Shown here piece by piece: positions 1 through 40,782 of a DNA stretch of 40,782 nt. The position numbers and the translations under genes are program-made. Origin of the DNA: Lachnospiraceae bacterium (GTDB lineage: Bacteria > Bacillota > Clostridia > Lachnospirales > Lachnospiraceae); contig JAFZVZ010000010.1 in NCBI GenBank assembly GCA_017617545.1, positions 1-40,782 on the forward strand, read 5' to 3'. Position 1 is the first letter of the stretch, and each line of letters begins with the position of its first letter. Below the pieces are notes generated by a model that was not told the DNA's origin, did no database searches, and was given only the letters and a program-made list of their open reading frames with translations.

Positions 1-60
1 TGCGTAAAATTTTTTTAGCAGAGGAACTGTCTCTGCTTATTAATGGTGCATAAAAAAGCA

Positions 61-94
61 ACGGGACGAAAGAAAATGACCTCTTTCGTCCCGT
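61..94. terminator. Strong hairpin, possible minus-strand terminator
   Basis: A perfect 13-bp inverted repeat (61-73 with 82-94, 8-nt loop). An A6 run lies just to its left at 52-57, so read on the minus strand the stem is followed by a T run, as in a rho-independent terminator. No minus-strand gene is visible to its right, so its purpose is unclear. A smaller hairpin (17-23 with 31-37) lies further left. Nothing coding was recognised in 1-240. Confidence 0.4.
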
Positions 95-130
95 GTTCAT
101 AAACTCTCATTATTTCAATGTCGTTATCTT

Positions 131-164
131 AATGACATTGGCTGAAAGGCAGCCTCATTTTTTT
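131..164 (+). terminator. Probable rho-independent terminator
   Basis: GGCTG (140-144) pairs with CAGCC (150-154) across a 5-nt loop. AATGA (131-135) can pair outside it with TCATT (155-159), and a T7 run follows at 158-164. This probably ends a transcript entering from the left of the window. The left arm can also pair with 117-126, so an alternative fold exists. Confidence 0.45.
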
Positions 165-259
165 ACGCGCTAAGCGAGAGCACTTCCACTGCTGAAGGGC
201 GCGGTCCCGGATCGTCGACTCGCGGAAACAACGTTTCCGGCGGGGTGAGCGGAACGTTG

Positions 260-288
260 TTGACAATACAACGGAATACCGTTATAAT
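260..288 (+). promoter_or_regulatory. Consensus sigma-A promoter of the XRE/nucleotidyltransferase module
   Basis: TTGACA at 260-265 and TATAAT at 283-288 are separated by 17 bp, a perfect vegetative promoter. The -10 box lies inside the first unit of the tandem repeat at 278-374, so a protein bound there would block RNA polymerase. CGTTGT (255-260) and ACAACG (268-273) form an additional inverted repeat around the -35 box. Confidence 0.8.
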
Positions 289-374
289 TATGTCATAGTA
301 CGGTACACCGTTATAATAGAAGTTATAACGGCACGCCGATATAATGGAAAAGCAGTACGACACACCGTTATATG
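278..374 (+). repeat. Tandem 28-29 bp operator-like repeats
   Basis: Units beginning at 278, 307, 335 and 364 share the core ACCGTTATAAT (third unit GCCGATATAAT, fourth ACCGTTATATG) and end in a variable ACGGNAC-like tail, giving a 28-29 bp period and about 3.4 copies. Within unit 2, CCGTTATAA (308-316) is mirrored by TTATAACGG (323-331), a 9-bp inverted repeat with a 6-nt spacer. The array lies between the promoter and the XRE gene start. By analogy with autoregulated toxin-antitoxin operons I infer that the XRE protein binds here. Confidence 0.65.
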
Positions 375-410
375 ATTGTGAATTGTTTTGTAATGCCGGA
401 GGAGAAAGAG

Positions 411-977
411 ATGTTTCGCGAGCTGTTGAACAAGAAGAATATAACCGCATACCGTCTTTCCAAGGAGAGCGGAGTTCCCTATGCGACCATCAGTGATCTG
501 TGCTGCGGGAAGACGAAGATCGAGAAGTGCACGGCGGAGACGGTGTACCGCATCGCCAAGGTGCTTGGCATGACGATGGAGGAGATGCTTGAGAAGCGTA
601 TGTATAACAGGCCTTCGTTTGATCTGTTTCGGAGTAATGTGTGCCATAATGTCAAGAGACTCGGCGATCTGGATTTTCTGATTGAGACATTGAGCGGCGA
701 TGAAGCAGAGAAATACTTTGAGCGGGGCTGGTACCCCGAGGCGTTATATCTTGTGGCGATGGTCGATTATTTGAGCAGAGAAAATGATATTCCGTTGTGT
801 GACAAATACGATTCCCTGCGTGAGGTCAGATTGCAGAAACCGATTTTTCCTTCGAGCCTTCGGGTAGAGGCTAAGGTCATGCAGGACAATGCACTTCTGG
901 ATGATGCGGTTTCCAATGCAATTCCGGAGTTTGCACGGTTTAATATCATAGAAAGTGAGGTGCGGGATGTCTGTTAG
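411..977 (+). CDS. XRE-type HTH regulator, putative antitoxin of the nucleotidyltransferase module
   Basis: A 188-residue protein. Residues 1-60 form a helix-turn-helix of the Cro/XRE type (NITAYRLSKESGVPYATISD region followed by the KVLGMTMEEML helix). The remaining ~125 residues are a helical domain I do not recognise, perhaps for binding the partner protein. I chose the ATG at 411 because GGAGGAG at 398-404 sits 6 nt upstream; an in-frame ATG at 372 would lie inside the operator array and has no ribosome binding site. The gene overlaps the nucleotidyltransferase by 11 nt, so the two are translationally coupled. Likely role: DNA-binding autorepressor and neutralising partner of the downstream enzyme. 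The base composition looks more AT-rich than the genes from 1740 onward, which suggests horizontal acquisition. The HTH call is firm; the antitoxin role is inferred from context. Confidence 0.75.
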   Translation: MFRELLNKKNITAYRLSKESGVPYATISDLCCGKTKIEKCTAETVYRIAKVLGMTMEEMLEKRMYNRPSFDLFRSNVCHNVKRLGDLDFLIETLSGDEAEKYFERGWYPEALYLVAMVDYLSRENDIPLCDKYDSLREVRLQKPIFPSSLRVEAKVMQDNALLDDAVSNAIPEFARFNIIESEVRDVC

Positions 978-1743
978 TAATTCTGATGATAACAAGATTA
1001 TCACCCGGGAAACACTGAACCGATATTTGAGCGAACTGGCGAAAGAATACAAGAGAGGCGGAGGCAGAAATACCCCTGCGGAGATTGTAATGGTAGGAGG
1101 GGCAGCAATCATTGCGGAGTATCAGTTTCGCGATGCGACCGAAGACATTGATGCTTTGATCCAGGCGGCGTCTGTCATGAAAGAAGCGATTGCGAAGGTA
1201 GAAGAACGGTATCATTTGCCGCACGATTGGATCAATACGGGTTTTACGAAGACGGCTTCATACAGCCGCGGATTGGTGATGTGCTCATCGTACTATCGAA
1301 CATTCAGCCAGGTTTTCAATGTCCGGGTTGTGAAAGGCGAGTATCTGGTGGCGATGAAGCTTCGGTCATATCGGGATTATAAAAATGATATATCCGATAT
1401 CGTCGGTATTCTGGCAGCTCATAAGGAAAGGGGAAATCCGATCACGCTAGATATGATCGATAAAGCAGTCAAAGAACTGTACGGATCATGGGACGGGATA
1501 AGTTCCAATGCGTCAACGTTTATTCGGGAAGCTGTTGCACGGGCAGATTATGAAGATCTGTATCTCGAAGTGCGTAAAGGAGAACAGGAAGCGAGAGAAA
1601 TCATGGTCGAGTTCATCGGACAATATCCGGATCGCATTTCCAAACTGAATGCAACGACGTTGATCGAGCAGATCAGGAAGAAAAAACACAGTACAGAACC
1701 CGACAACACGAAAGACCAACCCGACCGGAGGGACGACGAATGA
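967..1743 (+). CDS. DUF6036-type nucleotidyltransferase, putative type IV-like toxin/Abi protein
   Basis: A 258-residue protein of the MNT-like nucleotidyltransferase fold. The signature is GGAAIIAEYQFR followed by TEDIDAL, that is the Gly-Gly loop and the Asp-X-Asp metal-binding pair, near residues 43-62. The later stretch VVKGEYLVAMKLRSYRDYKNDISDI resembles the helical part of DUF6036 and AbiEii-like proteins. Such enzymes are usually paired with a DNA-binding antitoxin and act on RNA or protein acceptors; the acceptor here is unknown. I prefer the ATG at 967 (GAGG at 957-960, 6 nt upstream) over the GTG at 955. The last ~20 residues are charged and low complexity. The stop codon overlaps the start of the response regulator (ATGA at 1740-1743), an unexpected link between a defence-type module and a sensory operon. 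Confidence 0.75.
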   Translation: MSVSNSDDNKIITRETLNRYLSELAKEYKRGGGRNTPAEIVMVGGAAIIAEYQFRDATEDIDALIQAASVMKEAIAKVEERYHLPHDWINTGFTKTASYSRGLVMCSSYYRTFSQVFNVRVVKGEYLVAMKLRSYRDYKNDISDIVGILAAHKERGNPITLDMIDKAVKELYGSWDGISSNASTFIREAVARADYEDLYLEVRKGEQEAREIMVEFIGQYPDRISKLNATTLIEQIRKKKHSTEPDNTKDQPDRRDDE

Positions 1744-2411
1744 AGAGAATTTTCCTGATTGAAGATGATTACGCGCTCGCGCAGGCGGTGAAGAGACAGA
1801 TTGAGAGCTGGGGCAACGAGGTCGTTACGGCGCGGGATTTCCGCAACGTGATGGAGGAGTTCGCGGCGTGCGACCCGCAGCTTGTGCTCGTGGATGTAAT
1901 GCTCCCGTTTTTCAACGGGTATCACTGGTGCACGGAGATCCGCAAGGTCTCGAACGTGCCGATCGTGTTCCTCTCGTCCGCGGCGGACAACATGAACATC
2001 GTGATGGCGATGAACCTCGGGGCGGATGATTTCATCCCGAAACCCGTGGACCCGATGGTGCTCACGGCGAAGGTATCGGCGATTTTGCGCCGCGCCTACG
2101 ACCTCGGCGAGATGCCGCAGGAACTGGAGCACCGCGGCTTGAAACTTAACCTTGGTGACAACTCCGTGACGGTTGCGGAGGAGCGCGTTGAGCTCACAAA
2201 AAATGAGTTCCGCATCCTCCGCACGCTCCTCGAAAACAAGGGGCGGATCGTCTCGAGAGATCGACTTATGACAGCGCTTTGGCAGGACGACTGTTATGTG
2301 GAGGAGAACACGCTGACAGTCAATGTAAACCGGCTTCGCAAGAAGCTGGAGGCGCTCGGCCTGCCCGGGTACATCACCACGAAGGTCGGCAGCGGATATA
2401 TCGTGGAGTGA
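1740..2411 (+). CDS. OmpR-family response regulator, BceR-like
   Basis: A 223-residue two-domain regulator. The receiver domain (1-115) has acidic residues E8-D9-D10, the phosphoacceptor D52 in LVDVML and the conserved K101-P102. The C-terminal winged helix (about 130-223) ends in the usual VGSGYIVE hairpin. Receivers with NVPIVFLSSAADNMN and this short length are typical of BceR/VirR/GraR-type regulators that control peptide-antibiotic resistance transporters. It is followed 77 nt later by a matching kinase. The likely target is the ABC transporter operon at 5014, which has a BceR-type box upstream. Its ATG overlaps the upstream nucleotidyltransferase stop, and I see no separate promoter, so part of its expression may depend on the toxin-antitoxin promoter. 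Confidence 0.88.
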   Translation: MKRIFLIEDDYALAQAVKRQIESWGNEVVTARDFRNVMEEFAACDPQLVLVDVMLPFFNGYHWCTEIRKVSNVPIVFLSSAADNMNIVMAMNLGADDFIPKPVDPMVLTAKVSAILRRAYDLGEMPQELEHRGLKLNLGDNSVTVAEERVELTKNEFRILRTLLENKGRIVSRDRLMTALWQDDCYVEENTLTVNVNRLRKKLEALGLPGYITTKVGSGYIVE

Positions 2412-2488
2412 CGGTTTGCCGCGGAGACGGTGCCGGGTTGCGGCCGGTATCTTACTGATCGACAGTATGAAGAACGGAGAGTATATAC

Positions 2489-3499
2489 ATGAAATTTCTT
2501 CTTGAATTTCTGCGGGACCGGATATACCCAATCCTCTGGGGGATCATGGCCGTTGCGGTCTGTGTGCTGGTGTTCTGGCTCTACAGCATCCGCAGTGAAG
2601 CGATCGTGTACTCGGTGCTTTTGTGTGTCACGGTCGGTCTCGCTGTGCTGACGCTTGATTTTGTGAGGGAGCTCCGGCACCATCGCGCCCGCCTTCGCAG
2701 CATCCGCACGGCCTCGTACGAGAGGACGGATCTGGTTGATGAGTACGGTGTGGCGGCGACGGACTACGCGGATCTGGTGCAGGCGCTGTGGAAGCGCATC
2801 GAGGATATTGAGGACCGAAGGTTCACGGAGCGCCGGGAGGCGAAGGATTATTACACGACGTGGGTGCATCAGATCAAGACGCCGCTCTCGGTCATGCAGA
2901 TGCTTGCGAAATCCGAGGACACCGAGCTGAGCCGTGCGATCGTTCCGGAGCTGTTCCGCACGGAGCAGTACGTCGACATGGCGCTCGGGTACATCCGCCT
3001 GGGGGAGGACGCGTCGGACCTTGCGGTGCGCGAGTGCGATCTTGACGAACTGATCCGGGCATCGGTGCGGCGGTACGCGCCGCAGTTTATCGCGAAGAAG
3101 CTCTCATTTTCCTATGAACCGAATAAAGTGAAGGTCGTCACCGACGACAAATGGTTCACGTTCCTTCTGGAGCAGATCCTTTCGAACGCGATCAAATACA
3201 CGTACGAGGGCGGCGTGACCGTGACGCTTACGGACGACGCGAAGGTGATCGTGCGCGACACCGGCATCGGCATCGCGCCGGAGGACGTGCCGCGGATCTT
3301 TGAGAAGGGCTTCACCGGATTCAACGGGCGCCTTGCGGCGAACAGCGAGACGAACGGCGGGCGCGCGACCGGACTGGGGCTGTACCTGTGCCGGAAGGTT
3401 GCTCACAAACTGAATGTCGGGCTCTCCGTGGAGTCGGAGATCGGCAAGGGGAGCGCGTTTACCATCGATATGCGGAAGGAAGAGATTCTCACGGATTGA
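2489..3499 (+). CDS. Intramembrane-sensing histidine kinase, BceS-like
   Basis: A 336-residue kinase with two closely spaced membrane helices (about 14-34 and 39-57) and almost no extracellular loop, the hallmark of intramembrane-sensing BceS kinases that read the flux state of a BceAB-type transporter. The dimerisation box is TWVHQIKTPLSVM with the phosphorylated H127. The ATPase domain has an N box (EQILSNAIKYT), G1 box (VRDTGIGIAPEDV), F box (IFEKGFTG) and G2 box (ATGLGLYL), all intact. The start has a purine-rich GGAGAG upstream. It presumably phosphorylates the response regulator at 1740 when the permease at 5775 engages its antibiotic substrate. Confidence 0.9.
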   Translation: MKFLLEFLRDRIYPILWGIMAVAVCVLVFWLYSIRSEAIVYSVLLCVTVGLAVLTLDFVRELRHHRARLRSIRTASYERTDLVDEYGVAATDYADLVQALWKRIEDIEDRRFTERREAKDYYTTWVHQIKTPLSVMQMLAKSEDTELSRAIVPELFRTEQYVDMALGYIRLGEDASDLAVRECDLDELIRASVRRYAPQFIAKKLSFSYEPNKVKVVTDDKWFTFLLEQILSNAIKYTYEGGVTVTLTDDAKVIVRDTGIGIAPEDVPRIFEKGFTGFNGRLAANSETNGGRATGLGLYLCRKVAHKLNVGLSVESEIGKGSAFTIDMRKEEILTD

Positions 3500-3531
3500 C
3501 ACATAATGGAGTATATTTTCCGCAGTATTTG

Positions 3532-3540
3532 TGGTATACT
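3532..3540 (+). promoter_or_regulatory. Extended -10 promoter of the deacetylase gene
   Basis: TATACT at 3535-3540 is preceded by a TG at 3532-3533, one base upstream, an extended -10 element. A TTGACA at 3496-3501 is too far away (33 nt) to serve as its -35. The start codon lies 64 nt downstream, with a long GGGGGG-AGATC ribosome binding site. Confidence 0.5.
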
Positions 3541-3603
3541 TCTTGTGTTGCGGATTTTACGCAGAAATCAGCGGGATAATTTTATACATGGGGGGAGATC
3601 AGC

Positions 3604-4650
3604 ATGATCAAAAGAACGATTGCGTTTATTGTGTGTTGTCTGTTGGCGGGTTGCTTTCTGTGCGCCTGCAGCAGCACGGGAGGGGACACGGATCCCAAAG
3701 CGACAGTGACGGCCGCGGCACCTACGGGGGAGGCAGCGCCGACATTGACCGCGGAGCCTACGGACGAACCGGTTCCGACGGACACGCCGGTGCCGACCGA
3801 TACGCCGACACCGCTCCCGACGGAAACACCGACACCGGAGCCCACGGCGACACCGACGAACACGCCCACTCCGTCACCAACGCCGAGCGTTTTGGACAAG
3901 TATGAGGCGAAGAGGGCGGAGCTTCTGGCCAACGTCGATTACTATAATTCGCTCGACAACACGAGCGAGCATACATGGCAGTTCATCCGCAACAAGGACC
4001 ACAAGCCGTCCGGCACGCGCGAGTTTATCACGATCGCGGACTACGGCGCGTTCCATCTCAACAAGTACGTCAACGATGACGATAAGGTCATCTACCTGAC
4101 CTTCGACTGCGGATATCCTTCGGACAATACGGTGAAGATCCTCGACACGCTGAAGAAGCACAACGCGAAGGCAAGCTTCTTCGTAACCTCGATGTACTTA
4201 AAGAAGTGCAAGGATTACGCGATCCGTATGAAGGAAGAGGGGCACATGGTGTGCAACCACACCGTGAACCACAAGGACCTCCGCAAGGAGCCGGTGGAGA
4301 ATATTATCTCCGAGATCATGGACGTGGCGGAATACTTCTACGAGCTGACCGGCTATGAGATGGACCCGTTCTTCCGCACGCCGTCGGGCGCGTACACCGT
4401 GCGCCTTTTGTCCATCATCCGCGACGCGGGGTACCGCTGCGTGTTCTGGAGCATCGCCTACGGGGATTATCACAGTGATGATCCGCCGGCACCGGGCTAT
4501 GTGACGGATCATTTTAAGACGTATTATCACAACGGCGCGGTCGCGCTTATCCACAACGACTGCGATCGGAACGCGGAGGAGCTTGACGCGGTTCTCACGT
4601 TCCTTGAGGAGCAGGGCTACCGCTTCGGCCTGCTCGACGAGATTCCGTAA
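3604..4650 (+). CDS. PdaA-type polysaccharide deacetylase lipoprotein
   Basis: A 348-residue exported protein. The signal peptide ends in a lipobox, LAGC with C17 as likely lipidated residue (C22 is an alternative). Residues ~35-97 are a Thr-Pro-Glu stalk. A NodB-type deacetylase domain follows: TFDCGY (D168 catalytic), NHTVNH with zinc ligands H219 and H223, RTPSGAY, FWSIAYGDY and a LIHND motif. The position after the first Asp is Cys instead of the usual Asp; Bacillus PdaA has Asn there, and the spacing and the FWS motif also fit the PdaA branch, which makes muramic delta-lactam in the spore cortex. Here the enzyme is tethered to the outer face of the membrane and sits between the Bce two-component genes and their transporter, so a role in envelope modification under antibiotic stress is equally possible. 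It has its own promoter and terminator. Confidence 0.85.
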   Translation: MIKRTIAFIVCCLLAGCFLCACSSTGGDTDPKATVTAAAPTGEAAPTLTAEPTDEPVPTDTPVPTDTPTPLPTETPTPEPTATPTNTPTPSPTPSVLDKYEAKRAELLANVDYYNSLDNTSEHTWQFIRNKDHKPSGTREFITIADYGAFHLNKYVNDDDKVIYLTFDCGYPSDNTVKILDTLKKHNAKASFFVTSMYLKKCKDYAIRMKEEGHMVCNHTVNHKDLRKEPVENIISEIMDVAEYFYELTGYEMDPFFRTPSGAYTVRLLSIIRDAGYRCVFWSIAYGDYHSDDPPAPGYVTDHFKTYYHNGAVALIHNDCDRNAEELDAVLTFLEEQGYRFGLLDEIP

Positions 4651-4667
4651 CGGAACTATGCACACAT

Positions 4668-4700
4668 GGGAAATGTCGGGGAACCGGCATTTCCCGTTTT
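4668..4700 (+). terminator. Rho-independent terminator after the deacetylase
   Basis: A 12-bp stem (4668-4679 with 4684-4695, one T-G wobble) closed by a GGAA tetraloop and followed by GTTTT. The rest of 4701-5013 has no gene; it holds the BceR-like box, a promoter and a roughly 165-nt leader. Confidence 0.85.
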
Positions 4701-4770
4701 CTATGGAAATGCTGATGTTTCAGGCTTTCCGGAGCGCCGCCGGCGGACCGCACGAATGCGCAGCGTCATC

Positions 4771-4784
4771 TTACAAAATTGTCA
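4771..4784 (+). promoter_or_regulatory. BceR-type operator upstream of the transporter operon
   Basis: TTACA-AAAT-TGTCA at 4771-4784 fits the TNACA-N4-TGTNA inverted repeat known for BceR-like regulators. It lies about 55 bp upstream of the -10 box of the bceAB-like operon, a place where an activator could act. The match to the family motif is from memory and was not scored. Confidence 0.55.
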
Positions 4785-4838
4785 CATTGTTTTCGGAAAA
4801 TGTAACCGGAATCGATGTTTTCCGCATCACTGACAGCG

Positions 4839-4844
4839 TATAAT
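4839..4844 (+). promoter_or_regulatory. -10 box of the ABC transporter operon
   Basis: TATAAT at 4839-4844 with no good -35 at the expected spacing (TGTTTT at 4816-4821), which fits a promoter needing an activator such as the BceR-like regulator. It leaves a leader of about 165 nt before the ATPase start; no known riboswitch was recognised in it. Confidence 0.55.
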
Positions 4845-5013
4845 CGCAGATGTAAAGAGCAGTTCGGAAGAAACGGACGGGGGACCGTTAACGCAGCAAA
4901 CCGGACTGCAGGGACTGCGGATGGCTGTCGTGCATCGGGGGGAGAGCGTCGATCAGCCACCCGCAGGCTCCCGCACAGAATACGCGGCACGTGACCGCAA
5001 TACGGAGGCAGTT

Positions 5014-5778
5014 ATGAGTATCCTTGAAGTAAGTAATTTGCAGAAAGTCTACACCACGAGATTCGGGGGGAACAAGGTGCAGGCGCTCTCGAACGTGACG
5101 TTCACGGTCGAGAAGGGGGAGTATGTGGCGATCATGGGCGAGTCGGGTTCCGGCAAGACGACGCTTTTAAACATTCTTGCGGCGCTTGACCGGCCGACGT
5201 CCGGCAAGGTGCTCCTTGAGGGCAAGGAGCTCTCGGGTATCAAGGAGTCGGAGATGGCAACATTCCGCCGCGAGAACCTCGGGTTTGTGTTCCAGGAGTT
5301 CAACCTGCTGGATACATTTTCCATAAGAGACAACATTTTACTTCCGCTCGTATTGAACGGAGCGAAGCCCTCGGAGCTTGAGGGAAAGCTTCAGCCGATC
5401 GCCGAGAGACTCGGCATTGCGGACCTGCTTGCGAAGTACCCGTACGAGGTGTCCGGCGGACAGAAGCAGCGCACGGCCGTAGCGCGTGCTTTGATCACGG
5501 ATCCGAAGCTGATCCTGGCTGATGAGCCTACCGGTGCGCTCGACTCGAAGTCGACCGACGATCTCCTGCGCGTGTTCCGCGATATCAATTCGCAGGGACA
5601 GACAATTCTCATGGTTACCCATTCGACGAAGGCGGCAAGCCACGCTTCACGCGTCTTGTTTATCCGCGACGGTGAGGTGTTCCACCAGATTTATCGGGGC
5701 GACAGCACGAACGAGCAGCTGTACCAGAAGATTTCGGACACGCTCACACTTCTTACGACGGGCGGTGAGAAACGATGA
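5014..5778 (+). CDS. ABC transporter ATPase, BceA-like
   Basis: A 254-residue ATPase of the MacB/BceA group. Walker A is GESGSGKTT, the Q-loop lies in GFVFQEFNLLDTF, the signature is VSGGQKQR, and Walker B is LILADEPTGALDSK, with an H-loop in MVTHS. I chose the ATG at 5014 because ACGGAGGC lies just upstream; the longer in-frame reading from 4921 is untranslated leader. The stop overlaps the permease start (ATGA at 5775). With the permease it should form the transporter that recognises and frees lipid II-cycle intermediates from peptide antibiotics and signals to the BceS-like kinase. Confidence 0.92.
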   Translation: MSILEVSNLQKVYTTRFGGNKVQALSNVTFTVEKGEYVAIMGESGSGKTTLLNILAALDRPTSGKVLLEGKELSGIKESEMATFRRENLGFVFQEFNLLDTFSIRDNILLPLVLNGAKPSELEGKLQPIAERLGIADLLAKYPYEVSGGQKQRTAVARALITDPKLILADEPTGALDSKSTDDLLRVFRDINSQGQTILMVTHSTKAASHASRVLFIRDGEVFHQIYRGDSTNEQLYQKISDTLTLLTTGGEKR

Positions 5779-7916
5779 AACTCGGATTATTTTTCCGGCT
5801 GGCGTGGTCGAACATCAAGAAGAACCACCAGCTGTATGTCCCGCACATCCTTGCGGGCACGGGCCTCACGGCAATCTTTTATGTTATGCTCACGCTCGCC
5901 AACGACGATCGCCTCAGGAAGATCAAGGGCGGCTACGCGATCCCGTCCATCATGTCGATCGGTATCGCAGTCGTCGCGATCCTCTCGGTGATCCTCGTAT
6001 TTTTCACGAACAGCTTCCTGATGAAGCAGCGCACGCGCGAGTACGGTATGTACAACGTGCTCGGCATGGAGAAGCGCCACGTCGGATGCATCATGTTTAT
6101 GGAAAATGCGATCTCGACGGTCACGCTGCTCGTGGCAGGCATCCTCAGCGGCACGCTGATGTACAAGCTCTGCTGCCTGTTCATCTGTAAAATGCTTCAC
6201 GTCAATACGATCCTCGGCTTCTACATGAAGACGGAGTTCGTGCTGAAGACGGTTGGCGCATTTGCCGCGATGTACCTGGTGGCGTTCCTGTGGAACTGCA
6301 TTCGTCTGGCGAGACTTCGCCCGGTCGAGCTCCTCGCGAGCGCGGGTGTAGGCGAGAGGGAGCCAAAGACCAAATGGATCCTTCTGGTGATTGGTCTTGC
6401 GACGCTCGGCACCGGATATTTCATCGCGCTTACCTCAAAGACGCCCCTGAAGGCTATCCCGGATTTCTTCAAGGCGGTCATTCTGGTTATCATCGGAACG
6501 TATGCGCTGTTCCTTGCAGGCAGTGTTGCATTCCTTAAGCTTTTACGCAAAAACAAAGGGTTCTACTATCGTAGAAAGAACATGGTTGCCGTGTCGGATC
6601 TGCTGTACCGCATGAAGCAGAACGCGGTCGGACTTGCGTCTATCGCGATCCTTGCAACCGGAGTCATCGTCATGATCTCCACGACCGTATGCCTGTACAT
6701 GGGAATTGACGCGACCGTCAAGAATTACTTCATGGAAGGCGACGCGGACATGATCATTGACGGACGGTATATCTATGATATCGAATCGACGAACGAAGAG
6801 GGTCTGACGGAGCGCATGTTCGGATACATCCCCGAGGAGGAGATCCTGGGTATGGCGGATCAGGTCCTCAGCAGATACGGCGCCAAGATCGCATCGTATC
6901 TGACGCTGCGAAGCTTCGAGGACACCATTTGCTTTACGGATGGGAAGGCCAGACTCATTAATGTGAATTCTTCCTTCACGACGCTCCCGAAAGGCACGAT
7001 TCAGGTTGTGATCGTTCCGCTTGAGGACTACAACCGGATGTGCAGGGACAACCTCGTGCTTGCGGATGGTGAGATCGGCTGGGTCGGAATCTCGGATGAT
7101 TCGGGGGATCTCACGAAGGAGCTGCCGTCGGAGATCAGTTTCGGAGGGACGACGACGTACCGCCTCGGACCTGAGGCGAAGCATTTTCCGCTCATGAGAA
7201 ATGAAGCTCTTTCCACCGGATACTACGGATTTGTTGTTCCAACTGTGGAGTGCCTTGACAGCATCGTGAACGATCTGAACAGTACGAACGACGGAGATTT
7301 CTGGTATTACAATCATCCCGATCTGAGATACTTCATCCGTCTGGACGGTGTGAAGGAGATCTCCGAGCGCGATGAGGCTGTAACGGACTGGGGCAACAGA
7401 CGATCCACCCAGGAATTCCGTGAGCTGGTGCAGGCGTATCTGGACAAGCTTGAGATGGAGGAGTCGGCGAAGCCCCGCGAAGCATGCCTCTGGGATACTT
7501 CCTGGGATCTGAAGGATGAGCTCCTCGGTATGTACGGCTCGCTGTTCTTCCTCGGCATCCTCTTAAGCCTTGTGTTCCTCTTCGCAACGGCGCTGATCAT
7601 CTACTACAAGCAGATATCCGAGGGCTACGATGACCGCGGCCGTTTCCAGATCCTGCAGAAGGTCGGTATGACGCAGAAGGAGACGAAGGGAACGATCCGC
7701 CGTCAGATCGTGATCGTGTTCTTCCTCCCGCTCGTAACGGCAGTGATCCACATGATCGTCGCGTACCCGGTCATCCGCAAGCTTCTGATGCTTCTGATGA
7801 TGCCCAACGACAAGCTGTTCCTTCTGTGCACGGGGCTCACGGTGGTGGCGTTCGCCTTCATCTACATGGTGATCTACCGCCTGACGGCGCGCACGTACTA
7901 CCGAATTGTTCGGTAA
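5775..7916 (+). CDS. ABC transporter permease, BceB-like
   Basis: A 713-residue FtsX-superfamily permease. The N-terminal half carries seven hydrophobic segments, including the region around REYGMYNVLGMEKR typical of FtsX coupling loops. A large extracellular domain of about 260 residues follows between segments 7 and 8 (roughly residues 315-580), and three C-terminal helices close the protein. This is the ten-helix BceB topology; the big extracellular domain is the presumed antibiotic sensor. ATGA overlap with the ATPase. Ligand specificity cannot be read from the sequence. Confidence 0.9.
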   Translation: MKLGLFFRLAWSNIKKNHQLYVPHILAGTGLTAIFYVMLTLANDDRLRKIKGGYAIPSIMSIGIAVVAILSVILVFFTNSFLMKQRTREYGMYNVLGMEKRHVGCIMFMENAISTVTLLVAGILSGTLMYKLCCLFICKMLHVNTILGFYMKTEFVLKTVGAFAAMYLVAFLWNCIRLARLRPVELLASAGVGEREPKTKWILLVIGLATLGTGYFIALTSKTPLKAIPDFFKAVILVIIGTYALFLAGSVAFLKLLRKNKGFYYRRKNMVAVSDLLYRMKQNAVGLASIAILATGVIVMISTTVCLYMGIDATVKNYFMEGDADMIIDGRYIYDIESTNEEGLTERMFGYIPEEEILGMADQVLSRYGAKIASYLTLRSFEDTICFTDGKARLINVNSSFTTLPKGTIQVVIVPLEDYNRMCRDNLVLADGEIGWVGISDDSGDLTKELPSEISFGGTTTYRLGPEAKHFPLMRNEALSTGYYGFVVPTVECLDSIVNDLNSTNDGDFWYYNHPDLRYFIRLDGVKEISERDEAVTDWGNRRSTQEFRELVQAYLDKLEMEESAKPREACLWDTSWDLKDELLGMYGSLFFLGILLSLVFLFATALIIYYKQISEGYDDRGRFQILQKVGMTQKETKGTIRRQIVIVFFLPLVTAVIHMIVAYPVIRKLLMLLMMPNDKLFLLCTGLTVVAFAFIYMVIYRLTARTYYRIVR

Positions 7917-7943
7917 AATGATACAGTGGGGGAAAAACAGAAT

Positions 7944-8543
7944 ATGAACGGAAAGAAAGTTTTGCTGGCAGCAGCGGGCGTGCTCATCCTGGGAGCAGTG
8001 ACGTTTGCTATATGGAAAATGACCGGAGAGAAGCCCGGGAATGCTTCGGAAGAAAGAAAAACCGCATCGGTGACAGAAACCCCGGATCCTACACCGGAAA
8101 CGCAGGAGGAATGGGCGGAGAGAATCCGTCAGATGCGGAAGAATGCGGAGAGCGGAGGGACGGTGGATTTTCACGAGAACGATCTCTTCACTATCCGTGT
8201 TTCCATGAAGGATGTAAACGACCCGGTGTATATTATGACGCTTACGTACAAACTTGGTGGCGATGTCATGGGAATGCAGACGACAGCGCAGTATGATCAG
8301 AAACCGATCGAGAACGATCCCGGCTTTACTCTGTCACCGTTGGAGTTCCCCGAGGGGTGTACTACGGAGGGCTTCTCCTTCTGGCTCGGAATTTACGACA
8401 AGGAAGAGGAAGGAGAGGACGAACCGGAACACTTCTGTGAAACGGAGTTGTGTGAGGCATTTACACCGGAATACGGTGAGACGTATGAGTTTGTATTGTC
8501 CGGATCGTATGAGAAAGGGTTTGTACTGACACGAAAAAATTAA
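7944..8543 (+). CDS. Membrane-anchored accessory protein of the transporter operon
   Basis: A 199-residue protein with a single N-terminal membrane segment (VLLAAAGVLILGAVTFAIW, about residues 6-24) and no lipobox, then a short linker (TPDPTPET) and an extracellular domain of about 150 residues containing two cysteines near CETELC and an FSFWLG motif. I do not recognise a family. The ATG at 7944 has GTGGGGGA about 10 nt upstream; a GTG at 7926 would add six residues. It lies 27 nt after the permease and ends before a strong terminator, so it belongs to the transporter operon and could be a surface accessory or inhibitor-binding protein; that role is only inferred. Confidence 0.7.
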   Translation: MNGKKVLLAAAGVLILGAVTFAIWKMTGEKPGNASEERKTASVTETPDPTPETQEEWAERIRQMRKNAESGGTVDFHENDLFTIRVSMKDVNDPVYIMTLTYKLGGDVMGMQTTAQYDQKPIENDPGFTLSPLEFPEGCTTEGFSFWLGIYDKEEEGEDEPEHFCETELCEAFTPEYGETYEFVLSGSYEKGFVLTRKN

Positions 8544-8545
8544 AA

Positions 8546-8657
8546 CCGTGAAAACGGTGAGGCTGTCGCACAATGGTAGGAGACATTGATGTCTCAGGAC
8601 AGTTCTCCTGAAATGGCCGAATCGGGGAGTGCCGCGCAGTGCGGCGCTCCCCTTTTT
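8546..8657 (+). ncRNA. Possible structured RNA in the 3' untranslated region, ending in a terminator
   Basis: After the stop codon the sequence folds as a row of hairpins: CCGT-GAAA-ACGG (8546-8557, GNRA loop), GAGACA-TTGA-TGTCTC (8580-8595), TCAGGA-N6-TCCTGA (8594-8611, sharing two bases with the second) and the terminator at 8624-8657. CTGTC (8563-8567) can also pair with GACAG (8598-8602). It matches no riboswitch or RNA family I know. It may be a stable 3' RNA or a processed small RNA, or simply mRNA tail structure. Confidence 0.35.
8624..8657 (+). terminator. Rho-independent terminator of the transporter operon
   Basis: GGGGAG-T-GCCGC (8624-8635) pairs with GCGGC-G-CTCCCC (8641-8652) around a GCAGT loop, followed by T5. 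Confidence 0.9.
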
Positions 8658-8694
8658 GGAGGGGATAATACATCATTACAGAGGTGGGTTTTCC

Positions 8695-8723
8695 TTGTGT
8701 TTCAAAGGCAAATAGGGTATAAT
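8695..8723 (+). promoter_or_regulatory. Promoter of the DUF3298-like lipoprotein gene
   Basis: TTGTGT at 8695-8700 and TATAAT at 8718-8723 with a 17-bp spacer. The interval 8544-8816 holds no gene. Confidence 0.65.
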
Positions 8724-8816
8724 ATAGAGTAATCGTGCGACGCCCGCGAGTGCGTTGCGGAAAATGAAAGAGACCGCCATTCATGACGGCGCGATATGGA
8801 GGAAAATGAGAAGACA

Positions 8817-10226
8817 ATGAGGATGAAGAAGAACCTTACCGGATGGCTGCTGATCCTGCTTTTTGTGCTGGTTCTGACAGGCTGCGACGGATCGAAGGAT
8901 CCGGAGGAGCGAGGCTCCGGCAGGAAGGCGACGGCAACGCCGACGCAGGCAGAGAGCGAGACTCCGACACCGACGGAAGTGCCCGAGGTAACGCCGACAG
9001 AGGTGCCCGAGGTTACTCCGACGGAAGCACCCGAGATAACACCGACGGAAGTACCCGAGATAACACCGACCGATGTGCCGGAAGCGACGCCGACGCCGGT
9101 TGAGCCACCGAAGGTGGCCGTGTCGGAAGGTCCTCTGCACATTATCGGAAAGGTATATTACGAGAGCGGGCAGGGTTACGGATACAGCAATCAGGGGAGC
9201 ATGATCGCGGAGCAGATGTATCTGGTCGAGGACGGGTATCTCGATCTGATGCACCAGGTGACGGAGAGTAACTTCCGGGCGCTTAAGGAGCTGATCGGAT
9301 TTAACGAAAAGTCCGTAGATGCGAAGGATGCGGGATTGAATGTGGACGACTGGTCATTCATGTGCTCGTACGAGCGGGTGAGATCGGATTCCGTTCTCTT
9401 CAGCTACCGGCAGAAGTTCACGTATTGCGAGGGCGCAACAACGAAGGAGATCAGTGTCGGCAAAACCTTCCGCACCGCAACCGGGGAAGCCGTGACGCTT
9501 CGCAGCCTTGTCACTGATTATGATCAGCTGCAGAAGATCGTGGCAGAGAGTATTCGGAAGACCTGGGACGGAAAGCTTACGGATCCCGGCTGGCAGGAGT
9601 ATGTTACGGGTTTGTTTGAGTCCGGCGATATCAGCTGGATGGCCACGGAGACGGGCATCCTGATCTGGTTTTTGGAGGGAGAGCTGGTCGATTCTCAGTA
9701 CCATGAACCGATGTTTGAGGTAAAGGTTACGGAGTATCCGGCACTGTTCGAGGCGGCGTACGTCGGCGACTACAACAGTTCCCTCTCCATGAAAGTGTTC
9801 GACTATGAGAAGAATCGCACGAAGACGTTCAATAAGATCGTGACGGAGCTTGTCCGCGGCATCGGCAGCATGTCGGAACAGCAGGTCAAGGGTATCCTGG
9901 AACAGGCCGGTCTTACGTACGATGACGAGGGGATCGAGGCAGGATTTATCGTCCGTGATCCGGACGAACCGGACCGGATCTACGACATCTATTTCAGCGA
10001 GACGGATACCGGAAGGATCCTGAACACTGTCGGCTTTGACTGGTGTTATGTGAGAAACGGGGGGCGGGACGGTAAGACGGTATGCGAGTATGTCGCATAC
10101 ATCCCGGAGAGCTCCGAGAGATGTGACCGGAACCTTTACGGGTTCTTCGACAACGCGGAGATCCTCAGCCAGATGGAGTTCGGATTCATCCGCCACTATA
10201 CGCAGGACGGAGAGCACCTGCGATAA
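8817..10226 (+). CDS. Surface lipoprotein with Thr-Pro stalk and DUF3298-like domain
   Basis: About 469 residues: a signal peptide ending in lipobox LTGC, a Thr/Pro/Glu/Val stalk made of near-repeats of EVTPTEVP and EITPTEVP, then a folded extracellular part. The central region (TATGEAVTLRSLV, later TGILIWFLEGEL and MFEVKVTEYPALF) resembles DUF3298, the C-terminal domain of RsiV-type anti-sigma factors and PdaC. A further ~120 C-terminal residues are of unknown fold. The start is uncertain: in-frame ATGs at 8796, 8817 and 8823 are possible and GGAGG lies at 8798-8802, poorly spaced for each. I chose 8817 because it gives a compact signal peptide. The GH39 gene follows 31 nt after the stop. 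Confidence 0.75.
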   Translation: MRMKKNLTGWLLILLFVLVLTGCDGSKDPEERGSGRKATATPTQAESETPTPTEVPEVTPTEVPEVTPTEAPEITPTEVPEITPTDVPEATPTPVEPPKVAVSEGPLHIIGKVYYESGQGYGYSNQGSMIAEQMYLVEDGYLDLMHQVTESNFRALKELIGFNEKSVDAKDAGLNVDDWSFMCSYERVRSDSVLFSYRQKFTYCEGATTKEISVGKTFRTATGEAVTLRSLVTDYDQLQKIVAESIRKTWDGKLTDPGWQEYVTGLFESGDISWMATETGILIWFLEGELVDSQYHEPMFEVKVTEYPALFEAAYVGDYNSSLSMKVFDYEKNRTKTFNKIVTELVRGIGSMSEQQVKGILEQAGLTYDDEGIEAGFIVRDPDEPDRIYDIYFSETDTGRILNTVGFDWCYVRNGGRDGKTVCEYVAYIPESSERCDRNLYGFFDNAEILSQMEFGFIRHYTQDGEHLR

Positions 10227-10257
10227 CTGCACAGAATATAAAACGGAGGGTTTTACT

Positions 10258-11760
10258 ATGGCAAAAACTGTGATCAATGTGAAGGGCACGGAGTCGATCC
10301 CGTTCCACAACAACGTGGATTTCTGCGTCGGTACGGGACGCATGGGGCTTGCGCTCACGGAGGAGTATCTGAAAGAGTTGTCGTTCGTGCAGGACATCAT
10401 CGGCTTCAGGCACATCCGCGGTCACGGACTGTTCGCGGACGATATGGCGATCTATCAAAGACGCGTTGACTGGTTCACCAAGAAGGAGACCATCGAGTAT
10501 AATTTTACGTATCTCGACCGCGTGATGGATGCGTATCTTGCGAGAAATATCGTGCCGTTTTTGGAGCTTGGGTTTATGCCGAAGGCACTGGCGAGCGGAG
10601 AGCAGACAATCTTCTACTGGCAGGGCAACACGACGCCGCCGAAGGAGTATGAGGAGTGGACGAAGCTTGTGACGGTGACGTTGGCGCACCTTGTGAAGCG
10701 CTACGGCGAGCAGGTGTACAGCTGGCCGATCGAGGTATGGAACGAGCCGAACCTTCCGGGATTCTGGAAGGACGCGAGCATGGACGAGTATTTCAAACTG
10801 TTCAAGGAGACGTTCCTCGCGATCAAGGCGCTCGATCCCCGTTTCCGCATCGGCGGACCCGCGATCTGCGGCGTGCGCGATGAGGAGTGGATGAAGGCAT
10901 TTTTCGACTTCTGCAAGAAGGAGAAGATCAAGCCCGATTTTGCGACGAGACATCACTATACGACCGAGATGCCGGCACCGTCCGGACACTACGGATACCA
11001 GAAGCTCTCGGATCCGCAGCTCGGGTTCGACAACCTGCAGTCCTCGCGCGACATCATCGATTCGTACAAGGAATTCAAGGGCATGGAGATGCATTTGACG
11101 GAGTTCAACACCTCCTACATCCCGAACAACCCGCTGCATGACACGAATGAAAATGCGGCATATCTGGCGTATCAGCTTGAGCGTCTCGGTGAGACCTCGT
11201 ACTCGTACTCCTACTGGACGTTCGGCGACGTGTTCGAGGAGAGAGGCGTTCCGTTCACGCTGTTCCACGGCGGGTTCGGCCTCGTGGCTCACGGCTGCAT
11301 CCCGAAGCCCACGTTCTGGACATTTGCATTTTTCAAGAGACTGCAGGAGATCAACGCGGAAAATTGCGCCTACAAGGGCAAGAACGCCGTGGTCGTGCGC
11401 AAGCCCGAGGGCGGCTACCGCGCGGTGCTCTGGAATATGACCGACGATGACACGCAGGTTACGCTGAAGCTTGAGGCGGACGCGAAGGAATACACGGTGC
11501 TCTGTGAGACCGTTGACCCGATCACCTGCAACCCGGTGAAGGCATGGCACGACATGGGCGAGCCGAAGAACCCGACGCCCGCGCAGGTGGAGACGATCCG
11601 CAAGTTTGCGTATCCGTTCGCCGAGAGCGCGATCGTGAAGCGCCTTCGCGGCGTGATTTCCGTGCCGGTGACGCTGCGCGGACAGGGCGTGGTTTACCTC
11701 GACATCACGGAGCGCGAGTTTGAGGGAGACCGCGGTTATACGTACGAGCGCAGATTTTAG
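10258..11760 (+). CDS. GH39 beta-xylosidase, cytoplasmic
   Basis: A 500-residue glycoside hydrolase family 39 protein that should release xylose from the non-reducing end of xylo-oligosaccharides. The acid/base glutamate is E163 in WNEPN and the nucleophile E282 in LTEFNTS; RHIRGHG near the N terminus and YSYWTFGD near residue 318 are also typical. Length matches XynB-type enzymes. It has no signal peptide, so it acts on imported oligosaccharides. ACGGAGGG lies about 7 nt before the ATG. It is probably co-transcribed with the upstream lipoprotein gene, since I see no promoter in the 31-nt gap, although the two have no obvious functional link. Confidence 0.92.
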   Translation: MAKTVINVKGTESIPFHNNVDFCVGTGRMGLALTEEYLKELSFVQDIIGFRHIRGHGLFADDMAIYQRRVDWFTKKETIEYNFTYLDRVMDAYLARNIVPFLELGFMPKALASGEQTIFYWQGNTTPPKEYEEWTKLVTVTLAHLVKRYGEQVYSWPIEVWNEPNLPGFWKDASMDEYFKLFKETFLAIKALDPRFRIGGPAICGVRDEEWMKAFFDFCKKEKIKPDFATRHHYTTEMPAPSGHYGYQKLSDPQLGFDNLQSSRDIIDSYKEFKGMEMHLTEFNTSYIPNNPLHDTNENAAYLAYQLERLGETSYSYSYWTFGDVFEERGVPFTLFHGGFGLVAHGCIPKPTFWTFAFFKRLQEINAENCAYKGKNAVVVRKPEGGYRAVLWNMTDDDTQVTLKLEADAKEYTVLCETVDPITCNPVKAWHDMGEPKNPTPAQVETIRKFAYPFAESAIVKRLRGVISVPVTLRGQGVVYLDITEREFEGDRGYTYERRF

Positions 11761-11859
11761 GAAACGTGGATTCATTGGAAGATTTCGGTATTTCGAGATC
11801 AGCGGATCCGAAACAGACGCGCCGGGGCGTCAGAAGATTCCCGGGCATGAGGGGTAAAA

Positions 11860-11900
11860 TATAATACGGTCCGGGGAGTGCCGGCAACGGGGCTCCCCGG
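11860..11900 (+). promoter_or_regulatory. -10 box and leader hairpin before the Pcp fusion gene
   Basis: TATAAT at 11860-11865 has no clear -35 partner. It is followed by an 8-bp hairpin CCGGGGAG (11871-11878) with CTCCCCGG (11893-11900) that ends 15 nt before the start codon and has no T run, so it is more likely a leader hairpin than a terminator. Its stem resembles the terminator at 8624. Confidence 0.4.
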
Positions 11901-11915
11901 TGTAAAGGGGTTTCT

Positions 11916-13799
11916 ATGAAAGTGGTGGTGACCGGTTTTGAACCGTTCGGAAAATTCACGATCAACTCTTCGGAGCGCGCGGTTTCGCGGCTCCCGAAGT
12001 CGCTCGGCGGCAATGAGATCGTCACGGCGATCCTGCCGGTGTCGTACACAAGAAGCGACACGATACTCCTGGATCTGATGCGCAGTGTGAACCCGGACGC
12101 GGTTGTGTGCGTCGGGCTGAACGCGTCCGCTTCGGACATCCGTGTGGAATCCACGGCGGGCAACTACGCGCACTCGGAGGAAGAGGACGCGGACCACAAT
12201 CTGTGGCTGTACCGCTCCATCGACATGAGCGGTGCGCCGTCGTACCGTTCGACACTTCCGATCGAGGAGATCGTCCGCAACGTAAAGAACGCCGGGATCG
12301 CGGCGGAGATCTCGCACTCGGCGGGAACGTTCGTGTGCAACTGCCTGATGTATCAGACGCTCCGCGCGTGCGAGACAGAGTTCACGGGCGTAAAATGCGG
12401 TTTCGTTCATGTGCCGGCGCTGCCGGAGCAGAGCGCGGAAACCGGACAGCCGGGAATGCCGCTTGACATGATCGTACAGGCGTTGTGCATCGCCATCGGA
12501 ACGGTGATCGATCCGGAGAGCGATGGTGTGCTTGCCCCGGGAGAGAGCGTAGACACGCAGACTGCGGACGCACAGACTGCGGATGCAGCGGTTACGGACA
12601 CACCGGCAGAGGAAACGACCGCACAGTCTGCAGAGAGCGTGGCAGAGCCCGCTACGGCAGCGGACAGCGACGCGGATGACGACGATGAGTTCGGTTCGCT
12701 CGCGGGGATTACGCCCGCGATGCTTGCAGCACTCGATGACGATGATGACGATGAGCCCGAGCCCGGGGTGAATGCTGCCCCGACGGTCGCGCCCGTTGCG
12801 GATAATGAAGCAGCGGACCGGAATGCCGGAGCAACAACGTCAGTTCAGAATATCAGTGAAACTGCATCGCCCGCGCAGTATGCGGGAGCGGTGACGAAAG
12901 CTGTTTCCGAAGCCGGTACGGCAGTGTCCGCGGCAGCGGAGATTGCTCGGGATACAGGCGAAACACAAGCGCCCGCAGGTGAGGCGAAGACGGGCAGCGC
13001 GGCCGAGGCTGCGGTAGCTTATTTTTCGAAGATTAAGAAAGACAAGGTGCTTCGTGACAGGGAGCAGGTCGCGGAATCGGAGATCTATTACGGCGGTCCG
13101 AAGAAGAACACGCAGCCGGACGGCGCGAAGACCGAATCGGTGCTGAAGAGAATTTCGGGAAGCGTGCCGGAGAAGATCACGACGACTTCGGACGCGCCCA
13201 GAGAGACGCTGTTTGAGCCGCCGCGTGAGCGGGCGATCATCGACACGAAGGATTACCGCGTATTTTCCGTCGACAACAAATACCGCGGCTCAGGCGATCA
13301 GATGGGTCAGATGACGCTCACGGAGTTCATGGACGAGTTCATCCCCGAGCGGCAGAAGACGGAGCAGGAGCTTCGCGAGGAGGAGAAACGGACGCTGATC
13401 CACGAGGGCGATGCCCGCGACCCGCGCACGTATCCGGAGCGCGTGGCACTGCGCGAGGAGGCGAAGCGCAAGGAGGACGCGAAGGACCATATCGCGTTCG
13501 GAGATCTCTTTGTCATGAGTGAGACGATGCGCGCGATGGGGAAGACCGTGAACAAGAGCGTTCTTGTGGACGGCGACATTCATGCGCTTCTCTACACCGC
13601 GATCGAGGACGGCGGTGACATCTGGGCGTACCACATTGTGGAGCTGGACGCTAAGGGTAAGGCGATGCTCGGGGAGATCGGTGATCTTCCGGTATACGCG
13701 ATGGCCTACGAAAAATATTACGTCTTCCGTGCGTTAACGGAATTTAAAAAGATTGTTTGCGACAGGGACACCTACGAGATCAGTCTTGTGGACCTGTGA
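11916..13799 (+). CDS. Pyrrolidone-carboxyl peptidase fused to a long acidic extension
   Basis: A 627-residue protein. Residues 1-205 are a complete peptidase C15 (pyroglutamyl peptidase I, Pcp), which removes N-terminal pyroglutamate from peptides: VTGFEPFG at the start, catalytic E78 (IRVES), C141 (SAGTFVCN) and H165 (GFVHVPALPEQ). Ordinary Pcp is about 200-215 residues. Here another 420 follow: residues ~206-440 are low complexity, rich in Ala, Thr, Glu and Asp with poly-Asp runs, and ~440-627 look folded, with a charged helix (ERQKTEQELREEEKR) and a C-terminal alpha/beta-like part. I do not recognise that last domain. No signal peptide, so cytoplasmic. It heads a tightly packed set with the genes at 13836, 14715 and 16092. 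The Pcp call is firm; the extension's function is unknown. Confidence 0.85.
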   Translation: MKVVVTGFEPFGKFTINSSERAVSRLPKSLGGNEIVTAILPVSYTRSDTILLDLMRSVNPDAVVCVGLNASASDIRVESTAGNYAHSEEEDADHNLWLYRSIDMSGAPSYRSTLPIEEIVRNVKNAGIAAEISHSAGTFVCNCLMYQTLRACETEFTGVKCGFVHVPALPEQSAETGQPGMPLDMIVQALCIAIGTVIDPESDGVLAPGESVDTQTADAQTADAAVTDTPAEETTAQSAESVAEPATAADSDADDDDEFGSLAGITPAMLAALDDDDDDEPEPGVNAAPTVAPVADNEAADRNAGATTSVQNISETASPAQYAGAVTKAVSEAGTAVSAAAEIARDTGETQAPAGEAKTGSAAEAAVAYFSKIKKDKVLRDREQVAESEIYYGGPKKNTQPDGAKTESVLKRISGSVPEKITTTSDAPRETLFEPPRERAIIDTKDYRVFSVDNKYRGSGDQMGQMTLTEFMDEFIPERQKTEQELREEEKRTLIHEGDARDPRTYPERVALREEAKRKEDAKDHIAFGDLFVMSETMRAMGKTVNKSVLVDGDIHALLYTAIEDGGDIWAYHIVELDAKGKAMLGEIGDLPVYAMAYEKYYVFRALTEFKKIVCDRDTYEISLVDL

Positions 13800-13835
13800 T
13801 TGCAGGCACAGCCTGCGGAAAGGAGTATTTGGGGC

Positions 13836-14711
13836 ATGAAACGATGGATGGTGATGATCGGTATCGGGCTCTCGATGCTCCTTTTGCTTTCGGTCGGACG
13901 TGTTTCCGCGGGTGCGGCGGCGAAGCCGACGGCAACACCCACGCCGACACCGAGTCCGACGCCGATGGTGTACCAGCAGATCGCGACGTCGCGCGAGGCG
14001 ACCCATCCGGACCGCTGGACCGACGTGTTCGGCAACGAGATCCTGCTGGACGGAAGAACGGACTGCGGCAACATTGTTGTGTCCTTCACCGTAGGGCAGG
14101 GGCGCGAGCCGGAGTCGTCCTCACAGGAGATCGGCCAGGCGCTCGGCTGGCCGGATTACGATCCGGAGACCGGATCGGGCGTGCTCAACCTCGGACGCGG
14201 CGGTGAGCTCATCATCGACATGAACGCGTACATCCACGATTCCGCGGGAATGTTTTTATACATTTTCACCACGGGCCAGCCGGAGGATAAGATGACGGTC
14301 TCGCTCTCCGCGGACCTGAACAAGTGGTACGAGATCGAGGTCAAGAGCAAGGATTTTACGGCGCTCGACAAATACACCAACATCCCCGCGAAGACCAATC
14401 CGCGCTACGTGAAGATCAAGGACAGAAGCGAGACCGGCAGCGGCATCTGCATCGACGCGGTAGTGGCTTTCGACGCGGAGCCGATCGTGAAGGTGGTCAA
14501 CGGCTCGGGCGGCAAGAAGGCGTGGTATGAGCGCTTCGGCCTGTCGAAGAGAAACGCCACCGTACTGTGCGTCGGAGTCGGCTCGTTCCTGGTCATCGCC
14601 GTTGCGCTGGTGCTGATCCGGAAGATCAACATCCGCAGGCGGCGCAAAAACCGGAGGCTTCGGCTGGTGTACAGCCGTGACCATGACCGGGACGATGAGA
14701 ACGGAGAGTGA
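13836..14711 (+). CDS. Exported membrane protein with Thr-Pro stalk and discoidin-like domain
   Basis: A 291-residue type I membrane protein: signal peptide (about 1-26), a short Thr-Pro stalk, an extracellular domain of about 190 residues, a C-terminal membrane helix (VLCVGVGSFLVIAVALVLI) and a very basic cytoplasmic tail (RRRRKNRRLR). The extracellular part, with SADLNKWYEIEV and YVKIKDRS and beta-rich composition, looks like a galactose-binding or discoidin-like sandwich, but this is only a resemblance. AAGGAG lies upstream of the ATG at 13836. It starts 36 nt after the Pcp fusion and ends 3 nt before rarA, so it is in one operon with both. Confidence 0.6.
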   Translation: MKRWMVMIGIGLSMLLLLSVGRVSAGAAAKPTATPTPTPSPTPMVYQQIATSREATHPDRWTDVFGNEILLDGRTDCGNIVVSFTVGQGREPESSSQEIGQALGWPDYDPETGSGVLNLGRGGELIIDMNAYIHDSAGMFLYIFTTGQPEDKMTVSLSADLNKWYEIEVKSKDFTALDKYTNIPAKTNPRYVKIKDRSETGSGICIDAVVAFDAEPIVKVVNGSGGKKAWYERFGLSKRNATVLCVGVGSFLVIAVALVLIRKINIRRRRKNRRLRLVYSRDHDRDDENGE

Positions 14712-14714
14712 TCC

Positions 14715-16073
14715 ATGCAGCAGTTATCCATATTCGACATGCAGACCGAGCGAACACCTCGCTCAATGCCCCTTGCGGGCCGCGTGCGCCCGAAGACGCT
14801 CGCGGATTTCGTGGGGCAGGAGCACCTGCTCGGACCGGGCTGTATGCTTCGTACTTTGATTGAAAATGACAACATCTCATCGATGATCTTCTGGGGTCCG
14901 CCCGGCGTCGGCAAGACGACGCTCGCGAGCATCATCGCGGGACAGACGAAGTCGGAATTCATCAACTTCAGCGCTGTCACGAGCGGCATCAAGGAGATCA
15001 AGGACGTGATGAAGCAGGCGGAGGACGCGACGCTTCGCGGCATCCGCACCGTGTTGTTCGTGGACGAGATCCATCGTTTCAACAAGGCGCAGCAGGACGC
15101 GTTCCTGCCGTACGTCGAGAAGGGGAGCATCATCCTGATCGGCGCGACCACGGAAAATCCTTCCTTCGAGGTCAACGGGGCTTTGCTGTCCCGCTGCAAG
15201 GTGTTTGTCTTAAAGCCTCTGACCGAGGACAATATCGTTACGCTTCTGAGGCACGCGCTCACCTCAAAGGACGGGTTCGCGGACAACAACGTGTCGATGA
15301 GCGAGGATCAGATCCGCGCGATCGCGGCATTTTCCAACGGAGACGCGAGAACGGCGCTCAACACGCTTGAGATGGCGGTTTTAAACGGCACGATCAGCGC
15401 GGACGGGATCACGGTCTCGGACGAGCAGGTGGAGCAGTGCATCAGCCGCAAATCGCTGCTGTACGACAAGAGCGGTGAGGAGCACTACAATCTGATCTCG
15501 GCGCTGCACAAGTCGATGCGCAACTCCGACCCCGACGCGGCGGTCTACTGGGCGCTTCGCATGCTTGAAAGCGGCGACGACCCGCTGTACATCGCAAGGC
15601 GCATGGTGAGGTTTGCGAGCGAGGACATCGGGCTTGCCGATTCAAACGCGCTCGCGGTTGCGATCAACGTCTACCAGGCGTGCCATTACTTAGGTGTCCC
15701 CGAGTGCAACGTGCACATCGCGCACGCGGCGACGTACCTGGCGATGGCGCCGAAATCAAACGCGCTCGAAGTCGCCTGCATGGAAGTTAACGAGGATCTG
15801 AGAAATGGTCGCGCGGAGCCTGTTCCGCTGTGGATCCGCAACGCGCCGACGAAGCTGATGTCCGATCTTAACTACGGCAAGGGCTATCGCTACGCGCACA
15901 ACTACGAGGGCGCGCTGACACCGATGCCGTGCCTGCCGGAATCGCTCGCGGACCGCGAGTATTACCGGCCGAAGCAGTCGGGCGACGAGGCGGCGGTTGC
16001 CGACCGGCTCAAGGAGATCAAAGAGTGGAAAGCGGCGCACCGTGACGATTGGAGCGACCCTGAAGGAAAATAA
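14715..16073 (+). CDS. rarA: Replication-associated recombination protein A
   Basis: A 452-residue AAA+ ATPase of the RarA/MgsA/WRNIP1 family, which acts at stalled replication forks and gaps. Walker A is GPPGVGKTT (61-69), Walker B lies in FVDEIHRFNKAQQDAFLPYVE, sensor 1 is GATTENPSF, and the arginine finger lies in LLSRC. The C-terminal tetramerisation part is complete (SGDDPLYIARRMVRFASEDIGLAD). The N terminus MQQLSIF precedes the usual RarA start and resembles the beta-clamp-binding consensus QL-S/D-LF, which would give a direct tether to the sliding clamp. Confidence 0.95.
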   Translation: MQQLSIFDMQTERTPRSMPLAGRVRPKTLADFVGQEHLLGPGCMLRTLIENDNISSMIFWGPPGVGKTTLASIIAGQTKSEFINFSAVTSGIKEIKDVMKQAEDATLRGIRTVLFVDEIHRFNKAQQDAFLPYVEKGSIILIGATTENPSFEVNGALLSRCKVFVLKPLTEDNIVTLLRHALTSKDGFADNNVSMSEDQIRAIAAFSNGDARTALNTLEMAVLNGTISADGITVSDEQVEQCISRKSLLYDKSGEEHYNLISALHKSMRNSDPDAAVYWALRMLESGDDPLYIARRMVRFASEDIGLADSNALAVAINVYQACHYLGVPECNVHIAHAATYLAMAPKSNALEVACMEVNEDLRNGRAEPVPLWIRNAPTKLMSDLNYGKGYRYAHNYEGALTPMPCLPESLADREYYRPKQSGDEAAVADRLKEIKEWKAAHRDDWSDPEGK

Positions 16074-16091
16074 GCCGTTTTGGAGGATACT

Positions 16092-16352
16092 ATGGAGAAA
16101 CGCGTGGCTGTGATCAGCATCATTGTGGAGCGCACCGAATCGGCGGAGCGGCTCAATGCCATTCTGCACGAGTACGGGGAGTATATCATCGGGCGGATGG
16201 GACTGCCGTACCGCGAGTGCGGCGTCAACATCATCTGCATCGCGGTGGATGGCCCGCAGGACGCGATCTCGGCACTGTCCGGCAAGATCGGACGGCTGCC
16301 CGGAGTGACCGGCAAGACCGCGTATTCCAACGTGATACGGGAAGTTGAATGA
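16092..16352 (+). CDS. TM1266-family iron-only hydrogenase system regulator
   Basis: An 86-residue protein with VAVISIIVERTES, LHEYGEYIIGRMGLPYRE and ISALSGKIGRLPGV, closely following the TM1266 family of ACT-like (NikR C-terminal-like) proteins. In other anaerobes these are annotated as putative regulators of the [FeFe]-hydrogenase maturation system, a name that comes from gene neighbourhoods. Here no hydrogenase gene is nearby. GGAGG at 16082-16086 lies 5 nt before the ATG at 16092, so I reject the TTG at 16080. It follows rarA after 18 nt. Confidence 0.88.
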   Translation: MEKRVAVISIIVERTESAERLNAILHEYGEYIIGRMGLPYRECGVNIICIAVDGPQDAISALSGKIGRLPGVTGKTAYSNVIREVE

Positions 16353-16430
16353 GAAAGCAGGAGCATTTTCCGTACACGAAGCAACATAAGTGAAGAATGC
16401 CTACGTCGGCAGACGGGAGAGGAGGCAGAC

Positions 16431-17501
16431 ATGATCACCATTGTGAACTACAGAGAGCGGTACCTGAATGATATTGCAGTGCTGGATGCGGAGATGGCGG
16501 CGGAGATCGCGCGCCATGCGGATGTCTGCCGGGATACGGTCTGCGTGGCTCTCGTCGACGGTGTTTTTGCCGGCGCGGGGCTGATCGCAGAGACCGATCC
16601 GTACCGCGTGACCGACGAGGAGGAATGGCAGTACTATCGCGCGGAGTTTCGCGCGGTCCCGGGGATCGAGGACGAGGCGGAGGTGTCCATCACGCTTCTG
16701 GAGGAGCTTCAGTACCGCTTCGGACGGCTTCCCGGAAAGGATGGGCGCAAGCCTGTGCTCCGTCTGTGGGTGAGCGCGGACAATACGGCGTACACGGAGC
16801 TTTTGTTCGACGAGGGCTTCCGCGTCGGCAACGTGATGACCGTGATGACGCGCCCGATCGATGACACCGACGAGCTGCTTGCCGACGGTGCGTCAGGCGA
16901 CCCCGATCAATCGTTCAAACCGGACGACAACCACGGCCCCGCGTACGAGGCTCTGCCCGGATCGACGAATGACCGCAGGGCGGACTATCTTGCCTCGGAC
17001 GAGGAACCGTACCGTCTGACGTCGGCCGACATCTGGCGCGACGAGGGAGAGTTCGCAAGAAACCGCGACGACGGAACGGAGATCCGGGAATTTTACGATT
17101 CGCCTGAGGAGTGGAAGACGTATTTTGAAGTGAACGCGCGCAGCTTCGGGCAGCCTGTCAGCGAGAATGAGATGCGCTACCGGCTGGGCAATCCGGACTG
17201 CCATGTCTGGGTCGCCATCCGCGATGACCAGCTGGTTGCCGCCGTTTCGGCGTGGCCGGTCGGCGACGGTGTCTACGCGACGGAAAATATTTTCTGCGAC
17301 CCGGAGTACCAGCGCCGCGGTATCACGACGAAGCTTCTCGCGTACGCGCTCGGCAAGCTGTACGACAACGGCGCGACAGCGGCGCGGCTGACCGTGTACG
17401 GGGACAATCTCCCCGCGATCCGGCTGTACCGCAAGTTTGGCTATTCGGTTGCGTATCAGCTTTTGGAAATGCACTATTTCGGTAAGGAGAATCGGGAGTG
17501 A
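16431..17501 (+). CDS. GNAT-type N-acetyltransferase, two-domain
   Basis: A 356-residue protein. The C-terminal half (about 215-350) is a GNAT domain with the acetyl-CoA loop YQRRGITTKLL and the helix NLPAIRLYRKFGYSVAY. The N-terminal half (1-145) looks like a second, degenerate GNAT domain (AELLFDEGFRVGNVMTVM-like end), separated by an acidic linker. The substrate cannot be inferred. GAGAGGAGGC lies upstream of the ATG. Its stop overlaps the GTG start of the copper ATPase, so the two are co-translated; a functional link with copper is not evident. Confidence 0.8.
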   Translation: MITIVNYRERYLNDIAVLDAEMAAEIARHADVCRDTVCVALVDGVFAGAGLIAETDPYRVTDEEEWQYYRAEFRAVPGIEDEAEVSITLLEELQYRFGRLPGKDGRKPVLRLWVSADNTAYTELLFDEGFRVGNVMTVMTRPIDDTDELLADGASGDPDQSFKPDDNHGPAYEALPGSTNDRRADYLASDEEPYRLTSADIWRDEGEFARNRDDGTEIREFYDSPEEWKTYFEVNARSFGQPVSENEMRYRLGNPDCHVWVAIRDDQLVAAVSAWPVGDGVYATENIFCDPEYQRRGITTKLLAYALGKLYDNGATAARLTVYGDNLPAIRLYRKFGYSVAYQLLEMHYFGKENRE

Positions 17502-20257
17502 GAGTGTTTCAGGTCACGGGGATGAGCTGTGCCGCGTGCAGCAGCAGAGTGGAGAGGGCTGTCTCGGGATTGCCCGGGGTGGATTCCTGCGCCGTAAATC
17601 TGCTGACAGGCTCGCTCGCCGTGGAGGGAAGCGCGACCGATGAGGCCATCGTCGACGCGGTGGAGAAGGCCGGGTACGGCTGCCGTCCGGAGCAGGCGAA
17701 GACCGCTGCCCGGGATAAGACACCTGCCGTTGCCGACGAGGAGTTCGTGAAGTTGCGGCGCTGCCTGATCCTCTCCGTTGGATTCGTCATTGTGCTCATG
17801 TATATCTCCATGGGCTATCATATGTTCTCGGCACCTCTGCCCGGATGGCTGCAGAAGCCGTCCGTCAATGCCCTGTGCCAGATGATCCTTACGTTGATCG
17901 TCATGGGCATCAATTACCGCTTCTTCCGCAACGGCGTGCGCGGCGTGCTTCACGGCGCGCCCAACATGGACACGCTCGTTGCTCTCGGTTCATTTGCCTC
18001 CTTCGCGTACAGCGCCGTGCGCACCGCGCAGATCTTCTCCGGCGCGGGCGGACATGAGATCCTCGGGGATCTGTATTTTGATTCGGCGGCGATGATCCTT
18101 GCGCTGATCACGGTCGGCAAGACGCTGGAGGCGTACTCCAAGGGACGCACGACCGACGCGCTCAAGGGGCTGTATGATCTCGCGCCGAAGCAGGCGAAGC
18201 TGATCCGCGACGGGGTATCCGTGACGGTGCCGATCGCGGAGGTTAAGGTCGGCGATGTTTTTGAAGTATTCCCCGGAGACGCGATCCCGACGGACGGCGT
18301 GATCCTGGAGGGCGAGAGCGCGATCGACGAATCCGCGCTGACCGGTGAGAGCATTCCCGTGGACAAGAAACCGGGCGATGCCGTCGCTACCGCGACGCTG
18401 AACCGCTCCGGACATATCCTCTGCCGCGCTACTGCGGTCGGTGAGGACAATACGCTTGCGAAGATCATCCGCATGGTCAGCGACGCGACGGCGACGAAAG
18501 CGCCCATCGCAAAGATGGCGGACCGCGTGGCGGGGGTGTTTGTCCCCGTGGTGATCGCGATCGCGGCGATCACGGTCGTGATCTGGCTCCTCGTCGGGCA
18601 GACCTTCGGCTATGCGCTCGCGCGCGGTGTCTCCGTGCTCGTCATCAGCTGTCCGTGCGCGCTCGGACTGGCGACGCCCGTGGCGATCATGGTCGGCAGC
18701 GGTGTCGGCGCGAAGCACGGTATTTTGTATAAAAACGCGACTGCGCTCGAGCAGTGCGGACGCGTGGAAACGGTTGCGTTTGACAAGACCGGTACCATCA
18801 CCGAGGGTGAGCCGAAGGTGACGGAGGTCGTACCCGCGGACGGTGTCACGGAGGAGGGACTTCTTCGATACGCGTACATCGCCGAACAATACAGCGAGCA
18901 CCCGATCGCGAAGGCGATCCGGCTGCATGCTCAGGAAAGCGGCGCGATCCCGGTGAGTACCGGTGATGAAACGAAGAGCGGCGCGGCTCGCGAGAGCGCG
19001 GGGGACAGTGTCACGTTAGCAGCGGAGGGCTTCAAGGCGCTCTCCGGCAACGGTGTGCGCGTGACATACGGCGGCAAAGAACTCCTCGGCGGCAACCTTC
19101 GTCTTCTCGGCGATGCGGTGCCGAAGAAGAGCGCGGACGCTGCGGAAGCGGCATCCCGCGAGGGAGGAACGCCTGTATTTTTCGCATATGACGGACAGTA
19201 TCTCGGCATGATCACCGTGGCGGATACGCTTCGCGCGGACAGCGCAGGAGCGATCGAGCTGCTTCAGAATATGAACATCACAACGGTCTGCGTGACCGGT
19301 GACCGGAAGGCAACCGCCGAGGTCATCGCGGCTCGCGCGGGCATCACCGAGGTGCGTGCGGAAGTGCTGCCGGACGGCAAACAGCAGGTGATCCGCGAGC
19401 TGCAGTTCGGAACTGCGGACAATATGTGCTGTTGCGCGGAAGAGGGCGGCAGCTGTGATATTAACGGTAATACAGGTAACAATTGTAAGGCGGACAGCGA
19501 CAGCGAGGGCAGCCGCAAGGCGAACGGCAAGGCGACCGCGGACAGACGCATCGTCGCGATGGTAGGCGACGGGATCAACGACGCTCCTGCGCTGACAGCT
19601 GCGGACATCGGTATCGCGATCGGCGCGGGAACGGAGATCGCTATCGACGCGGGCGACGTGGTCGTGATGAACCGTCGGCTCACCGACGTGTGCGCGGCGA
19701 TCGACCTCGGAAGGAGCACGCTTAGGATCATCCGCCAGAATCTGTGGTGGGCATTTTTCTATAACGTGATCGGAATCCCGCTCGCCGCGGGCGCTTACGT
19801 AAAGCTGTTCGGCTGGGAGATGAACCCGATGTTCGGCGCGGCTGCGATGAGCCTTTCGAGCTTCTGTGTCGTGATGAACGCGCTTCGGCTGAACCGCTGG
19901 AAGTACCCGGAGATCGACGGCGCGGAAACCGCGGCGGTGGAGGCGAAGGAAGCCGCTGCCGAGGTTGAAGCGAAGGAAACTGAAGAAACAAAGGTTGCCG
20001 ATGCCGTAGATCGGCCGGCAACGGCAGATAATACAAGCAAGGAGGACGTGATTATGAAGGAGATCACTCTGCAGGTGAAGGGAATGATGTGCATGCACTG
20101 CGAGGCGCGTGTAAAGAAGTGTCTGGAGGAGATCCCGGGTGTGTCCGAGGCGATCGTGAGCCACGAGAAGGGCACTGCAGTGGTGACCGCGGAGGAATGC
20201 GTTTCCGTTGAGAAACTCACTGCCGCAATCGTTGCGCAGGGCTACGAGGTAGTCTGA
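17498..20257 (+). CDS. copA: Copper-transporting P1B-type ATPase with N- and C-terminal HMA domains
   Basis: A 919-residue copper exporter. The N-terminal heavy-metal domain has GMSCAAC (C11, C14). After the membrane helices come the actuator loop (SALTGES), the intramembrane CPC motif (C385-P386-C387), the phosphorylated D429 in DKTGT and the hinge GDGINDAPAL. Two oddities: a Cys-rich insert before the hinge (C644-C645-C646, C653, C663) followed by a Ser/Gly/Lys/Asn-rich segment, and after the last helices an Ala/Glu/Lys-rich linker leading to a second metal domain with GMMCMHC (C865, C868). Most CopA proteins end without such a domain. The GTG start at 17498 has AAGGAGA 8 nt upstream and overlaps the GNAT stop. 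The C-terminal domain can also be made separately (see 20054). It should export Cu(I) from the cytoplasm. Confidence 0.93.
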   Translation: MRVFQVTGMSCAACSSRVERAVSGLPGVDSCAVNLLTGSLAVEGSATDEAIVDAVEKAGYGCRPEQAKTAARDKTPAVADEEFVKLRRCLILSVGFVIVLMYISMGYHMFSAPLPGWLQKPSVNALCQMILTLIVMGINYRFFRNGVRGVLHGAPNMDTLVALGSFASFAYSAVRTAQIFSGAGGHEILGDLYFDSAAMILALITVGKTLEAYSKGRTTDALKGLYDLAPKQAKLIRDGVSVTVPIAEVKVGDVFEVFPGDAIPTDGVILEGESAIDESALTGESIPVDKKPGDAVATATLNRSGHILCRATAVGEDNTLAKIIRMVSDATATKAPIAKMADRVAGVFVPVVIAIAAITVVIWLLVGQTFGYALARGVSVLVISCPCALGLATPVAIMVGSGVGAKHGILYKNATALEQCGRVETVAFDKTGTITEGEPKVTEVVPADGVTEEGLLRYAYIAEQYSEHPIAKAIRLHAQESGAIPVSTGDETKSGAARESAGDSVTLAAEGFKALSGNGVRVTYGGKELLGGNLRLLGDAVPKKSADAAEAASREGGTPVFFAYDGQYLGMITVADTLRADSAGAIELLQNMNITTVCVTGDRKATAEVIAARAGITEVRAEVLPDGKQQVIRELQFGTADNMCCCAEEGGSCDINGNTGNNCKADSDSEGSRKANGKATADRRIVAMVGDGINDAPALTAADIGIAIGAGTEIAIDAGDVVVMNRRLTDVCAAIDLGRSTLRIIRQNLWWAFFYNVIGIPLAAGAYVKLFGWEMNPMFGAAAMSLSSFCVVMNALRLNRWKYPEIDGAETAAVEAKEAAAEVEAKETEETKVADAVDRPATADNTSKEDVIMKEITLQVKGMMCMHCEARVKKCLEEIPGVSEAIVSHEKGTAVVTAEECVSVEKLTAAIVAQGYEVV
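20054..20257 (+). CDS. Internal in-frame start giving a CopZ-like copper chaperone
   Basis: Inside copA, AAGGAGG at 20039-20045 stands 8 nt upstream of an in-frame ATG at 20054. Translation from it gives a 67-residue protein that is exactly a complete CopZ/HMA domain with the CMHC copper site. The linker before it is non-conserved in character, so nothing in the ATPase demands a perfect ribosome binding site there. The gene may therefore make both full-length CopA with a tethered chaperone and a free chaperone, or this may be the relic of a separate copZ joined to copA by loss of a stop codon. Confidence 0.6.
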   Translation: MKEITLQVKGMMCMHCEARVKKCLEEIPGVSEAIVSHEKGTAVVTAEECVSVEKLTAAIVAQGYEVV

Positions 20258-20264
20258 CCGGAAC

Positions 20265-20283
20265 AAGCCTTGGAAGAGGCTTT
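20265..20283 (+). terminator. Weak terminator-like hairpin after copA
   Basis: AAGCCT (20265-20270) pairs with AGGCTT (20277-20282) across a 6-nt loop, but only three T residues follow, so termination may be partial. Confidence 0.35.
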
Positions 20284-20336
20284 CGGAGCGGGCTTTTTAC
20301 GGGGTGGAAGTTGTGCTGCCCGGGGCAAGTATTTTG

Positions 20337-20365
20337 TTGCATTTGCCTGCGTAAAATTATATAAT
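20337..20365 (+). promoter_or_regulatory. Promoter ahead of the hypothetical gene, RNA and reverse transcriptase
   Basis: TATAAT at 20360-20365, with TTGCAT at 20337-20342 and a 17-bp spacer. It is the only good promoter I see before the set at 20432-24030. Confidence 0.6.
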
Positions 20366-20431
20366 GGATTCAGGTCGAGGCTCGCCCCGGAATCCGCGGC
20401 GCCTCGCAAATATGAAACGGAGGGGTTTACC

Positions 20432-20980
20432 ATGATATTGGACAATATTTTGAAACGTTTGCTTCGCAGAAAAGTTGAACGCAAGGTTGAGAATGCCATG
20501 GAGACGGCGATCGACAATGCACTCACGCCCAAGAAGACGACTACGGTTAATGCAACCACTCCCGCAGCACCTGCCGCAGATCCTATTCCGGCACCGGTGG
20601 ACGGTGGTTTCTTTGCGCAGACCGCAGCGGCACAAACCGCTCCGGAAGTGGACGATTGGGATACCGAGTACAACCATGACATCAACTATTTCCGCCCGAT
20701 CATCCAGGAGAATTTTCCGGACTATACGCTTGAGGAAAATGTTCCTTTTGCACAGCTGGTGCCCGGCGTGAAATACAACTATCCGCCTTACACGTTCGTG
20801 ATGCGCAAGAACGGCCAGATCGCGCTTGTCATCTCTCTGCAGAGCAAGTACGGCTACAAGAAGGGCCTGCATACCATGTGCGAGTGGAAGGCACAGCTGA
20901 AGCACATCAACTTCTTCATCGAGTATCCGGACCGCGTGGAGTATGTCGTGAACCGGATCCGCGAGAACCTTGCATTTTAA
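20432..20980 (+). CDS. Hypothetical protein upstream of the structured RNA and reverse transcriptase
   Basis: A 182-residue cytoplasmic protein. Residues 1-35 form a basic amphipathic helix (ILKRLLRRKVERKVE), 36-75 are an Ala/Pro/Thr-rich linker, and 80-182 are a folded alpha/beta-like domain with NYFRPIIQENFPDY and KYNYPPYTFVMRKNGQIAL. The C-terminal domain has the feel of a small nuclease-fold or DNA-binding domain, but I cannot name it. ACGGAGGGG lies 8 nt before the ATG at 20432; the longer reading from 20270 has no ribosome binding site. It ends 4 nt before the structured RNA segment, so it is probably on the same transcript. Confidence 0.65.
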   Translation: MILDNILKRLLRRKVERKVENAMETAIDNALTPKKTTTVNATTPAAPAADPIPAPVDGGFFAQTAAAQTAPEVDDWDTEYNHDINYFRPIIQENFPDYTLEENVPFAQLVPGVKYNYPPYTFVMRKNGQIALVISLQSKYGYKKGLHTMCEWKAQLKHINFFIEYPDRVEYVVNRIRENLAF

Positions 20981-20984
20981 TTCG

Positions 20985-21286
20985 GTAAAGTGAGAAGAAC
21001 GCAAGTATCTGCACCTGCAGCGGGCGCAGCATGGTCCTTGTGGTACTGTGCAGGTAGTCGGCCATGTATCGTTCGGTAAGATTGGAAATTTTCCAATCTT
21101 TAAGGATTTCTTCTCTTTACAATTGGCTCACCGGAAGCACTGCTTTCCGAGAGGAACAAAGGCTTCCGGGTGGGCGAATAATGCCGCGCGGCGGATATGC
21201 CGTGCGGAACGGTTAAGTATGATGGTGTGGGATGTCTGTGCCCTGTACCTCGCGGAAAGGCGAAGCTTCGGGGGAGGGCTTCTCAC
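20985..21286 (+). ncRNA. Highly structured non-coding segment upstream of the reverse transcriptase
   Basis: The 381 nt between the hypothetical gene and the reverse transcriptase carry no convincing ORF but many helices. GTAAA (20985-20989) with TTTAC (21116-21120), stacked with GAGAAG (20992-20997) with CTTCTC (21110-21115), closes a 136-nt domain. Within it are ACCTGCA (21013-21019) with TGCAGGT (21049-21055) and an 11-bp hairpin 21078-21088 with 21090-21100. Then CCGGAAGC (21131-21138) with GCTTCCGG (21162-21169) encloses TTCC-GAGA-GGAA (GNRA loop), a 9-bp hairpin 21184-21192 with 21199-21207 follows, and a split stem at 21224-21249. GTGAGAAG (20990-20997) can alternatively pair with CTTCTCAC (21279-21286), closing the whole region. 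It resembles the RNA found next to reverse transcriptases in retrons, DRT systems or group II introns, but I cannot assign it to a family. Confidence 0.5.
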
Positions 21287-21361
21287 ATTTTGTTTCATTG
21301 GGAATTCCGGTGCGGGCAGTATGACCGCATCGGTGGGGGAGCACGGTCGGAGGCGTGAGAG

Positions 21362-22591
21362 ATGGAGTTTTTGGAAGGGCTTGTCAACCCTGAGGTGTGG
21401 GAGGAGTACTACACATACTGCGCCGGCCGGGACTTTGTGACGAAGACGGAGCTGCGGGATCTCCGGCGGAAGATCGATCGCATGGATTATCTGCCGACGG
21501 TCAGACGCTGGCTGGAGGAAAGGCATTTTCCGTGTGCGCAGCGAAAAGTCATCAACAAGATGGGGACGGACAAGAAGCGCATCGTCTACACCTACGACGG
21601 CGGGGACAGCCTGCTTCTGAAGATGATCGCCCGCCACCTGCATGAATATGACGGCCTGTTCGCGCCGAACCTGTTCTCGTTCCGGGAGGGCAGCGGCGTG
21701 CGCAAGGCGATGGAATACCTTCGGTACCGGCCGAACATGGGCAACCGCTACGTGTACAAGGCCGATGTCCACGACTATTTCAACTCGGTCGATCCCGCGC
21801 GGATCGTGCCGATGGTGAAGGATGCGCTGAAGGACGAGCCGATCCTGTGCGAGCTGATCGTATCGATCCTGGAAAATCCATGTGTGCTCGCGGACGGAGT
21901 TCCGACGGAGGAGCGCAAGGGGATCATGGCGGGGGTGCCCGTCTCGTCGTTCCTCGCTAACCTCTACCTGAGCGGGATGGACTGGCACATGTACCGCGAG
22001 GGCGTGCTGTACGCGCGTTACGCGGACGACATCATCGTGTTCGCGGACAGCGAGGAGGAGTTGCAGAAGCATAAGACGTACATCCTGGACACGCTCGCCT
22101 CGATGGGACTTTCCGTCAACCCGAAGAAGGAGTTTACAAGCCGCCCCGGCGAACCGTGGACCTTCCTCGGGATCATGTACAACAACGGAATATTCGATGT
22201 GTCGGAGGCGTCCGCCGAGAAGATGAAGGGGAAAATGAAGCGCAAGGCGCGCCGGTTCCGCCGTCTCATGACGCGGGGCAACAGACCCCTGAGCGCGGAG
22301 GAAGCGATCCGCCGGTACATCGCGGTGTTCAATATCAAATTTTACGAGAACCGGAACGAGAACGACCTGACGTGGGCACGGTGGTTCTTTCCGATCATCA
22401 CAACGTCGGAGACGCTGGCGGAGCTCGACCGCTACATGGTGGAGTGCATCCGCTACATCCGCACGGGGAAGCACACGAAGGCCAACTACAACCTTCGCTA
22501 CGAAACGATCAAGACGTACGGTTTCCGAAGTCTTGTGCACGAATATTACCGCGGGCTCAAGGAGCCGAAAAGCGGAGAGGAGCAGGAATGA
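21362..22591 (+). CDS. Stand-alone reverse transcriptase (YADD), class unassigned
   Basis: A 409-residue RNA-directed DNA polymerase. Palm motif A is YVYKADVHDYFNSVD (D135), motif B is GIMAGVPVSSFLANLYLSGMD, motif C is YADD (Y220-D223), and motifs D/E lie in LSVNPKKEFTSRPGEPWTFLG. The RT1/RT2 region has VYTYDGGDSLLLKMI and FREGSGVRKAMEYL. A basic thumb-like helical tail follows (MKGKMKRKARRFRRL). There is no HNH endonuclease domain, and the next gene overlaps the stop, so no intron domain V can follow. Retron marks (NAXXH, VTG) and the SQ motif of diversity-generating elements are not seen; motif B is closest to group II-like or 'unknown group' enzymes. GGAGG at 21349-21353 lies 8 nt before the ATG. 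With the upstream structured RNA it may form a defence or cellular RT-RNA system. Confidence 0.9.
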   Translation: MEFLEGLVNPEVWEEYYTYCAGRDFVTKTELRDLRRKIDRMDYLPTVRRWLEERHFPCAQRKVINKMGTDKKRIVYTYDGGDSLLLKMIARHLHEYDGLFAPNLFSFREGSGVRKAMEYLRYRPNMGNRYVYKADVHDYFNSVDPARIVPMVKDALKDEPILCELIVSILENPCVLADGVPTEERKGIMAGVPVSSFLANLYLSGMDWHMYREGVLYARYADDIIVFADSEEELQKHKTYILDTLASMGLSVNPKKEFTSRPGEPWTFLGIMYNNGIFDVSEASAEKMKGKMKRKARRFRRLMTRGNRPLSAEEAIRRYIAVFNIKFYENRNENDLTWARWFFPIITTSETLAELDRYMVECIRYIRTGKHTKANYNLRYETIKTYGFRSLVHEYYRGLKEPKSGEEQE

Positions 22592-24030
22592 GAAGATTAC
22601 GCAGCTTAGTATTGACCGCGCTTTGCACGGTTGTCATTCTCGCGATGACAGCCTGCAGTTTTCCGTGGTCTTCCGACGATGACGACGGGAAGAAGGAAGT
22701 GTCGCCGACGCCGACGCACGCAGTGACGGAGAAGCCGACGGACACGCCGGTTCCGGAGCCTACTGCGACGGAAACACCTACCCCGGAACCCCTTCCGACG
22801 GATACCCCGACACCGGAGCCGACACCCACGCCGGAGCCGACCCCGACGGAGACACCGACCCCGGAGCCTACGCCTACGTCCTTGTGGCCGACGCCCGAGG
22901 TGAGCGGGGAACCGACACCGGAGGTAAGTGGTGAGCCTACGCCTACGTCCTTGTGGCCGACGCCCGAGGTGAGCGGGGAACCCACACCTGAGGTGAGCGG
23001 GGAGCCTACACCGACCGAATCGTGGCCGACGCCGACACCGGAAGTGAGCGGGGAGCCTACACCGACGCCGTACAGCGGAGTAACGTATCAGCTCACGGGA
23101 CTTGTGTACGTTACGCGCGCGACCGGCATTTACTCCGAGCCGTATGAGGAATCGCTGAAACTCGATGACGTGCAGGTCGGCGAGTTTGTGGCTCTGGACC
23201 TGGACACGAGTGTGTTCAGCGACGATGATTGGTACCGCGTTCAGTACCGCAACAAGCAGTACGGATACATGCGCAAGGAAGCGTCGACGGAGCAGATCCC
23301 GGCGTCCTGCATCATTCCCGGGCGCGAGCTTTTAGTCGCGGACGACTGGGTCACGCTGTGCGATGCGATCCGCGATGACTACTGGAAGGATCATACCGCG
23401 GGAGCCGGCAGCAGCTATGTCGAGAAGAAGGTTGCCGACGACGCGAAGGCGATCAAGGAGTACCGGAAGAAGTACACATTTGTCGACGGAAGAAACGACC
23501 GCAAATTCCGCGAGATCACCTACGCGGAGATCGTCGAAACAAAGCTTTTCGTCAATACGAACATCGAAGGACCGAACTTCGTGGCGTACGGATACGACGC
23601 GGACGGACAGATGGTGTACCTGCAGGAGTTCATCCTCCGCGGCGAGGAAGGCGCGACACCGTATGACAGCTGCCGGATCGCGACAGATCAGACAGGCGAG
23701 CGCGTCAAGGAGTACGAGTTCGTGCTGAAGGGTGACAACCGCGTGCTGATCTTCGGTGATGAGGACAAGCCGGAGGCGGTGCTCACATACCATTACTACG
23801 AGAACATCACTGTCGGAACCCCGTACTGCAGACTGGACATGATCTACGATGAGGACGGCCGCCTGGACAACATCGTGATGACCATCACGGGAGATGATTC
23901 GCACAGGTACAATACATTTTTCGAGTACGAGAAGAACAGCGACCTGTTGATCCGCATGGTGGAGATCGCGGAGCGCGCGTCCGACGGCGAGTGGCTGGTA
24001 CAGTCCGGACGGGAGCTGGTCAAGCAATAA
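22588..24030 (+). CDS. Surface lipoprotein with repeat stalk and SH3-like domain, coupled to the reverse transcriptase
   Basis: A 480-residue lipoprotein: signal peptide with lipobox MTAC (C23), an acidic patch (DDDDG), then a long Thr-Pro-Glu stalk to about residue 165 containing tandem copies of a 23-residue unit (TSLWPTPEVSGEPTPEVSGE type). An SH3-like domain follows (VYVTRATGIYSEP and later DDWYRVQYRNKQYGYM), then ~270 residues of unknown, beta-rich sequence. SH3-like domains of this sort often bind cell wall. Its ATG overlaps the reverse transcriptase stop (ATGA at 22588-22591), so it is translationally coupled to that gene. A strong terminator at 24049 ends the transcript. A role with the reverse transcriptase is suggested only by the overlap. 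Confidence 0.82.
   Translation: MRRLRSLVLTALCTVVILAMTACSFPWSSDDDDGKKEVSPTPTHAVTEKPTDTPVPEPTATETPTPEPLPTDTPTPEPTPTPEPTPTETPTPEPTPTSLWPTPEVSGEPTPEVSGEPTPTSLWPTPEVSGEPTPEVSGEPTPTESWPTPTPEVSGEPTPTPYSGVTYQLTGLVYVTRATGIYSEPYEESLKLDDVQVGEFVALDLDTSVFSDDDWYRVQYRNKQYGYMRKEASTEQIPASCIIPGRELLVADDWVTLCDAIRDDYWKDHTAGAGSSYVEKKVADDAKAIKEYRKKYTFVDGRNDRKFREITYAEIVETKLFVNTNIEGPNFVAYGYDADGQMVYLQEFILRGEEGATPYDSCRIATDQTGERVKEYEFVLKGDNRVLIFGDEDKPEAVLTYHYYENITVGTPYCRLDMIYDEDGRLDNIVMTITGDDSHRYNTFFEYEKNSDLLIRMVEIAERASDGEWLVQSGRELVKQ
22864..23001 (+). repeat. 69-bp tandem duplication in the lipoprotein stalk
   Basis: The unit starting at 22864 is repeated from 22933 with near identity over at least 47 nt, and a third, more divergent copy follows. 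The period of 69 nt encodes 23 residues, so copy-number change keeps the reading frame and would only alter stalk length. Confidence 0.7.
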
Positions 24031-24048
24031 CATAAGGCACATGGAAGA

Positions 24049-24081
24049 GGAACGCGGCGTGAAAGTCCGCGTTCCTTTTTT
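24049..24081 (+). terminator. Rho-independent terminator after the lipoprotein
   Basis: GGAACGCGG (24049-24057) pairs with CCGCGTTCC (24067-24075), 9-nt loop, followed by T6. Confidence 0.93.
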
Positions 24082-24135
24082 GCGTGACGGAAGAGGTATA
24101 TACGCAGAAAATGTATCTTTGTATACAAGTACTGA

Positions 24136-24171
24136 TTTTGTATTTACAAAACCGGAAAACGGTGGTATTCT
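24136..24171 (+). promoter_or_regulatory. ddh promoter with overlapping palindromic operator
   Basis: TTTACA at 24143-24148 and TATTCT at 24166-24171 with a 17-bp spacer and a TG extension at 24163-24164. The -35 box lies inside the palindrome TTTTGTA-TT-TACAAAA (24136-24151), and another palindrome, TTGTATACAA, lies at 24119-24128, so a repressor could control the gene. Confidence 0.65.
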
Positions 24172-24228
24172 ATGTGCTGTGAGCGGGCAAAAACCGTTGC
24201 CCGCATTATTATTCGGAGGCGAAATGAT

Positions 24229-25212
24229 ATGGCAAAAATAGGTATCATCGGATACGGAAACCTCGGCCGCGGCGTTGAGTGCGCGATCAAGCAGAATCCC
24301 GACATGGAGCTTGTCGCAGTGTTCACGCGCCGTGATCCGCAGACTGTGAAGGTACTTACGCCCGGAGTTACGGTTGCATCCGTGGCTGACGTGGCGGAGT
24401 GGAAGGATAAGATCGATGTGATGATCATCTGCGGCGGCAGCGCGACGGATCTTCCGAAGCAGACGCCGGAGTATGCAAAGCTTTTCAATGTCGTGGACAG
24501 CTTCGACACGCACGCGCGCATCCCGGAGCATTTTGCGAATGTTGACGCTGCTGCTAAGGCAGCCGGCAAAGTCGCTCTCATCTCCTGCGGATGGGACCCG
24601 GGCATGTTCTCTTTGAACCGCCTGTATGCGAACTGCATTCTGCCGGACGGCAACGATTACACGTTCTGGGGCAAGGGCGTGAGCCAGGGTCACTCCGACG
24701 CGATCCGCCGTGTTCCCGGCGTGAAGAACGGCAAGCAGTACACCGTGCCGGTTGAGGCAGCCCTCGAGGCAGTCCGCTCCGGCAAGAACCCCGAGCTGAC
24801 GACGCGTGAGAAGCACACGAGAGAGTGCTTTGTCGTGCTTGAGGAGGGCGCGGATGCGGCAGCGGTTGAGCAGACGATCAAGACGATGCCGAACTATTTT
24901 GCGGACTATGACACGACGGTTCACTTCATCTCCGAGGAGGAGCTGGAGCGCGACCACGCGGGCATTCCCCACGGCGGTTTCGTGATCCGCACCGGTCAGA
25001 CCGGCTGGAACAAGGAAAATAAGCACGTCATCGAGTACAGCCTCAAGCTTGACTCGAACCCCGAGTTCACATCGAGCGTCATCATCGCGTATGCGCGTGC
25101 GATCGCAAGACTGCAGAAGGAGGGTGCAAGCGGCTGCAAGACCGTGTTCGATATTGCGCCTGCTTACTTAAGCCCCTTAAGCGGCGACGAGATCCGTGCA
25201 CACCTGCTGTAA
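24229..25212 (+). CDS. ddh: meso-Diaminopimelate D-dehydrogenase
   Basis: A 327-residue NADPH-dependent enzyme that makes meso-diaminopimelate directly from tetrahydrodipicolinate, the short branch of the lysine and peptidoglycan pathway. The Rossmann start is IGIIGYGNLGRG; family motifs include VDSFDTHARIPEHF, ISCGWDPGMFSLNRLYA, GKGVSQGHSDAIRRVPGVK and SNPEFTSSVIIAYARA. Length equals the family norm. GGAGG at 24215-24219 lies 9 nt before the ATG at 24229; the upstream in-frame ATG at 24172 lies in the promoter. It is a single-gene transcript with promoter and terminator. Confidence 0.96.
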   Translation: MAKIGIIGYGNLGRGVECAIKQNPDMELVAVFTRRDPQTVKVLTPGVTVASVADVAEWKDKIDVMIICGGSATDLPKQTPEYAKLFNVVDSFDTHARIPEHFANVDAAAKAAGKVALISCGWDPGMFSLNRLYANCILPDGNDYTFWGKGVSQGHSDAIRRVPGVKNGKQYTVPVEAALEAVRSGKNPELTTREKHTRECFVVLEEGADAAAVEQTIKTMPNYFADYDTTVHFISEEELERDHAGIPHGGFVIRTGQTGWNKENKHVIEYSLKLDSNPEFTSSVIIAYARAIARLQKEGASGCKTVFDIAPAYLSPLSGDEIRAHLL

Positions 25213-25221
25213 GAAAACAAG

Positions 25222-25249
25222 GGAACCGCAGATTGGCGGTTCCTTTTTT
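25222..25249 (+). terminator. Rho-independent terminator of ddh
   Basis: GGAACCGC (25222-25229) pairs with GCGGTTCC (25236-25243), 6-nt loop, followed by T6. Confidence 0.93.
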
Positions 25250-25252
25250 GAT

Positions 25253-25417
25253 CGATTGACGCAATGCGTCAATCGACGCCGAATGCGCGCCCGCGAAGCG
25301 GGCATTCCGCTGCGCATTCGTGCGATCCGCCGGAGGCTATCAGAGGAACCGCTGAAAACAGCGGTTCCTCTGATACACTTTGGAGCGAGAGCGCGGTTTC
25401 CCACGGGAAGCCGCGCT
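25253..25417. repeat. Cluster of near-perfect palindromes in a gene-free region
   Basis: Behind the ddh terminator four long hairpins stand in a row: 25253-25262 with 25266-25275 (10 bp); 25280-25288 with 25312-25320 (9 bp) enclosing GCCCGC-GAA-GCGGGC (25289-25303); 25338-25354 with 25359-25375 (17 bp, AAAA loop); and 25390-25402 with 25405-25417 (13 bp with one wobble). None has a proper T run. They may be a palindromic intergenic element or stacked boundary hairpins. No gene is visible in 25213-25610. Confidence 0.7.
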
Positions 25418-25515
25418 TGTTGCGTCCGGGAGGTCCGTTCATGTCGGTTGCCCGTCGCATGTATATGCCATTATTTTCCGTAGACAAATGCCGGTATTGT
25501 CCATGAAATAATACA

Positions 25516-25544
25516 TTGCAATAATCATAAACTCATTGTATGAT
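25516..25544 (+). promoter_or_regulatory. Promoter of the lipoprotein gene at 25611
   Basis: TTGCAA at 25516-25521 and TATGAT at 25539-25544, spacer 17 bp. Confidence 0.6.
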
Positions 25545-25610
25545 TGAAACGGCTGCGGGAGAGACTGTTGTATACGGTGTTCCGCGGCAGGATAAATTGG
25601 GAGGGAATGA

Positions 25611-27113
25611 ATGGTGAAGAAGCGGAATTGGTGGATCATCCTGCTTGTCGTTGTGCTTGCGCTTGTATTGGCCGGCTGCGACAAGGATGATGACGACGAT
25701 GACAAAAAGGACGAGAATAAGGTCACGGAGGCGGTGACTCCTTCGGAAAGCAAGCCGACGGATGCCCCGAGTGACGCGACGCCTACTCCCGGGGAATCCG
25801 GTGATCCTACGGCAACGCCGACACCCGAAGGTGTTGCAACGATATGGGAATTCACAGCACCCACGGACATCGGCACGATCGATCTGCCGGAGATCACGGA
25901 GGAGAAGGCAATCGTGCCGGATTGCGGACAAGAGATCACGCTGTTCCGGACGGAGATCAGCCAGCCGCGCGAGACGGTGTTCCCGGCGCTTAAGAATGAC
26001 AGCTGGATCAACGGTCGCGACGGTCAGTTCGTTGATTATTTTAATGAGGAAGGCACCTGGTTCGTAGCAACGGACAACGGACCGAGATGGGCCGTACAGT
26101 ACGCGGAAGGGTTGAATTACACCGGAACGAAGTCAGGTGACAGTTACGATCTGATCGATAGTGAGACGGCGAGATTTTGCGTGTTATACACAACGGAGAC
26201 CGATCAGTTCAGCAATGAGAATATTGTGGACCTTGAGTTTTACAACATTGATGTGAACGATGCGGCAACGCAGGAAAACATCAAGCGTATCGTGAAGATG
26301 GTGTATTCCGAGCGGGCGGCGAACATTCTGTTGAACATCACGACCGAGGAGAGCCTGAAGAGCAAGGATCCGAACGATATGGGTCTTTCCCTCGAATATT
26401 CTAATGCCGGGTATTATTTTATGCGGTCCGTTGACGACGATGGCGCGAAGGGGTCGATCCGGTTCGAGGTTAAGGTGAACAGATCCGAAAAGAATTCGAT
26501 CAAGGCCAATACCTATTATGAGTCAAAGCTTGATGATTGCCCGATCAACCCGAATGTAGTGTTCGACGGCAATATCGGGAACACGGACTTCTACGGGAGC
26601 CCCGAAACATTTGCCGATCAGTATTTTGCGCTGTATCCGGATAAGGTGACGACCATTCCGGCGGGCAGTTACCCGTACACGTACCGAAGGATCATCACTC
26701 AGGACGGGCGGGAATACAGTGATGTCGAGTATCATGTCGGCGCGGTTATGAGTCCGTATACGTTCGATCTGGATTACGGATTCGGCGGAACCGGCGGCAG
26801 GCTGGATTCGGCTTCTGTCAAGGTCACCGGAACCGGTCATGACTTCAGCGGAGAGAAGAGCGAGGAGAATTACAAACTGCAGCTCGAGCTGATGAACAGG
26901 CAGATGGAGATCGTCTTCGGTGTCAATCCCGAGATTCCGTGGGACGTCTTTGAGACGGAGAACGGTGAGACATGGCGCGGCAAAGGTGCCATAGAGTTTA
27001 CGTTCCTCGGAGAGAAACTGAGCGGTCAATATGAGATCACATTCGGACCGAGAATGGGCGGACAGCTGCACGGCGAGTGGATCGTAAAGCTGGATAAGTA
27101 TTACGAAAGGTAA
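25611..27113 (+). CDS. Surface lipoprotein of unknown function with acidic Thr-Pro stalk
   Basis: A 500-residue lipoprotein: signal peptide with lipobox LAGC (C23), then a poly-Asp/Lys patch, then a stalk rich in Thr, Pro, Ser and Asp (to about residue 80), then ~420 residues of extracellular, probably beta-rich sequence I cannot assign. GGGAGGG lies 5 nt before the ATG. It shares architecture, but not visible domain sequence, with the lipoproteins at 3604, 8817 and 22588. The LD-carboxypeptidase gene follows 28 nt later, so the two may be one operon. Confidence 0.75.
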   Translation: MVKKRNWWIILLVVVLALVLAGCDKDDDDDDKKDENKVTEAVTPSESKPTDAPSDATPTPGESGDPTATPTPEGVATIWEFTAPTDIGTIDLPEITEEKAIVPDCGQEITLFRTEISQPRETVFPALKNDSWINGRDGQFVDYFNEEGTWFVATDNGPRWAVQYAEGLNYTGTKSGDSYDLIDSETARFCVLYTTETDQFSNENIVDLEFYNIDVNDAATQENIKRIVKMVYSERAANILLNITTEESLKSKDPNDMGLSLEYSNAGYYFMRSVDDDGAKGSIRFEVKVNRSEKNSIKANTYYESKLDDCPINPNVVFDGNIGNTDFYGSPETFADQYFALYPDKVTTIPAGSYPYTYRRIITQDGREYSDVEYHVGAVMSPYTFDLDYGFGGTGGRLDSASVKVTGTGHDFSGEKSEENYKLQLELMNRQMEIVFGVNPEIPWDVFETENGETWRGKGAIEFTFLGEKLSGQYEITFGPRMGGQLHGEWIVKLDKYYER

Positions 27114-27141
27114 CGGAAGTAAGAAAACGGAGATACGGAAA

Positions 27142-28185
27142 ATGAGCATGTTTTTACCGGAAGGCGGAACTATCGGTTTCGTCGCGCCGTCGTTCGGGTG
27201 CGCGACCGAGCCGTACAAGACGGCGTTTGACAATGCGCTTCGTAAATTGAAGGAGAAAGGGTTCCGGCTTGTGCTCGGGCCGAACTGCTACCGGGCCGAC
27301 GGCATCGGGATCTCGGCGCCGCCTGCGGAGTGCGCGGCGGAGCTCACGGAGATGTTCGGCAGGGATGACATCGACGCGTTCATGGCGTGCGGCGGCGGAG
27401 AGCTCATGTGCGAGACGATCGGTCTCGTCGACTGGGAGAAGATCCGCGCGGCGAAGCCGAAGCTGCTGATGGGGTATTCGGACATCACGAACTTTATTTT
27501 CCCGTATGTAACCAAGTGCGGCGGCTACGGGCTCTACGGACCGAGTGCGTCCGCGTTCGGCATGGAGCCGTGGCACGAGGCGCTTGAGGACGCGCTTGCG
27601 CTGATGCAGGGAAAAATCGACACGGTTCGGAGCTATCCGGCGTGGGAAGGCATCACCGACGGGAAGAAGGATGAGGAGCATCCGTACGAGCCGTACAACT
27701 GCGTTCAGACCGCGGGGATCCGCAAGTATACTAATAGTTCTACAGGCGTAGAACAGACGAGAGATACAGTACACTTCGAGGGCCGCCTGATCGGCGGCTG
27801 CCTCGACAGCCTTCAGGTATTGTGCGGAACGCCGTACGCGGATCCGGTCGGCTACGCGGAGGCCCACAAGGACGAGGGGATTGTGTGGGTCCTGGAGAGC
27901 TGTGACCTGAATGTCTTCAGTATCCGCAGGGCGTTGTGGCAGCTTCGCGCGGCGGGATGGTTTTCGAACGTGAAGGGGTTCCTGATCGGACGGCCTCTCT
28001 GCTACGGGCAGGAGATGATGGGGCTTGACCAGTACCGCGCGGTCATCGACGTGCTCGGTGATTTCGGCGTGCCGATCGTGATGGACGCGGACATCGGGCA
28101 TTTGCCGCCGGCCATGCCGCTTCTGATGGGAAGCTACGCGAGCGTGACAGCGGAGGAGAAGATCACGATCACGATGAAAGTGTGA
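27142..28185 (+). CDS. LD-carboxypeptidase family S66 (LdcA/MccF-like)
   Basis: A 347-residue serine peptidase of family S66. The nucleophile is S113 in MGYSDITN, with E252 (VLESCDLN) and H320 (DIGHLPP) completing the Ser-Glu-His triad; TIGFVAPSFG at the start and PLLMGSYASV near the end are typical. Members either trim the D-Ala from L,D-linked tetrapeptides in cell-wall recycling or, in the MccF branch, cleave peptide-nucleotide antibiotics such as microcin C. The length and internal sequence (GRLIGGCLDSLQVLCGTPY) leave both open. No signal peptide, so it acts in the cytoplasm. Confidence 0.88.
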   Translation: MSMFLPEGGTIGFVAPSFGCATEPYKTAFDNALRKLKEKGFRLVLGPNCYRADGIGISAPPAECAAELTEMFGRDDIDAFMACGGGELMCETIGLVDWEKIRAAKPKLLMGYSDITNFIFPYVTKCGGYGLYGPSASAFGMEPWHEALEDALALMQGKIDTVRSYPAWEGITDGKKDEEHPYEPYNCVQTAGIRKYTNSSTGVEQTRDTVHFEGRLIGGCLDSLQVLCGTPYADPVGYAEAHKDEGIVWVLESCDLNVFSIRRALWQLRAAGWFSNVKGFLIGRPLCYGQEMMGLDQYRAVIDVLGDFGVPIVMDADIGHLPPAMPLLMGSYASVTAEEKITITMKV

Positions 28186-28198
28186 TGTAAGAAGAAAA

Positions 28199-28231
28199 CG
28201 CGGCTCCCCGGACGTTCAGAGGGGAGCCGCG
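28199..28231. terminator. Hairpin terminator between S66 and radical-SAM genes
   Basis: An 11-bp GC-rich stem (28199-28209 with 28221-28231, 11-nt loop). The + side has only a weak T-containing tail (TAAAGATTTATT) and an A-rich run precedes it. Confidence 0.6.
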
Positions 28232-28253
28232 TAAAGATTTATTGGAGTGCACG

Positions 28254-29144
28254 ATGGGAGAACTCACGATGCGACAATGTAACCTTTGCCCGCGCGGCTG
28301 CGGAGTAGACCGCTCGGCGCGCACGGGCGTGTGCGGGTGCAGTGACACGATGCATGTGGCGCGCGCGGCTCTGCACATGTGGGAGGAACCATGCTTAAGC
28401 GGCGAGAGAGGCTCGGGAGCTGTGTTTTTCGCGGGATGCCCGCTCCACTGTATCTTCTGTCAGAATGCTGCCATCAGCGGCGGCGACGCGGGCAGGGCGT
28501 ACACTCCGAAGGAGCTGGCGGCGGAGATGCTCCGTCTGCAGGGCGAGGGCGCCGCGAACATCAACCTTGTGACGGCGGGACAGTGGGCGACCGCGGTGCA
28601 TGAGACGCTCGCCGTTGCGAAGCAGAAGGGATTTACGCTCCCGGTCGTGTGGAACTCAAGCGGTTACGAGACGGAGGAGACGCTTACGCTTCTTCGGGAC
28701 GACATCGACATCTATCTCCCCGATCTTAAGTACGTGAGCGCGGACCTCGCAATGAAGTATTCGCACGCGAAGGACTACCCCGAGGTCGCGAAGCGCGCGA
28801 TCACGAGGATGGTCGAGGCGGCGGGAGAGCCGGCGTTCGACGCGGACGGATACATGACGCGCGGCGTGATCGTGCGCGTTTTGGTTCTGCCCGGGCACCG
28901 CGATGAGGCGTGCGAGGTGATCCGGTACCTTTACGAGACGTACGGGGATCGCATCTACATCAGCATCCTGAACCAGTACACGCCGCCGGCGAAGGAGCTT
29001 CCGTATCCGGAACTCAACCGCAGACTGACGCGCTACGAGTATGACAGGGTTGTTGATTTTGCGAGGGGGCTCCCTGTGGAAAACGGGTTTATCCAGGTCG
29101 GAAAGACAGCCTCGGAGAGCTTTATTCCCGCATTTGACGTTTAG
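28254..29144 (+). CDS. Radical SAM protein, PflX/COG1313-type pyruvate formate-lyase activase-like
   Basis: A 296-residue radical-SAM enzyme. Near the N terminus is CNLCPRGCGVDR with further cysteines (GVCGC), as in COG1313 proteins, followed by the cluster motif CPLHCIFCQN that binds the [4Fe-4S] cluster and S-adenosylmethionine. Later motifs include NLVTAGQW, WNSSGYE, DIYLPDLKY and VLPGHRDEA. These proteins are annotated as glycyl-radical activases, but their real substrates are mostly unknown, and no glycyl-radical enzyme is nearby. I chose the ATG at 28254 (TTGGAG 6 nt upstream); the ATG at 28269 is a possible alternative. Confidence 0.88.
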   Translation: MGELTMRQCNLCPRGCGVDRSARTGVCGCSDTMHVARAALHMWEEPCLSGERGSGAVFFAGCPLHCIFCQNAAISGGDAGRAYTPKELAAEMLRLQGEGAANINLVTAGQWATAVHETLAVAKQKGFTLPVVWNSSGYETEETLTLLRDDIDIYLPDLKYVSADLAMKYSHAKDYPEVAKRAITRMVEAAGEPAFDADGYMTRGVIVRVLVLPGHRDEACEVIRYLYETYGDRIYISILNQYTPPAKELPYPELNRRLTRYEYDRVVDFARGLPVENGFIQVGKTASESFIPAFDV

Positions 29145-29166
29145 AACATGCTTTTTTGAGTTTGCA

Positions 29167-29195
29167 TTGCATTTTCCGAAGAATCGTGATACACT
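29167..29195 (+). promoter_or_regulatory. Promoter of the trigger-factor-like gene at 29246
   Basis: TTGCAT at 29167-29172 and TACACT at 29190-29195 with a 17-bp spacer and a TG extension at 29187-29188. A further TATAAT at 29211-29216 may be a second start. Confidence 0.6.
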
Positions 29196-29245
29196 AAAAA
29201 CCGCTGATTCTATAATAACCCGTGCAGTGCGGGTGGAGGTTTACT

Positions 29246-30412
29246 ATGAGTATTGAGAACAGACTTGCGGCTAAGAAGCGTAGCGCGCAGGCAAGACGTA
29301 ACGCGAAGATTAAGGCGGCGGCAGAGCTCGGCGTGATCATTCTGATCCCCGTAGCGATCCTGATCATTGTGCTTCTGATCTGGTACAATTCCATTCCGAT
29401 GTACAGCCGCGGACTTGATGACAAGGGAAATATCAAGAGATACAGCATCTCTGACAATGTAAAGCTTGCGGATCTGGATGCCATGACGATCACATATGAT
29501 CAGTACAAGCCGAAGGATGAGGAGATTGAGGATGAGATCGTTTCCGCTCTGAAGTCGAAGGTGACGGCGGAGAAGGCCGCGGAAGGTACGGATAAGACCG
29601 ATGCGCCGGATGCCAACGCGACGACCTCGAGTGGCAATGAGAGCACGTCCGGCGATGACAAGAAGAACGAAGCCGGCACGGGCAACGCTTCCAATGAGCA
29701 GACTGTACCTGCAACGGGAGCTACCGACGGTGATGACAAGTCGGACGACGGCGACAAGAAGGACGAGGAAAAGACGGCTGCTGAGAAGGAGCGCGAGGAG
29801 TACCTTGCGATGCTGACTGACGAGAACGTGGAGAAGTATTTTGCGGAAGTGCTCGGCGAAAAATACGCGCACACCGTGGAAGGTTACCGCACGTACATCA
29901 GCGAGAAGCTGCAGCTTGCGAGTTTCAATTCCGATGCATCTACGGATATTCTTGAGTACCTTGAGAATAACTCCGAAATCAAGAAGCTGCCGGGAAGACG
30001 CTTCCTGAAGAACTGGACATCCATCATGAAGAAGGAGATGGAGTCGAACTACGAGTACTATGTCAACGCTTATGCAAGTCTCGGAGCTACGCTCGGCAAG
30101 ACGCTGTATGAGTTCTATGACAACCGCGAGAACGAAGGCAAAACCGACATGACTGCGGAGGAGTACTTCAACTACTACGCAGAGTCGCAGGCGGAAGTTC
30201 GCGTGAAGGATACCATCCTGCTGCTTGCCGCGTTTGACAAGCTCGGATATACCTACAACCAGAGTGAGGTTGACGCATTCATCGAGGAGCATTACACTTC
30301 GAAGGATGAGGCGGTCAAGGAGTACGGCAGCGAGTATCTGGCGCTTTCCTGGAGAGCAGAGAAGGCAATGCAGGCACTGCTGGATCGCATCCACAAGACG
30401 GACGCTCAGTAA
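29246..30412 (+). CDS. Membrane-anchored trigger factor/SurA-like folding protein
   Basis: A 388-residue protein with a basic N terminus, one membrane helix (about 28-47) and a large extracellular part. Residues ~110-185 are low complexity (Ala, Thr, Gly, Asp, Lys). The C-terminal ~200 residues are helical and charged, with LTDENVEKYFAEVLGEKY, NWTSIMKKEMESNYEYYVNAY and YNQSEVDAFIEEHY, like the chaperone domain of trigger factor or SurA. No FKBP or parvulin catalytic domain was seen. Probably an extracytoplasmic folding factor; a shorter relative lies at 38014. GGTGGAGG lies upstream of the ATG at 29246. Confidence 0.65.
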   Translation: MSIENRLAAKKRSAQARRNAKIKAAAELGVIILIPVAILIIVLLIWYNSIPMYSRGLDDKGNIKRYSISDNVKLADLDAMTITYDQYKPKDEEIEDEIVSALKSKVTAEKAAEGTDKTDAPDANATTSSGNESTSGDDKKNEAGTGNASNEQTVPATGATDGDDKSDDGDKKDEEKTAAEKEREEYLAMLTDENVEKYFAEVLGEKYAHTVEGYRTYISEKLQLASFNSDASTDILEYLENNSEIKKLPGRRFLKNWTSIMKKEMESNYEYYVNAYASLGATLGKTLYEFYDNRENEGKTDMTAEEYFNYYAESQAEVRVKDTILLLAAFDKLGYTYNQSEVDAFIEEHYTSKDEAVKEYGSEYLALSWRAEKAMQALLDRIHKTDAQ

Positions 30413-30424
30413 TCAAAACGAATG

Positions 30425-30454
30425 AAAAAAGAGACCTTTGCGGTCTCTTTTTTT
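30425..30454. terminator. Bidirectional terminator between convergent genes
   Basis: A6-GAGACC (30425-30436) pairs with GGTCTC-T7 (30442-30454). It serves the gene at 29246 on the plus strand and the sigma/anti-sigma pair on the minus strand. Confidence 0.92.
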
Positions 30455-30479
30455 GTTGCCTGTTTTTCAAATAGTCGGA

Positions 30480-31409
30480 TCACTGAATGACACGGAACAC
30501 GGTAAACAGTTCACCGTTCACGGTCATGGTACTGACGAACTTCAGTGTCATTTCGGAGTAGGTCTGTCCGGCTGCCGCGTCGTCGCAGATGAGCAGGATG
30601 TTTGTCTCCTGACCGTCCCGGATCACACGGTAGGTCGTTGAACCTTCTTTGTCCCTGTCCGACGGCACGGTGCTGTACGTGGGAGCGGAGAACTCCTTGA
30701 GAGTGACATCGGTCAGCGTATACGTTGTACTCGCCGAAAGATCATCGGCACTCAACTTGCCGGAGTTGGAAAAATGGATCGCAAGCTCCTCTTTCTCAGC
30801 CGGAACACTCTCACCCGGTTCGCCTTTCCCACCGTCGTACGGATCATCCGAAATGCTATGCTCGTCATCGCGGTGTTCATTCGCCGGTACGGGGGTTGTC
30901 GGGGACGACTGCTTGCCGTTGTGCGCGTCCTTGCTCCCGCTGTTCGTGATGGCAGAGGTAGGAGTCGATGCGCTTGAATGACCGACTTCATCCTTGCTGC
31001 CCCTTTCCTTCGGCTGGCCGATACTGTTGTTCATGATCACCAGCAGTCCGATGATGATGACTGCCGCTGCGACACCGGAGAGTGACACCATGACCCTGCG
31101 GGGATTGTCCGTTATGATCTTGAATAAGCGGGACAGCGGCCCGCGGTTTTGTTTCTCAGGCTCCGAAGCCTTCACCGGTTCGGTGATCCTCACAGGCTCG
31201 GGTTCCTTCACCGGCTCTGTCGTCGGTGCCGGTTGTTCCTGTTGCGCCGCCTGGATCTTCGCCAGAATGCGCGGCATCAGATCGGGCGCCTGTTGTGCGG
31301 CGTATGCCGCAAAGGCCTTCTCCCATTCGGGAGTCGGCGGGATGTCTTCCGCATTGACCGGATCGTCCGTCATCGGAAAATCATCGATGCGATTGTTGTC
31401 ATCGGTCAT
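30480..31409 (-). CDS. Anti-sigma factor, membrane-bound, partner of the ECF sigma factor
   Basis: A 309-residue protein. The cytoplasmic N terminus (1-105) has a short helical region (PEWEKAFAAYAAQQAPDLMPRILAKIQ) that should bind the sigma factor, then a Pro/Glu/Thr-rich linker. One membrane helix follows (about 107-127), then a Ser/Asp/Gly-rich extracellular spacer and a C-terminal beta-rich domain (about 215-309). There is no zinc-binding HxxxCxxC motif, so it is not a ZAS-type anti-sigma. It overlaps the sigma gene by 11 nt, and AAGGAGG lies inside the end of that gene, so expression is coupled. Confidence 0.75.
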   Translation of the reverse strand: MTDDNNRIDDFPMTDDPVNAEDIPPTPEWEKAFAAYAAQQAPDLMPRILAKIQAAQQEQPAPTTEPVKEPEPVRITEPVKASEPEKQNRGPLSRLFKIITDNPRRVMVSLSGVAAAVIIIGLLVIMNNSIGQPKERGSKDEVGHSSASTPTSAITNSGSKDAHNGKQSSPTTPVPANEHRDDEHSISDDPYDGGKGEPGESVPAEKEELAIHFSNSGKLSADDLSASTTYTLTDVTLKEFSAPTYSTVPSDRDKEGSTTYRVIRDGQETNILLICDDAAAGQTYSEMTLKFVSTMTVNGELFTVFRVIQ

Positions 31410-31929
31410 ATCCGCACCTCCTTATCTTGTTAACGGCTTCGCGATAGATCCACGCGACGGTGCCCTGCGGCTTGCCCACAGCCTCCGCGATCTCGCGGAA
31501 GGTGAGGCCCATCAGGTGCTTCATGGAGACGATTTCCCGCTCCTGCGGGGTCATCATGGCGAGCACCTGCTCCACGGCGATCTCGTTGACGATATCGTCA
31601 GCGGACGACGGAACAGCGCCGAGATCGGTCTCTTCCGTGACGTCGATGGAGATCGTGCGCTTGTTCACGCGCAGGTAGTCGATGGCGCGATTGCGCGCCA
31701 TGGTAGCCAGGTAGCCTTTGTGCCCGTTGCCGGGGCGGTACGCGGGCGGCGATTCCCAGAACTTCAGAAACAGGTCTGCCGTGATATCCTCGGCATCTTC
31801 CCGCTGCGTCACAAGCGCGCTCACAACCTGGAAAAGATACGCGGAATACTCGTTGTAAATGCGCATCAGACCTTCCTGTTCGCGGCGCCGGATTGCGTCG
31901 AGGCAGTCGGCAAACTCCCGATCCGTCAT
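31399..31929 (-). CDS. ECF-type RNA polymerase sigma factor
   Basis: A 176-residue group 4 sigma factor. The sigma-2 region (LMRIYNEYSAYLFQVVSALV, EDAEDITADLFLKFWE, GYLATMARNRAIDYLR) and sigma-4 region (LAMMTPQEREIVSMKHLMGLTFREIAEAVGKPQGTVAWIYREAVNK, given here in parts) are complete. I place the start at the ATG ending at 31929, because AAGGAG lies 6 nt upstream on the minus strand; longer readings to 32091 have no ribosome binding site. It reads away from the dehydrogenase at 32220. I saw no obvious autoregulatory promoter in 31930-32219, a 290-nt stretch that is AT-rich and without a gene. Confidence 0.9.
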   Translation of the reverse strand: MTDREFADCLDAIRRREQEGLMRIYNEYSAYLFQVVSALVTQREDAEDITADLFLKFWESPPAYRPGNGHKGYLATMARNRAIDYLRVNKRTISIDVTEETDLGAVPSSADDIVNEIAVEQVLAMMTPQEREIVSMKHLMGLTFREIAEAVGKPQGTVAWIYREAVNKIRRCGYDR

Positions 31930-32219
31930 GGAATCTCCTTCCCCGAAACCGCGCTCCGACGCGGCGCGTCTGATCGCCGCTGAAGCCTTAGCTGCCATAG
32001 ATACGGAGTGGTTTCGACATTTTATGGAATAATATCCGCATATTTTTTGCAGATATATAGCATTTAACAATAAGTGTATTCCTAATGACATTGAAAATCA
32101 AGTCAAACCGTTTTAATTTGGTTGCGGACACTGCAATAAGCCGCGGGGAAAGAGGAGCATTTTCCGGCGGAACGCAGAAAAAAAAGCGTTGCTTTGATGC
32201 TGACGGAAAGGCGGAAACT

Positions 32220-32972
32220 ATGTATAATGTCAAGGGAAAATGGGCACTGATCACGGGAGCTGCCCGCGGTATCGGATTTCTCACGGCGCAGTTTATGGCG
32301 CGGCAGGGCTGCAATCTGATCCTGCACAGCCGCAGTCTCGAGCACACGGAGAAGGTGCTTCGCGAGGCGCGCGCGTACGGAGTGCAGGCGTATGCCGTAG
32401 AGGCGGATCTCGCCGATGCGGCTGCGGTGCAGCGCATGTGTGAGGAGATCGACGGTCTGGATGTGCCGGTCGACATCGTGCTCAACAACGCGGGACTGCA
32501 GATCGCGTACCGCAAGTTTTATTTTACGACGCCGGTGGAGGATTACACGGTGAGCTTCGCCGTCAACACGATCGCTCCCGCCATGATCTGCTATCACTTT
32601 ATGCCGAAAATGATCGAGCGCGGCAGCGGGCGCATCGTCAACACCACGAGCGGTATCGCGCTCGATGTGTGCCAGGCGGGGTATTCCGCGAGCAAGGCGG
32701 CGCTTGATAAGATCACGATCGACCTCGGCTCGACCGTGCAGGGCACCGATGTGATGATCAACCTTGCCGATCCGGGCTGGTGCCGGACCGACCTCGGCGG
32801 ACCCGGCGCGCCGAACGCACCGGAGAGCACGATTCCCGGCATCGTGGTCGGCGTGTTCGCCGACGACAAGAAATCCGGTCGACACCTGACGGCTCAGTCG
32901 TTCACCGGTATGACTCTCGAGGCGGCCGTACGCAAATGCGAGGCCGAGTTTGACAGTCCTTATGCGATGTAA
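32220..32972 (+). CDS. Short-chain dehydrogenase/reductase
   Basis: A 250-residue SDR with the nucleotide-binding motif TGAARGIG, the structural NNAG motif, the catalytic Ser in NTTSGIA, and YSASK. Substrate unknown. The ATG at 32220 is preceded by GGAAAGGCGGAAACT. It is followed 14 nt later by an iron-type alcohol dehydrogenase, so the pair probably works on related carbonyl compounds or alcohols. Confidence 0.85.
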   Translation: MYNVKGKWALITGAARGIGFLTAQFMARQGCNLILHSRSLEHTEKVLREARAYGVQAYAVEADLADAAAVQRMCEEIDGLDVPVDIVLNNAGLQIAYRKFYFTTPVEDYTVSFAVNTIAPAMICYHFMPKMIERGSGRIVNTTSGIALDVCQAGYSASKAALDKITIDLGSTVQGTDVMINLADPGWCRTDLGGPGAPNAPESTIPGIVVGVFADDKKSGRHLTAQSFTGMTLEAAVRKCEAEFDSPYAM

Positions 32973-32986
32973 GAAAGGGGTATCAC

Positions 32987-34165
32987 ATGAATAATTTTGA
33001 TTTTTGGTCACCGACGTATTTTGCTTTCGGAAAGGATCAGGAGAACCGAGCAGGTGAACTGGTGAAGATGTTCGGCGGCACAAAGGTGCTGATCCATTAC
33101 GGCGGCGGCAGCGTTGTCCGCTCGGGTCTTCTGGACCGCGTGAAGGCATCTCTTGAGAAGGAAGGAATCGCGTTCGTAGAGCTCGGCGGAGTAAAGCCGA
33201 ACCCGAGAAGCGGACTTGTGTATGAAGGCATTGACCTGTGCCGCAAGGAGGGTGTTGACTTCCTGCTCGCAGTTGGCGGCGGAAGCACGATCGACTCCTC
33301 GAAGGCGATCGCGGCAGGCACTCTGTACGACGGTGATTTCTGGGATTTCTACTGCGGCAAGGCGTTCGTCAAGAAGGCTCTTCCGGTCGGTACCGTGCTG
33401 ACGATCGCGGCAGCCGGCAGCGAGGGCAGCGGCGACAGCGTGATCACGAAGGAAGAGGGTATGTTCAAGCGCGGCACCGGCAGCAATGCGCTCCGCCCGA
33501 AGTTCAGTATCTTAAACCCCGCGCTCACGCAGACGCTTCCGCCTCACCAGACCGCGGCAGGTATCACCGATATCATGGCGCACCTTTACGAGCGTTATAT
33601 CACGCACACGACCGAAGTTGAGGTGACCGACCATATGATCGAGGCGCTCATGATGACTCTTGTTCATGAGGGGCCGCGCGTGATCGAGAATCCTGATAAC
33701 TATGAGGCTCGCGCCAACATTATGTGGGCGGGCATGATGGCACACAACAATTCCTGCGGTGTCGGCCGCAGCCAGGACTGGCTCAGCCACACGATCGAGC
33801 ACGAGCTTTCGGCGCTGTACGACTGCGCGCACGGCGCGGGACTTGCCGTGACAATGCCGGCGGTGTTCACCTATGAGCTTCCTCACGCTGTCATGCGCTT
33901 TGCACAGGTGGCATGCCGTGTCTGGGGCTGCCCGATGGATTTTGCGAATCCTGAGGCGACCGCGAAGGCAGGTATTGAGGCTCTCCGCAACTTCCTTACG
34001 GCGCTTGGCATGCCGCGCACGATCGGCGAGCTCGGCGGCAGCGAGGAGGACATCCCGACACTTGTGAACGTACTTTGCCGCGGCGACGGCAGAAACGGCA
34101 CAATCGGCGGTTTCCTGACGCTTGACGAGGAGCAGTGTGCCGATATTTACCGCGCAATGCTGTGA
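32987..34165 (+). CDS. Iron-containing alcohol dehydrogenase, butanol dehydrogenase-like
   Basis: A 392-residue group III alcohol dehydrogenase of the BDH/YqhD kind. The N-terminal nucleotide domain has VLIHYGGGS and LLAVGGGSTIDSSKAIA; the metal site residues lie in AGITDIMAHLYERY and SHTIEHELSALYDCAHGAG. These enzymes reduce aldehydes such as butanal with NADPH. GAAAGGGG lies just before the ATG. The gene ends before the promoter of the GH9 gene. Confidence 0.9.
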   Translation: MNNFDFWSPTYFAFGKDQENRAGELVKMFGGTKVLIHYGGGSVVRSGLLDRVKASLEKEGIAFVELGGVKPNPRSGLVYEGIDLCRKEGVDFLLAVGGGSTIDSSKAIAAGTLYDGDFWDFYCGKAFVKKALPVGTVLTIAAAGSEGSGDSVITKEEGMFKRGTGSNALRPKFSILNPALTQTLPPHQTAAGITDIMAHLYERYITHTTEVEVTDHMIEALMMTLVHEGPRVIENPDNYEARANIMWAGMMAHNNSCGVGRSQDWLSHTIEHELSALYDCAHGAGLAVTMPAVFTYELPHAVMRFAQVACRVWGCPMDFANPEATAKAGIEALRNFLTALGMPRTIGELGGSEEDIPTLVNVLCRGDGRNGTIGGFLTLDEEQCADIYRAML

Positions 34166-34192
34166 TCGAAATGACACAATGCCGCGATCCGA

Positions 34193-34271
34193 TTGACGGA
34201 TCGTTTCGGATACGGTACAATAGAATATCCGGTATCGGGGTTGCCGTCGGGAAGGTCGGCAACTCCGTACC
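34193..34271 (+). promoter_or_regulatory. Promoter and leader hairpin of the GH9 gene
   Basis: TTGACG at 34193-34198 and TACAAT at 34216-34221 with a 17-bp spacer. The leader starts with a hairpin: GGTA (34231-34234) and GTTGCCG (34240-34246) pair with CGGCAAC (34257-34263) and TACC (34268-34271). It may protect the mRNA or mediate control; it has no T run. Confidence 0.7.
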
Positions 34272-34314
34272 ATGATATACTCAAAACAATTACACGAAGG
34301 GGTAACAAAAAACT

Positions 34315-36054
34315 ATGGCAGATATTTTAACCTGGCAGGAGCCCGGTAAGGGCGATCCGTTGCCGGCGATCCGTGTCGACCAGCTCGGCTACGCGCCGAA
34401 GCTTCCGAAGGAGGTTGCGGTGACCGTCGCGGGCGATTATGTCCTGACGGACGCGAGCGGAGCAGAGGTACGGACATATCCGAACATTGCGCCGAAGGCA
34501 GACGAGGCGTCCGGTGACACCGTGGCGATGTTCGATCTGGGCGACCTTGCTCCCGGCTGGTACACGCTCACAGGCGGCGGAGAGAGCCGCGAGATCACAG
34601 TTTCGGAGCGCCCGTGGAAGGACGTGACGAACGCGCTCATCAAGGGATTCTACTATCAGCGCTGCGATGAGCTCAAGGAGGAGCATGCGGGTGTCTACAA
34701 GCATCCGGCGTGCCACACCGGACTGGCAGAGGAGTGGCGCAAGCCCGATCCGCCGATCCCTGAGGATGTGAGGGCGCAGATCCCGCCTCATTTTCTGAAG
34801 ATGCTGGAAATCCCGCCGGAAGAACCGCTGGGTGAGGAAGCCCCTGCCCCGCGCAGGATCAAGGGCGGCTGGCACGATGCCGGCGACTACGGCAAATACG
34901 TCGGCCCCGGCGCGGTGACGGTCGGCCATCTTCTGTACGCATGGAAGCTGTTCCCGAAGGGGTGCGGCGACGACCTGAACATCCCGGAAACCGGGAACGG
35001 TGTGCCGGACATTCTGAATGAGAACCGCTTCGAGCTCGAGTGGATACTGCAGATGCAGCGCGCGGACGGAGCGTTTTATCACAAGCTGACAACGGATCAT
35101 TTTCCGCCGTTTATCATGCCCGAGGAGGATACCCAGCAGGAGTACCTCTCGCCGATCTCGCGCACGGCGACTGCCGATGCGGTGGCGGCGCTGGCGCTGG
35201 CGGCCCGGGTGTACCGGCCGTACGATTCGGAGTTTGCGGATCGGTGCCTGAACACGGCGCTGTTCGGCTGGAAGTGGCTCACGGAGCACCCGGAGACGCG
35301 GCCGTACCGCAATCCGTTTGGACTGCAGTCAGGGTTCTACGGCGATAACGAGGACCACGACGAGCGGTTCTGGGCAGCGTGCGAGCTCTATGCGACGACC
35401 GGCGAGGAAACGTACCGCGAAGCTGCCGAGGGTTTCTACCGCGAGGGAAGAAAGCTGACGCAGTTCGGCTGGGCGGAAGTGTCCGGACTCGGTGCGCTGT
35501 GCTGTCTCTTTGATCTCAAGGAGAAGGGCGGCGAGCTTCTGTACGACGATCTGAAGGCGTCGTTCCTGCGCCGCAGCGAGTGGGCTCTCCTGGTTGTGAA
35601 GGACTCCGGCTACCGGACGGCGATCCCCAAGACGGAATACATCTGGGGCAGCATCCTCACCTGCATGGGCAACGCGATGGCGATGATCATGAACACGCTG
35701 ATCACCGGCCGCGAGGACATGCGCGCAGGTGCGCTTGCGCAGCTCAATTACGCGCTCGGACTCAACGCGCTCGACCTTTCGTTTGTCACCGGCTACGGTG
35801 AGCGGCAGATCATGTTCCCGCACCACCGTCCTTCGGGGGCAGACGGGATCGATGCCCCGGTGCCCGGTCTGATCTCTGGCGGCCCGAACAAAAAGATGAA
35901 CTATCCGACCGTGAAGGATCGTCTCGGCGACATTCCGGCGGCCAAATCCTTTATCGACGAGACCGATTTCGCCGACATGAACGAGATCGCGATCTACTGG
36001 AATTCACCGACCGTCTTTGTGGCAGCGTACTTCAATTCGCTGACCGCGGAATAA
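34315..36054 (+). CDS. GH9 glycoside hydrolase without signal peptide
   Basis: A 579-residue family 9 enzyme. An N-terminal immunoglobulin-like domain (about 18-100, starting IRVDQLGYAP) precedes the (alpha/alpha)6 barrel. Catalytic parts are intact: GGWHDAGDYGKYV with D188 and D191 (base), PHHRPSG with H503-H504-R505, and the acid E557 in ADMNEIAIYWNSP. GH9 enzymes cut beta-1,4-glucans; those with the Ig domain but no signal peptide act on cello-oligosaccharides or glucosides inside the cell. There is no carbohydrate-binding module or dockerin. It has its own promoter and terminator. An insert of ~45 residues rich in Pro/Glu (KPDPPIPEDVR to GEEAPAPRR) precedes the catalytic domain. Confidence 0.92.
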   Translation: MADILTWQEPGKGDPLPAIRVDQLGYAPKLPKEVAVTVAGDYVLTDASGAEVRTYPNIAPKADEASGDTVAMFDLGDLAPGWYTLTGGGESREITVSERPWKDVTNALIKGFYYQRCDELKEEHAGVYKHPACHTGLAEEWRKPDPPIPEDVRAQIPPHFLKMLEIPPEEPLGEEAPAPRRIKGGWHDAGDYGKYVGPGAVTVGHLLYAWKLFPKGCGDDLNIPETGNGVPDILNENRFELEWILQMQRADGAFYHKLTTDHFPPFIMPEEDTQQEYLSPISRTATADAVAALALAARVYRPYDSEFADRCLNTALFGWKWLTEHPETRPYRNPFGLQSGFYGDNEDHDERFWAACELYATTGEETYREAAEGFYREGRKLTQFGWAEVSGLGALCCLFDLKEKGGELLYDDLKASFLRRSEWALLVVKDSGYRTAIPKTEYIWGSILTCMGNAMAMIMNTLITGREDMRAGALAQLNYALGLNALDLSFVTGYGERQIMFPHHRPSGADGIDAPVPGLISGGPNKKMNYPTVKDRLGDIPAAKSFIDETDFADMNEIAIYWNSPTVFVAAYFNSLTAE

Positions 36055-36064
36055 CCGACCATCA

Positions 36065-36095
36065 GCACCACCCGCATGCCGGGTGGTGCTTTTTT
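36065..36095 (+). terminator. Rho-independent terminator of the GH9 gene
   Basis: GCACCACCCG (36065-36074) pairs with CGGGTGGTGC (36080-36089), 5-nt loop, followed by T6. Confidence 0.94.
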
Positions 36096-36166
36096 GTTGC
36101 CGTCGGCAGTTTCACAAACCCTTCATGGATTTCCTCGCGTCAACTATGGAAAATAAGGCTGTTCTG

Positions 36167-36175
36167 TGCTATAAT
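36167..36175 (+). promoter_or_regulatory. Extended -10 promoter of the phospholipase C-like gene
   Basis: TATAAT at 36170-36175 preceded by TGC (36167-36169). The -35 region is weak. Confidence 0.6.
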
Positions 36176-36236
36176 TGCGTATACGACAAAAAAGCATGAA
36201 GCCTTAAGGCTTGAAAGATAAAAGGAGTGATTGAGC

Positions 36237-37055
36237 ATGCCATCCTGTTATGCACACAGAAGGTTCGGAATTGATGTATTTAAGGCGCTTCCCAACGATA
36301 TGAAGATACTGATCAGACAGCATCTCCCGTTGTATCTGATCGGACTGCACGGACCGGATCTTTTGTTCTATCATCGTTTCGGAGTGGATACTCCGGTTGA
36401 AAAATTCGGACATCGTCTGCACCATACGGAATTCGCAGAATTTTACGCGAACGCGTCCATGGTGATCAAAAACTCGGAGGATGACCGCCAGCTCGTATAT
36501 TACTACGGCGTGCTGTGCCATCTGTTCCTTGATGCTTACTGCCATCCGATCGTGAACGGACGCAAGGACGAGATCGGTGTGACGCACGGCAAGCTGGAGA
36601 TGGAGTTCGAGAGGTACCTCATGAACCTTGACGGGAAGAACCCGATGAACTTCAAGGCAGCCGGACACATCGCCGTGTTCCGCGAGTACGCGGAGGTGAT
36701 CGCGCCGTTCTACCTCGGCGTGAGCGCGGATGATATCATGCAGTGCCTGATCTCGATGAAGGCAGCGCTGTATCTCACAAGAACCGCCAATCCGATCGCG
36801 CGCCGCGTGATCTGCAAGGTGTGCGGGTATGCCGACCGCGGAGACAAGGTGGCAAGCCTTCTGCTGTCGCATGAGGCGAGCGAGAGCTGCATGTCGGCGA
36901 TCCGGGAGCTTCGGAAGGCGTACGATGAGGCGGTGGAGCCTGCGGCGGAAGCGATCTGCGAGTACAGCGATTACCTGTTCCGCAGGAATGATCTGCCGGA
37001 GTATGTGGACTTTACGTTTGGCGGAAGACCGCATCGGGAGGATTCGGTTCAATGA
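36237..37055 (+). CDS. Zinc-dependent phospholipase C-like protein
   Basis: A 272-residue helical protein of the Zn_dep_PLPC kind. The His/Asp pattern fits a zinc site: HRLHHTEF, then YGVLCHLFLDAYCHPIV and EIGVTHGKLE. No signal peptide is present, so it is probably cytoplasmic, unlike classical secreted phospholipase C; substrates of these clostridial intracellular members are unknown. GGAG at 36224-36227 lies 9 nt before the ATG. Its stop overlaps the sugar kinase start (ATGA at 37052-37055), so they are co-translated. Confidence 0.78.
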   Translation: MPSCYAHRRFGIDVFKALPNDMKILIRQHLPLYLIGLHGPDLLFYHRFGVDTPVEKFGHRLHHTEFAEFYANASMVIKNSEDDRQLVYYYGVLCHLFLDAYCHPIVNGRKDEIGVTHGKLEMEFERYLMNLDGKNPMNFKAAGHIAVFREYAEVIAPFYLGVSADDIMQCLISMKAALYLTRTANPIARRVICKVCGYADRGDKVASLLLSHEASESCMSAIRELRKAYDEAVEPAAEAICEYSDYLFRRNDLPEYVDFTFGGRPHREDSVQ

Positions 37056-37978
37056 TTGTAACGGTAACGATGAACCCCGCCATCGACAAGACGGCGGAGG
37101 TTGACGAGCTGATCATCGGCGGTGTGAACCGCCTGAAAAATATACGCATCGACGAGGGTGGCAAGGGCATCAACGTCTCCAAGACGCTTCGCGTGCTGAA
37201 CAAGCCGAACATGGCTGTCGGTCTGGTCGGCGGCAACATGGGCGATACGATACGCACAAAGCTGCAGAAGCAGATGATCATGGCGGACTTCGTGGCCATC
37301 GCAGGGGAGACGCGATGCAACCTGAAGGTGCGCAGCGAGTTCGGAATGACGGAATTTAACGAGCCCGGACCGAATGTCACACCGGGTGAGCTGGAGGATC
37401 TGTTCAGCAGGATCAAGCGCCACGCGAAGCCCGGCACACTGTTTGTGCTGAGCGGCAGTGCTCCTGCGGGCGTTCCGGATGACACGTACAAGAAGATGAC
37501 GGAGACCCTTCACCAGTACGGCTGCAAGGTGTTCCTCGACACGAGCGGCGCTTTGCTCCGCCGCGGTGTGGAGGCGGTTCCGGATTACATCAAGCCCAAC
37601 CTGAAGGAGCTCATGGAGCTTTATGATGTGAAGACCCGCTTTGAGACAAGCGAGGAGATCATCGCGTTCGCGAAGGAGAAGGCAGCGGACCTGAACGCCA
37701 AGGGCATCAAGTTCGTGGCGATCTCGCTCGGCTCTGACGGCGCGGTTTTCTGTGACGGTCTTGACACGGTTCATATGCCCGCCAAGAAGGTAGAAGTACA
37801 GTCGCGTGTAGGCGCAGGCGATGCGATGACGGCGGCCATTGCGTACTGTCTTGACTCCAACATGTACTTCCGCGATATCGTGCGCTACGCGATGGCGGTT
37901 TCCGCGGCGGCATGCATGACGGAAGGCTCGCAGTCCCCGACCAAGGAGATGATCGTACAGCTCTTACGACAAGAGTAG
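37052..37978 (+). CDS. 1-Phosphofructokinase-type PfkB kinase
   Basis: A 308-residue PfkB-family kinase. It starts MIVTVTMNPAIDKT, typical of FruK/LacC, and has GGKGINVSKTL, FVLSGSAPAGVP, IKPNLKEL and the anion-hole/catalytic motif VGAGDAM near residue 250. FruK phosphorylates fructose-1-phosphate to fructose-1,6-bisphosphate; LacC acts on tagatose-6-phosphate. No fructose PTS or lactose genes are adjacent, so the substrate is open. It is translationally coupled to the phospholipase C-like gene. Confidence 0.88.
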   Translation: MIVTVTMNPAIDKTAEVDELIIGGVNRLKNIRIDEGGKGINVSKTLRVLNKPNMAVGLVGGNMGDTIRTKLQKQMIMADFVAIAGETRCNLKVRSEFGMTEFNEPGPNVTPGELEDLFSRIKRHAKPGTLFVLSGSAPAGVPDDTYKKMTETLHQYGCKVFLDTSGALLRRGVEAVPDYIKPNLKELMELYDVKTRFETSEEIIAFAKEKAADLNAKGIKFVAISLGSDGAVFCDGLDTVHMPAKKVEVQSRVGAGDAMTAAIAYCLDSNMYFRDIVRYAMAVSAAACMTEGSQSPTKEMIVQLLRQE

Positions 37979-38013
37979 AATACGGAAAATACAGGATTTT
38001 TGAAAGTATAACA

Positions 38014-38625
38014 ATGAAACGGAAAGAAAAAACTACCGGCGGCAGGAAGAAAGTCCTGACCATCGTGATCGTATGTCTGGCGGTGCTTGTGGTGTTCGGC
38101 GTGCTTGTGCTTCTGGACTATTCCAACAGCCATGAGGTTGTATGGCTCGGCAAATACAAGGGGCTGAAGGTGTCTGCCGAGGGGGCGGACAGTCCGGAGG
38201 ACGCGCTGTTGAGGGTGATCGTACAGCGGACTAAATTCGGCAACGCGCTGGACGATAAGATTGACGCGAAGTATGACAAGACGATGAAGTATTTCAAGGA
38301 CGAGGCGGAGTATTTCAAACTCGATTTCGCGGAGTACCTGAAGACCTATTATCAGACCGACGAGAAGGAGTTCGAAAAGACGATCCGCAGCACCTCGGAG
38401 GACGAGGCGAAGCAGGAGGCAGTGCTCCGCGCGGTCGCGGAGAAGGAATCCATCCAGTTTACGGAGGAGGAGCTCGAGGCGATGCTTCCCGAATTGATGG
38501 AGGCGTACGGTTACACGGACGAGACACTCTTCTCGCGCGCGTACAATTTTGCGGACCTCCGCGAGGAACAACTGTTTAAGAAAGTGACACAGTATCTGAT
38601 GGAGCAAAACACGATCATGGACTGA
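38014..38625 (+). CDS. Membrane-anchored trigger factor-like protein, short
   Basis: A 203-residue protein with a basic start, a membrane helix (about 14-34) and an extracellular charged helical domain. LGKYKGLKV after the helix resembles the linker of clostridial trigger-factor-like foldases, and TEEELEAMLPELMEAYGYTDETLF resembles the trigger factor C-terminal arms. No catalytic peptidyl-prolyl isomerase domain. It is a smaller counterpart of the protein at 29246. The ATG at 38014 has only a weak ribosome binding site (GAAAG). Confidence 0.65.
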   Translation: MKRKEKTTGGRKKVLTIVIVCLAVLVVFGVLVLLDYSNSHEVVWLGKYKGLKVSAEGADSPEDALLRVIVQRTKFGNALDDKIDAKYDKTMKYFKDEAEYFKLDFAEYLKTYYQTDEKEFEKTIRSTSEDEAKQEAVLRAVAEKESIQFTEEELEAMLPELMEAYGYTDETLFSRAYNFADLREEQLFKKVTQYLMEQNTIMD

Positions 38626-38644
38626 CCTTGACAGAGGGAATACT

Positions 38645-40782
38645 ATGAATTTTGATGCATTTGTAAAAGCGATCAGTGAAAGCGGACTCGCGGTCTACGG
38701 CACGGAGGTGTATGTCGACCGCGAGCTTTCGTATTCTTTCGGAGACACGTCAAAGACGCGCTATCCGATCTATTCGGCGACCAAGACGGTCCTCGCGCTG
38801 GCGGTCGGGATTGCCGCCGATCGGGGTCTGCTCGACCTCGGCAAGTCAATCCTGGACTGCATTCCGCAGCAGTATGTTGACGGAATGTCCGAGGAGCAGC
38901 AGGAGACCTTCCGCACATTTACCGTCCACCGGTTGATGACCATGTCCGTGGAGGGCTTCCCGTTCCGCGCGGAAGGGGAGAGCTGGCTCAGGTTCTCGCT
39001 CGCGTGCCCGATCGAGGAGCCGAAGAAAAAGACATTTTCCTACAGCAACATCCCCGCGTATCTCGCCGGCGTCGCGCTTGCGAACGCGGTCGGCGGGGAC
39101 GCGTGGCAGTTCGTCGAGGACAATCTTCTGAAGCCTCTGCGCATCGAAGGCGCGCCGTACACGCGCTGCCCCGAGGGGTATTTCTACGGCGCTTCCGGCA
39201 TGGAGCTGACGGTGCAGGAGCTGAGCAGGATCGGAATGCTTCTCTACGACGACGGCGCGTTCGAGGGCAACCAGATCGTCTCCGCGGCATACGTCCGCCG
39301 CATGAAGGCCGCATTGACGCCGTGCCGTGAGGGCGGGTACGGATACTTCCTGTGGCGATATGAGGACGGCAACCGCGTCAGCGGAAAATGGGGCCAGCGC
39401 TGTTTTGTCTTACCGAAGAGAAACCTCATCATCACCTGGCTTGCCGATATCAAAGAGGGCGGCGACACGGTCGAAGAGGCCATGCGTGTGCATCTTCTCG
39501 GCGAGGAGCCGGCGGTAAATACGGCGAGTGTAGCGAGCGGAATGGGTGAGGCGACGCTGAGCGGAGAGGCGGCCGGAGAGAAGACTGCAGAGAAGAAAAC
39601 CTCCGCATCCGCAGCGGCCGATCCCGCGACCTCCAAGCCGGAGCCCGCGGTCTGCCCGTTTGCGAAAAAGTGCGGCGGCTGTGACTATCAGGGAGTTCCC
39701 TACGAGGAGCAGCTCGAGCGCAAACAGAAGACGGAGCGGATATTGTTAGACCGGTTCTGCCATGTGAATCCGATCCTCGGCGCGGCCGATCCGAAGCATT
39801 ACCGGAACAAGGTTCACGGTGTGTTCGGATACGTGAAGGCCGGCAAGGGCATGACCAAAAGCAGTGCCGTTAAAGGCAAGATATATACCGGGATCTATGA
39901 GGAGAGCAGCCACCGCATTGTGCCGGTACGCGGCTGCATGATCGAGGACCGGAAGGCGACGGCCATCCTGCAGACGCTCTGCGAGTTGGCGGAGCAGTTC
40001 AAGCTGAGAGTGTACGACGAGGACCGCGGAACCGGGTTCCTTCGCCACGCGCTGATCCGTGTCGCGCGGGCGACCGGCGAGGTGATGGTTGTGCTCGTCA
40101 CGACGGATCCTGTTTTTCCGTCGAAAAATAACTTCGTGAAGGAGCTGCGCAGACGTCATCCGGAAGTCTCCACCGTGGTTCTCAACATCAACGCGCGGGA
40201 CACGAGCATGGTGCTCGGCGAGCGCAACATCGTGCTGTACGGCAGCGGTTACATCGAGGATGTGCTGTGCGGGTTGCGGTTCCGCATCTCGCCGTCGTCC
40301 TTCTACCAGGTGAACCCCGAGCAGACGGAGGTGCTCTACCGGACGGCGCTGGAATTTGCCGGACTGACCGGTAAGGAGAGGGTGATCGACGCGTACTGCG
40401 GGATCGGCACGATCGGCATGTGCGCGGCGTCCGGGGCGCGAGAGGTTATCGGCGTGGAGCTGAACCGCGATGCCGTGAGGGACGCGATGTCGAACGCGAA
40501 GAGAAACGGTGTTAATAACATCAGTTTCCTCTGTGCGGATGCCGGACAGTATATGAGAGGCCTGGCGGAGAAGCGTGAGACGGCGGACGTTGTGATCATG
40601 GACCCGCCGCGGAGCGGAAGCACGCCGGAATTCATCGAGGCGGTCAATGTTTTGAAACCGTCCCGCGTTGTCTATGTCTCCTGCGACCCGGAGACGCTGA
40701 AGAGGGACCTTGCCCTGTTCGCGAAGAAGGGGTGGGAGGTGCAGAAGATCCGGCCGGTTGATATGTTCCCTTACACAAAACA
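38645..40782 (+). CDS. Fusion of serine hydrolase and RlmD/TrmA-type RNA uracil-C5 methyltransferase (3' end outside window)
   Basis: One open frame of 712 codons runs from the ATG at 38645 to the window end with no stop. Residues 1-285 are a beta-lactamase-fold serine hydrolase: S44-X-X-K47 (YSATK), Y133-S-N135 and K248-W-G250. Residues ~286-335 are an Ala/Ser/Glu/Lys linker. From ~336 on is a RumA/RlmD-type enzyme that methylates uracil C5 in 23S rRNA: iron-sulfur motif C337-X5-C343-GG-C346, a further Cys in VRGCMIED, the SAM motif VIDAYCGIGTIG, MDPPRSG and the catalytic Cys in VYVSCDPE. It breaks off at MFPYTK, close to the normal C terminus. No signal peptide, so the hydrolase is cytoplasmic. 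The linker and continuous frame argue for a genuine fusion. GAGGG lies upstream of the ATG. Confidence 0.85.
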   Translation, partial: MNFDAFVKAISESGLAVYGTEVYVDRELSYSFGDTSKTRYPIYSATKTVLALAVGIAADRGLLDLGKSILDCIPQQYVDGMSEEQQETFRTFTVHRLMTMSVEGFPFRAEGESWLRFSLACPIEEPKKKTFSYSNIPAYLAGVALANAVGGDAWQFVEDNLLKPLRIEGAPYTRCPEGYFYGASGMELTVQELSRIGMLLYDDGAFEGNQIVSAAYVRRMKAALTPCREGGYGYFLWRYEDGNRVSGKWGQRCFVLPKRNLIITWLADIKEGGDTVEEAMRVHLLGEEPAVNTASVASGMGEATLSGEAAGEKTAEKKTSASAAADPATSKPEPAVCPFAKKCGGCDYQGVPYEEQLERKQKTERILLDRFCHVNPILGAADPKHYRNKVHGVFGYVKAGKGMTKSSAVKGKIYTGIYEESSHRIVPVRGCMIEDRKATAILQTLCELAEQFKLRVYDEDRGTGFLRHALIRVARATGEVMVVLVTTDPVFPSKNNFVKELRRRHPEVSTVVLNINARDTSMVLGERNIVLYGSGYIEDVLCGLRFRISPSSFYQVNPEQTEVLYRTALEFAGLTGKERVIDAYCGIGTIGMCAASGAREVIGVELNRDAVRDAMSNAKRNGVNNISFLCADAGQYMRGLAEKRETADVVIMDPPRSGSTPEFIEAVNVLKPSRVVYVSCDPETLKRDLALFAKKGWEVQKIRPVDMFPYTK

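Follow-up and report, generated by a model that had tools for sequence, protein, structure and literature searches.

We report that the window, i.e., the whole 40,782-nt stretch of DNA analyzed here, carries on its + strand a unit composed of a partner gene (20432–20980), a conserved structured RNA (20985–21120) and, after a leader (21121–21361), a reverse transcriptase (RT) gene of class UG26 (21362–22591). The DNA derives from a rumen bacterium, and the same three-element unit is common to many gut bacteria. On balance we lean towards reading the partner, the RNA, which belongs to the Rfam family RT-5, and the UG26 RT as one three-component system in which the RNA is a dedicated template and whose role is most likely anti-phage. 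An initial annotation of this locus had termed the RT and its RNA a candidate undescribed system; this was too strong, as the RNA corresponds to RF03026, the RT to UG26 and the partner to RTasCOG2852.

Reverse transcriptase

The RT gene is an intact open reading frame of 409 aa (ATG at 21362, stop at 22591) with the YADD palm motif at residues 220–223 and RVT_1 as its sole Pfam match, in agreement with the stand-alone, intact RT initially annotated; the overlap of its stop codon by the next gene, which begins at 22588, was also correctly described. The same annotation held that the RT could not be placed in a named class, whereas PADLOC matched it to RT_UG26 with an E-value of 5.8e-154 and 510.6 bits over positions 1–396 of the 398 in the profile, and by this profile it is a full-length member of class UG26. 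The runner-up was a generic RT model (118 bits), followed by UG4, UG17 (the DRT10 class, 101 bits vs 510 for UG26), UG27, a Cas1 model, Drt9 and Drt3a, the latter two being the first named DRTs to appear. Among the NCBIfam models the top match was a group II maturase, whose 107 bits are below the cut-off of 300; the St85 retron model gave 59 bits (cut-off 235), and for the Drt3a and Drt2 models the RT stayed far under the cut-offs. When solved structures were searched with a profile of 42 UG26 RTs, the RNA-directed DNA polymerase 8bgj and RTs of the group II intron and CRISPR-fused types scored highest (112 to 97 bits), far above Drt2 at 53 bits.

Retron RTs are marked by the motifs NAxxH and VTG, and RTs of DGRs by SQ. 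None of these, nor HNH, is present in the RT sequence, as had been noted from the outset. A DGR was thus rejected on the missing SQ motif, and a group II intron on the maturase score and on the Rfam scan, which returned RT-5 and no intron family. A retron was likewise rejected, since NAxxH and VTG are missing, the St85 score is under its cut-off and no retron RNA family was matched in the Rfam scan. The initial view of an RT with a dedicated structured RNA that is neither a retron, a DGR nor a group II intron therefore stands for the features tested.

Conserved RNA

Across the 40.8-kb window RT-5 (RF03026) was the sole Rfam match above gathering, at 21009–21111 with 74.1 bits (gathering score 45.7), and by this match the body of the RNA is a member of RT-5. 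The Rfam output gives neither a function nor an RT class, and its structure line lacks both the closing helix and the pseudoknot described below. The structured RNA 5' of the RT was originally proposed to be about 300 nt long. The start given there, 20985, is also where the outer closing helix begins in our drawing, and both conservation and covariation among orthologues, the check that the annotation itself had named, are present across 20985–21120 (about 136 nt); conservation of one RNA of about 300 nt is not confirmed, the helices beyond 21121 having been found in close relatives only.

Comparison of the aligned sequences shows a fold in which a closing helix surrounds three elements: a small hairpin, a central stem-loop with a pseudoknot, and a hairpin on the 3' side. 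The outer closing helix P1 is formed by a 5' strand at 20985–20999 and a 3' strand at 21108–21120, with changes on both sides at 12 of 13 pairs. It encloses the small hairpin P1a (GCA...UGC; 21001–21012), the 5' strand of the pseudoknot (ACCUGCA; 21013–21019), the central stem-loop P2/P4/P5 (21021–21075), which is backed by the Rfam structure and by covariation and whose P5 loop holds the 3' strand of the pseudoknot (UGCAGGU; 21049–21055), and the 3' hairpin P6 (21079–21099), where all 8 pairs show changes on both sides. In alignment A2, made of 24 sequences (the window and relatives) and carrying the Rfam helices plus the outer closing helix and the pseudoknot, 86.4% of the cells were paired and 32 of 43 pairs had both-side changes; 500 shuffles never attained the one value or the other, and when the partners were shifted by 1 to 3 columns, 40 to 48% remained paired. 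A covariance model (R1) was built with the closing helix and without the pseudoknot, and its matches gave a larger alignment of 83 rows, 82 of them distinct. Since R1 contains the closing helix, this alignment is biased towards it, and the pseudoknot is the cleaner test: in the 82 distinct sequences 100% of its cells are paired and all six of its pairs show both-side changes. In the window the pseudoknot joins 21013–21018 to 21050–21055. The 8-pair core of the closing helix was 98.9% paired, with both-side changes at 7 pairs, the outer 5 pairs 67.3%, and P6 83.0% at 7 pairs and 86.8% at 1 pair; many rows are related, so that the cells in these counts are not independent events. For P1a most rows have GC...GC stems, with the matching variants GU..AC, GUGC..GCAC and GCCGG..CCGGC, as judged by eye and not counted by a tool. 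The single-sequence fold of 20983–21121 had a z-score of -3.54 against 200 shuffles, and its pseudoknot-free minimum free energy structure contains the closing helix and the 3' hairpin and not the conserved central fold, which therefore rests on comparison.

Linkage of the RNA and the reverse transcriptase

In a set selected by the RT (the best 80 of 543 RT relatives) R1 matched an RNA at 74 loci. Nine of these were already in R1 by construction, which makes the independent count 65 of 71. The weakest match was L061, which is partly N-masked (E = 0.0055), and all others were at or below 3.8e-8. Ten further, earlier loci gave nine matches, with L027 unmatched. Six of the 80 loci showed no RNA: two (L070 and L111) start too near a contig end to show it, and for L081, L085, L093 and L113 none was found in the stretch examined, which for L113 was just 500 nt upstream. 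In a set of 145 relatives, RT-5 was matched in 25 genomes (E≤0.001; 24 above gathering), and exactly these 25 carry a full-length UG26 RT (26 loci, E≤4e-144), and the RT adjoins the RNA at 26 of the 27 RNA loci, the 27th being L027, with 35 bits and below threshold.

The association also appeared in an unselected sample of 392 genomes drawn evenly from the order, where the RNA was found in 22 genomes, UG26 (E≤1e-100) in 25 and both in 21 (Fisher p = 8e-30), with RNA and RT adjacent by coordinates in all 21. The 22nd genome with the RNA (G754) was not listed at E≤1e-100 and has the RNA, an RT 39% identical and the partner side by side, so that the RT stands beside the RNA in 22 of the 22 RNA-bearing genomes in this sample. 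The four genomes with UG26 and no RNA (G707, G733, G752 and G501, the latter incomplete) carry divergent RTs with 30 to 33% identity, and R1 had no match at E≤1 in the DNA taken around them. The neighborhoods of 80 other RTs on viral contigs likewise gave no R1 match at E≤1.

Partner protein

Upstream of the RNA lies the gene of a 182-aa protein (20432–20980, + strand), identified as the partner by profile (PADLOC RTasCOG2852) and synteny; it was absent from the initial annotation. An unbiased clustering of neighboring ORFs gave one family present in 43 of 80 loci and in the window, and this family is the partner. At 67 of the 74 RNA loci its C-terminal domain was found immediately 5' of the RNA with a C-terminal-domain profile whose alignment of 50 members includes 49 of these loci, and a median of 14 nt separates the partner stop from the RNA. 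In L051 a copy of the partner sits downstream of the RT, and seven RNA loci are without it (the close relative L039, and L059, L063, L067, L076, L077 and L105). The comparison of these loci shows the order partner, RNA, RT to be a conserved unit. The upstream DNA of the four RNA-less loci L081, L085, L093 and L113 lacks the partner too, and three of them (L081, L085 and L113) group as one clade within UG26 (support 99/96) in a tree built from 42 UG26 rows. That both are missing together suggests a joint loss or gain of RNA and partner, and that the two cooperate.

PADLOC RTasCOG2852 matched 48 of the 50 aligned partners at E≤0.001, including that of the window, for which the match is weak (E = 4.6e-5, 21.9 bits). 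An AlphaFold2 model of the window partner (mean pLDDT 81.5) has an N-terminal helix at residues 2–31, a low-confidence linker and a C-terminal alpha/beta domain, with pLDDT of at least 90 in every ten-residue block from residue 81 except the last. By eye the N-terminal helix is amphipathic. The top Foldseek match was the restriction enzyme BstEII (E = 3.3e-3, TM 0.31), with weaker matches to SfsA, EcoT38I and PvuRts1I (E about 0.2); as Foldseek found no match at E≤0.001, the model only weakly indicates a restriction-endonuclease-like C-terminal domain and the fold assignment is tentative. The nuclease motif ExK is present in just three of the 50 aligned partners (the E in 32 of 50), which argues that most partner C-terminal domains probably bind rather than cut. 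The window partner itself was rejected as an active PD-(D/E)XK nuclease, the catalytic ExK being replaced by SLQ. The N-terminus is changeable: in most partners it is a short helix of the MGLLSKLFG type and in some a CxxC zinc-ribbon-like segment (both by eye, the latter with Pfam support for L095), the Prevotella partner (L095) has Sel1 repeats, and the L071 partner carries a TIR domain and TPRs (E = 3.7e-11).

Candidate template and comparison with known systems

In Class 2 UG systems a cis-encoded RNA serves as template (PMC12483538; PMC13174585; PMC12632851). The RT of DRT9 copies a U tract (PMC12483538), in DRT3a the copied sequence is ACACAC, in a loop whose placement matches that of the DRT9 and DRT10 templates (PMC13174585), and DRT10, with its UG17 RT, SLATT partner and 137-nt RNA, makes tandem repeats via an A-B-A' template located just after a stem-loop (PMC12632851). 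By analogy with these systems the RNA studied here is probably a built-in template for DNA synthesis, and the segment likely to be copied is the P6-P1 junction, UUUAAGGAUUU (21099–21109, + strand), which is positioned like the template loops of DRT9, DRT10 and DRT3a. We base this choice on the length of the RNA, which is like that of DRT10, on the junction being the last unpaired segment after P6, and on its conserved ends and variable middle, seen by eye across relatives; the commonest form is UUUAA followed by variable bases and UUU.

Repeats within the junction were analyzed in 68 distinct junctions from the 83 rows. Repeats of at least 3 nt were present in 51 of the 68, and the mean of 3.26 nt compares with 2.44 nt in composition shuffles. 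When junction halves were swapped between species the mean was 3.24 nt (p = 0.43, and p = 0.19 to 0.49 across four settings), and without U-only repeats the comparison with species swaps gave p = 0.37. Because species swaps score equally, the junction repeats would stem from the conserved U runs, and their co-evolution is not supported. A-B-A' repeats in the variable P4-P5 loop were considered and rejected, with a mean of 2.80 nt vs 2.77 nt after species swaps (p = 0.45) for 64 loops of 6 to 14 nt out of 79 distinct ones, longer loops and one N-bearing loop having been dropped.

A close parallel is DRT10, which shares the three-part composition, a similar RNA size and the succession of a stem-loop and a candidate template loop (PMC12632851), and whose UG17 class is among the PADLOC profiles nearest to our RT. 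The two differ in the RT class (UG17 there, UG26 here), in the partner (SLATT there, the endonuclease-like RTasCOG2852 here), in that no co-varying template repeats were found here, and in the gene order, which in DRT10 is RNA, SLATT, RT (PMC12632851) and here partner, RNA, RT. Homology of the two RNAs was rejected, as R1 run with filters off gave at best E = 3.8 at the DRT10 locus L197 and nothing at L198; L197 had no Rfam match near a threshold. DRT9 likewise combines a UG-type RT and a structured RNA, with a U-rich template close to the active site (PMC12483538), as the candidate template here would be. The poly-U of DRT9 is described as universally conserved (PMC12483538), whereas the junction here has, in its commonest form, UUUAA, variable bases and UUU. 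The window RT and partner are, by profile, members of the PADLOC system RT_UG26 + RTasCOG2852, which the PADLOC output labels just DRT, showing neither an RNA component nor a mechanism.

Proposed mechanism and significance

In the mechanism that we propose, the RNA would be freed from its transcript, a step for which termination at the closing helix may serve in many lineages. The RT would then bind the RNA and copy a short single-stranded template inside it, most likely the junction. The flanking UUU could serve as re-annealing sites, like A and A' of DRT10, and so yield single-stranded DNA repeats of TCCTTAAA. The partner, with its nuclease-like and mostly catalytically unmarked C-terminus and its changeable N-terminus (short helix, zinc ribbon, TIR or Sel1), may then sense, or be restrained by, this cDNA and act as the effector, most likely against phages. 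The most likely role of the whole would be defense against viruses. The UG class of the RT and the TIR fusion in the L071 partner are indirect pointers in that direction. Several results count against the three-component reading: the group II-type RTs at the head of the solved structures and NCBIfam models, the four UG26 genomes with divergent RTs and no RNA, the seven RNA loci without a partner, junction repeats that do no better than species swaps, the lack of a good R1 match at the two DRT10 loci, and the genomic setting described below. More tentatively, the system might provide a telomerase-like immunity in which the RNA template UUUAAGGA is copied into repeats that are read by a partner with a dead nuclease fold, which then fires its N-terminal effector; we consider this less likely than not. 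The effectors would in this case be a membrane helix, a TIR domain or other.

Each part is already in the databases; the literature searched yielded no description of the complete system, of its closing helix and pseudoknot, or of the fusions seen in partners. No title there linked RT-5 to UG26, the source papers of the UG classes and of RT-5 being outside that search, and the link may already be published. The UG classification reportedly goes back to a 2022 paper in Nucleic Acids Res., and the RT-5 motif is said to come from a 2017 paper in the same journal. To our knowledge the copied template is known for few UG RT classes. One paper treats RT classes of unknown function, UG1 to UG28 among them, and its main text makes no mention of UG26 by name (PMC8934634). 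The present analysis ties three database entries seen without a stated function (RT_UG26, RTasCOG2852 and RT-5) into one testable machine, extends the RNA structure by a closing helix and a pseudoknot, and proposes an 11-nt likely template with a predicted product; with an RNA of about 136 nt and covariation in 82 distinct sequences, the template question for UG26 becomes directly testable. Were the telomerase-like reading true, it would give a function to an orphan Rfam family and show repeat synthesis at work in one more RT class, paired with an effector of a new type.

Genomic setting

Among named relatives, the RT closest to that of the window (91% identity) is in L036, the uncultured Lachnospiraceae MAG RUG14085, and the remaining RT loci are mainly from animal-gut Clostridia, with one Prevotella strain. 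The genes flanking the unit in the window (RarA, ACT-domain, GNAT, lipoprotein and Ddh) are common to the five relatives L036–L040, a P-type ATPase neighbor being seen among these in L038–L040 only. Of 22 genomes in the genus, 18 have both RNA and RT; in two members without the system (G012 and G015), compared as empty sites, Ddh was the sole window gene found in the stretches taken. Against L036 the dN/dS was 0.10 for the RT, 0.22 for the partner, 0.06 for the flanking RarA and 0.08 for Ddh, and by this measure the RT is under purifying selection. On viral contigs the best 80 of 209 RT relatives were at most 32% identical, with the RNA beside none. The plasmid and phage search gave no RT relative above 60% identity, and the sole place covering 80% of the RT was on a plasmid and 23.5% identical; a full-length relative was thus not found on viral contigs, plasmids or phages. 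A housekeeping neighborhood, a fixed site in five relatives and the lack of mobile-element relatives are atypical for mobile defense islands. UG26 is listed among the RTs of cold-seep viruses (PMC10504277), which conflicts with the finding of none in the viral contigs searched here.

The shared neighborhood of L036–L040, the frequency of RNA and RT within the genus, the purifying selection and the lack of full-length relatives on mobile elements are what would be expected if the system had been domesticated for a non-defensive task, e.g., in stress or genome maintenance, and was vertically inherited in the genus. Three observations speak against this explanation, which we regard as unlikely: the fusion of the L071 partner to a TIR domain, the largely different neighborhood in L042–L045, where the only other window gene detected was the P-type ATPase, as distant relatives at two loci (L043 and L045), and the presence of all three parts in the Prevotella strain, which indicates that the system moves between phyla.

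Closing helix and leader

In most relatives the 3' strand of the closing helix is followed directly by a run of T, with at least five T in 49 of 74 loci compared to 110 of 3700 random windows; this enrichment makes the closing helix look like an intrinsic terminator in most lineages. Together with the location of the RNA between partner and RT, it speaks for a quite improbable explanation in which the RNA is mainly a cis-acting leader whose closing helix and T-run attenuate RT expression, the RT copying something else. Against it stand the elaborate and 100% paired pseudoknot and the retention of the RNA at loci with a short T-run or none (fewer than five T in 25 of 74 loci) and at loci whose RT is set apart from it by some 240 nt of leader or more (the window and L036); in the lineage of the window the T-run is gone and a hairpin-bearing leader of about 240 nt stands before the RT. 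A retron-like use of the RNA, with priming at a branching G inside an a1/a2-like closing helix and P6 copied as a very short msd, is very unlikely. In its favor, all 24 A2 sequences have a G immediately within the closing inverted repeat; against it, the RT lacks the retron motifs, falls short of the St85 cut-off and comes with no match to a retron RNA family.

Between the RNA and the start of the RT match the median distance is 33 nt (74 loci), which in most relatives leaves no room for the helices of 21122–21361; these helices were found in the close relatives of the window only, and the leader up to 21361 is accordingly placed, by this comparison, as a lineage-specific element outside the conserved RNA. 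Its sequence (21121–21361, + strand) contains further hairpins, including a stem formed by GTGTGGGA...TCTCACA, and the fold of 21122–21361 had a z-score of -3.60 against 200 shuffles. The motif was read in the window and in eight of ten close relatives; L013 and L017, which have it without its 3' half, were left out of alignment A6. The leader was rejected as a repeated element, being present in a single copy in its own genome. A strict pattern of the leader motif, too strict in that it misses the window's own genome, occurred once each in four of 31 genomes, all of them in the genus and in every case, by coordinates, between the RNA and the RT.

The Leader Between the RNA and the Reverse Transcriptase

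Sequence comparison of the lineage-specific leader that separates the conserved RT-5 RNA from the UG26 reverse transcriptase (RT) identified a stem, GTGTGGGA-GTC...GGGCTTCTCACA, at positions 21225-21300 of the window. This stem is common to the window and to eight of the ten close relatives read, while the sequence inside it varies, and it is possibly a regulatory element. In the RNA-RT spacer of another locus (L022, genome G089) a unit of about 38 nt (GCTTTACTATGCTGTAGTC...) was seen by eye in about three head-to-tail copies.

Variation in the Partner, the RT and the Downstream Gene

The RTasCOG2852 partner was found in variant forms. Domain and profile matches at L071 (2945-5572, + strand) identified a protein with a CxxC start in which TPR and TIR domains are joined to the C-terminal domain of the UG26 partner; its gene lies immediately 5' of the RNA. 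At L051 the partner domain occurs twice, with one copy on either side of the RT.

Three full-length RTs (L081, L085 and L113) form one clade within UG26, and examination of the available flanking DNA at each of these loci revealed neither the RNA nor the partner. A divergent UG26-like RT forms the end of a single open frame of 1281 aa in genome G707 (L211, 1126-4968, + strand), for which no RT-5 RNA was found in the stretch taken around the RT. On visual inspection, the sequence of the long region N-terminal to the RT resembles that of a radical SAM protein. When aligned with the RT of the window, the UG26 RT of L210 (genome G754) gives a match 433 alignment columns long, which suggests that the L210 RT carries an internal insertion. 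This RT lies beside the RNA and the partner.

The gene that directly follows the RT in the window (22588-24030) encodes a protein that begins like a lipoprotein and contains a long region of PTPTPEPT-type repeats; relatives of this protein are syntenic in the five loci sharing the window's flanking genes (L036-L040).
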